Assembly: GCA_021736445.1 (NCBI GenBank)
Contig: JAIPGA010000016.1
Span: 1 to 38,172 of the forward strand
DNA: 38,172 bases
DNA from: Synergistales bacterium
GTDB taxonomy: Bacteria > Synergistota > Synergistia > Synergistales > Aminiphilaceae
Direction: 5' to 3'
The notes under the pieces are model-generated. The model did no database searches. It saw only the letters and a list, made by a program, of their open reading frames with translations, and was not told the DNA's origin. Shown in pieces: positions 1-38,172 of this stretch; the first letter of the stretch is position 1; every line of letters starts with the position of its first letter. The translations under genes were made by a program, and so were the position numbers.

Positions 1-1143
1 GAGCACAACGCCTCGCTCAAGGCCGCCCGGGCAGGTCTGCAGGCGGCTGCCGGCGCCGTGGGGGGCGAAGCGGCCGGCCCGCGTCCCTCCCTGGCGATCC
101 AGGGTTCCGGCACCCTGGTGGTCAACGAGGACACCAACACCCAGTCCATCGGGCTGGGGCTGAACCAACAGATCGACCTCTGGGGGAAGATGGACCTCCA
201 GCTCCGTCAGGCCGTCCTCTCTCTGGCCGCCCAACGCGCCGCCTACAGGGAACAGGCGAACAGCCTGCTGGCCAGAGCGGAACGCCTCTTCTGGCAAGGC
301 ACCGTGACCCGGCAGAAGCTGGCCCTCTACGACTCCCTGGTGGAGCAGCGCACCAAAGACCTGGAGCTCGCCCGGAAACGCTATGACCTCGGCGCCGTGC
401 CCCGGCTCGACGTGGTGCGCGCCCAGGTCCAGCTGGAAAAGGTGCGGGCCCAGCGGTCCACCATCCAGGCCGAACTGCGGGACATCCTGGCGGGAATGCG
501 GGAGCTCGTCGGCAACACCGAGTTTGTCCGCCCCAGCCGGGAGGTGGAGCCCCCCGCCCTCCCCCAATCCCTCCGGGAAGGCACCATCGACGGCAACCCG
601 GCGCTGCGCAGGGCCGAGGTCGCCCTGCAGGCCACCTCCGTCGACAGGGAGCTGGCCGCGCTGGGCATGCGCCCCACCCTGTCGGCGAACCTCAGCTACA
701 CGGCGGCCTCCAATGCGGCCCTCTCCAGCGAGGGGGACATCCTCCTGGCCCTGGACCTCACCGTCCCCCTCTACGACGGCGGCCGCACCAAAAACGCCGC
801 CGAGCGGGCCCGCCATCTCCAGCGCCAGGCCGAACAGAACCTCGCCCAGGCCCGGCATACCCTCCGGCGGCAGCTGGAAGAGGCGGACAACCGCTGGGAG
901 AAGGCCATCGCCCTGGAGCACAGCCGGTCCGAAGAGGTACGCCTTGCCAGGGAGGAGCTGCGGATCACCCGGCTCCGCTACAACACCGGCGTGGGCTCCC
1001 AGGCGGATCTCCTGGACGCCCGCCGGGAGGAAGAGGCGGCGCGCTCCTCCTACCTCGACGTCCTGCAGGAGATGCACCTCTCTCTGGTGTCGCTGCGGGA
1101 GGTGCAGGGTCGCTATGCCGCCGATCTCCCGGAAGAACGGTAA
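1..1143 (+). CDS. TolC-family outer-membrane efflux protein, 5' end outside the window
   Basis: The reading frame is open from base 1 to a TAA at 1141-1143, so the N-terminus and signal peptide lie upstream of the window. The first visible residues (EHNASLKAARAGLQAA) match the repeat start typical of outer-membrane efflux proteins. Two long helical stretches rich in Ala, Arg, Gln and Glu are separated by short beta segments such as GLNQQIDLWGK and LDLTVPLYDGGRTKN. This two-fold repeat is the TolC fold: a trimeric barrel in the outer membrane with a periplasmic helical tunnel, working with an inner-membrane pump. No pump or adaptor gene is visible; these may lie upstream. The next gene starts 39 bases later on the same strand. 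Confidence 0.85.
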   Translation, partial: EHNASLKAARAGLQAAAGAVGGEAAGPRPSLAIQGSGTLVVNEDTNTQSIGLGLNQQIDLWGKMDLQLRQAVLSLAAQRAAYREQANSLLARAERLFWQGTVTRQKLALYDSLVEQRTKDLELARKRYDLGAVPRLDVVRAQVQLEKVRAQRSTIQAELRDILAGMRELVGNTEFVRPSREVEPPALPQSLREGTIDGNPALRRAEVALQATSVDRELAALGMRPTLSANLSYTAASNAALSSEGDILLALDLTVPLYDGGRTKNAAERARHLQRQAEQNLAQARHTLRRQLEEADNRWEKAIALEHSRSEEVRLAREELRITRLRYNTGVGSQADLLDARREEEAARSSYLDVLQEMHLSLVSLREVQGRYAADLPEER

Positions 1144-1182
1144 CCCCTCCCCCCTGCGCCGCCAGAGCGGGCGGTAGACCCC

Positions 1183-2817
1183 ATGGGCTTTCTGCTCGCC
1201 CACCTCACCGATCTGATCTTCATCGCCGGTGGACTGGGCCTCTTCCTGCACGGGCTGGAATCCAGCGCCACCAGCGTCCGCAAGAGCCTGGGCGACGGTT
1301 CGCGCCGGATCATGGCGGCCTTCGCCGGGCGCAAAGGCCTCTCCTTTGTGGTGGGAATCTTCCTCTCCGCCCTCTCCCAGAGCAGCACGGCGGCCACCTC
1401 CTTCACCGTCGGTCTGGTGGACGTGGGCATCCTGCCGCTGACCTCGGCCATCGTGGTGATGATGGGCGCCAGCGTGGGCGCCACCTTCGTCACCATCCTG
1501 CTGAGCCTGGACATCGTCCGCTACGCCCCTCTGGTGCTGGTGCTCAGCGTCTTCGCGGCCCGCACCGGCCGCGGACGGACCAGACAGATCGCCCAGATCG
1601 CCCAGGGGATCTCGCTGCTCCTCACGGGGATGTTTCTCATCTCCACCGGAGTGGACCCCCTCATGGCCGACAGCCGCCTTCAGGGGAGCATCCTGGCGCT
1701 CGTCTCCTCGCCGCTGCTTCTCGGTGTCGCCGCCTTTGTGCTCACCTCGCTGATCCAGAGCAGCTCGGCGGTGATGGCCCTGGCCATCGCCACGGTGGGG
1801 ACCGGGACGGTCCCCGTGGCTGCCGTCCTCCCCGTGGTGCTGGGCTCCCATGTGGGCTCGTCCACCACGGTGCTGCTGGCGGGGCTCGGCACGAGACGCA
1901 ACGCCCGCCGGCTCGCCTGGAGCACCCTCCTCTACAAGCTCGGCGGCGCCCTCCTCCTGCTGCCGCTGCTGCCGCTGCTGCCCGGCCTGGCGGGGGCGGT
2001 GCTGCCCGCTCCCCAGACCCAGGTGGCGGGGGTGCACTTCCTCTTCGTCTGGGGCAACGCGCTCGCGTTCCTCCCCCTGGTGCCGCTGCTCGATCTGCTG
2101 AGCCGCAAGATAGCCTCCCTGGGGGGCTCTATCGGCCTCTCCGAGCCCCGGTATATCGACGACGGCCTGCTGGTCTTCCCCGCCCTCGCGCTGTCGTTGC
2201 TCTCCAGGGAGATGATCCGCCTGGGCAACCATATGGAGGAGCTCCTGGTCCTCCTGCTCTTCCGCCGGGAGGAAACCGACCGGATCGAGCGCTACCGGGA
2301 AAGCGTGGAGACCCTGTCGGCGGCCTGCTCCGACTATCTCCTGGAGCTCCGCGACCCGCTGGAGGATCCCGGGCTCCACAGGGAGTACGCCTCTCTGGCC
2401 TACACCATGACCTTTGTCCGGGAGATGGCCGCCATCCTTACCGACCGGCTCGCCCGGAGCGCCACCGCCCTGGACCAGGGATTCGCCGACAGCCCCCAGG
2501 CGGCCCCGGCCTGGTCCCGCTGCGCCGACGAGCTGGTGTCGGTCTTCCGCAACGCCCTCGGCGCCTTCGCCCTGGGTGAGCAGAAGCTCGCCTCCCAGTC
2601 TTGCGCCGCCCGGGACCGGATGCTTGCGGCTTCCGGCGAGATCCGTGGTATCCTCACTGACAACGGAGCGCTCTTCGACACCGCCGCCACCATGCGGGGA
2701 TGGGAGCTGCTCTCCTCGTCGGAAGAGCTGGCCCGGGCCGCCACCGAGGTGGCCGGAGGCTACACCGCGCGCCACCGAGGCGCGATCACGGAAGAGACGG
2801 GCGGTGAACATCCATGA
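1183..2817 (+). CDS. Na/Pi cotransporter family protein with C-terminal PhoU-like region
   Basis: A 544-residue inner-membrane protein. The two inverted QSS motifs that define the Na+/phosphate cotransporter family are visible: ALSQSSTAATSF near residue 66 and SLIQSSSAVMAL near residue 191. About eight hydrophobic segments fill the first 330 residues. The last 200 residues are soluble and helical, as in family members that carry a PhoU-like tail. The likely role is sodium-coupled phosphate handling across the inner membrane; direction and substrate are inferred from the family. The stop overlaps the start of the PhoU gene (ATGA at 2814-2817), so the two are translationally coupled. Confidence 0.88.
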   Translation: MGFLLAHLTDLIFIAGGLGLFLHGLESSATSVRKSLGDGSRRIMAAFAGRKGLSFVVGIFLSALSQSSTAATSFTVGLVDVGILPLTSAIVVMMGASVGATFVTILLSLDIVRYAPLVLVLSVFAARTGRGRTRQIAQIAQGISLLLTGMFLISTGVDPLMADSRLQGSILALVSSPLLLGVAAFVLTSLIQSSSAVMALAIATVGTGTVPVAAVLPVVLGSHVGSSTTVLLAGLGTRRNARRLAWSTLLYKLGGALLLLPLLPLLPGLAGAVLPAPQTQVAGVHFLFVWGNALAFLPLVPLLDLLSRKIASLGGSIGLSEPRYIDDGLLVFPALALSLLSREMIRLGNHMEELLVLLLFRREETDRIERYRESVETLSAACSDYLLELRDPLEDPGLHREYASLAYTMTFVREMAAILTDRLARSATALDQGFADSPQAAPAWSRCADELVSVFRNALGAFALGEQKLASQSCAARDRMLAASGEIRGILTDNGALFDTAATMRGWELLSSSEELARAATEVAGGYTARHRGAITEETGGEHP

Positions 2818-3617
2818 AACTCTTCGGCAAAAAACAGGAACAACGCACCGAGGAACTGCTCTACCAACGGGACAAGCGGGAGCTCACCCGACTGCTCTCC
2901 GAGATGGGGGACACCACGGAGACGGCTCTGCGCCAGGCCATCCGGTCCCTTCTGGAACGGAACAGCGATCTGGCCGGGCAGGTCATCGCGGGCGACGATC
3001 AGGTGGACGACCTGGAGGTCTCCATCGAACAGGAGTGCCTGCGCTCCATCGGCATGCGCCAGCCCGTCCGGGACGACCTGCGCTTCGTCTTCTCGGTACT
3101 GAAGATCATCACCGACCTGGAGCGTATGGGCGATCAGGCCGTCAACATCGCCAAAACGAGCATGGAACTCAACCGGCGGCCGCTGTTCAAACCGCTGGAG
3201 GACACCCCCAGAATGGCCGAGCAGGCGGTCACCATGATGAGCAACGCCCTGCAGGCCTTCACCGAAGAGGACGCCGAACTGGCCCTGCAGGTGTTCAAAA
3301 ACGATGCCACGGTGGACCGCTACTACGCGGCCATCTTCGAGGAGATCATGGTTCTGCTTGCCAGGGGGGAAAACAGCGAACGGGGAGACATCGAGCGGGC
3401 CATGCGGCTGGTGCTGGTCGCCCGGGCCCTGGAGCGGGTGGGCGACCACGCCGCCAACATCGCCGAACGGGCCTACTTTATGGTCACCGGCGGCCGGATC
3501 AAAGAGGAGATCCGCCGCCGGGAGGGCCGGAGCGAGAACGACGCCCCCGCGGGACCCGGCGACGATCTCCTCGCCTCCGGGGAAAACGGCGCCGGGCGCC
3601 CCGGCAGTGCGTCCTGA
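2814..3617 (+). CDS. PhoU family phosphate-signalling protein
   Basis: A 267-residue protein made of two PhoU three-helix repeats. Each repeat carries the metal-binding signature near its end: DLERMGDQAVNIAK near residue 103 and ALERVGDHAANIAERA near residue 205. PhoU proteins bind iron or magnesium clusters on the membrane face and dampen phosphate uptake and PhoR signalling. Here it overlaps the Na/Pi cotransporter by four bases, so it probably modulates that transporter rather than a Pst ABC system, none of which is visible. The C-terminal 40 residues are Gly/Ala/Asp-rich and look disordered. Confidence 0.88.
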   Translation: MKLFGKKQEQRTEELLYQRDKRELTRLLSEMGDTTETALRQAIRSLLERNSDLAGQVIAGDDQVDDLEVSIEQECLRSIGMRQPVRDDLRFVFSVLKIITDLERMGDQAVNIAKTSMELNRRPLFKPLEDTPRMAEQAVTMMSNALQAFTEEDAELALQVFKNDATVDRYYAAIFEEIMVLLARGENSERGDIERAMRLVLVARALERVGDHAANIAERAYFMVTGGRIKEEIRRREGRSENDAPAGPGDDLLASGENGAGRPGSAS

Positions 3618-3623
3618 AGGGCG

Positions 3624-4211
3624 CTACACCTCGGTACGCTCCACCGGAGCCTTGCCCAGGTGGCGCCGGAGGTAGGGGCAGTAGACGGCGGCCAGAGGGT
3701 TGTGCCCCAGGGTACGGTCCTTGGCCGCCAGGGTGGTCACCGGGGCCTCCGAGGCCTTGGTGAAGAGGGCGTCGTGGCCCACGCAGAGCCCTAGGATGAT
3801 GTTCAGGTCCGTGCCGGCCTCGTTGAGGATCCGGGCCTGCTCCTTGGGATTGCAGGTCACCGTGCCGATCCAGGGGCGGGAGATCAGCCCCAGATCGGCC
3901 TTGAGCACGCCGCCCACCTTGCAGCAGACAGAGTGGAAGGCAAACTCCCGCTCGATGATCCGGCCCGCCACGGCCGCCTCTTCGGCCAGACCGATACAGA
4001 AGGCCATCCCAAGCGTTCTGTACCCCATCCGCCTGGAGAACTCCAGGATCTCGTCGAAGCGGCCCAGCTTCTCGTAGAAACGGGCCTCCACCTCGCCGGC
4101 CACCTGGAGCATCCGGTGGTCCTCGCTCTCCTCGTAGAGAGGCAGGCTGTCGGTGGCGATACAGGGCTGTTCGTCTTCACAGGACTTGGTGGTGCATTGG
4201 TCGCAACGCAT
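3624..4211 (-). CDS. DUF1847 family cysteine-rich protein
   Basis: A 195-residue protein matching the DUF1847 family as I recall it: an N-terminal Cys cluster (MRCDQCTTKSC), a central RMGYRTLGMAFCIGLAEEA segment, VCCKVGG, TCNPKEQA, and GLCVGHDALF toward the C-terminus. The family is common in strict anaerobes and has no established function. The many conserved Cys suggest a metal or Fe-S site, which is inference. It converges tail to tail with phoU (6 bases between stops) and is divergent from thiol peroxidase. The ribosome site GGAGGAGTG lies just before the ATG at 4211. Confidence 0.8.
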   Translation of the reverse strand: MRCDQCTTKSCEDEQPCIATDSLPLYEESEDHRMLQVAGEVEARFYEKLGRFDEILEFSRRMGYRTLGMAFCIGLAEEAAVAGRIIEREFAFHSVCCKVGGVLKADLGLISRPWIGTVTCNPKEQARILNEAGTDLNIILGLCVGHDALFTKASEAPVTTLAAKDRTLGHNPLAAVYCPYLRRHLGKAPVERTEV

Positions 4212-4393
4212 GCTGTCACTCCTCCGTCAGGGTTGGAATACACGGCTCCACTGCAGGAACCGGATCGCCCCGCCATTGTACACCCTCCATGGACAGCAAT
4301 GTTCGAAACGACCCGCGGCCCGGCAGGAGACAGGGCGTCAGACGGAGTCCGCAGCCATACATCACTATTCCATAACAGGAATACACCTTCGTG

Positions 4394-4439
4394 TCTTTGT
4401 GCTTCCTCTGCAGACAAAGAGGCCGGAAGCTCGTATACT
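4394..4439 (+). promoter_or_regulatory. Candidate promoter of thiol peroxidase with overlapping inverted repeat
   Basis: CAGACA (4411-4416), 17 bases, then TATACT (4434-4439) fits a sigma70-type promoter, with the start of transcription about 45 bases before the tpx ATG. An inverted repeat TCTTTGT (4394-4400) / ACAAAGA (4414-4420) overlaps the -35 box and could be an operator. The regulator is unknown. Confidence 0.4.
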
Positions 4440-4490
4440 TGGGGGTGTCGGCAATCCAGATCATGCATCTGACCGTGGAGGTGGAATACC

Positions 4491-5006
4491 ATGGAACGCA
4501 AGGACATCGTCACGATGAAGGGAAACCCGGTGACCCTTGTGGGCCCGGCGCTCAAGCCGGGAGACCAGGCGCCGGGATTCACAGTGCTGGACCAGGAACT
4601 CAAACCGGTGACCCTGGAGGATTTGGGAGACGCGCTGAAGGTGATCAGCGTCACGCCGTCGCTGGACACGCCGGTCTGCGATCTGCAGGCCCACCGCTTC
4701 AACGACGAGGCCGTAGGCCTGCCCGGAGATGTGGTGGTCCTCAACATCAGCATGGATCTCCCCTTCGCCATCAAACGCTTCTGCCTCACCGAGGAGATCA
4801 ACAACATCCGGGTCCTCTCGGACCACCGGGAGGCCTCCTTCGGCACCGCCTACGGCGTCCTCATGAAGGAGCTCCGCCTGCTGGCCCGGTCGGTGTTCAT
4901 CATCGACCCGGAGAACACCATCCGCTATATCGAGGTGGTCCACGAGGCGACCCACCACCCCGAGTACGACGGCGCGCTGGCAGCGGCCAAACGGCAGCTG
5001 CGGTAG
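4491..5006 (+). CDS. tpx: Thiol peroxidase (Tpx-type peroxiredoxin)
   Basis: A 171-residue cytoplasmic peroxiredoxin, the usual length for Tpx. The peroxidatic Cys63 sits in the family motif SLDTPVCDLQ, and the resolving Cys98 in RFCLTE, so this is the atypical two-Cys class. It reduces hydrogen peroxide and alkyl hydroperoxides using thioredoxin. The ATG at 4491 is preceded by GTGGAGGTGG. The gene is single, with its own promoter candidate and a terminator with seven T downstream. In an anaerobe it would protect against brief oxygen exposure. Confidence 0.95.
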   Translation: MERKDIVTMKGNPVTLVGPALKPGDQAPGFTVLDQELKPVTLEDLGDALKVISVTPSLDTPVCDLQAHRFNDEAVGLPGDVVVLNISMDLPFAIKRFCLTEEINNIRVLSDHREASFGTAYGVLMKELRLLARSVFIIDPENTIRYIEVVHEATHHPEYDGALAAAKRQLR

Positions 5007-5068
5007 CATCTCACTACCGCCCTCCAAACCACCTGGTGCGGCGGTGCGGCAGCGTACCCGGCATGCCT

Positions 5069-5126
5069 CCCCGGCGGGAGCGCGGCGCCCCCACTACAGG
5101 CCGCCTCCATCGCCGGGGGTTTTTTT
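5069..5126 (+). terminator. Rho-independent terminator after tpx
   Basis: CCCCGGCG (5069-5076) pairs with CGCCGGGG (5111-5118), followed by G and seven T (5120-5126). The 34-base loop is GC-rich and may fold further. The rest of the gap to 5363 holds no gene; a TACAAT at 5241-5246 could be a -10 box for the regulator gene, but no good -35 precedes it. Confidence 0.7.
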
Positions 5127-5363
5127 GAAAGGTACCCGCAACCTGGGAACCGTGAGCGACGGCGACAGATGCCACCCCGCCGACTGGGACACAGAGGAAA
5201 CCGGCCTTCCGCTTTCGGCCCCCCTCCACACCGGGAGTGGTACAATTGCCGGTGCTATGCAGACGGAAAGGTTCCAGAAGGGCGCGGGGGTACGGAAACG
5301 GGCCGGATGACGCGGCCTGCCCCGCCGCGTCCATAAGGTCTTTGTTGTAAGGAAGAGATACCC

Positions 5364-8321
5364 ATGAAATACCACGCGCAGTTTCTCGGTGAACCGGCAT
5401 TTTTCGCGAACGGGCGGAAGATCTGCTTTCCCTTCCAGAAGGCCCTCATCCTCACCCTGCTTCTGGTGGAAGAAGGGGCGCTCCACCGCGACCGCATCGC
5501 CTCGCTGCTCTGGGGCGACAAAACAACCGAGAGCGCACGGCGCAACCTCAGCAACGCCATCAGCGCCATCCGAAAACTGATTCCCATCTTTATCTCCAGC
5601 GGCAGGTCACTGGGGCTGGACAGAAAGGTGCGGGTCACCAGGGACGTTGACCTGATCCGCGGGATGGACAGCCTCTCCTGGGAGCAGGTGGAGCCTCTGC
5701 TCCACCCCTACCTGGACCTCCCCAAACTGGACGACTGGCCCGGCTTCAGCGAGTGGCTGCGGGAGCGGCGGAGCCACTACCACAGGCTGCTCATCCAGGG
5801 GCTGCGCAACCGCGCCGACCTCCATCTCCACCACGGCACCGAAAAGGGCCTGGCCGAGGGCATCCGCTGCTACGAGAAGCTCTCCGAGCTGGAGCCCTGC
5901 GACGAGACGATCAACGGCGAGCTCACCCGCCTCTATATCAAGGCGGACCGGAAGATCGACGCCCTCCAGGTGGCCCGGGCCTTCTCCCGCCGCGTGGAGG
6001 AGGACCTGGGCATGCCGCCTGACCACAGGTCGGCCACCTTCATCGACGAGCGATCGCCCCGACTGTGGGAATCGATGACCGAACCCCCGACAAAAGACAA
6101 CCCCCTCTTCCGCAACGAAGAGCTGTTGCGACTGCTGGACTTCTTCTGCTGCACCGACTGCGCCCAAGAGTCCCAATGCGCCTTGCTCTGGGGCGAGGAG
6201 GGTATCGGCAAGGGGTCGCTCATCCGGAACACAACGGCCCGGCTGGAAAAGGAGGGATGGACCTGTCTCCACCTCCGGTGCTACCAGGAGGAGATGAACC
6301 GGCCCATGGCGCCCTTCTATCTCCTCATGCACCGCCTGGACTGCCGGTTTCCCCGGGAGCTGGGCTCGCAATCACAGGCGGAGCTGGGCTACCTCCGGGT
6401 GGCCGAGGTCGTTACAGAACAGATCTCGCAGATCGAGCGGGACGGAAGGTGTCTTTTGGTGGTGGAAAACCTCCAGTGGATGGACAACGCCTCCTGGATG
6501 ATCCTGGAGTCGATCCTCTGGAACGACACCGTGCCCAGTACACTGCTCATCTCGGGCTACGAGGAGATACGGTCCACCTTCATGCTCCGTACGGAGATCG
6601 CCGGGGAGCCCATCGAAACGCTGGAGATACACCTGGAGCGGTTCGGCTTCGAGGAGACCGCCCGGATCTGCCGGCTCCTCCGCCCCGACACGGACTGGTC
6701 GGAACAGCAGCTGGCGGAAATCTACAACCAGACCCAGGGGAATCCCTTTTTTATCGACCAGACACTGAACACCGCGCCGGAGCCGGAAGCAGGCACGGAC
6801 ACCGGGGACGGTGAAGACGGCACGGAGGTTCCCAATCTCTACACGGCGCGCATCCAGCTGATGGACGAAAAGGAGCGGCTCGTCCTGGAGGGGCTCTCCC
6901 TGCTGCCCGCACCGGCACAGCTCTCCCAGATCTGCGAACTCCTGGAACTCACCCCCCTGGAGATCTCCAGATACCTGGAGCGGACGCCGCTGCAGGGCCT
7001 TCTCCGGGAGCACAGGGGCGAAGAGGGGGAGGTGTACTACTACTTCACCCACCCCAAGGTCCGGGACGCCCTTGCAGAGAACATGTCGCCCACACGAACG
7101 GCGGCGCTGCAGCGCAAAGCCATCGCCATTCTGGAGGAACAGTGCCGCACGGGAATGGCCGACGGCGACCGCTTCGCCGCCCTCGCCGGACTCTGCCGGG
7201 AGGAAGGCCTGCGAGACAAGGAGATCCACTGGCGTCTCCGGGAGCTGCAGCTCCACTTCAAGGCCGCCCACGAGGTCTTCCCCTCGCTGAGCGACCAGGA
7301 GCTGGCCCGCTGCATCCCTGCGGCGGAGGATACAGGCTATACGGAGCACTCCATCGACGAGATCCGCTCCCTTCTGAACAGGCAGATACGCCGCCACGGC
7401 CGGACACCCGAGCGCAGCACCATGGAACGGCAGCTTTTCGTCCTCCACGGCGGCTACCTCTGGTGGAGCGGCCACTACGAGGAGGCGGGCCAGGTGCTGG
7501 GAGAGGCCTACCGCATGGCCGCAGGGGGGAGTGACAGAGACCGGGCGGAGGCGCTGCTCCAGCTCTGCTATCTGGCCATCCAGACCGACAACAGAAAGGC
7601 GCTTGCCATCTCTGCCGGGGAGCTCTACCGGAGGGCACGCGCCAGCCACCTCCACCTGTTTATGGGAAGCGCGCTGCGCTTCCTCGCCATCCTGCGGATC
7701 ATGGAGGGCCGCCCCAACGCGGCGCGTCGCCTGCTGCAGATGTCCACCAGGGTCTTCGAAAAGCTGGAGGAGGAGGGAATGAGCTACACCCTTCCCATCA
7801 TCGCCGCCGAGCACTTCCGCGGTGACCTGGGCATCGCCGAAGGCGACATCCCCGGCGCCCTGGGGTACTACGAAAACTGCAACCACATGGCCGAATCCAT
7901 CGGCATCCACCGCGGCATGGGGCTCTCCCTGGCCAAGGCCGGCTACTGTCTCTACCTGCTCGGAGAGTTCGACGAGGCGGAACGCGTCTTCTCCCGCATC
8001 AAGGCCTTCTACTCTCTGCTCAATTCGGAACAGGACGGCAGTCTCCAGGGCGGGGGCATCGCCTTCAGCCTCATGGGACTCATGGAAGGCCTCAAAGGGA
8101 ACTGGCAGAAAAGCCGGGAGCACTTCACCCTGGCGGAGCGCTTCGTCACCACCACCCGGCGCCCCACCTGGACGGCCATCCTCTACTGGGCCAAGGCCGA
8201 GCTTCTCCGGGAAGGAAACGGCATCCCGGAGCGAATCCATGCGGACTTCCTGCCCCAGAGTGAGCAGGAATACCGGGAATGGGCCCACCGTTCCGGCGCC
8301 TGGGTCGGCTGGATCCGCTAA
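5364..8321 (+). CDS. SARP/BTAD-type transcriptional regulator with AAA ATPase and TPR regions
   Basis: A 985-residue protein. Residues 1-95 look like an OmpR/SARP winged helix (FLGEPAFFANGRKICFPFQKA, then RIASLLWGD, ARRNLSNAISAIRK). Residues 100-235 are a helical BTAD-like segment. An AAA/STAND ATPase follows, with Walker A GEEGIGKGS near residue 280 and Walker B RCLLVVENLQWMD near residue 368. The C-terminal half is helical and repeat-rich, probably TPR-like, with no C-terminal HTH. Such proteins bind DNA through the N-terminus and sense ligands or partners through the STAND-TPR part. The gene lies directly upstream of, and on the same strand as, the corrinoid methyltransfer cluster and may activate it; this is inference. 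The start has AAGGAAGAG upstream. Confidence 0.82.
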   Translation: MKYHAQFLGEPAFFANGRKICFPFQKALILTLLLVEEGALHRDRIASLLWGDKTTESARRNLSNAISAIRKLIPIFISSGRSLGLDRKVRVTRDVDLIRGMDSLSWEQVEPLLHPYLDLPKLDDWPGFSEWLRERRSHYHRLLIQGLRNRADLHLHHGTEKGLAEGIRCYEKLSELEPCDETINGELTRLYIKADRKIDALQVARAFSRRVEEDLGMPPDHRSATFIDERSPRLWESMTEPPTKDNPLFRNEELLRLLDFFCCTDCAQESQCALLWGEEGIGKGSLIRNTTARLEKEGWTCLHLRCYQEEMNRPMAPFYLLMHRLDCRFPRELGSQSQAELGYLRVAEVVTEQISQIERDGRCLLVVENLQWMDNASWMILESILWNDTVPSTLLISGYEEIRSTFMLRTEIAGEPIETLEIHLERFGFEETARICRLLRPDTDWSEQQLAEIYNQTQGNPFFIDQTLNTAPEPEAGTDTGDGEDGTEVPNLYTARIQLMDEKERLVLEGLSLLPAPAQLSQICELLELTPLEISRYLERTPLQGLLREHRGEEGEVYYYFTHPKVRDALAENMSPTRTAALQRKAIAILEEQCRTGMADGDRFAALAGLCREEGLRDKEIHWRLRELQLHFKAAHEVFPSLSDQELARCIPAAEDTGYTEHSIDEIRSLLNRQIRRHGRTPERSTMERQLFVLHGGYLWWSGHYEEAGQVLGEAYRMAAGGSDRDRAEALLQLCYLAIQTDNRKALAISAGELYRRARASHLHLFMGSALRFLAILRIMEGRPNAARRLLQMSTRVFEKLEEEGMSYTLPIIAAEHFRGDLGIAEGDIPGALGYYENCNHMAESIGIHRGMGLSLAKAGYCLYLLGEFDEAERVFSRIKAFYSLLNSEQDGSLQGGGIAFSLMGLMEGLKGNWQKSREHFTLAERFVTTTRRPTWTAILYWAKAELLREGNGIPERIHADFLPQSEQEYREWAHRSGAWVGWIR

Positions 8322-8483
8322 AACTCCCCTGAACCTCCTCAATGGCCGCATGCAGGCCCGCGCCGGTGCCCCCTTCCATCCATCGGCGCGGGACAAACCG
8401 GAAGACAGCGCAGTACAGCCCCCTCCAGTCCAGATAACGAGCAGCAGCCACAACACCACTTGAGGGCTTCGGTTTCCGGGGCC

Positions 8484-8560
8484 TGCAAAAAGAGCGCAAA
8501 GAACGCCGCCCCCTTCCCCGCTTCCGCCGGGATGAAGGGAGCGGCTTTTTGCACTCTTTT
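8484..8560 (+). terminator. Large intrinsic terminator after the regulator gene
   Basis: GCCGC-CCCTTC (8505-8516) pairs with GAAGGG-GCGGC (8534-8545), each arm with one unpaired base, followed by five T and then GCACTCTTTT. Outer arms TGCAAAAAG (8484-8492) and CTTTTTGCA (8545-8553) can extend the stem. This separates the regulator from the methyltransfer cluster. Between here and 8634 there is also a small inverted repeat CTGCCG (8567-8572) / CGGCAG (8582-8587), a possible operator; no convincing promoter was found. Confidence 0.7.
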
Positions 8561-8634
8561 GACACCCTGCCGCTACACTTCCGGCAGAAGCTCACACAAA
8601 AAAACCAACAAATCCCACAGAGGAGGATGGCACT

Positions 8635-9267
8635 ATGTCTATTGAGAAGGTTCGGCAGTTGATGATCGATGGAGACAACGACGCGGCCGTCTCCCACGTC
8701 CAGGCGTTGCTCGACGGGGGAACGGATCCGCAGGCCATCATGGACGGCCTGACGGAGGAGATGGAGGAACTGGGCAAGAAGTTCGAGAACTTCGAGGTCT
8801 TCCTTCCCGAGCTCATGGTCGCCGGGGACACCTTCATGCAGGTCGTGGAGGTGCTGAAAGGGTACCTCGTCGCGGATGCCGAGGGCAAAGGCCGTTCCAC
8901 GATCGTCGTCGGGGCCGTCAAGGGCGACTACCACGAGATCGGCAAGAACATCGTGGGGATCATCCTGGAGGCCAACGGCTTCAACGTGGTGGATCTCGGC
9001 GGCAACGTGGACCCCGTGGCCTTCATGGAGGAGGCGGAGAAGAACAATGCCGACGCCGTGGCGCTCTCCGCGCTGATGACCACCACCATGCCCAACCAGG
9101 AGGAGTTCATCAAGCTCACCAGGGAGGTGGGCAACACCGGCAAGTACCTCGTCTGCATCGGCGGCGCGCCGACATCACCGGAGTGGGCCGAGAAGATCGG
9201 CGCCGACATCTGGTCCTTCGACGCCTTCGACTTCGCCGGCAAGCTCAAGGAGGCTCTCAACCGGTAG
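8635..9267 (+). CDS. Corrinoid protein of the MtmC/MtbC/MttC family
   Basis: A 210-residue protein. Residues 1-85 form the four-helix cap (B12-binding 2 domain) and 86-210 the Rossmann B12-binding domain. The cobalt-ligand motif DxHxxG is D98-Y-H100-E-I-G103, so His100 is the lower axial ligand. The partner motifs ALSALMTTT and CIGGAP contact the cobalamin tail. The protein carries a methyl group on Co(I)/Co(III) between two methyltransferases. It is the first gene of the cluster, 61 bases before the MtmB-like gene, so that protein is its likely methyl donor enzyme. GAGGAGGATG lies ahead of the ATG. Confidence 0.93.
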   Translation: MSIEKVRQLMIDGDNDAAVSHVQALLDGGTDPQAIMDGLTEEMEELGKKFENFEVFLPELMVAGDTFMQVVEVLKGYLVADAEGKGRSTIVVGAVKGDYHEIGKNIVGIILEANGFNVVDLGGNVDPVAFMEEAEKNNADAVALSALMTTTMPNQEEFIKLTREVGNTGKYLVCIGGAPTSPEWAEKIGADIWSFDAFDFAGKLKEALNR

Positions 9268-9328
9268 CACCGGCGGACAGGGTGTCTGCCTGCCAAACCA
9301 GGATGTAACGTGAAAGGGGTTTTGAACA

Positions 9329-10720
9329 ATGTCCACGTTTCGGATGTGGGAAGTCTTTGCAAAGGCCGAGAGCGGCCCCTTCTACAGGGACCAGAACGAA
9401 TGGATGATGAAATCCTTCATCCCGGAGATCCGCCGGGTCGTGAAGGAGCACGGCATCAAGTGGGACAAAAAGACCATCGTCAACGGCGACGACGACCTGG
9501 CCGACAGGCTCTGGGCCGCCGCCAGGGATTTCTTCCTCTCCGTGGGCGTCTACCACCAGGAGACCCACAGGGTGATGCAGTTCACCGAGCAGGAGGTCGA
9601 CGAGGTCCTCTACACCAAGCAACCCTCCTACATGGTAGGCGCAGGCCACGACCAGCGCCGGCTCGGGATGCGCGCCGTGGAAGACAGGGAGAAACGGCCC
9701 TTCCACCTCTTCAGCCCCGACGCCAACTTCAGCACCGACATCCACAAGAAGGCCTGCATGGCCTATCTGAAGGAGCCCATGCTTGACGGGCTCTGCGCTC
9801 CGCTGATCGAGGACTTCATGGGCCGCAAGGCCACCTCCCAGAGCCCCACGGAGGTCGCCGCCGCCATGGAGCACGCCATGAACCTCCGGGACGCCCAGCG
9901 GCTGGTGGGCAAACCCGACGTCTGGACCGTCTCCGTGGGGACCGCCGAAACGGACCAGGCCCAGATCGCCGCCGCCGACCCCTCCTGGGGGGTCCGTCCC
10001 TCCCATCTGGACGGACGGATGGTCTCCATCCTCTCGGAGATGACCACCAGCGACGCCATGCTCAACAAGTCGCTCCACTACCGCTCCTACGGGAATGTCT
10101 TCGGCAACCTCTGCGGCGCCATCTACGGGGGGCACGCCGGCGGGGCCGAGGCCACCGCTGTCCTCCAGACCGCCTACAACATCCAGGGCGCCTGTCTCTA
10201 CGGCTCCTGCTGGGCGCTGAACTTCCCCTTCCACCTCAAGTGGCAGTCCACCACCACCAGGGAGCTGCTCTGGCTGCAGAGCCTGCTCAGCCAGGCGCTG
10301 TCGCGGAACTCCAATCTCATCTTCCTCAACAACCTCTTCGCCAACGCCGGGCCGGGCACGGACCAGCTCTACTGGGAGTGCGCCAACCACGCCATCGCCT
10401 GCGAATCCTCCGGCGGCAACCCCTGGGGAGCGGCGACCTGCCGGAACAAGTTCACCGACCACGCCACGCCGCTGGAATCCCGGTTCTTCCACGAATGCTC
10501 CGAGGCCTCCTTCAACATGCGTCTCTCCAGGGCCCAGGCCGACGAGATGTGCCGGAAGATCATGGAGAAGTACGAATCCCTCGTTCCCGTGGACAACTAC
10601 GGCCATACCATCCAGGAGGTCTACGACATGGAACGGCTGACCCCGCGGCAGGAATACATCGATCAATACCACCGCATGAAGGACGAACTTTCCAAGATAG
10701 GACTCCGGTTCCCCTACTAG
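9329..10720 (+). CDS. MtmB-family corrinoid methyltransferase lacking pyrrolysine
   Basis: A 463-residue protein. Comparison with MtmB (monomethylamine:corrinoid methyltransferase, about 458 residues) is from memory. Shared blocks run along its length: FTEQEVDEVL near 85, QSPTEVAAA near 171, VGKPDV near 193, YGGHAGGAEAT near 266, LKWQSTTTREL near 303, NAGPGTDQLYWE near 339 and VYDMERLTPRQEY near 431. In MtmB1 pyrrolysine 202 is read from an in-frame amber codon. Here the aligned place is S202-V203, encoded TCC-GTG at 9932-9937, and the frame has no internal stop. The protein should transfer a methyl group from an unknown substrate to the adjacent corrinoid protein. The substrate need not be monomethylamine, since pyrrolysine is the catalytic residue in MtmB. 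The analogy is MtgB within the MttB family. Confidence 0.85.
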   Translation: MSTFRMWEVFAKAESGPFYRDQNEWMMKSFIPEIRRVVKEHGIKWDKKTIVNGDDDLADRLWAAARDFFLSVGVYHQETHRVMQFTEQEVDEVLYTKQPSYMVGAGHDQRRLGMRAVEDREKRPFHLFSPDANFSTDIHKKACMAYLKEPMLDGLCAPLIEDFMGRKATSQSPTEVAAAMEHAMNLRDAQRLVGKPDVWTVSVGTAETDQAQIAAADPSWGVRPSHLDGRMVSILSEMTTSDAMLNKSLHYRSYGNVFGNLCGAIYGGHAGGAEATAVLQTAYNIQGACLYGSCWALNFPFHLKWQSTTTRELLWLQSLLSQALSRNSNLIFLNNLFANAGPGTDQLYWECANHAIACESSGGNPWGAATCRNKFTDHATPLESRFFHECSEASFNMRLSRAQADEMCRKIMEKYESLVPVDNYGHTIQEVYDMERLTPRQEYIDQYHRMKDELSKIGLRFPY

Positions 10721-10735
10721 AATCTCCCACAACAA

Positions 10736-10791
10736 GGCCAGTGGAACGAAACGGGACCTCCGCCACCCCGCCTCCTTTCGTTCCACTGGCC
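10736..10791 (+). terminator. Perfect 16-bp hairpin between the MtmB-like and NhaC genes
   Basis: GGCCAGTGGAACGAAA (10736-10751) and its exact complement (10776-10791) flank a 24-base loop. Only a weak pyrimidine tract (CTTTCC) follows, so this is either a leaky terminator or an mRNA-stabilising hairpin that lowers expression of downstream genes relative to the two methyltransfer genes. Confidence 0.6.
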
Positions 10792-10837
10792 CTTTCCATA
10801 AACGGTCGGATCAACCAGAAAGAGGGAGTGATTCTCT

Positions 10838-12237
10838 GTGTCAAGCAAGATACGGCCATCCTTTGGAACCTCCGCGGGAGTCTTTCTGTCCATTGTCACC
10901 ATCCTGATCGTAGGCATCTTCTATCTGCAGGTCGGCATCCACGTGCTACTCATTCTCGGAGCAGTGGTAACAGCGCTGGTTTCGAAGAAACTGGGGTACA
11001 GCTGGAAGGAAATCCAGGAGGCCATGTCCAACGGCGTGGGCCGCGGCATGGTGGCGATGTTCATCTTCATTCTCATCGGTATGGTGATCGGCTCGTGGAT
11101 CCACTGCGGTGCGGTGCCCACGCTCATTTTCTACGGCCTCGATCTCCTGACGCCGGCGGTCTTTCTGCCGCTGGGGCTGGTGATCTGCGCCATCACCTCG
11201 CTGGCCACGGGGACCTCCTGGGGAACCGCCGGAACGATCGGACTGGCCATGATGGGGATCGGCTCGGGGCTGGGCGTCCCGCCGGCCATCACGGCGGGTA
11301 TGGTGATCTCCGGTGCCTGCCTCGGCGACAAGATGTCCCCGCTTTCGGACACCACCAACCTGGCGGCGGCCTCGGCGGGTACGGATCTCTACGACCATAT
11401 CAAGGCCATGCTCTACACCACCATCCCCTCCTTTCTCATCGCCCTGGCGGCGTTCACCTTCATCGGCCTCAAATACTCCAGCGGTTCCTTCGATGTGGCC
11501 GCCGTGGCGGAGATCCAGAACGCCATCGCCACGGAGTTCAACATCACGCCGCTGGTGCTGCTGCCGATGGTGCTGGTGATCGTGCTGAGCATGATGAAGG
11601 TGCCCCCGTACCGGCCATGATCTCCGGAGCCTTCCTGGGAACACTCCTTTCCATGCCCCTGCAGGGGGCCACGCTCAGCGAGGCCCTGACGGCCATCAAC
11701 TACGGCTTCAGCGGCGACAGCAGCGTGGCGGCGGTGAACGACCTGCTCAACAGGGGCGGCATCCAGAGCATGATGTGGACCTTCTCGCTGTCCTTCATCG
11801 CCCTCAGCCTCGGCGGCGCACTGGACGAGATGGGCTACCTCAGCGTCCTCGTTGAGACCATCCTCCAGAAGGTGCGCTCCGCCGCCGGACTGATGACCGC
11901 TGCCGTGCTCACCGCCATCGTGGGCAACGCCTCCATGGGCGAGGCCTACCTGTCGATCATCCTCAACGGACGGCTCTACCACGAGGCCTTCGAAAAGGTG
12001 GGCCTCCGCAAGAGCATGCTCTCCAGGGCCACCGAGGAGGGCGCCACGCTGACCACGACCATCATCCCCTGGACCACCGCCGGCGCCTTCATGGCGGCCA
12101 CGCTGGGCGTCCCGACGATCTACTACCTCCCCTTCGCGCTGCTCAACTGGATCAATCCCCTCCTGTCGATCATATTGAGCCAGCTGGGCATCTTCATGTT
12201 CTACGGCAAGGACCCCCGCGAAGAGGTAGAGGCCTAG
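10838..12237 (+). pseudogene. NhaC-family Na+/H+ antiporter-type transporter, interrupted by a one-base frameshift
   Basis: Two frames together encode one membrane protein. The first (GTG at 10838, GAGGGAG upstream) runs 260 residues to a TGA at 11618-11620. The second continues the family sequence from about 11608 to a TAG at 12235-12237. The join falls on a run of five C (11603-11607); one extra C, or a -1 slip there, gives KVPPVPAMISGAFLG with no gap. The signature GDKMSPLSDTTNLA near residue 167 and about eleven hydrophobic segments identify NhaC-type transporters, total about 466 residues. Within this cluster it could exchange Na+/H+ or import or export a methylated compound. A sequencing error, a real recent mutation or programmed slippage are all possible. 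Confidence 0.85.
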
Positions 12238-12259
12238 GCGACCGATAAGGAAGCGCGGT

Positions 12260-12377
12260 TCCGAAAGAGGCGTTCCCTCTTTTCGGACCCGCCCCCGGAG
12301 ACCGGGATATGACACGGCAGGCGACACGCAGAAGCGGCGGAGTCCCGCCCCGGGGGATCACCCCCCGGCGGGGCTCC
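12260..12377 (+). terminator. Two hairpins in the gap before the molybdopterin enzyme
   Basis: TCCGAAAGAGG (12260-12270) pairs with CCTCTTTTCGGA (12276-12287) with one bulged T. A second GC-rich imperfect stem lies at about 12339-12377. Neither has a U-run after it. They may be weak terminators or processing sites. No gene is visible from 12238 to 12472. Confidence 0.4.
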
Positions 12378-12472
12378 CCTTCGGGATTCATAGGAAAAGC
12401 AAAAGAAGCGACCGTGCAGACCGCGAGCTGTTCAGAAGCTTTTCAGCAGGACCGGAAACCGAGGTGGCAGAT

Positions 12473-14530
12473 ATGGCGGAACAGACAGTAAAGACACTCT
12501 GCCGGATGTGCGACGACCACTGCGGCATGGAGGTCACCGTGGAAGACGGTGTCGTCAAAGGTGTGCGGGGAAACCCCGACCACCCCTGGAACCGCGGGCA
12601 TCTCTGCGCAAAGGGAAAGGCGGCGGTGGAATTCGTCAACGCCCCCGACAGGCTCTACCGGCCCCTCAAGAAGACCCCCCAGGGGTGGGAGGAGATCCCC
12701 CTGGAACAGGCCCTCGACGAGATCGCCCGGCGGGTACGCGATATCCAGGCCCGCTACGGCGACCGCGGCATGGGCATCTGGAAGGGGGAGGCCGTGGGCT
12801 TCAACCAGGAGGAGGAGATGGCCAGGCGCTTCTGCCACGCCATCGGGACGCCGAACTACTTCTCCTGCGACTCCCAGTGCTTCGTCTCCCGGTTCATGGG
12901 GTACCGCTTCGTCTTCGGCACCTCCGCCTACCCCTTCCCGGACTGCGCCAACTCCCGGGCCATCCTCGTCTGGGGAACCAACCCCCCGTCGACGCACCCC
13001 TTCATGACCCACAGCATCCAGCGGGGGCAGCAGCGGGGCGCAAAGCTGGTGGCCGTGGATCCCCGCCTCAGCCACATCGCCCGGCAGGCCGACCTTTTCG
13101 TCCGGATCCTGCCGGGCACCGACGGCGCGCTGGCGCTGGGCCTGGCCAATATCCTCATCTCCCGGGGCTGGTACGACCGGGACTTCATCGAACACCACAC
13201 AATGGGTTTCGACCGCTTCCGGGACTACGCCGCCGGGTTCGACAAAGCCTCCGTCGCCGAAGAGACGGGCATATCCCCCGAGGAGATGGAGGAGATGGCC
13301 CGCACGCTCTACGAGGCCTCGCCTGAGGTCTCCATCTACATGGGCGTCGGCCTGGAACACCACGTGAACGGCGTCAACAACATCCGCGCCATCGCCGCAC
13401 TGCCGGCGCTCTGCGGGGCACTGGACCGCAAGGGGGGCAACCGCCTCCTGGCGGGCCCGCCGCTGCGCAACCTCACCCTCTACGACGAGAAGCCGCTGAC
13501 CCACCTGGGCCCCATCGGCGCCGACCGCTTCCCCGTCCTCTACGACCAGCGGCAGGAGTGCCACACCATGACCGCCATGGAGACGATCCTCACCGGCGAT
13601 CCCTACCCGCTGCGGGGCATGATCGTCACGGCGGGCAACCCCGCCTCGACGAACCCCAACCTCCGGAAGGTCAAGGAGGCGCTTGCCGGCCTGGATCTGC
13701 TGGTGGTCCGGGAGCTCTTCATGACGGAGACGGCCCGGCTGGCCGACTACGTGCTGCCCGCCGCCAGTTTCATGGAACGGACGGAGGTCTTCTGCCACGC
13801 ATCGCTGCAGCTCCTCAACCTCACCCAGCGGGTCTTTTCCATTCCGGGCGTCCAGGACGAATACTCCTTCTGGCGCGACCTGGCCCACCGGCTGGGCGCC
13901 GGGGAGTACTTCCCCTGGGAGAACGAGGAGGAGCTCAACGCCTGGATTCTCGAACCCACACCCTTTACGACGGAAGAGCTGGCCGCCCATCCCGAGGGGG
14001 TCCGCTACACGCCGATACGGCTGGAAAAGTGGCGGCACACCCCTCTGAACACGGAAAGCGGCAAGGTGGAGTTCACCTCGGACTACCTCCGGCGCTTCGG
14101 GCTCAGCGAGCTGCCCGAATACATCCAGCCGGCCTACAGGAAGCAACCCGACGAGACCTACCCCCTCTGCATGACCACAGGGGCGAGGAAGTCCTTTTTC
14201 GTGCACAGCCGGTACCACAACATCCCGCGGTTCAACAGACTCTGCCCCGAAGCGGAGCTGGAGATGCACCCCCGCGACGCCGCGGCCCTGGGGCTCGTCG
14301 ACGGGCAGCGGGTGCGTGTCGTCTCCCGGCACGGCGAGGTGGCCATGCAGCTCTGCATCGTCCAGGAGGGGGAGATCAAAGGAGGCTGTGTGCACAGCCT
14401 GCACGGCTTCTGCCGGGACAACGTGAACTACGTCACCCACGACCTTGACAACGACCCCATCTCCGGCTTCCCGCTGCTCAAATCCTTCCCGGTGCGCGTA
14501 GAGGCGGCGGAAGAGGAGCCCTCATGGTGA
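12473..14530 (+). CDS. Molybdopterin-dependent oxidoreductase with N-terminal 4Fe-4S domain
   Basis: A 685-residue protein of the DMSO-reductase superfamily. It has the N-terminal 4Fe-4S motif C10-x2-C13-x3-C17-x27-C45, the pterin-binding blocks VWGTNPPSTHPF, VAVDPRLSHIA and IVTAGNPASTNPN, and a C-terminal molydopterin dinucleotide-binding domain (MTTGARKSFFVHSR through HGFCRDNVNYV). The segment NYFSCDSQCF (residues 128-137) is where a Mo/W ligand would sit; Cys136 is the candidate. There is no Tat signal, so it is cytoplasmic. The ATG at 12473 is preferred over the GTG at 12464 because GAGG at 12461 is spaced for it. The substrate is unknown. It sits between the transporter and the activator genes of the corrinoid cluster, which is unusual. 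Confidence 0.85.
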   Translation: MAEQTVKTLCRMCDDHCGMEVTVEDGVVKGVRGNPDHPWNRGHLCAKGKAAVEFVNAPDRLYRPLKKTPQGWEEIPLEQALDEIARRVRDIQARYGDRGMGIWKGEAVGFNQEEEMARRFCHAIGTPNYFSCDSQCFVSRFMGYRFVFGTSAYPFPDCANSRAILVWGTNPPSTHPFMTHSIQRGQQRGAKLVAVDPRLSHIARQADLFVRILPGTDGALALGLANILISRGWYDRDFIEHHTMGFDRFRDYAAGFDKASVAEETGISPEEMEEMARTLYEASPEVSIYMGVGLEHHVNGVNNIRAIAALPALCGALDRKGGNRLLAGPPLRNLTLYDEKPLTHLGPIGADRFPVLYDQRQECHTMTAMETILTGDPYPLRGMIVTAGNPASTNPNLRKVKEALAGLDLLVVRELFMTETARLADYVLPAASFMERTEVFCHASLQLLNLTQRVFSIPGVQDEYSFWRDLAHRLGAGEYFPWENEEELNAWILEPTPFTTEELAAHPEGVRYTPIRLEKWRHTPLNTESGKVEFTSDYLRRFGLSELPEYIQPAYRKQPDETYPLCMTTGARKSFFVHSRYHNIPRFNRLCPEAELEMHPRDAAALGLVDGQRVRVVSRHGEVAMQLCIVQEGEIKGGCVHSLHGFCRDNVNYVTHDLDNDPISGFPLLKSFPVRVEAAEEEPSW

Positions 14531-14580
14531 CACCGGAAGCCTCCCGGCGTTGCGGTGCGGCCTGAGGCAGGTCCCCGCGC

Positions 14581-14609
14581 TTGAGTGTCTGACGGCGAAG
14601 GCCTATAGT
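14581..14609 (+). promoter_or_regulatory. Candidate internal promoter before the ASKHA activator gene
   Basis: TTGAGT (14581-14586), a 17-base spacer, and TATAGT (14604-14609). Transcription would start near 14616, about 37 bases before the ATG at 14653. It would allow the activator and the last two genes to be made apart from the upstream genes. Confidence 0.5.
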
Positions 14610-14652
14610 GTTGCGGCACGAAAAGGATCATCCACTGTTGGGAGATGAAGCT

Positions 14653-16254
14653 ATGGAACCACGGGACATCCGGATCGTTTTCCAGCCCTCCGGCACCACC
14701 GCCCGGGCGCGGGAGGGAGAGATACTGCACGACGTCGCCGCCGGGGCGGGCGTGCGGATCGCCAGGCCCTGCGGCGGTGCGGGAAGCTGCGGGAAGTGCC
14801 GCGTCCGCGTAGCAGGGGCTGCCGCCCCGCCGACGGAGACAGAGCGGAGGCTCTTGAGTGCCTCGGATCTCCGGGACGGTATCCGCCTCGCCTGCGCCGC
14901 CACCGTGGCCGGTGAGGCCGAGGTCCACGTGATCGACAGCGCATCCGGTGCGGGGTCGCCCATTCTCTCCAAGCTCGCCGGCGGCGACATCCAGTGGGCG
15001 CCCGATACGAGCGGCTACGGAGTGGCCTTCGACATCGGCACCACCACCCTGGTGGCCTACCTGCTGGACCTCGACGGCCAGCGTGTGGTGGACTCCCTCT
15101 CCTTTCTCAACCCCCAGTGCAGCTACGGCGACGATGTGGTCTCCCGTATCGCCCACTGCGCCGAAGAGGGAGGGCTCCAGCAGCTGCAGCGCTCGCTGGT
15201 GGAGGAGATGAACAGGCGGCTTGCCGAGCTGGCCGGACGTAACGGCTTGCAAACAGAAGACATCAGCGGGATCACCGCCGCGGGCAACACCGTGATGAAG
15301 CACCTCCTGGCGGGGATCTCCCCGCAGAGCATCGGCGTCAGCCCCTACAAGCCGTCGTTCCTCACGCTGCCGCCCATGGAGGCGGCCTCACTGGGGCTTT
15401 TGTGCTGCCCCGGAAGTCTGGTGAAGCTCATTCCCAACGTGGCGGGCTACGTGGGTGGCGATATCGTGGCCGGCGTGGCCGCCACGGGCATGGCCGAGTC
15501 GGAAACGATGCGCCTTCTGATCGACATCGGCACGAACAACGAGATCGTTCTCGGCAACCGGGATGGGCTGTTCTGCTGCGCCGCGGCGGCGGGCCCGGCC
15601 TTCGAGGGGGCGCGCATCGAAAACGGGATGACCGCCGCCCCCGGGGCCATCGAGCGGGTCTTTTGCAGTGAAGGAGACCTGATGGTGCAGACCATCGCCG
15701 GCGACCCGCCGCGGGGCCTCTGCGGCTCCGGCCTGGTGGACGCCATGGCCCTGCTGCTCGACGCGGGCATCATCGACAGAAGCGGCCGGATGACCGACCC
15801 GGAACGATGCCCCGATCCCCGGCTCCGCCGCCGTCTCGACCGAAACGAACGGGGGATCCTCCGCTTCCTGCTGACCGACGATGCCCACCCTGTCTCTCTC
15901 ACCCAGAAGGATGTCCGGGAGGTGCAGCTCGCGCTGGGGGCCATCCGCGTCGGCGCGGAGGTGCTCCTGGAGCGGGCGGGACTCCCCGCGGAGGAGGTGG
16001 ACGAGGTGCTTCTGGCCGGTGCCTTCGGCAACTACATCGACCGCACAAGCGCCCTCCGCATCGGACTGCTGCCCGCCGTGCCCGCCGCGAGGATCACAAG
16101 CGTCCACAACACCGCCGGACTCGGCGCCGCCATGGCCCTGGCCTCGAAGCACTTCTACGGGAAGACCTACAGCATCGCCGAGAAGATGGAGTATATCGAG
16201 CTCTCCACACTGGACGACTTCCAGGAGCGCTTTGTCGGCGCCATGACCTTTTAG
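14653..16254 (+). CDS. 2Fe-2S/ASKHA corrinoid-activation ATPase (RACo/RamA type)
   Basis: A 533-residue protein. A plant-type 2Fe-2S ferredoxin domain leads (C40-x5-C46-x2-C49-x31-C81), followed by a linker and an ASKHA ATPase domain with GVAFDIGTTTLVAYL near residue 123, LLIDIGTNNEIVLG, AAAAGPAFEGARIENGM, LCGSGLVDAMA and LLAGAFGNYIDR. This is the bacterial RACo layout. Archaeal RamA instead has C-terminal 4Fe-4S clusters. These proteins use ATP to reduce inactive Co(II) corrinoid to Co(I), rescuing carriers such as the one at 8635. The ATG at 14653 is chosen because GGGAG lies 8 bases ahead and a promoter candidate lies between it and the upstream in-frame GTG at 14608. Confidence 0.9.
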   Translation: MEPRDIRIVFQPSGTTARAREGEILHDVAAGAGVRIARPCGGAGSCGKCRVRVAGAAAPPTETERRLLSASDLRDGIRLACAATVAGEAEVHVIDSASGAGSPILSKLAGGDIQWAPDTSGYGVAFDIGTTTLVAYLLDLDGQRVVDSLSFLNPQCSYGDDVVSRIAHCAEEGGLQQLQRSLVEEMNRRLAELAGRNGLQTEDISGITAAGNTVMKHLLAGISPQSIGVSPYKPSFLTLPPMEAASLGLLCCPGSLVKLIPNVAGYVGGDIVAGVAATGMAESETMRLLIDIGTNNEIVLGNRDGLFCCAAAAGPAFEGARIENGMTAAPGAIERVFCSEGDLMVQTIAGDPPRGLCGSGLVDAMALLLDAGIIDRSGRMTDPERCPDPRLRRRLDRNERGILRFLLTDDAHPVSLTQKDVREVQLALGAIRVGAEVLLERAGLPAEEVDEVLLAGAFGNYIDRTSALRIGLLPAVPAARITSVHNTAGLGAAMALASKHFYGKTYSIAEKMEYIELSTLDDFQERFVGAMTF

Positions 16255-16271
16255 GAGCCACGGAGGTTCCC

Positions 16272-17087
16272 ATGTCTTCCATGCTCACGATTGTCTGCAC
16301 CGACCGCACCGGCCCGTCGCCGGAAGACGCCGGCACCGTCGACGCCGTTCCCGTGACGGTAGATTTCTCCCATCTCCGGGAGCACCACCGCAGGATGGGG
16401 ACAAAGCACCTCGAGAACGTGGATGAATTCCTGGCATACTGGCACGGCGAGGCCGAACAGCGCTTTGCGGACCCCAGGGCGCGGGTGGTACTCATGGACG
16501 CCCCTACCGGCCGGGAGACCTTCGGGCAGGATCTGCAGAGGGAAGAAGGAAAGGACAGCCTGATCGCCATGGCCGTCTGGACCGTCGGAAGCAGGCTGGA
16601 GGAAGAGAGCGCCGAGATGGCCTCCCGGAACGGAGAACGGATACGGGGGCTCCTGCTGGATGTGACGGGAACGCTGATGCTCTTTGCCATCCACGACGCA
16701 CTGCTGGACTGGCTCCGGAAGGGGGTGGCCGAACCCCGGGGGCTCAGCCTGACCGAGGAGTTCTACCCCGGATTCAGCGGTATCGACAGCCACATGATGG
16801 AACGCATCCAATCCGTCGGGAAGACAGGGGAGACCATCGGCGTGACGGCACGGAAGGGCTACGTCCTCCATCCCGGCAAGAGCCAGTGCTCCTTTGTCAC
16901 CGTCGGCGAGGGCGAGGAGGGCATCCAGAAAGGCCCTCCTCCCTGCAACCCCTGTCTGGGCGTCCGCTGCCTCTACTACCAGCTCGGCGGCTGCCATCTG
17001 ACAGCCAGGGGGAGGAGCCCCCGAAACGAGACCAGCCACACCGACCGTGCATCGACCACCACCAAAAAAGGAGGAACGACGCGATGA
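16272..17087 (+). CDS. MetH-activation-domain-like small protein with C-terminal Cys cluster
   Basis: A 271-residue soluble protein, recognised only by weak similarity. The stretch EEFYPGFSGIDSHMMERI, then IGVTARKGYVLHPGKSQCSF, resembles the activation domain of B12-dependent methionine synthase, where a similar Pro-Gly-Tyr segment and an IGV...M.P.KS segment occur. A C-terminal C-x2-C-x4-C cluster (PPCNPCLGVRCLYY) and a further Cys resemble small anaerobe proteins of this type and could hold a metal or Fe-S centre. Its position between the ASKHA activator and the MtbA-like methyltransferase supports a role in corrinoid redox activation. GGAGG lies close before the ATG at 16272; its stop overlaps the next start (ATGA at 17084-17087). 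Function is inference. Confidence 0.6.
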   Translation: MSSMLTIVCTDRTGPSPEDAGTVDAVPVTVDFSHLREHHRRMGTKHLENVDEFLAYWHGEAEQRFADPRARVVLMDAPTGRETFGQDLQREEGKDSLIAMAVWTVGSRLEEESAEMASRNGERIRGLLLDVTGTLMLFAIHDALLDWLRKGVAEPRGLSLTEEFYPGFSGIDSHMMERIQSVGKTGETIGVTARKGYVLHPGKSQCSFVTVGEGEEGIQKGPPPCNPCLGVRCLYYQLGGCHLTARGRSPRNETSHTDRASTTTKKGGTTR

Positions 17088-18067
17088 CAAACCGCATTCT
17101 CCAATGGGCAAACGACCTGGGCAGGACACCTGTGGCCCCCCTGCTGGGGCATCCCGGGGCACCCCTGACGGGAACGACGCTGAAAGCGAATCTCACCGAC
17201 CCGGCGACCCAGACGGCCAGCCTCAAGGCTCTGGAAGAGGCCGTATCGCCGGACGCGCTCTTTCTCTTCATGGATCTCACCGTGGAGGCCGAAGCGCTGG
17301 GCTGCAGCATCGAGTTCGACGACAACGCACCCCCTTCGGTGGAGCATTCGCCCATCACCGACGCAAGCAAGCTCGGCGATCTGGATACCTCCCAGGACCT
17401 CCCGGGCAGGATGAGCACCTTCGTGGAGGTCGTCAGACAGGCCAGGGACACCCTGGATACACCGATCAGCGCCTACACCATCGGTCCCTTCACGCTGGCA
17501 TCGCAGCTCGCCGGCACCACAAACCTCTGCGTCTCCTGCATCAAGGATCCCGATTTCGTGAAACGACTGGTGGAACAATCCACGGAGGTCATCAAACAGT
17601 ACGCCGCCGCCCTGGTCGAAGCGGGCGTGGAGGTGTACACCATTCTCGAACCGTCTGCCGTCATGATCTCGGCCCAGCACTTCGGCAAATTCTCCGGGCC
17701 CTACTGCAGGGAGCTCTTCGATTCCGTCCCGCAGGCCTGGAAGATCCTCCATATCTGCGGCAACTCCGGTCATCTCCTGGAGGCGATGTGCGCCACCGGC
17801 GCCGAGGGGCTGAGCCTGGACGCCAACGTGAGCCTCCCCGAGCTGGCCCGTCGCTGCCCCGGGGACGTGGCGCTCATCGGCAACATCAGCCCCGTCCAGA
17901 CGGTGATGCAGAAGGACCCCGCAGCCATCCGCACAGCCGTGCTGGACCTGCGGAAAGAGATGGCGGAACACCCAAACTTCGTCCTCTCCACGGGCTGCGA
18001 CCTCCCCCTGGGGACACCCATGGAAAACGTGAAGGCCTTCGTAGAAGCCGGGAAGGAACCGCTCTAG
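17084..18067 (+). CDS. MtbA/MtaA-type methylcobamide methyltransferase (uroporphyrinogen decarboxylase fold)
   Basis: A 327-residue protein of the UroD/MtaA/CmuA family, usual length about 340. The zinc ligands of the MtaA/MtbA group are present: H223-x-C225 in ILHICGNSGH, and C305 in STGCDLPLGTP. These hold zinc, which binds the thiol acceptor in archaeal enzymes. It should take the methyl group off the corrinoid protein and pass it to an acceptor. In methanogens that is coenzyme M; in a bacterium the acceptor is unknown and may be tetrahydrofolate or another thiol. AAGGAGG lies 9 bases before the ATG, and it overlaps the previous gene by four bases. It ends the cluster at a strong terminator. 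Confidence 0.87.
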   Translation: MTNRILQWANDLGRTPVAPLLGHPGAPLTGTTLKANLTDPATQTASLKALEEAVSPDALFLFMDLTVEAEALGCSIEFDDNAPPSVEHSPITDASKLGDLDTSQDLPGRMSTFVEVVRQARDTLDTPISAYTIGPFTLASQLAGTTNLCVSCIKDPDFVKRLVEQSTEVIKQYAAALVEAGVEVYTILEPSAVMISAQHFGKFSGPYCRELFDSVPQAWKILHICGNSGHLLEAMCATGAEGLSLDANVSLPELARRCPGDVALIGNISPVQTVMQKDPAAIRTAVLDLRKEMAEHPNFVLSTGCDLPLGTPMENVKAFVEAGKEPL

Positions 18068-18164
18068 CCGCTTCAGCGGGAGCGGGAGGGCGGGCCGGGC
18101 TCCGGAACAGCCCACTCCGACAGGGAAGCTGTGCCGGACAGCCGAGCCCGACACCTCTACACAG

Positions 18165-18205
18165 CAGGAGGCCCGGCGGGGGTGCGCCCCCCGCCGGGCC
18201 TCCTG
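18165..18205. terminator. Perfect 18-bp hairpin between convergent genes
   Basis: Arms 18165-18182 and 18188-18205 are exact complements around a 5-base loop. The stem is CAGGAGGCCCGGC followed by a run of G. It lies between the methyltransfer cluster (+) and the aldehyde oxidoreductase (-) and probably ends transcription from both sides, though no U-run is present. Confidence 0.75.
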
Positions 18206-18274
18206 TATCGAACCCTTCCTTGTTCCTGCGGAGTGCTCCCCCCGGAGAGCCCGGCGGGTCCGCGCTGCCTTCCG

Positions 18275-20143
18275 CTACGCCAGCCCGAGCCGCTCCAGCG
18301 TCTCCTGTTTCGGGGCGCCGGTCTCCTTGTCCCATCCCCTGGCCTCGTAGTACTCGTCGAGCATGCCCTCGTAGTCGCTGATGGCGCTCTCGGGCTTGCC
18401 GCCGAACTTGCCGAAGGCCGGGCTCCTGCGCATCTTTTCGGGCAGCAGGTCGTCCTTGCGGGAGAGCCCCTCCCGCATGTTGAAGAGACGCTCCAGCACG
18501 AGGGTGCGTTCGCCCACCTCCAGCAGCTCCCGGCCGGTCATCTCCCAGCCGGTGGCGGCGTTGAGAAGCTCGGCGTCGCGGTCCACATTCATGCCGGAGA
18601 ACATATAGAACTTGCAGGTCACCAGCACATCCGGCAGCTGCCCCGCATCCTGCAGGATGGCCACGTCGTTGCCCTTTCCGTGCTCCTCCAGGGCATCCAC
18701 CTCGTTGGGGTCGCGCAGGCCGTAGGGCTGCAGATCATTGTCGCCCTTACCGCCGTCCCAGCCGCTGGTCTCGAAGGGATGGATATGGCAGAGCCCCCGC
18801 GGCGCCGTCCCGTAGGTCAGCGCCAGGGACTTGCCGCCCCGCGGGTCGTGGGCCGGCCCCTCCAGACCCTTGACGTGGATGGCGAGCTCCTCCGCCCTGG
18901 GCCCGAGTTCCTTCGCCGCCGCACGCACGCCGTCGGCCAGCAGGCTGTAGATCCGGCCCTCCCGGTAGGTGATCCGGCGCAAGCCCTCGGCGAGATCCTC
19001 CGGCTGGTTCCAGGCGATGTGGAGCCCCTCCAGGTCCTCCTCGGAGACAATCCCCTGTTCCCGGCACTCCATGAGGAAGGCCAGCTGCGCACCGGCGGAG
19101 ATGGTGTCCAGGCCGTACTCGTTGCAGAGCCAGGAGGCATGCACAGCCGCATCGACGTTCTCGTTGCCGATGAAGGCGGTAAAAGCCGAGATCGACTCGT
19201 ACTCGCCGCCCTCGTGCTCCGGCGTGGCGTAGGGCCCGTCGGGAACGTGGAGCCAGCGGCCGCACTGCATGGTGCAGCCCGAGTAGCAGCCCCGGGCCCT
19301 GATGAGGTTCTTTTTCTGGAAGTGAGTGGCCACCTCCTTGCCCTTGCCGAAGGAGTTGGACTGCCAGTTCCTCGTGGGCAGGTCGCCGGAGGCATCGGAG
19401 AAGGCGTAGCCCATCATGGTGCCCCCTTCCTTGAACCCGCCGCTCACCGGGTTCTGCAGCACCACCTTGTGGAATTCCCTGGACTTGGCGGCGAAGGTCT
19501 CTTGGTCAGCCAAGGTCACCTCTTTCGCACCCTTTACGGCGATAGCCAGAAGGTTTTTGGACCCCATCACCGCGCCTCCGCCGCAGCGGCCGGCGGCACG
19601 GTGGCTGTGCATGACGCTCGAAAAGAGCACGCCCTGCTCCCCTGCCGGACCGATGGAGAGCACCAGGTAGTCCTGACCTACCTCGTCCCGCACGGCGGCC
19701 TCCTTGTCCAGGGTATGCCTGCCCGCCAGGTGGGAGGCATCCTTCAGGGTCACCCCGTCGTTGTCAACGACGGCGTAGACGGGGTTCTCGGCGGCCCCCT
19801 GGACGATCAGAAAGTCGTAGCCCGCCTTCCTGAGGGCGAAGCCCACATCGCAGCCCATGCGGCTCTCCCCCCAGGCGCCGGTGAGGGGCGATTTGAAACA
19901 GATCTCGATGCTCCCCCCGCCGGGCACCCGCTGGTCCGTCAGCGGTCCGGTGCCCACCAGAAGCAGGTTGTCAGGGCCGAGAGGGTCCGTACCGGCTTCC
20001 ATCCGGTCGTAGAAGAGCCGCGCGGCGTAGCCCGCGCCACCGATGTATCTCCGCAGGTCCCCCCGGAGCGGTTCCGCACTGCTCTGTCCCGTGGTCAGGT
20101 CGATCCAGAGCTCCGCTCCGGCATAGCCAGGTTGCGTCGTCAT
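18275..20143 (-). CDS. Aldehyde:ferredoxin oxidoreductase family protein (tungsten-type)
   Basis: A 622-residue cytoplasmic protein, typical length for the AOR family. Family blocks include YIGGAGYAARLFYD and PDNLLLVGTGPLT near the N-terminus, MGCDVGFALRKAGYDFLIVQG, and GRCGGGAVMGSKNLLAIAVKG, which bind the tungsten bis-pterin. The 4Fe-4S cysteines appear as GCYSGCTMQCGR near residue 285 plus VTCKFYMFSG near residue 515. The first motif is C-x3-C-x3-C, one residue longer than the usual C-x2-C-x3-C, so this may be a distinct subfamily. It would oxidise an aldehyde, or reduce an acid, with ferredoxin. GGGGAGG lies 7 bases before the ATG. It follows the ABC importer operon on the same strand after a 138-base gap. 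Confidence 0.9.
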   Translation of the reverse strand: MTTQPGYAGAELWIDLTTGQSSAEPLRGDLRRYIGGAGYAARLFYDRMEAGTDPLGPDNLLLVGTGPLTDQRVPGGGSIEICFKSPLTGAWGESRMGCDVGFALRKAGYDFLIVQGAAENPVYAVVDNDGVTLKDASHLAGRHTLDKEAAVRDEVGQDYLVLSIGPAGEQGVLFSSVMHSHRAAGRCGGGAVMGSKNLLAIAVKGAKEVTLADQETFAAKSREFHKVVLQNPVSGGFKEGGTMMGYAFSDASGDLPTRNWQSNSFGKGKEVATHFQKKNLIRARGCYSGCTMQCGRWLHVPDGPYATPEHEGGEYESISAFTAFIGNENVDAAVHASWLCNEYGLDTISAGAQLAFLMECREQGIVSEEDLEGLHIAWNQPEDLAEGLRRITYREGRIYSLLADGVRAAAKELGPRAEELAIHVKGLEGPAHDPRGGKSLALTYGTAPRGLCHIHPFETSGWDGGKGDNDLQPYGLRDPNEVDALEEHGKGNDVAILQDAGQLPDVLVTCKFYMFSGMNVDRDAELLNAATGWEMTGRELLEVGERTLVLERLFNMREGLSRKDDLLPEKMRRSPAFGKFGGKPESAISDYEGMLDEYYEARGWDKETGAPKQETLERLGLA

Positions 20144-20179
20144 TTCACTACCTCCCCTATGATTGTGGTCTGTCGGGAT

Positions 20180-20230
20180 GAACGAACGGGGACCCCACCC
20201 GGGTCCCCGTCGTTCTCACTGTAAATTGTA
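20180..20230 (-). promoter_or_regulatory. Hairpin and possible -10 box upstream of the aldehyde oxidoreductase gene
   Basis: A 15-bp stem with one bulge spans 20180-20215 and would lie in the 5' leader of the downstream gene. On the minus strand a TACAAT (complement of 20225-20230) precedes it, but no good -35 is found at normal spacing. The oxidoreductase may have its own start here or be read through from the importer operon. Confidence 0.35.
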
Positions 20231-20281
20231 GCACGCACCGCCGGTGTGCCACCAACAGGGGCGCGCCCTTTGTCGCTGCTC

Positions 20282-21211
20282 CTACTTGCCGATATAGCCG
20301 TGCTCCACCAGGAAATCGCCGGCGATGTCCTCGGGCTCTTCGCCGTTGTCATAGCGGAGGTTCAGGGCGGCCATCGTCTTGGCGTCGATCTCGCCGCTGA
20401 GCTTCTCCACAATGTCGAGAACGGCGGGATACTCGTCGAGCGTCTCCATGTCGATCACATAGCAGGCGCTGTAGTCGGGGAAGTATTCCTTGTCGTCCTC
20501 CAGCACCTCCAGGTTGAGCTTCTTGATGCGGGAGTCCGTGGCGTAGGCGGCGATGACCTCAACGTCTTTGTTCTCGATGGCCTTGTACATCATGGCGTAC
20601 TGCATGGGCAGCACCTTCTTGAATTCGATCCCGTAGGCCTCCGACCAGCCGGGGTAGGCGTCGGGCAGGGTGTCGAAGTTCTCGTCGCCGCCGAGCTTCC
20701 ACTTGGGTGCGTAGGGCGCGAGGTCCGAGGCCTTCTCGAGGTCGTACTCCTCGGCGGTCTCCTCGCGGACGGCCATCACGTAGGTGTTGCTGAAGCCCAG
20801 GGGCTTCGCCCAGGTAACGTTGAAATGCTCTTCGAAGCCCTCCTTGACCTTCTGGTAGGACTCCTCGGGAGGCAGATTCTCGCCCTCGTAGCGGAGGATC
20901 CCCCGGAGCATGGTCCCCGTCCAGGAGGGGAAGATGTCCACCTCGCCGCCGCGCATGGCCTGGAAGACCACCGCCGAGGCGGCGAAGTTGGTGTTGATCT
21001 TCACGTTGAGGCCGGAATACTCCTCGATCAGGTGCTTGGCCATCCAGGCGAGCACCGTGGTCTCGTTCACCGTCTGGCTTCCCACCATGATGGTGCCGTC
21101 GTAGTCCATGGGATCGGTGTGACCTGACGCCAGCGCGGCGCTCCCGGTGTTGACTGCCGCAAAGGCCATCAATACGAATACCGCAGCGATCAGAAAACCT
21201 TTCATACGCAT
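20282..21211 (-). CDS. Glycine betaine/choline-type ABC transporter substrate-binding protein (second copy)
   Basis: A 309-residue secreted protein with a signal peptide (KGFLIAAVFVLMAFAAVNTGSAALA, cut before SGHTDP). The mature part matches OpuAC/OpuCC-type binding proteins: GSQTVNETTVLAWMAKHL, DIFPSWTGTML, YPGWSEAYGIEF, AAYATDSRIKKLNL and a C-terminal NGEEPEDIAGDFLVEHG. It delivers a quaternary ammonium or related compound to the permease. It is a close paralogue of the upstream binding protein, about 100 bases away, and is the last importer gene. Two ATGs (21211, 21205) are possible starts; AGGAG lies 11 bases before the first. Confidence 0.9.
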   Translation of the reverse strand: MRMKGFLIAAVFVLMAFAAVNTGSAALASGHTDPMDYDGTIMVGSQTVNETTVLAWMAKHLIEEYSGLNVKINTNFAASAVVFQAMRGGEVDIFPSWTGTMLRGILRYEGENLPPEESYQKVKEGFEEHFNVTWAKPLGFSNTYVMAVREETAEEYDLEKASDLAPYAPKWKLGGDENFDTLPDAYPGWSEAYGIEFKKVLPMQYAMMYKAIENKDVEVIAAYATDSRIKKLNLEVLEDDKEYFPDYSACYVIDMETLDEYPAVLDIVEKLSGEIDAKTMAALNLRYDNGEEPEDIAGDFLVEHGYIGK

Positions 21212-21309
21212 ATTCTACAGCTCTCCTTTCAATCCTGGGGCTCTGTTGCGCCCCCTCTCTCCCAAAAGGGCCCGTTCCGAAGAACAGACCCTCCTCACAC
21301 TGCCTCCCT

Positions 21310-22230
21310 CTAGATCAACCCTCTCCGGCTGAGGAAGTCGTCGGCGATGTCCTCAGGCTCCTCGCCGCTGTCGTAGCGCATATTCAGCTTACCCATGGTC
21401 TCCACGTCGATGGTGCCGCTGAGCCGACTGAGGATCTCCTTGACGGCGGGGTACTTGTCCAGGATATCGAGTTTCACCACGTAGCAGGCGCTGTAGTCGG
21501 GGAAGAAGTTCCTGTCGTCTTCAAGGGTCACCAGGTCGAGTTTGGGAATACGGGAGTCCGTGGAGTAGGCGGCGATGACCTCCACCTCGTCCTTGGCGAT
21601 GGCCATGTACATCATGGAATACTGCATGGGCAGCACGTCATCGAATTCGATGCCGTAGGCCTTGGACCAGCCGGGATAGCAGTCTGGCCGGATGTCGAAG
21701 TTGTTGTCCGTGCCCAGGGTCCAGTCTTCTGCATAGGGTTTGAGGTCCGAGGCCTTCTCAAGGCCGTACTCCTCGGCGGTCTCGCGCCGGACGGCCATGA
21801 TGTAGGTGTTGCTGAAACCCAGGGGTCTGAGCCATGTGGCGTTGAAGTGTTCCTCGAAGCCCTCTTTGACCTTCTGGTAGGACTCCTCGGCGGAAAGCTT
21901 GGGGCCTTCATAGCGGAGGATCCCCGTCAGCTGGGTCCCCGTCCAGTTGGGGTAGATATCCAGCTGGCCGCGCTGCATGGCCTGGTGCAGCACGGAGGAT
22001 GCCTGGAAATCGGTAGTAATGGTCGTGTCCAGCCCGGTGTGCGTGTCGATCAGTGTCTTGGCGATCCAGGCCAGCACGATGGATTCGTTCACCGTCTGGG
22101 CACCGATACTCACCGTACCCTCGTACTCCATGGGATTCTCCTCGGCGTAGGACGCTGCAGGAGCAACAAACCCTGCTGCAACAAAGAGGCACACCACCGT
22201 CAGTGCAACAAACCATATACCATTTCGCAT
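21310..22230 (-). CDS. Glycine betaine/choline-type ABC transporter substrate-binding protein (first copy)
   Basis: A 306-residue secreted binding protein with signal peptide (GIWFVALTVVCLFVAAGF, probable cut after ASYA). The body repeats the blocks of its neighbour: GAQTVNESIVLAWIAKTL, DIYPNWTGTQL, YPGWSKAYGIEF, AAYSTDSRIPKLDL and SGEEPEDIADDFLSRRG. The ATG at 22230 is chosen because the signal peptide begins there and AAGGAG (complement of 22243-22248) lies upstream; an earlier in-frame ATG at 22269 would add 13 residues before the signal. The spacing of ribosome site to start matches that of the second copy, consistent with tandem duplication. It lies 66 bases after the permease gene. Confidence 0.9.
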   Translation of the reverse strand: MRNGIWFVALTVVCLFVAAGFVAPAASYAEENPMEYEGTVSIGAQTVNESIVLAWIAKTLIDTHTGLDTTITTDFQASSVLHQAMQRGQLDIYPNWTGTQLTGILRYEGPKLSAEESYQKVKEGFEEHFNATWLRPLGFSNTYIMAVRRETAEEYGLEKASDLKPYAEDWTLGTDNNFDIRPDCYPGWSKAYGIEFDDVLPMQYSMMYMAIAKDEVEVIAAYSTDSRIPKLDLVTLEDDRNFFPDYSACYVVKLDILDKYPAVKEILSRLSGTIDVETMGKLNMRYDSGEEPEDIADDFLSRRGLI

Positions 22231-22296
22231 GTACTGAACCAACTCCTTGTATGGATTTTCGCCCCGCAACCGGGACGTACTGCACAGCTTGAAGCT

Positions 22297-23010
22297 TTAT
22301 TGGGCTTGGGCGTTCGCCGCTTCCAGCCGTTCCTCAGCCTTCCGTTTCAGACGTTCGGCCTTCTGCTCGGGGCTGAAATGGCGCTGGAGCATCTTGATCC
22401 CCTGGTCGGCGATCAGGGCCAGGATGGTGGCGGGGATAGCGCCGGCCAGAACCACCTCGTTGCGGATGGAGGCGAGCCCCGAGAAGATCAGCTTCCCCAG
22501 CCCTCCGCCGCCGATGGCCGAAGCCAGCGTGGCCGTCCCGATGATCCAGACCATGGCCACCCGGATCCCGGCGAGGATCACCGGCCGCGCCAGCGGCAGC
22601 TCCACCCGCATGAGGATCTGCATGTCTTTCATCCCCATCCCCCGCGCCGCCTGGGTCAGCTCGCTGGGGACATTCTTGATGCCCGTATAGGTGTTCTGCA
22701 GCACCGGCAGCATGGCGTAGAGGAAGAGCGCGCAGATGGCGTTGTCGTTGCCGATCCCGAAGACGAAGATGAGAAAACCGAGCAGCGCCAGGCTGGGGAT
22801 GGTCTGAAAGACGTTGGCCACGCCGATGATGTAGGGTGTGATCTTCTCGTTCCGCGTCAGGTAGATCCCCAGGGGGACACAGAGCGCCAGGGTGATCCCC
22901 AGTGCGATGCCGGAGATCATGATATGTTCCATCGTCAGGTTGAGGATGCGCATATAATAACGCGTTACATATTCATAAAATAATACCCAGAAGGACTGGT
23001 CACCGTACAT
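22297..23010 (-). CDS. Betaine-type ABC transporter permease
   Basis: A 237-residue inner-membrane protein of the BPD transport family with about five hydrophobic segments. The cytoplasmic EAA loop that docks the ATPase reads LTQAARGMGMKDMQILMRVELPLARPVILAGIRVA, here noted by its key residues G-M-x-D at the centre. The closing segment ATLASAIGGGGLGKLIFSG is typical of OpuAB/OpuCB permeases. The last 30 residues form a charged helix rich in Lys, Glu and Arg. Only one permease gene is present, so it probably works as a homodimer. The ATG at 23010 follows the ATPase gene stop by 6 bases, with GGAGAAGGAG upstream. Confidence 0.92.
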   Translation of the reverse strand: MYGDQSFWVLFYEYVTRYYMRILNLTMEHIMISGIALGITLALCVPLGIYLTRNEKITPYIIGVANVFQTIPSLALLGFLIFVFGIGNDNAICALFLYAMLPVLQNTYTGIKNVPSELTQAARGMGMKDMQILMRVELPLARPVILAGIRVAMVWIIGTATLASAIGGGGLGKLIFSGLASIRNEVVLAGAIPATILALIADQGIKMLQRHFSPEQKAERLKRKAEERLEAANAQAQ

Positions 23011-23016
23011 AATGTG

Positions 23017-24153
23017 TCACTCCTTCTCCGAGGCAACGGCTGTCCGCGACAACCGGCCGATGGCGAGTTTGGCGACCTCGCCGCTGGTGATGATACCCAG
23101 GAACATCCCGTCTTCGTCCACCACGGGTATGGGCATATCCCTGTCGGCAAGCATCTCCGCCGCATCGCGCATGTTGGCGTCGGCCGAACAGAGAACCCGG
23201 TTCTGCCGGACGCCATCCCTGGCTGTCCCGTCTCTCCTGGCCGCCCGTTTCAGCAGCGAGGCATGGGCCATGCCGACCCACTTTCCCCGCTTGTCGACAA
23301 CCTGGGCGAACTCCACGTCTTCGTCTTCCATCATATCCAGGACATCCTTGGCGCCCCTGCTGGGACGCACCTGGATGGTCGGCGGCGCAACGAGGGTATC
23401 CACTGGGCTCTCCGGCGAGATCTGGGAGAGCCGGTCCTCGCCGATGAAGTTCTTGACGAACTCCGTGGCGGGTTCCTCCTGGAGCTCCTCCGGCGTCCCC
23501 ATCTGCTCCACCTTGCCGTTGCGCATGAGAACGATCTTGTCGGCCATCTTGATGGCCTCGTCCATGTCGTGGGTGACGAAGACAATGGTCTTTTTCATTT
23601 GCTCCTGCATCAGGAGAAACTCGTCCTGCAGACTGCCCCGGCTCAGCGGGTCCAGCGCGCCGAAGGGCTCGTCCATGAGGATGACAGGAGGATCGGCCGC
23701 CATGGCCCGCAGCACGCCGATGCGCTGCTTCTGCCCGCCGCTGAGCATTCCGGGCAGGCGGTGCCGGTATTCCCGGGGCGGCAGATTGGCCATTTCCAGC
23801 AGCTCGTCCACACGCTTGGTGATCTTCTTCTGCGGCCATTTGAGCAGCCTGGGGACGATGGCGATGTTTTCGGCCACCGACATGTGGGGCATCAGGGCGA
23901 TCTCCTGGATCACGTAGCCCAGGTCGCGGCGGAGCTGCACGGCGTCGATGCTGTAGATGTCCCGGCCGTTGACGTAGATCGTGCCCTCCGTACAGTCCTC
24001 GAGCCGGTTGACCATCTTCAGTGTGGAGGTCTTCCCGCAACCCGAGGGACCGATGAAGGTGACCAGTTCGCCCTCTTCAATCCTGAGATTGAGATCGTCC
24101 ACTGCCCTGGTTTCATTGGGGTACACCTTGGAAACATGTTCAAAGAGCACCAT
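23017..24153 (-). CDS. Betaine-type ABC transporter ATPase with tandem CBS domains
   Basis: A 378-residue ATPase. The nucleotide-binding domain fills residues 1-240 with Walker A GPSGCGKTS near 36, signature LSGGQKQRIGVLRAMA, Walker B VILMDEPFGALDP and switch His in VTHDMDEA. Residues 255-375 hold two CBS modules (VDTLVAPPTIQVRPSRG and NRVLCSADANMRDAAEML through FLGIITSGEVAKLA). In OpuA such CBS pairs sense ionic strength or bind cyclic di-AMP and gate osmolyte uptake. It follows the TPP enzyme gene by 3 bases, so the two are co-transcribed. The ribosome site AAGGAG lies inside the end of the upstream gene. Confidence 0.93.
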   Translation of the reverse strand: MVLFEHVSKVYPNETRAVDDLNLRIEEGELVTFIGPSGCGKTSTLKMVNRLEDCTEGTIYVNGRDIYSIDAVQLRRDLGYVIQEIALMPHMSVAENIAIVPRLLKWPQKKITKRVDELLEMANLPPREYRHRLPGMLSGGQKQRIGVLRAMAADPPVILMDEPFGALDPLSRGSLQDEFLLMQEQMKKTIVFVTHDMDEAIKMADKIVLMRNGKVEQMGTPEELQEEPATEFVKNFIGEDRLSQISPESPVDTLVAPPTIQVRPSRGAKDVLDMMEDEDVEFAQVVDKRGKWVGMAHASLLKRAARRDGTARDGVRQNRVLCSADANMRDAAEMLADRDMPIPVVDEDGMFLGIITSGEVAKLAIGRLSRTAVASEKE

Positions 24154-24156
24154 GGC

Positions 24157-25797
24157 TTACAAGGCTCCTTTCGTCTCTGAAGGTGGCGTCGCCTGCACAT
24201 CGATGAGCGTGGGACACTGCCTGGCAAAGGCGCGTTGCAGTGCCTGCTCCGTCTCCGCGCCGTTTTCCACAGCCTCGTAGGCGATACCGTAGGCTCCGGC
24301 AAGGGATTGCAACTCCGGTCCCCGGAGGTCCACGGCGATACGTCTTCCGGGCTGGAGCACCGCCTCGTTGCGGCGGATCTCGCCGTACCCGCCGTCGTTC
24401 CAGATCATGATGGGCAAGGTCAGCCCCTCCTGGGCGGCCACGGCCAGCTCGGGCAGGGTGAACTGGAAGCCGCCGTCGCCGGAGAAGACACAGACCGGCG
24501 CCGTCGGCTCAGCCAGCTTGGCGCCGATCGCTCCGGGCAGGGCATACCCCAGCGTGCCGAACCCCACAGGGTGGTGGAAGGTCCGCGGGTGCCGGGCGGG
24601 GAACTCGCTGAGGGCCACATAGGCGGCCCCGGCCATGTCGATAAAGAGCTTCCCCTCCTCCGGCAGACCTGCGCGCATCCCCTGCAGGACATCGAGCATG
24701 AGCGGGAACTCTCCGCCCATACCGGTGATGCCGTTGACCTCCTCCCGGGAGCGTTTCACCAGGCCGGCCACCGCGGTGACGGTGTCCCATCCGATCGGAA
24801 TCGCAACGTCCAGGCGCTCCATCAGGGCGGAGGCGGCTTCCGCGGCGTCCCCCCGGATGCCGATATCGGCACGGAAATTCCGGTCGAAGTTGGCGGCGTC
24901 CACATCCACCTGGATCAGGCTCCCGCCGAGCTGCAGCGGGAACTCCCAGAGATCGGCGGGGGAGATCTCCGTCCCCACGGCAAGCATCACATCGCAGCCG
25001 GCGACATACTCCCGCACCGACGGCAGGTGGATCCGGGTGCCGATGCAGAGAGGATGGTCCTCGCTCACCACGCCTTTTCCGGCCATGCTCTGCAGCACAG
25101 GCATATCGAGCCGCTCGGCCAGACGGGTGAGCTCTTCGGCTGCCCCCGCGGCTCCGCCGCCGAGATACATCACCGGCCGTTCGGCCCCGGCGAGTCGCTG
25201 GGCGGCCGCATCGAGCTGCGTCCCGTCCAGGGGCGGCAGCGGGGAGGGGCCCTTCGGATCGGGGATGGGGGCCTCCTCCCGGCAGGCGCCGTTGATGACA
25301 TCCATGGGAACCGCCACATGGACCGGCCCGGGGCGTCCCGTTACAGCCAGGCGGAAGGCATCGGCCAGCGCATCGGGGATCGCTGCGGCGCTGGTCACGC
25401 AGCGGCTCTCCTTGGCCACGGCCCCCATCACCGTTGTGGCGTTCCGCAGCTCGTGGAGAAATCCGCAGCCCTTGCCGATCCAGGCAGTGGGGATCTCGCT
25501 GGAGATCACCACCATGGGCACCGAATCGTGGTAGGCCTCGCCCATGGGGGTGAGGATGTTGGTCATGCCGGGCCCGGAGATGACCAGCGCCACCCCCACC
25601 TGCCCGGTGCTCCGTGCGTAGCCGTCGGCCATGAACCCCGCGCCCTGTTCGTGCCGGGTCGTGACATGACGGATACCGCTGTCGTACAGCGCATCGTAGA
25701 TACCGAGATTGTGGATCCCCGGAATACCAAAGATGGTGTCCACACCCTGGGATTTCAAGGTTTGGACAACCAGTTGGCCTCCTGTCGCCAATTCCAT
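24157..25797 (-). CDS. Thiamine-diphosphate-dependent enzyme of the acetolactate synthase type
   Basis: A 546-residue protein with the three-domain fold of this superfamily. The catalytic Glu50 lies in TTRHEQGAGFMADGYAR. The diphosphate/Mg motif reads SGDGGFQFTLPELAVAAQ through WNDGGYG near the C-terminus. The N-terminal third (IFGIPGIHNLGIYDAL, then GKGCGFLHELRN) recalls, from memory, the arginine-pathway decarboxylase AruI more than acetolactate synthase. No regulatory-subunit gene accompanies it, so acetolactate synthase is unlikely. Its substrate is probably a 2-oxo acid or related compound obtained with the importer encoded just downstream. It is the first gene of that operon; GAGAAGGG lies ahead of the ATG. 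Confidence 0.85.
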   Translation of the reverse strand: MELATGGQLVVQTLKSQGVDTIFGIPGIHNLGIYDALYDSGIRHVTTRHEQGAGFMADGYARSTGQVGVALVISGPGMTNILTPMGEAYHDSVPMVVISSEIPTAWIGKGCGFLHELRNATTVMGAVAKESRCVTSAAAIPDALADAFRLAVTGRPGPVHVAVPMDVINGACREEAPIPDPKGPSPLPPLDGTQLDAAAQRLAGAERPVMYLGGGAAGAAEELTRLAERLDMPVLQSMAGKGVVSEDHPLCIGTRIHLPSVREYVAGCDVMLAVGTEISPADLWEFPLQLGGSLIQVDVDAANFDRNFRADIGIRGDAAEAASALMERLDVAIPIGWDTVTAVAGLVKRSREEVNGITGMGGEFPLMLDVLQGMRAGLPEEGKLFIDMAGAAYVALSEFPARHPRTFHHPVGFGTLGYALPGAIGAKLAEPTAPVCVFSGDGGFQFTLPELAVAAQEGLTLPIMIWNDGGYGEIRRNEAVLQPGRRIAVDLRGPELQSLAGAYGIAYEAVENGAETEQALQRAFARQCPTLIDVQATPPSETKGAL

Positions 25798-26301
25798 ACA
25801 ACCACCCTTCTCGTGTCAAAATCATGGTAGACGGATCGCTCGGAAAAGAGAATCGAAATCGTTGGGCTTCAAAAAAGCGCATGAATAGTATGTATTGTAC
25901 ATCGCAGACGCCCCAGCGGCTTCCGCGTGGCTGAGGCAGGGGGAACCACAACACTGTGGCCTTGACTGGCAAGGCACTGGGTGCAAACGAGTTCGTTCAG
26001 GAAGTGCTTCTCGCTGCATGCAGATCATGCGAGGGGGAGGCGGCCAGTGCCGCGCATCTACGGAGCCGCGAACAGACAGGACGGTACGGAAAAGAAATAT
26101 CGATAGATGATACGCGCATCTGCGGACAGTACCCCTGTACTCAAAGCACCTCGCTGTCCACAGAGGTCACTCGCTGCACTGCGCAGCATGAAGGTATGAT
26201 AGGGGATACGGGCCAAAAAGTCAACTATGGGCGAAGCCGTAGATGGGTCTCATTGCTCTGTACAGCCCGCCCATAGCCTGCTATTGATTAGGTTTTTGCC
26301 G
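25798..26301. other. 504-base gap without a recognised gene
   Basis: No ORF here resembles a known protein, and no tRNA or known RNA pattern was seen. Base composition looks less GC-rich than in the flanking genes. It must hold the promoter of the TPP-importer operon (-), but no -35/-10 pair at good spacing was found. A TTGACA on the minus strand (complement of 25815-25820) is too close to the start codon to serve. The only structure is the inverted repeat near 26225-26276. Confidence 0.4.
26225..26276 (-). terminator. Inverted repeat, possible terminator after the ligase gene
   Basis: CTATGGGCG (26225-26233) and CGCCCATAG (26268-26276) are perfect 9-base arms around a 34-base loop. Read on the minus strand the right flank is TTGACTTTTT, so it can end the ligase transcript about 25 bases after its stop. 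Confidence 0.5.
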
Positions 26302-27549
26302 TCATGCGACCCGACGGACCCGCTTGGCCTTGCCGTCCCAGCGCTCCAGCGTCCCGGGACGCTCCAGCCGACAGCCCACGCGGACGCCGAGGAGCGAGAG
26401 AAGCTGGTGGGAGGTCTTCCTGGTGAGCTGCGCCATGGCTTCCCCGGAAAGCGGCTCCGCCGCCTCGCTGACCACGGTGAGCTCGTTCATGCCGCCCCGC
26501 TCGCTCACCTCCAGCATGTAGTGCATGGAGAGCTCCTCCACCCTGCCGAGGGCCACCTCCACCTGAGAGGGGAAGACATTGACCCCCCGGATGATCAGCA
26601 TGTCGTCGGTGCGCCCCCGGATGCGCTCGATCCGCGTCCCCTTCCGGCCGCAGCCGCAGGTGCCGGGGAGCACCCGGGTGATGTCCCGCGTCCGGTAGCG
26701 GACCACCGGCATGGCCTCCTTGCCCAGCGTGGTGATCACCAGTTCGCCCTCCTCGCCCTCAGGCAGCTGCCGGCCCGTATCGGGGTCGATCACCTCCGCC
26801 AGAAAGAGCCGGTCGTCGATGTGGAGACCGCTCTGGGCGGGGCATTCGATGCCCACACCGGGCCCCATAACCTCCGAAAGGCCGTAGATATCCAGCGCCG
26901 TGATCCCCAGGTCGTCCTCCAGCCGAATGCGCATCTCCTCGGACCAGGGCTCGGCGCCGAAGATCCCCACCCGGAGATTGAGCCGGTCGCGGTCGTCCAT
27001 GGCCCTGATCATCTCGCCGAGTTTCAGCCCGTAGGAGGGCGTGCAGGCCAGCACCGTCGAGCCAAGATCCTCCATGAGCATCAGCTGCCGTTCCGAGAAG
27101 CCGCCGGAGGCCGGGATCACCGTGGCCTCCAGGTCCTCCGCGCCGTAGTGGAGCCCCAGTCCTCCGGTAAAGAGCCCGTAGCCGTAGGCCACCTGCACGA
27201 TGTCCTCGGCGCCCACGCCGGCGATGCGCAGACAGTCGCCCATGGCCTGGGACCAGAGGATAAGATCCCTTTTGGTGTAGGCCACCACCGTGGGCTTGCC
27301 GGTGGTCCCCGAGGAGGCGTGGATCCGCATGAGATCTTTGGGATCGCAGGCGAGCATCCCCAGGGGGTAACCGTCCCGCAGGTCGTCCTTGGTGGTGAAG
27401 GGCAGCAGGGAGAGATCGCCTGGATCCTTGATATCGTCGGGGAAGACCCCCGTCTCCTCCATCTTCGCCCGGTAGGCCGGGGCCTTCTCCCACATTCGCC
27501 TGACCAGTCCCTGCAGACTCTCTCCGCTTGTCTCCACTCTGTACATCAT
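26302..27549 (-). CDS. Phenylacetate-CoA ligase-type arylacetate-CoA ligase
   Basis: A 415-residue cytoplasmic AMP-forming ligase of the PaaK family. The AMP/phosphate motif is HASSGTTGKPTVVAYT near residue 94; YGLSEVMGPGVG near 220 and VRYRTRDITRVLPGTCGCGR near 295 are also typical, as is the C-terminal lid with RGVNVFPSQVE. It joins phenylacetate or a related aryl acid to CoA using ATP. Anaerobes pair such ligases with indolepyruvate ferredoxin oxidoreductase; no such gene is visible here. The ATG at 27549 is chosen because AGGGAG sits 8 bases ahead. The upstream leader with five Phe codons and a terminator suggests Phe-controlled expression. Confidence 0.9.
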   Translation of the reverse strand: MMYRVETSGESLQGLVRRMWEKAPAYRAKMEETGVFPDDIKDPGDLSLLPFTTKDDLRDGYPLGMLACDPKDLMRIHASSGTTGKPTVVAYTKRDLILWSQAMGDCLRIAGVGAEDIVQVAYGYGLFTGGLGLHYGAEDLEATVIPASGGFSERQLMLMEDLGSTVLACTPSYGLKLGEMIRAMDDRDRLNLRVGIFGAEPWSEEMRIRLEDDLGITALDIYGLSEVMGPGVGIECPAQSGLHIDDRLFLAEVIDPDTGRQLPEGEEGELVITTLGKEAMPVVRYRTRDITRVLPGTCGCGRKGTRIERIRGRTDDMLIIRGVNVFPSQVEVALGRVEELSMHYMLEVSERGGMNELTVVSEAAEPLSGEAMAQLTRKTSHQLLSLLGVRVGCRLERPGTLERWDGKAKRVRRVA

Positions 27550-27580
27550 TCCTATCCCTCCCTGGGTGATATAAAGGTAC

Positions 27581-27618
27581 AAAAAAAGGACCCCCACCGC
27601 TTTTGGGTGAGGGCCCTT
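27581..27618 (-). terminator. Intrinsic terminator (attenuator) in the leader of the ligase gene
   Basis: On the minus strand AGGGCCCTCACC pairs with GGTGGGGGTCCT, twelve pairs including two G-U, followed by seven T (complement of 27581-27587). It lies between the leader ORF and the ligase ATG, 32 bases before that ATG. A segment reading GGACACCC (complement of 27625-27632) could pair instead with the terminator's 3' arm and act as antiterminator. Confidence 0.85.
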
Positions 27619-27639
27619 GCTCTCGGGTGTCCAGCGCGA

Positions 27640-27732
27640 TCAGGCGCCGGTCCCTGGAGCAGGACCCGCGCTAAAAAAGAAGAAAAACCGATTGGCAGTG
27701 CGTACATGTTGAATCTGGCTGGACCGTATCAT
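27640..27732 (-). CDS. Phenylalanine-rich leader peptide (attenuation leader)
   Basis: A 30-codon ORF starting ATG at 27732 with GGAGGT (complement of 27738-27743) six bases ahead, and ending TGA at 27640-27642. The peptide begins MIRSSQIQHV and continues RTANR-FFFFF-SAGPAPG. Codons 16-20 are five consecutive Phe codons (complement of 27673-27687), a 15-base T/C run that stands out in GC-rich DNA. Directly after them GCGC-G-GGTCC can pair with GGACC-G-GCGC, giving a strong hairpin that ends near the leader stop. Placement between a promoter and a terminator matches pheL-type leaders. It is too short to be found by ordinary gene calling. Confidence 0.85.
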   Translation of the reverse strand: MIRSSQIQHVRTANRFFFFFSAGPAPGTGA

Positions 27733-27746
27733 CCGGTACCTCCACA

Positions 27747-27871
27747 AGGGACATGCCGTCCCTTTTGATGGTTGGGTTTATACCACAGCGGTCCGGAGGC
27801 GTCAAGGGCAGAGGCACCCCTGCGGCCGGACAGCGAACGCGTCACCCCTCTCCGGGACCAGGGACATGCCG
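27747..27871. repeat. Pair of 12-base direct repeats around the ligase promoter
   Basis: AGGGACATGCCG occurs at 27747-27758 and again at 27860-27871, one copy just downstream of the predicted transcription start and one 55 bases upstream of the -35 box. Two exact copies flanking a promoter could be operator sites for a looping regulator; chance is not excluded. Confidence 0.35.
27777..27805 (-). promoter_or_regulatory. Promoter of the ligase attenuation leader
   Basis: On the minus strand TTGACG (complement of 27800-27805), a spacer of exactly 17 bases, and TATAAA (complement of 27777-27782). Each box matches the sigma70 consensus at five of six positions. Transcription would start near 27770, about 38 bases before the leader ATG. 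A 7-bp hairpin AAGGGAC/GTCCCTT (27746-27764) lies between. Confidence 0.8.
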
Positions 27872-27898
27872 CCCGCGAAGACAGAGGTGGCATGTCTA

Positions 27899-29068
27899 TT
27901 ACAGGCCCGCCTCGGCGAGCGCATCTTCCAGCTCTGGCGACAGCTTGACCCGCTTCGCGCGGAGGGTGCGGAAAAGCCGCTCGATACCAGGGATGTTGGA
28001 GCACAAAAGCTTGACCGAGCTGCCGTCGGTCAGGCGAAAACACAGCCCCCAATCTTTCCGGCCCGCCAGAAGCAGGGCATGCCCCGCCAACCGTGGGTTT
28101 GTAACGGCCAGGAGTGGCAACAGCCCTCGGGGGGGCCTATAGCTCTTAAATTCCACAGTGTCGATCCGGTGAAAGGGCATCTCGTACTCCTTTCCGAACC
28201 TGCTGACACGCACCCCCTCCGGCTGGATACTGAGGTAAAAGGAAGAATATTTGGCCGTCCAGTACAGGGCAGAGGCCCACATGAAAGCCAAACTCCAGAA
28301 AAAGAGCGTCGCATAGGCATAACCGGTGTGGAAATCGAGAATACGGCCGTTCCCCTCAATCTCTAAAACCATTGCGAAGGGAAGCGCAAAGAAGACCCCT
28401 GCTCCGATCAGGCCAACAATATCAGGGATGAGCGACGTAGACAGCCTGGGGTAGGTAAGTGCCCCCGGGGGTGGTGTGTTTCTGCGAGGAAACAGGAAGA
28501 GGAGCAGCAGAAACGGCAGAGGGAACAGGGCGAGATGACGGTAGGGGTAGACTAGCCTTTGGGGGGCGGGGTCAGTAACGGCGCCGACCGGGTCCAGGAG
28601 TAGTACGTCGAGGAATTCCGGCCCTGCCTGGGTGGAACGTTTGATGTACAGCTGGAGTCTGTTGTCTCCCATATCTTCGATGGTTTCGGCAAAAAAGGGT
28701 TCGCTGGCGTGGAAGTAGGCCCTCCCCGCACCGTCGCTCTCCGCCCAGTACCCAGTGCCCAGTGGATGGGCCGCAGCACGCTGTATCTCTGAAAAAAAGT
28801 GCGCCCATTGGGGGCTGGAGACTGTGCTCTGAGCTTTCGAATTGATAAAGGGCGCGATAGGCTGGAAGGCGCTGCTGGAGCGGATAAAGCGCCTTGCCGC
28901 CCCCATTGCTCCCCATGTGTTCCTCTGCGGGGAGAAGGTGGAACGGTATTCTTCTCCCATATCGGCAACCTTGATACGGACAAAGAGACCTGTCCGAAGG
29001 AAAAAGAAAAAGGTAAGGGCCAGCAAAAGCAGGGAAAGCATGGCTATTCTCCGGTAGAGTTCTTTCAC
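27899..29068 (-). CDS. Uncharacterised membrane protein with large extracytoplasmic loop
   Basis: Not recognised. About 389 residues from a GTG at 29068. One hydrophobic segment near the N-terminus (IAMLSLLLLALTFFFFL) is followed by about 150 polar residues likely outside the cytoplasm, then three hydrophobic stretches (HLALFPLPFLLLLFLF, LIPDIVGLIGAGVFFALPF, YAYATLFFWSLAFMWASALYW), then a C-terminal soluble part of about 130 residues that looks like a PH-type membrane-protein tail (YLSIQPEGVRVSRFGKEYEMPFHRIDTVEF). Starts at TTG 29113 and ATG 29089 are possible; GGAGGGGGG is spaced best for GTG 29068. It follows the propeller gene directly (overlapping it if TTG is used), so the two are likely partners. 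Confidence 0.6.
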   Translation of the reverse strand: MKELYRRIAMLSLLLLALTFFFFLRTGLFVRIKVADMGEEYRSTFSPQRNTWGAMGAARRFIRSSSAFQPIAPFINSKAQSTVSSPQWAHFFSEIQRAAAHPLGTGYWAESDGAGRAYFHASEPFFAETIEDMGDNRLQLYIKRSTQAGPEFLDVLLLDPVGAVTDPAPQRLVYPYRHLALFPLPFLLLLFLFPRRNTPPPGALTYPRLSTSLIPDIVGLIGAGVFFALPFAMVLEIEGNGRILDFHTGYAYATLFFWSLAFMWASALYWTAKYSSFYLSIQPEGVRVSRFGKEYEMPFHRIDTVEFKSYRPPRGLLPLLAVTNPRLAGHALLLAGRKDWGLCFRLTDGSSVKLLCSNIPGIERLFRTLRAKRVKLSPELEDALAEAGL

Positions 29069-29099
29069 AATACTTGATCCCCCCTCCATTCGGCTGTGC

Positions 29100-31034
29100 T
29101 CAGTAAAGCTCAACCTTCTTCCAGATCATTCCGCCATCATCGGATCTATAAAGGGACTGCCGAGTGCCCAGGAGCAATCCGCCATCAGCAAGGGAAATGA
29201 AGGAAAAGATCTCGGAATCGGAAAGATTTGTCGCCCTGGCCATCCGCTCTCCCGTTTCCGGATCGGTGACGAACCGGAAAAGAGTACCGGTATTGCTCAG
29301 AGCCACTACGGTATCTGACGAGTCTGCCGCGAATATCTGCCGGAAGAATCGGGAGGTTGTATACTGGTATCCCTGCATTCGATTGGCCGTCTGCAACGAG
29401 TCCTCTTCAGGTGCTCCCCGCCAGAGATCGAGGCGGGAGGAGCCCCAAAGAGATCCGGTGCCGTCGAAGGCGACAGCACATCCATCGGGGGGAGTCTTCA
29501 TGGTTCTCCAGGTGGCCCCGCCGTCCCGGGAAAAAGAGATACCGTAATCCGTCGCCACGGCTGCAGCGTTGCTTCCGTCTGTGGCAAGGGATCGGAAATA
29601 CTTGCCCTCGATTCCCTCGACCTGTTTCCAGCTCTTCCCGGCATCATTTGAGCGGAACAACCCCTGCATCCAGGTGATGGCAAAGACAGCCTCTCCCGCT
29701 TCGGCGAGCGCCACCACATCGCCGGCCCCGGATTTCTCCGTGTTGTCGTGAAGCCTGCCCAGGGCTGACGGGAGACTGACCCTGGTCCACGACGTACCAC
29801 TGTCGGTGGACCGGTAGATCCCTCCCGGGCCTCCGGCAAGGAGGAGATCCCCTTCCAGATGAAGAAGCGCCGTGCAGGGAGCCCCGATGCCTGTCTGCCC
29901 CGCATCTTCCCAGGATTCTCCATCAGGGGAGCGGAAGAGCCTTCCCGATTGTGTGAGGGCCAGAACCCCACTCTCTCCCGTTTCGGCAAACCCTATGACC
30001 GGGTCGAAGATCGGCAGCGGCATCCATCCTGTACCGTCCTGTTCCGCCAGGAAGAGCCCATTGGCTGCTGTGCCCACCACCATCTGGTCACCTACTGATT
30101 CCAGGGCCCATATCGAGGAGGCCCGCTTTCCTCTGGCAGGAACCGGCTGCCACCTGTCCTTTCCGGAAGGCAAGATATGGCAGCCCCTGGTCTCTGTTCC
30201 AGCCCACACGCTATCGTCCTTCGCTATCCTCAGCACCTGGACGTTGGTCTTTTCGGGAAGCCCTGCCGAATCAGAGATCCAACCATTTTGGTTCCACCTG
30301 AAGACACCGCCTTCAAGACACCCCGCATAGAGAGACGCCGAGGAAGGCGACCACGCCAGCGCAAGGACGAAGGGGTTGGGGAGGTCGTCCGAGATGCCCT
30401 GCCAGCTCATCCCCCCATCGTCGGAGGAAAAGACACCCCCGCCGAAGGTTCCGGCCCACAGCCGGCCCGATTCGTTTTCGGCTAATGCCGTCACCAGGTG
30501 ATCGTCCAGCTCTCCTTTGGCTTCGTGCACGTCCCCGCTCTGTCCGTCCTGCCATAGAAGCCCCTCGTTCCAATGCAGGGTGATGAGTTTTCCTGAAGCG
30601 GTTACATGGACGTCTCGAATCCAGCCGTCGTTCCTCATGGGCGTCCAGGAGTCTCCACCGTCATCTGAATGGAGCAATGCCTCGTAGGTGGCGAGATAGA
30701 GAGAACCCTGCCGGCTTCGGTGCAGGGAATAATGATAGGAAGAAGGGAGCCTTTCTCCCAGATAGTTCCAGGAGCGCGTTCCCACTGGAGAGTGGTAGAT
30801 TCCCGCTCTTTCTGCTGTGGCAAGATAGAGCCCGCCCTGGCCGTCGGCCTGGAGCGCCAGGACAGGAGGTTTCTCCTGCGCTGTATTCACGGCAGTGGCA
30901 GCGGAGGGGCAAAGCAATGAGCCAAACAGAATCAGCAGGAGGGCGATGGACAACCCCCGGTTTCCTGGGATCATCGGCAAACTGCACAATACCTGAAGTT
31001 TCTGCAATGTCCTCATCACTCCCGGTAGCGCCAT
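29100..31034 (-). CDS. Secreted BNR/Asp-box beta-propeller protein
   Basis: A 644-residue protein with a hydrophobic signal (LSIALLLILFGSLLCPSAATA, residues about 28-48) and no further membrane segment. At least seven Asp-box motifs of the type S-x-D-x-G-x-x-W are visible: SDDGGDSW, SSDDGGMSW, SPDGESW, STDSGTSW, SNDAGKSW, SRDGGATW and the final SDDGGMIW. These cap blades of sialidase- or YCF48-like propellers. There is no sign of the catalytic Arg triad of sialidases, so a binding or scaffolding role is more likely than an enzyme. Its ATG at 31034 has GAGAGGCGG upstream. Codon choice seems less GC-biased than that of the other genes here. Confidence 0.8.
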   Translation of the reverse strand: MALPGVMRTLQKLQVLCSLPMIPGNRGLSIALLLILFGSLLCPSAATAVNTAQEKPPVLALQADGQGGLYLATAERAGIYHSPVGTRSWNYLGERLPSSYHYSLHRSRQGSLYLATYEALLHSDDGGDSWTPMRNDGWIRDVHVTASGKLITLHWNEGLLWQDGQSGDVHEAKGELDDHLVTALAENESGRLWAGTFGGGVFSSDDGGMSWQGISDDLPNPFVLALAWSPSSASLYAGCLEGGVFRWNQNGWISDSAGLPEKTNVQVLRIAKDDSVWAGTETRGCHILPSGKDRWQPVPARGKRASSIWALESVGDQMVVGTAANGLFLAEQDGTGWMPLPIFDPVIGFAETGESGVLALTQSGRLFRSPDGESWEDAGQTGIGAPCTALLHLEGDLLLAGGPGGIYRSTDSGTSWTRVSLPSALGRLHDNTEKSGAGDVVALAEAGEAVFAITWMQGLFRSNDAGKSWKQVEGIEGKYFRSLATDGSNAAAVATDYGISFSRDGGATWRTMKTPPDGCAVAFDGTGSLWGSSRLDLWRGAPEEDSLQTANRMQGYQYTTSRFFRQIFAADSSDTVVALSNTGTLFRFVTDPETGERMARATNLSDSEIFSFISLADGGLLLGTRQSLYRSDDGGMIWKKVELY

Positions 31035-31142
31035 GCGTATAGTCCGCCTCTCTCCTCGTCCCTGGAGAAAACGACCGGCTTCCGCCGGGAAACAAAAGCG
31101 CCCATGCCCACGAACAAGGTTGATTTGCTGCTCTGATTTATT

Positions 31143-31171
31143 ATTATGTTTTAACCCCGCGACAATGTCAA
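31143..31171 (-). promoter_or_regulatory. Promoter of the beta-propeller gene pair
   Basis: On the minus strand a perfect TTGACA (complement of 31166-31171), 17 bases, and CATAAT (complement of 31143-31148), five of six matches. The 5' leader would be about 100 bases. The remainder of the gap up to 31368 holds only a GC palindrome CCCCGGCCGGGG at 31212-31223 and no gene. Confidence 0.75.
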
Positions 31172-31368
31172 TCCCAGGAACAACTTCTGCGGCCGAACAG
31201 TGAAAGGATCACCCCGGCCGGGGAGCTTTTCCCATACGGCAGCGTCCTCCCGCTCCGCGTTATGTATTCAGACGAGGCGTGCTCTCGAAGCACCTTGTTC
31301 ACCCCCCCATCCACATGGAATGTGACTGGACTCTCCCTGCGGAAAAGTGCGCTCCCGGACAGAGGATG

Positions 31369-31581
31369 TCAGTAGCCCAGGTCCCGCTTGCGCTGTTCGA
31401 ACTCCTCCCTGTCGATATCACCCCGGGCGTACCGGTCCTTCAGCACTTCCAGGGGAGGCTTCTTCTCCGGTTCCTTCCTGAACATGGAAACCGCAAGGGC
31501 CACAATGCCGACCACCACGACCACGCCGATGAGCATGCCGCCCCATCCCATTCCCCAGCAATTTCCGCCAAAGAAATGCAT
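31369..31581 (-). CDS. Small SHOCT-domain membrane protein
   Basis: A 70-residue protein. Residues 1-15 are Gly/Trp/Met-rich (MHFFGGNCWGMGWGG), residues 16-35 form one membrane helix (MLIGVVVVVGIVALAVSMF), and the C-terminus LEVLKDRYARGDIDREEFEQRKRDLGY is a clear SHOCT motif. Such proteins are common in bacterial envelopes and mostly of unknown role; SHOCT helices mediate oligomerisation. The ATG at 31581 is chosen because AGGAGG is seven bases ahead; an ATG two codons earlier is too close to it. Confidence 0.82.
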   Translation of the reverse strand: MHFFGGNCWGMGWGGMLIGVVVVVGIVALAVSMFRKEPEKKPPLEVLKDRYARGDIDREEFEQRKRDLGY

Positions 31582-31809
31582 CTTCATTCCTCCTTCGCTC
31601 TCTGCATGGAACACAACCTCCATAGAGGGGAGAACAGCGTTGTGTCCCACAATCAAGAATACCCCAAGGGATACACGTTTCCATCAGCCACATAGCGCAG
31701 GAAGAGCACCATACTCCTCAGGAGGCGGACCAAAAAACGGAGATTCACCAACGATCCGCCGCTCAGGTTTTCCCTTGACTCCCCCGGCCTGTCCGTACAC
31801 AATGAATGC

Positions 31810-32730
31810 ATGACGGCAAAACAGAAAACCCACGCGTCGCCGCTTATTGTCCTTGGTCTGGGGATCCTGGCCATCTCCACAGGCGCCATCTTCGCCCGCT
31901 TCGCCGAGGCCTCGCCGCTGGTGATCTCCGGCTACCGCGCCGGTCTGGCGGCGCTGATCCTGATGCCTGCGGCCCTGGTCTGCTGCCCCAGGGAGCTCAG
32001 GAACCTCTCGAAACGCGACCTGCTCTACGTGATCATCGCCGGCGTCTTCCTGGCGCTGCACTTCATCACCTGGATCACCTCGCTCTTTTTCACCACCGTG
32101 GCCAGCAGCGTGGTGCTGGTGGAGACCATCCCCGTCTGGACGGCCATCCTCTCGCCCTTCGTCACCGGCGACAGGGTGCCGAGGCTCCAGAAGATCGGCA
32201 TCGCCCTCAGCGTGGGCGGGGCGGTCATCATCGGCGCCGGCGACTTCGCCATCGGCGGCAGGGCCTTCACCGGCGACCTGCTCGCCCTGGCCGGGGCCCT
32301 CTGCGCCACCGCCTACTTCCTCACCGGGCGGGTGGTGCGCCCCAAGATGTCGCTGCTGAGCTACACCGCCATCTGCTACACCTCGGCGGCGGTGGTTCTC
32401 TGGATCATCATCGCCTTTCTGGGACTCCCCGCCTTCGGCTACAGCCAGACCACCTGGATCGCCTTCTGGGGCATGGCCATCGTCTCGCAGATCCTGGGGC
32501 ACAGCAGCTACAACTGGGCGCTCCGCTACGTCACGCCCAGTCTGGTCTCCGTGGCGCTGCTGGGCGAGCCGATCTTCAGCCCCATCTTCGCCTGGTTCCT
32601 CCTGGGCGAGGCCGTCCCGCCGCTGACCTACCTGGGCGGTGCTTTCATCCTCACCGGCATCTACGTGGCCACCCGGGGCGAACAGAAGAAGAAGGGCGAG
32701 ATCCCCGAGGCCCCGGACACGCCCGCATAG
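31810..32730 (+). CDS. EamA/DMT family transporter
   Basis: A 306-residue inner-membrane protein with ten hydrophobic segments in two EamA repeats, the usual layout of drug/metabolite transporters. Typical features are the first-repeat FARFAEASPLVISGYRAGLAAL and ASSVVLVETIPVWTAIL, and the second-repeat YVTPSLVSVALLGEPIFSPIFAW with GGAFILTGIYVATRG. These proteins usually export amino acids or metabolites; the substrate cannot be read from sequence. The tail is charged and cytoplasmic. The gene stands alone, converging with tctA over a shared terminator. Confidence 0.9.
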   Translation: MTAKQKTHASPLIVLGLGILAISTGAIFARFAEASPLVISGYRAGLAALILMPAALVCCPRELRNLSKRDLLYVIIAGVFLALHFITWITSLFFTTVASSVVLVETIPVWTAILSPFVTGDRVPRLQKIGIALSVGGAVIIGAGDFAIGGRAFTGDLLALAGALCATAYFLTGRVVRPKMSLLSYTAICYTSAAVVLWIIIAFLGLPAFGYSQTTWIAFWGMAIVSQILGHSSYNWALRYVTPSLVSVALLGEPIFSPIFAWFLLGEAVPPLTYLGGAFILTGIYVATRGEQKKKGEIPEAPDTPA

Positions 32731-32745
32731 CCACTCCACACAGTA

Positions 32746-32782
32746 AACGCGGCTCCCTTCCGTTCGGGATGGGAGCCGCGTT
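32746..32782. terminator. Shared terminator between eamA-type and tctA genes
   Basis: AACGCGGCTCCC (32746-32757) and GGGAGCCGCGTT (32771-32782) are perfect 12-base arms with a 13-base loop, placed between two convergent genes. Confidence 0.75.
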
Positions 32783-32806
32783 GTCATGCACGCAGTGCTA
32801 CGGGAT

Positions 32807-34330
32807 CTATCGGCCGGAAGTCCCCCCGGCCTGCCGGGCCTTCCGTTTCTTGCGCCATTCGGAGATGAAGGGCCAGGAGACGGAGAGGACGGAGAGCCCG
32901 AAGAGCACGTTGCAGATGGTGGAGCGGAAGAAGATCGTCATGTCCCCCTGGGAGACCATCAGCGCCTGCCGGAAGGACTGCTCCATCCCGCCGCCCACCA
33001 CAACGGCCAGAATGAAGGGCGCGATAGGGATCTTGAGTTTTTTCATCAGATACCCCACTACACCAAAAACCAGCAGCAGGAAGAAGTCCACCACGCTGTA
33101 GTTGATGGTGTATACCCCCACGAAGGCCAGGCCGACAATGAGCGGGTAGAGGTACTTGGGCTTCACCGAGAGCACCCGCACCAGCAGCCCCGCCAGGGGG
33201 ATGTTGATCACGGCGCAGGCGATGTTGCCCATGAACATGCTGGCGATGATCCCCCAGGCCACGTGGGGATGGTGCTCGAAGAGCATGGGCCCCGGGTCGA
33301 GCCCGAGGATGAGCAGCGCCCCGAGCATCACGGCGGTGGTTCCCGACCCCGGCACACCCAGGGTCATCATGGGGATCAGCGCACCCACCGACGCGGCGTT
33401 GTTGGCCGCTTCCGGCGCGGCGAGCCCCTCGATGGTCCCGGTGCCGAACTTCTCGGGGTGCTTGGAGATCTGCTTCTCGTTGTTGTAGCCCATCATGGAG
33501 CCGATGGTGCCGCCCGAACCGGGGAGCACGCCCACAAAGAAGCCCACCGGCGTCTGCCGCAGGATGGGCCCGATGCTCTGTTTCCACTCTTCCATGGTGA
33601 TCCAGATCTTGCCGAATTTCTCCTGCACCGGCTTGGCCGCCTTGGCGGCGATCTTCTCGTAGTTGGTGAAGACCTCGCCGATACCGTAGACACCGACGAT
33701 CACCACAATGAAGTCGATCCCCGACTGCAGCTCCTGCACACCAAAGGTAAACCGCCGGACACCGGCCATGAGATCCATCCCCACGGTGGTCACCATCAGC
33801 CCCATGACAAGGGCGAAGAAGCCCTTGAGCAGCGACTTCTGTGTCAGCGAGGCCGTGGCGGAGAGGGCAAAGATCATGAGCATAAAGTACTCCGGCGGGC
33901 CGAACCTCAGCGCAAAGCGCGCCACCGGAAGCGCAAGAAAGACGAAGATCACTGTAGCGATCAGACCGCCGATAAAGGAAGCAATCGCCGAAATGGCCAG
34001 CGCCGCCTCCGCTCTTCCGTTCTGTGCCATGGGGTAGCCGTCGAAGGTGGCCGCCACGGCCGCCCCGTCGCCGGGCACGTTGAGCAGGATGGATCCCCTG
34101 GAACCGCCGTACATGGCGCCGTAGTAGATGGCGCACATCATGATCAGCGCCGTCTCCGGCTTCATGGCAAAGGTGAGCGGCAGCAGAAGGGCGATGCCGG
34201 TTGCAGGCCCGATACCGGGCAGCATGCCGAAGACCGTCCCCAGCACCGACCCGACAAGCAGCAGCGCGAAGTTCAGGGGATCGAGGACAACGGTAAATCC
34301 TAGTGCCAGATTCGTAAAGATTTCACCCAT
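32807..34330 (-). CDS. tctA: Tripartite tricarboxylate transporter, large membrane subunit TctA
   Basis: A 507-residue membrane protein with about twelve hydrophobic segments, the normal TctA length. Two glycine-rich family motifs are present: GTVFGMLPGIGPATGIALLLP near residue 31 and FVGVLPGSGGTIGSMMGYNNEKQ near residue 265. It is the channel subunit of a secondary, binding-protein-dependent carboxylate importer. The C-terminal tail is basic (WRKKRKARQAGG). It follows TctB by 33 bases on the same strand; RBS GAGGAGG lies before the ATG. Confidence 0.95.
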   Translation of the reverse strand: MGEIFTNLALGFTVVLDPLNFALLLVGSVLGTVFGMLPGIGPATGIALLLPLTFAMKPETALIMMCAIYYGAMYGGSRGSILLNVPGDGAAVAATFDGYPMAQNGRAEAALAISAIASFIGGLIATVIFVFLALPVARFALRFGPPEYFMLMIFALSATASLTQKSLLKGFFALVMGLMVTTVGMDLMAGVRRFTFGVQELQSGIDFIVVIVGVYGIGEVFTNYEKIAAKAAKPVQEKFGKIWITMEEWKQSIGPILRQTPVGFFVGVLPGSGGTIGSMMGYNNEKQISKHPEKFGTGTIEGLAAPEAANNAASVGALIPMMTLGVPGSGTTAVMLGALLILGLDPGPMLFEHHPHVAWGIIASMFMGNIACAVINIPLAGLLVRVLSVKPKYLYPLIVGLAFVGVYTINYSVVDFFLLLVFGVVGYLMKKLKIPIAPFILAVVVGGGMEQSFRQALMVSQGDMTIFFRSTICNVLFGLSVLSVSWPFISEWRKKRKARQAGGTSGR

Positions 34331-34363
34331 TGGATCTCCTCCTCACTCTCAGACAGGGCGCCG

Positions 34364-34810
34364 TCAGGGCAGCATGATCCTGAGCACCTTCTCGAAGACG
34401 TACCAGACGATGAAGGTGAACCCAAAACCCACCACGAGGGTGCCCCGCCATCCGCTCCAGCCGCCTGCCATCAGCAGCAGCCCACCCATGAAGATCAGCG
34501 TAGCGGGGATAAAGCCAACAGGTTCAAAAATCAGGGCGTAGACTATGCCGAGCACAATCGTTCCGGCGATCATGGCAAGACCCAGCTTGCTCGCCCCGAA
34601 GGCCTCCGTTGCCGCGCCTTCCTTTCTGCGCCTGAGGTCCTTGAGGATCAAAAGAACGCTCACGAAGAGCATCACCAGCCCAAGCCCCATGGGAAACAGC
34701 ACGGGGGCCCAGGGGTTGCCGATGGATGCCTTGGGGAGCTGCATCGCCTGGACGGAATAGAGCAGACTGATCACCACACCGGCGATGCCTACCGTCAAAT
34801 CCTTATGCAT
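34364..34810 (-). CDS. tctB: Tripartite tricarboxylate transporter, small membrane subunit TctB
   Basis: A 148-residue protein with four hydrophobic segments and a charged loop (LKDLRRRKEGAATE) after the second, as in TctB. Start MHKDLTVGIAGVVISLLYSVQ has AGGGGGA upstream. TctB pairs with TctA in the membrane. It lies about 100 bases downstream of tctC; that gap has a small GC-rich palindrome but no gene. Confidence 0.88.
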   Translation of the reverse strand: MHKDLTVGIAGVVISLLYSVQAMQLPKASIGNPWAPVLFPMGLGLVMLFVSVLLILKDLRRRKEGAATEAFGASKLGLAMIAGTIVLGIVYALIFEPVGFIPATLIFMGGLLLMAGGWSGWRGTLVVGFGFTFIVWYVFEKVLRIMLP

Positions 34811-34912
34811 TGGAATCCCCCTCCCGAGTGAGAACGCTGCGAGGCGGACGCACCGCCCCGCAGCGTATGACGCACACTACCGGAATCGGCAGGAAACGTC
34901 CAAAGGCCCGGC

Positions 34913-35911
34913 CTACTGGCCTTTGTACATGTTGATGCTCTTCAGCAGGTCCTTGTACTGCTCGTTCTGCTTCTCGAGGAAGTCACCGAAACCCTCGGAA
35001 CCCATGAAGGCCTTGGTCCAGCCGTTCTTGGTGCAGATCTCGTCCCAGGCCTCGGTCTTGACCATCTTGGAGAGCGCTTCCTGCAGGTGGTCAACGGCGT
35101 ACTGGGGCATCTCGGGCGGGCCGAAGAGGCCGCGCCAGTTGATGAACTCCGTGTCGACGCCAGCCTGGCGGACGGTGGGCACCTGCGACATGGGGCCCTC
35201 TGCAATGGGTTCGGGGGAGGTGATGGCCAGCACCCGGATCTCACCGGACTGCATGGGGCCGACAGTCTCGGCCATACCGGTGGTCACCAGGTCGATGTGT
35301 CCGCCCATGGCGGCCGCGAGGCTCTGGCCGCCCTGGAAGGGCACGTAGGTGATCTCCTTCAGGTTCTTGACGCCTGCTGCCTTGGCCACCTTGAGGAACT
35401 GGATATGGTCCATGCTCCCCGGGGAGGAGGTGCCGCCGATGGTGACGCTCTTGGGATCCTTCCTCAGGGCTTCCATGACATCGCCCAGGTCCTCATAGGG
35501 GGAGTCCTTGGGAACGGCGAAGGCGCCGTAGTCGTTGATCAGCATGGCGATGGGGGTGACGTCCTCGTAGCTCAGCTCGGTCTGACCGGTGAGGTTGATG
35601 AGAAGCAGGGGCGGGGAATAGACGATGATCGTGTAGGGGCTGCCCTCGCGCTTCTGCACGTAGGAGAGCGCCACGCCGCCGCCGCCGCCCGGCTTGTTGG
35701 TCACCGGCATGGGCTGTTCGATGAGCCCCTCCTGGGTCAGCACCTTGGTGGACATGCGGATGGTGGTGTCCCAGCCGCCGCCCGGGCCCGCCGGCGCGAT
35801 GCACTCGAAGGGCCTGGACGGATAGTCGTCATTTGCGGCCAGAGCCGCACCGGTAAAGGCTACCAGCAACGCAACTGCCAATCCTGTAAGCAGCAAACTC
35901 TTGCGAAACAT
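34913..35911 (-). CDS. tctC: Tripartite tricarboxylate transporter substrate-binding protein TctC
   Basis: A 332-residue secreted binding protein of the Bug/TctC family. Signal peptide MFRKSLLLTGLAVALLVAF, with a likely cut after ALA before ANDDYPSRP. Family motifs include the phosphate-loop-like IAPAGPGGGWDTTIR, VTNKPGGGGGVALSYV, GGTSSPGSMDH, YVPFQGGQSLAAAMGGHIDLV and SQVPTVRQAGVDTEF. It captures a carboxylate in the periplasm and passes it to TctAB. The ATG at 35911 begins the signal peptide; GGAGG lies 11 bases upstream and an in-frame GTG at 35917 is possible. Upstream in the same direction is the GntR gene, with a 165-base gap. Confidence 0.93.
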   Translation of the reverse strand: MFRKSLLLTGLAVALLVAFTGAALAANDDYPSRPFECIAPAGPGGGWDTTIRMSTKVLTQEGLIEQPMPVTNKPGGGGGVALSYVQKREGSPYTIIVYSPPLLLINLTGQTELSYEDVTPIAMLINDYGAFAVPKDSPYEDLGDVMEALRKDPKSVTIGGTSSPGSMDHIQFLKVAKAAGVKNLKEITYVPFQGGQSLAAAMGGHIDLVTTGMAETVGPMQSGEIRVLAITSPEPIAEGPMSQVPTVRQAGVDTEFINWRGLFGPPEMPQYAVDHLQEALSKMVKTEAWDEICTKNGWTKAFMGSEGFGDFLEKQNEQYKDLLKSINMYKGQ

Positions 35912-36076
35912 ATGCACAAAAACCTCCTTTGCACGTTCATCCGGATACACCCGGAGTTCCCTTTTGCCTGGAACCGCCCTCGCTCTTGCTCCGCGTCACC
36001 TACCACGCTCCTCTCGGTATCGGGATCGCCCTCTGGAATCTATCGACACAGGCGCCATCGCCTGTCCGACACAGCG

Positions 36077-36796
36077 TCATCCCCTGCGCTCCCGCTCCTC
36101 GCGGAACGAACGCAGGCAGGCCTGTCTGGCCCCCCGGAGATGCCGGCGCACAACCTCGACAGCCCATTCCTCGTCTTTCCTGCGCAGGGCCTCCACCATC
36201 TCCGCGTGCTCGTCGATGGCCACATCGCGGCGCTCGTGGTTGCGCAGACCCCGGCTGCGGAGCGGCTGCAGATAGTTGTGGTAGGTATGGACCAGCCGGA
36301 TGAGACGGGGCCGCTTGCAGGTCTCCACCAGGAGCTCCGAGAAGGACCGCATGGCATCGAAGAGGGCGTCGTCCTCGCCGTCGTGGCTGTGCCGCCGGGC
36401 CTCCTCCACCAGCTCGTCCAGCCTGGCCAGCTCCTTCTCCGTCGCCTGATCCTTGGAAAAGGTGATCGCCAGCGTCTCCAGGGCCTCCCGGATGGAGTAG
36501 ACCTCGATGATCGTGTCCTCGGTCACACCGGCGACCACAACACCCTTGCGGGGCACGTGCTCCACCAGCGCCTCCGCCTCCAGGCGGCGCAGCGCCTCCC
36601 GCACCGGCGTACGGCTGACGCCCATACGCTCGGCAAGCTCCGTCTCCACCAGGTGGTCTCCCGCCTCGAGCTCGCCGCGGAAGATCGCCTCCCGGAGCAC
36701 CTTGTAGATATCCTCCCGGAGAGGGGCCACCTCCCGGGGACGTAGCTGTTCCAGCGCTGACTTCACAGAGATCACTCCGATCGTGTGCCGTAGCAT
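36077..36796 (-). CDS. GntR-family (FadR/FCD type) transcriptional regulator
   Basis: A 239-residue DNA-binding protein. The winged helix-turn-helix fills residues 25-95 (YKVLREAIFRGELEAGDHLVETELAERMGVSRTPVREAL is the family hallmark, with R-T-P-V-R-E-A-L in the recognition helix). Residues 100-230 form the all-helical FCD ligand-binding domain, with Asp/His positions for a metal that usually binds a carboxylate. It lies directly upstream of tctCBA on the same strand and is the likely sensor of that operon's substrate. GTATCC repeats at about 36807-36830 sit at its own predicted transcription start and may be its operator. Confidence 0.92.
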   Translation of the reverse strand: MLRHTIGVISVKSALEQLRPREVAPLREDIYKVLREAIFRGELEAGDHLVETELAERMGVSRTPVREALRRLEAEALVEHVPRKGVVVAGVTEDTIIEVYSIREALETLAITFSKDQATEKELARLDELVEEARRHSHDGEDDALFDAMRSFSELLVETCKRPRLIRLVHTYHNYLQPLRSRGLRNHERRDVAIDEHAEMVEALRRKDEEWAVEVVRRHLRGARQACLRSFREERERRG

Positions 36797-36834
36797 CCAG
36801 GGTCCTGGATACAGGATACCCTAGGGATACGAAT

Positions 36835-36863
36835 ATTCTATACAACTGTCCCCTGCCCGTCAA
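36835..36863 (-). promoter_or_regulatory. Promoter of the GntR regulator gene
   Basis: On the minus strand TTGACG (complement of 36858-36863), 17 bases, and TAGAAT (complement of 36835-36840), each five of six to consensus. Predicted start of transcription near 36828 lies inside GGATAC/GTATCC repeats (36807-36830), a plausible autoregulatory operator. Confidence 0.7.
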
Positions 36864-36875
36864 GGCAGGGGACAG
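36846..36875 (-). terminator. Perfect 12-bp palindrome after the second aldehyde oxidoreductase gene
   Basis: CTGTCCCCTGCC (36846-36857) and GGCAGGGGACAG (36864-36875) are exact complements with a six-base loop, which is exactly the -35 box of the GntR promoter. It lies 63 bases after the oxidoreductase stop and may end that transcript or bind a dimeric regulator. Confidence 0.55.
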
Positions 36876-36938
36876 CATCCGCCGGTACATGATCATAAAG
36901 CACCAGTTGAATCGAAAAAAGAGAAGGGGAGGACGGCG

Positions 36939-38172
36939 TCAGGCAGGCAGCCGGTCCCGGGCCTGTTCCGCCAGCCGGGAGAGGCCGTGGCGCTCCAGTG
37001 TCTCCGGGAAGGGCCGTCCGGTGGGTTCGTCCCAGTGGTGTTCGCGGTAGTAGGCGTCGAGCATGGCCTCCCACTCGCCCCGCTCCAGGCGGGCGCCGGC
37101 GTAGCGGCCCTCCTGCAGGGGCTCCTCCATGAACCGCCTGGGCGGATAGTCGTGGCACCGGTCGAATCCGGCGTAGAGCAGATTGAAGGCCCGTTCCAGA
37201 TTGTTCAGCCGCTCGCCGTAGGCCATCAGCGTTTCCCCGGAGGTCTCGATCCCGGTCAGGGCGCTGTAGAGCCCGGCGATCTCCTCGGGATGGTAGAGCT
37301 CGGCATCCATCCACGCCGAGGAGAGGGTGCAGAGCCCCATGCAGTCCAGCACCGCCTTGTAGCGCTCCTGCCAGGCCACCAGGGCGGCGCGCTGCTGCGG
37401 CGTGGCCTCCAGGCCGGGGAAGACGAAGCCGAAGAGGTCCTGCGATGTCTCCGGCCGCAGGGATCCCGCCTCGGCCTGATACTCCTGGGCCGGGGCGCCC
37501 CGCAGATGCCCCGCCGCCTTGGCGCTGGTGACGATACCGAGCGCCCAGGCCGGATGGGAACGGAAGCCCGCCTCCATGACGGCGTTCCCCTTCACCAGGT
37601 TGGCGTAGGGACGTGTCTCTTCTCCGAGGGAACGGCTGGCCGCGTCGAGCCCCTCCGCCAGCAGATCGCCGAAGCCGCGCCGATACCCGATGGCCTCGAT
37701 CAGACCCAGCATGGCCCCACCGGCCCCCCAGCGCAGGGGGAATCCGATCTCCCGCTGCGCCAGCAGCCCGCGGTCCACAAGCTCCATCGCCCAGGCCACC
37801 ACGGCGGAGGTGTGGTCGCAGTCCAGCCCCAGCTCGTTGACCAGCCGGTTGGCCCGGAGCAGCGTGCCGGCGTCCCGGACATCCACATTGGTGGCGAAGG
37901 CGCGGTACATATTGGCCTGCACCCCCTCAACCGTCGCACCGTCCACCGCAAAGAGGGCGCTGCAGGGCACAGGGCAGGAGAAGCAGGCGCGCCGGGCGAT
38001 CATGGAGCGCTCCACGGCCTCCCTGGAGACCGCGGCGATGGCCTGATCGCTCCAGTACTCGGAGGTCATGTTGCGGACCCCGTGGGCCCTGGCCGAACCG
38101 TTTCTGAGATAGGCCCAGAGGGTGCCCCCCTCGGCGTGGACCCGACCGAAGGCGCTCTCCCGCAGCCGCCGC
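36939..38172 (-). CDS. Second aldehyde:ferredoxin oxidoreductase family protein, 5' part outside the window
   Basis: The frame is open from the TGA at 36939-36941 to the window edge, so about 410 C-terminal residues are visible and the pterin-binding N-terminal domain is missing. An ATG at 38069 is internal: the residues before it (RESAFGRVHAEGGTLWAYLRNGS, quoted only in part) continue family sequence. The 4Fe-4S motif is canonical, ACFSCPVPCS (C-x2-C-x3-C), with the fourth ligand in LDCMGLCTLSS. LGLDCDHTSAVVAWAMEL and NLVKGNAVMEAG also fit the family. It differs clearly from the oxidoreductase at 18275, so substrates probably differ. Confidence 0.88.
   Translation of the reverse strand, partial: RRLRESAFGRVHAEGGTLWAYLRNGSARAHGVRNMTSEYWSDQAIAAVSREAVERSMIARRACFSCPVPCSALFAVDGATVEGVQANMYRAFATNVDVRDAGTLLRANRLVNELGLDCDHTSAVVAWAMELVDRGLLAQREIGFPLRWGAGGAMLGLIEAIGYRRGFGDLLAEGLDAASRSLGEETRPYANLVKGNAVMEAGFRSHPAWALGIVTSAKAAGHLRGAPAQEYQAEAGSLRPETSQDLFGFVFPGLEATPQQRAALVAWQERYKAVLDCMGLCTLSSAWMDAELYHPEEIAGLYSALTGIETSGETLMAYGERLNNLERAFNLLYAGFDRCHDYPPRRFMEEPLQEGRYAGARLERGEWEAMLDAYYREHHWDEPTGRPFPETLERHGLSRLAEQARDRLPA

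Follow-up and report, generated by a model that had tools for sequence, protein, structure and literature searches.

A predicted phenylalanine attenuator before a PaaK-type arylacetate-CoA ligase gene in Synergistales, and the likely re-codable scaffold to which it belongs

In a Synergistales bacterium (assembly GCA_021736445.1), the gene of a PaaK-type arylacetate-CoA ligase is preceded by a leader which we read, with a probability of roughly 0.8, as a phenylalanine-sensing attenuator that induces the ligase for the salvage of phenylacetate via the oxidoreductase IorAB and an aminotransferase. The window, i.e., the whole stretch of DNA that was analysed, comprises 38,172 nt of contig JAIPGA010000016.1, and both the leader and the ligase gene are on its minus strand. 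The larger find, new beyond the preliminary description of this DNA, appears to be a re-codable family of leaders with a single attenuator scaffold and interchangeable codons, present phylum-wide. It is likely that one homologous scaffold has been copied through the phylum and re-targeted by swaps of its stall codons (Phe, Tyr, Phe/Tyr, Ile or Leu/Val); from the codons, one could then read the cognate amino acid of an arylacetate-CoA ligase or a 2-oxoacid:ferredoxin oxidoreductase and, with it, the physiological substrate and direction of these enzymes in amino acid synthesis by reductive carboxylation.

The leader can be read directly in the sequence. It consists of the following parts: (i) a promoter (27777-27805) with the boxes TTGACG (27805-27800) and TATAAA (27782-27777) separated by a 17 nt spacer; (ii) a ribosome-binding site, GGAGGT (27738-27743); (iii) an ORF of 30 codons (27640-27732) which starts with the ATG at 27732 and is translated as MIRSSQIQHVRTANRFFFFFSAGPAPGTGA, followed by the stop codon; (iv) within this ORF, the predicted stall site, five consecutive Phe codons, TTT TTC TTC TTT TTT (27673-27687); and (v) an intrinsic terminator (27618-27586) whose run of seven T (27587-27581) completes the element at 27581-27618, downstream of which the ligase ATG is found at 27549. 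All these parts are present where the preliminary description had placed them. It had also noticed a hairpin, which does exist; it was, however, placed after the ORF, whereas the 1:2 hairpin (GCGCGGGUCC ... GGACCGGCGC; 27643-27672), as defined by RNAalifold and covariation, lies within the coding region and only touches the stop codon with its 3' end. The antiterminator (27606-27667) is formed by the pairing of GGGUCC (27667-27662) with GGGCCC (27616-27611) and of GCUC (27660-27657) with GAGC (27622-27619), and encloses a nested hairpin, CCGGCGC:GCGCUGG. When both strands of the window were scanned for an aromatic leader followed by a terminator, this locus was the single match, and the same scan of all the fetched loci returned just a handful of apparent chance matches.

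The arrangement is that of pheL, the Phe_leader (RF01859) of enterobacterial pheA: a proximal ORF with a run of cognate codons, an intervening terminator, mutually exclusive 1:2, antiterminator and terminator helices, and predicted induction by Phe starvation. Nevertheless, the leader has no match to the Rfam covariance model RF01859 at its gathering score, and it precedes an arylacetate-CoA ligase while pheL precedes a chorismate mutase-prephenate dehydratase. No match to a T-box riboswitch was obtained with Rfam either.

The attenuator would sense charged tRNA-Phe through the translating ribosome. With sufficient Phe, the ribosome would reach the leader stop codon and cover the antiterminator strand located in the coding region, and the terminator at 27618-27581 would end transcription. 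When Phe is scarce, the ribosome would instead stall on the five Phe codons, partly masking arm 1; the leader GGGUCC could then capture the terminator 5' arm, with the nested hairpin in between, and the ligase would be transcribed. The ligase would convert phenylacetate into phenylacetyl-CoA, IorAB would carboxylate the latter reductively to phenylpyruvate, and an aminotransferase would yield Phe. The preliminary description held that the leader reveals the direction in which the PaaK-type enzyme runs. This needs correction: the reaction of an AMP-forming ligase leads to the CoA thioester whichever pathway it serves and, hence, the direction that can be read from the leader is that of the downstream oxidoreductase (IOR) step. 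PaaK-type ligases are usually annotated as catabolic, and IOR/POR as fermentative; the enzyme sequences are silent on direction, and it is a short regulatory peptide that would here indicate both the direction and the predicted substrate for each paralog.

The ligase itself (26302-27549, 415 aa) matches TIGR02155, PF14535 and the structure 2Y27. Its score against TIGR02155, 495 bits over 402 residues, is below the curated cut-off of 646.3, and we classify it from its sequence as PaaK-type, short of the curated PaaK equivalog. Its closest solved structures are phenylacetate-CoA ligases (Burkholderia PaaK1, 2Y27, E 3e-117), and phenylacetate is its predicted substrate. In the tree of ligases, leader codons follow the paralog: the window ligase belongs to a clade of eight with Phe-dominated leaders (support 96/93); a clade of four with Tyr leaders (100/98) includes the second ligase of the same genome (C1:46591-47796) and has the runs AAYYYYYAY, VYYYAY, FYYYYVY and GYYYVY; a sister clade of 11 (96/94) has mixed Phe/Tyr leaders, with runs such as FYFYYF and FFEYYY; and a clade of three has Trp leaders (100/100). 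In one genus, the loci L145, L146 and L147 carry WWW leaders of a different RNA design, with two successive terminators, before a distant paralog that is about 42% identical to the window ligase (in L145, the next gene encodes an MFS transporter); this paralog is a candidate for indoleacetate salvage. The Phe and Tyr ligase clades are separated by 21 alignment positions, the majority of which fall in 118-169 and 221-228, the acyl-pocket region. Position 122 of the window ligase, occupied by Tyr or Phe among members of the Phe clade but by Leu in those of the Tyr clade, aligns with chain residue 141 of 2Y27. We take this residue to be the aryl-pocket Tyr136 of PaaK1, and Tyr122 of the window ligase is presumably its counterpart, an assignment made by alignment; the pockets of PaaK1 and PaaK2 were reportedly described by Law and Boulanger in 2011.

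We searched 188 Synergistota genomes with a covariance model built from the Phe/Tyr leaders; 42 of the genomes contain matches at E up to 0.001, 70 in all, and about half of the matches, by our own count, precede PaaK. The window leader scores 58.8 bits on this model, of which it is a training member. None of 80 PaaK loci outside Synergistota matched the model, even with E allowed up to 1. Leaders on the same scaffold with Ile runs precede genes for a threonine-dehydratase-like (IlvA-type) PLP enzyme, AzlC and a PorCDAB-type 2-oxoacid:ferredoxin oxidoreductase (NIIIIIINAAPPRRIG), and leaders with Leu/Val runs precede ilvN-ilvC-leuA, at weaker model scores. Since Ile and Leu biosynthetic genes stand under the common scaffold, the sign of the control logic is set; together with the geometry of the leader, this supports the induction of the ligase by Phe starvation that had been predicted earlier. 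The Synergistales scaffold is thus common to Phe, Tyr, Ile and Leu/Val leaders, whereas enterobacterial leaders for different amino acids, pheL included, are not known to share a single RNA scaffold. With its naturally varied stall codons on a constant RNA frame, it may be useful for studies on attenuator evolution and for engineering.

The Ile-run leaders found before the PorC-type gamma subunit of an oxidoreductase operon are located at L206:2047-2119, L240, L242, L244, L245, L248, L250, L251 and L254. The codons suggest a role in Ile synthesis for this enzyme, which one would otherwise annotate as pyruvate synthase and which would be a second reversible carboxylating enzyme with predicted control by starvation for its cognate amino acid. 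Scaffold leaders with mixed F/W/Y codons occur before sodium:solute symporters and before a 400-aa membrane protein with no NCBIfam match (L188, L189, L190, L191, L196, L236, L239; L197, L230, L232), whose genes are candidates for transporters of aromatic amino acids or arylacetates. At L187 (G041:C76), a Phe/Tyr leader matches the scaffold strongly and no full PaaK was found in that genome.

Regarding physiology, the genome of the window (97.6% complete, 112 contigs) encodes IorAB; no aromatic leader was found before IorA at the fetched IOR loci. Prephenate dehydratase (PDT) and TrpB are present, with a WWWW leader before a second TrpB, and de novo Phe synthesis is hence probably possible, with salvage as a supplement; chorismate synthase (AroC) was not found in this genome, an absence that is unsure, with PDT at a contig end. 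WWW or WWWW leaders with terminators were observed before trpB at L256 (contig C34 of the window genome), L137:5502-5670 and L127:14163-14298. Across the 61 genomes searched for the ligase, PDT and AroC were each found in 33. The genome of Aminobacterium colombiense is complete (1,980,592 bp; PMC3035294), and neither PDT nor AroC was found in it; it still has the leader and the ligase, and its TrpB has a FWWW leader.

A real Phe-responsive attenuator could also control a ligase that is catabolic or detoxifying, recapturing, for instance, phenylacetate from Phe fermentation, with its expression under starvation being incidental. Synergistales do ferment amino acids (PMC3035294), fermentation is a setting in which both IOR and PaaK-type enzymes are found, and other families of Synergistales have IOR-adjacent ligases with no leader. 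But induction by starvation has the wrong sign for a catabolic enzyme, the leader code tracks three different ligase paralogs, the scaffold otherwise precedes Ile and Leu/Val biosynthetic genes, and genomes lacking PDT and AroC retain both leader and ligase; we regard this alternative as improbable. The salvage route proposed in the preliminary description gains from the presence of IorAB in the genome, the retention of leader and ligase in genomes lacking PDT and AroC, the Tyr-coded twin and Trp-coded relatives of the ligase, and the biosynthetic role argued for a similar ligase (PMC13285125). Starvation-induced phenylacetate salvage is, as far as sequence comparison goes, the best-supported reading and a well-supported one. 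Together with the leaders that relatives carry, re-coded for Tyr, Ile or Leu/Val, before other genes, it suggests that under amino acid shortage these anaerobes turn waste organic acids back into amino acids.

The exclusive terminator and antiterminator forms on which this control would depend, and for which the preliminary description had proposed to look, were found both by folding and by the covariation of the exclusive helices. RNAalifold of the relatives' leaders likewise places the 1:2 hairpin within the leader ORF. Changes on both sides of a pair numbered 26 for the 1:2 helix (9.0 in shuffles), 27 for the antiterminator helix (14.7) and 16 for the nested hairpin (5.3), and in each case 0 of 500 shuffles reached the observed value; likewise, paired cells, both-side-changed cells and the covariation score were above 500 of 500 shuffles for the three structures, figures which, as the shuffles ignore relatedness, are support and not probabilities. 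Pairs were counted in two alignments (A2 and A3), the MAFFT alignment of the full leader-terminator region being too ragged. The 1:2 helix was the only one used in fitting the alignment, so the antiterminator and the nested hairpin were not built into it. In the antiterminator, the partner of the leader GGG(A/U)CC is the terminator 5' arm, and the key pair covaries (A-U 16, U-G 19). The antiterminator segment of the window has a free energy of -39.5 kcal/mol (z = -3.8; -3.83 unrounded), and the mean MFE z across 30 leaders is -2.7. In single sequences, the probability of pairing between the terminator 5' arm and upstream RNA was not above that in shuffles; as this measure is not decisive, the case for the antiterminator rests on covariation and the MFE z.

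In the full leader with no ribosome, the antiterminator is already the thermodynamically preferred fold. This leaves some doubt about the default state, and one could suppose an inverse logic in which stalling at Phe codons promotes termination and plentiful Phe induces the ligase. This is very unlikely. The geometry is of the starvation type: the Phe codons directly precede arm 1 on its 5' side, next comes the antiterminator strand, and the stop codon is at the 3' end of this strand; in folds, a ribosome at the Phe run leaves the strand free and one at the stop codon covers it. An inverse logic would, besides, be anti-adaptive for the ilvN and IlvA-type genes under the common scaffold.

The alignment across relatives that the preliminary description had called for confirms the conservation of the element. 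Reading the DNA upstream of the ligase in the 61 genomes, a leader ORF containing aromatic codons and a terminator were found before 29 of the 29 ligase-clade members with upstream sequence (11 genera; one further member, cut by a contig end, is outside the 29), with leader, Shine-Dalgarno sequence, promoter and terminator at the corresponding place. Most relatives' leaders are preceded by GGAGG and by a promoter similar to TTGAC(A)-17-TATAAA; at least 10 of 12 promoter positions match in 25 of 33 cases, and the mean best score is 9.6 vs 6.1 in shuffles. The hairpin arms covary, and the Phe codons are kept in the window's clade and swapped in frame for Tyr, Ile or Leu/Val codons elsewhere. As the codons are synonymous mixtures (TTT/TTC, TAT/TAC), it is the amino acid that is kept and not a nucleotide tract. 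Relatives devoid of Phe codons or terminator, which would have counted against the interpretation, were looked for and it stands; one genus of the Phe clade (g8) has thinned Phe codons (VFxMVFSF or VFSMGYFF), and the leaders of genus g22 (four members) have just two aromatic codons near each other. That a Phe-rich ORF arose by chance before the ordinary terminator of an upstream gene is hardly credible: leader ORFs are short and U-rich tracts do produce Phe codons, but the 29/29 conservation, the mixed TTT/TTC codons, the in-frame Tyr swaps, the covariation and the leader's own promoter and Shine-Dalgarno sequence contradict it. The identification of the element as a ribosome-mediated transcription attenuator is supported by its conservation, by exclusive helices that covary and by codon swaps in which both frame and scaffold are preserved.

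Comparable enzymology has been described elsewhere. Methanogens make aromatic amino acids from aryl acids via IOR (PMC3462420) and, in Bacteroides, an IOR-linked AMP-forming ligase, assayed as an arylacetate-CoA ligase, has been argued to be biosynthetic (PMC13285125). The proposed route has the same steps, from arylacetate to the CoA thioester, reductive carboxylation by IOR and transamination; we found no description of control by attenuation through the cognate amino acid in those two reports and, unlike the Bacteroides ligase, the leader-controlled ligases of Synergistales are apart from the IOR operon. Whether anaerobes use fermentation acids to make their aromatic and branched-chain amino acids is an old question which now becomes directly testable. 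Phe/Tyr-rich candidate uORFs near shikimate genes were reported by Stav et al. (2019; PMC6429828) in a study of five genomes, that of Thermovirga lienii among them. They resemble the present leaders in composition and in that one of the genomes studied also belongs to Synergistota, and may partly overlap with them; the main text of that report names neither species nor an arylacetate-CoA ligase for these uORFs.

Leaders before PaaK genes were also sought in Desulfovibrionales, beta-proteobacteria, Bacillota and Methanobrevibacter, and convincing ones were found in two Desulfovibrionaceae only (L041:4775-4908 and L053:4767-4901). These are unrelated Phe leaders, with terminators and exclusive folds, before a paaK followed by a small gene that resembles, as read from its sequence, an ACT-domain protein; they are apparently convergent. 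Finally, the next gene noted downstream of the ligase, from which a gap of 500 bp separates it, encodes a ThDP enzyme (window 24157-25797, minus strand) which scores above the cut-off for 5-guanidino-2-oxopentanoate decarboxylase and has a promoter-like site of its own (26224-26196).
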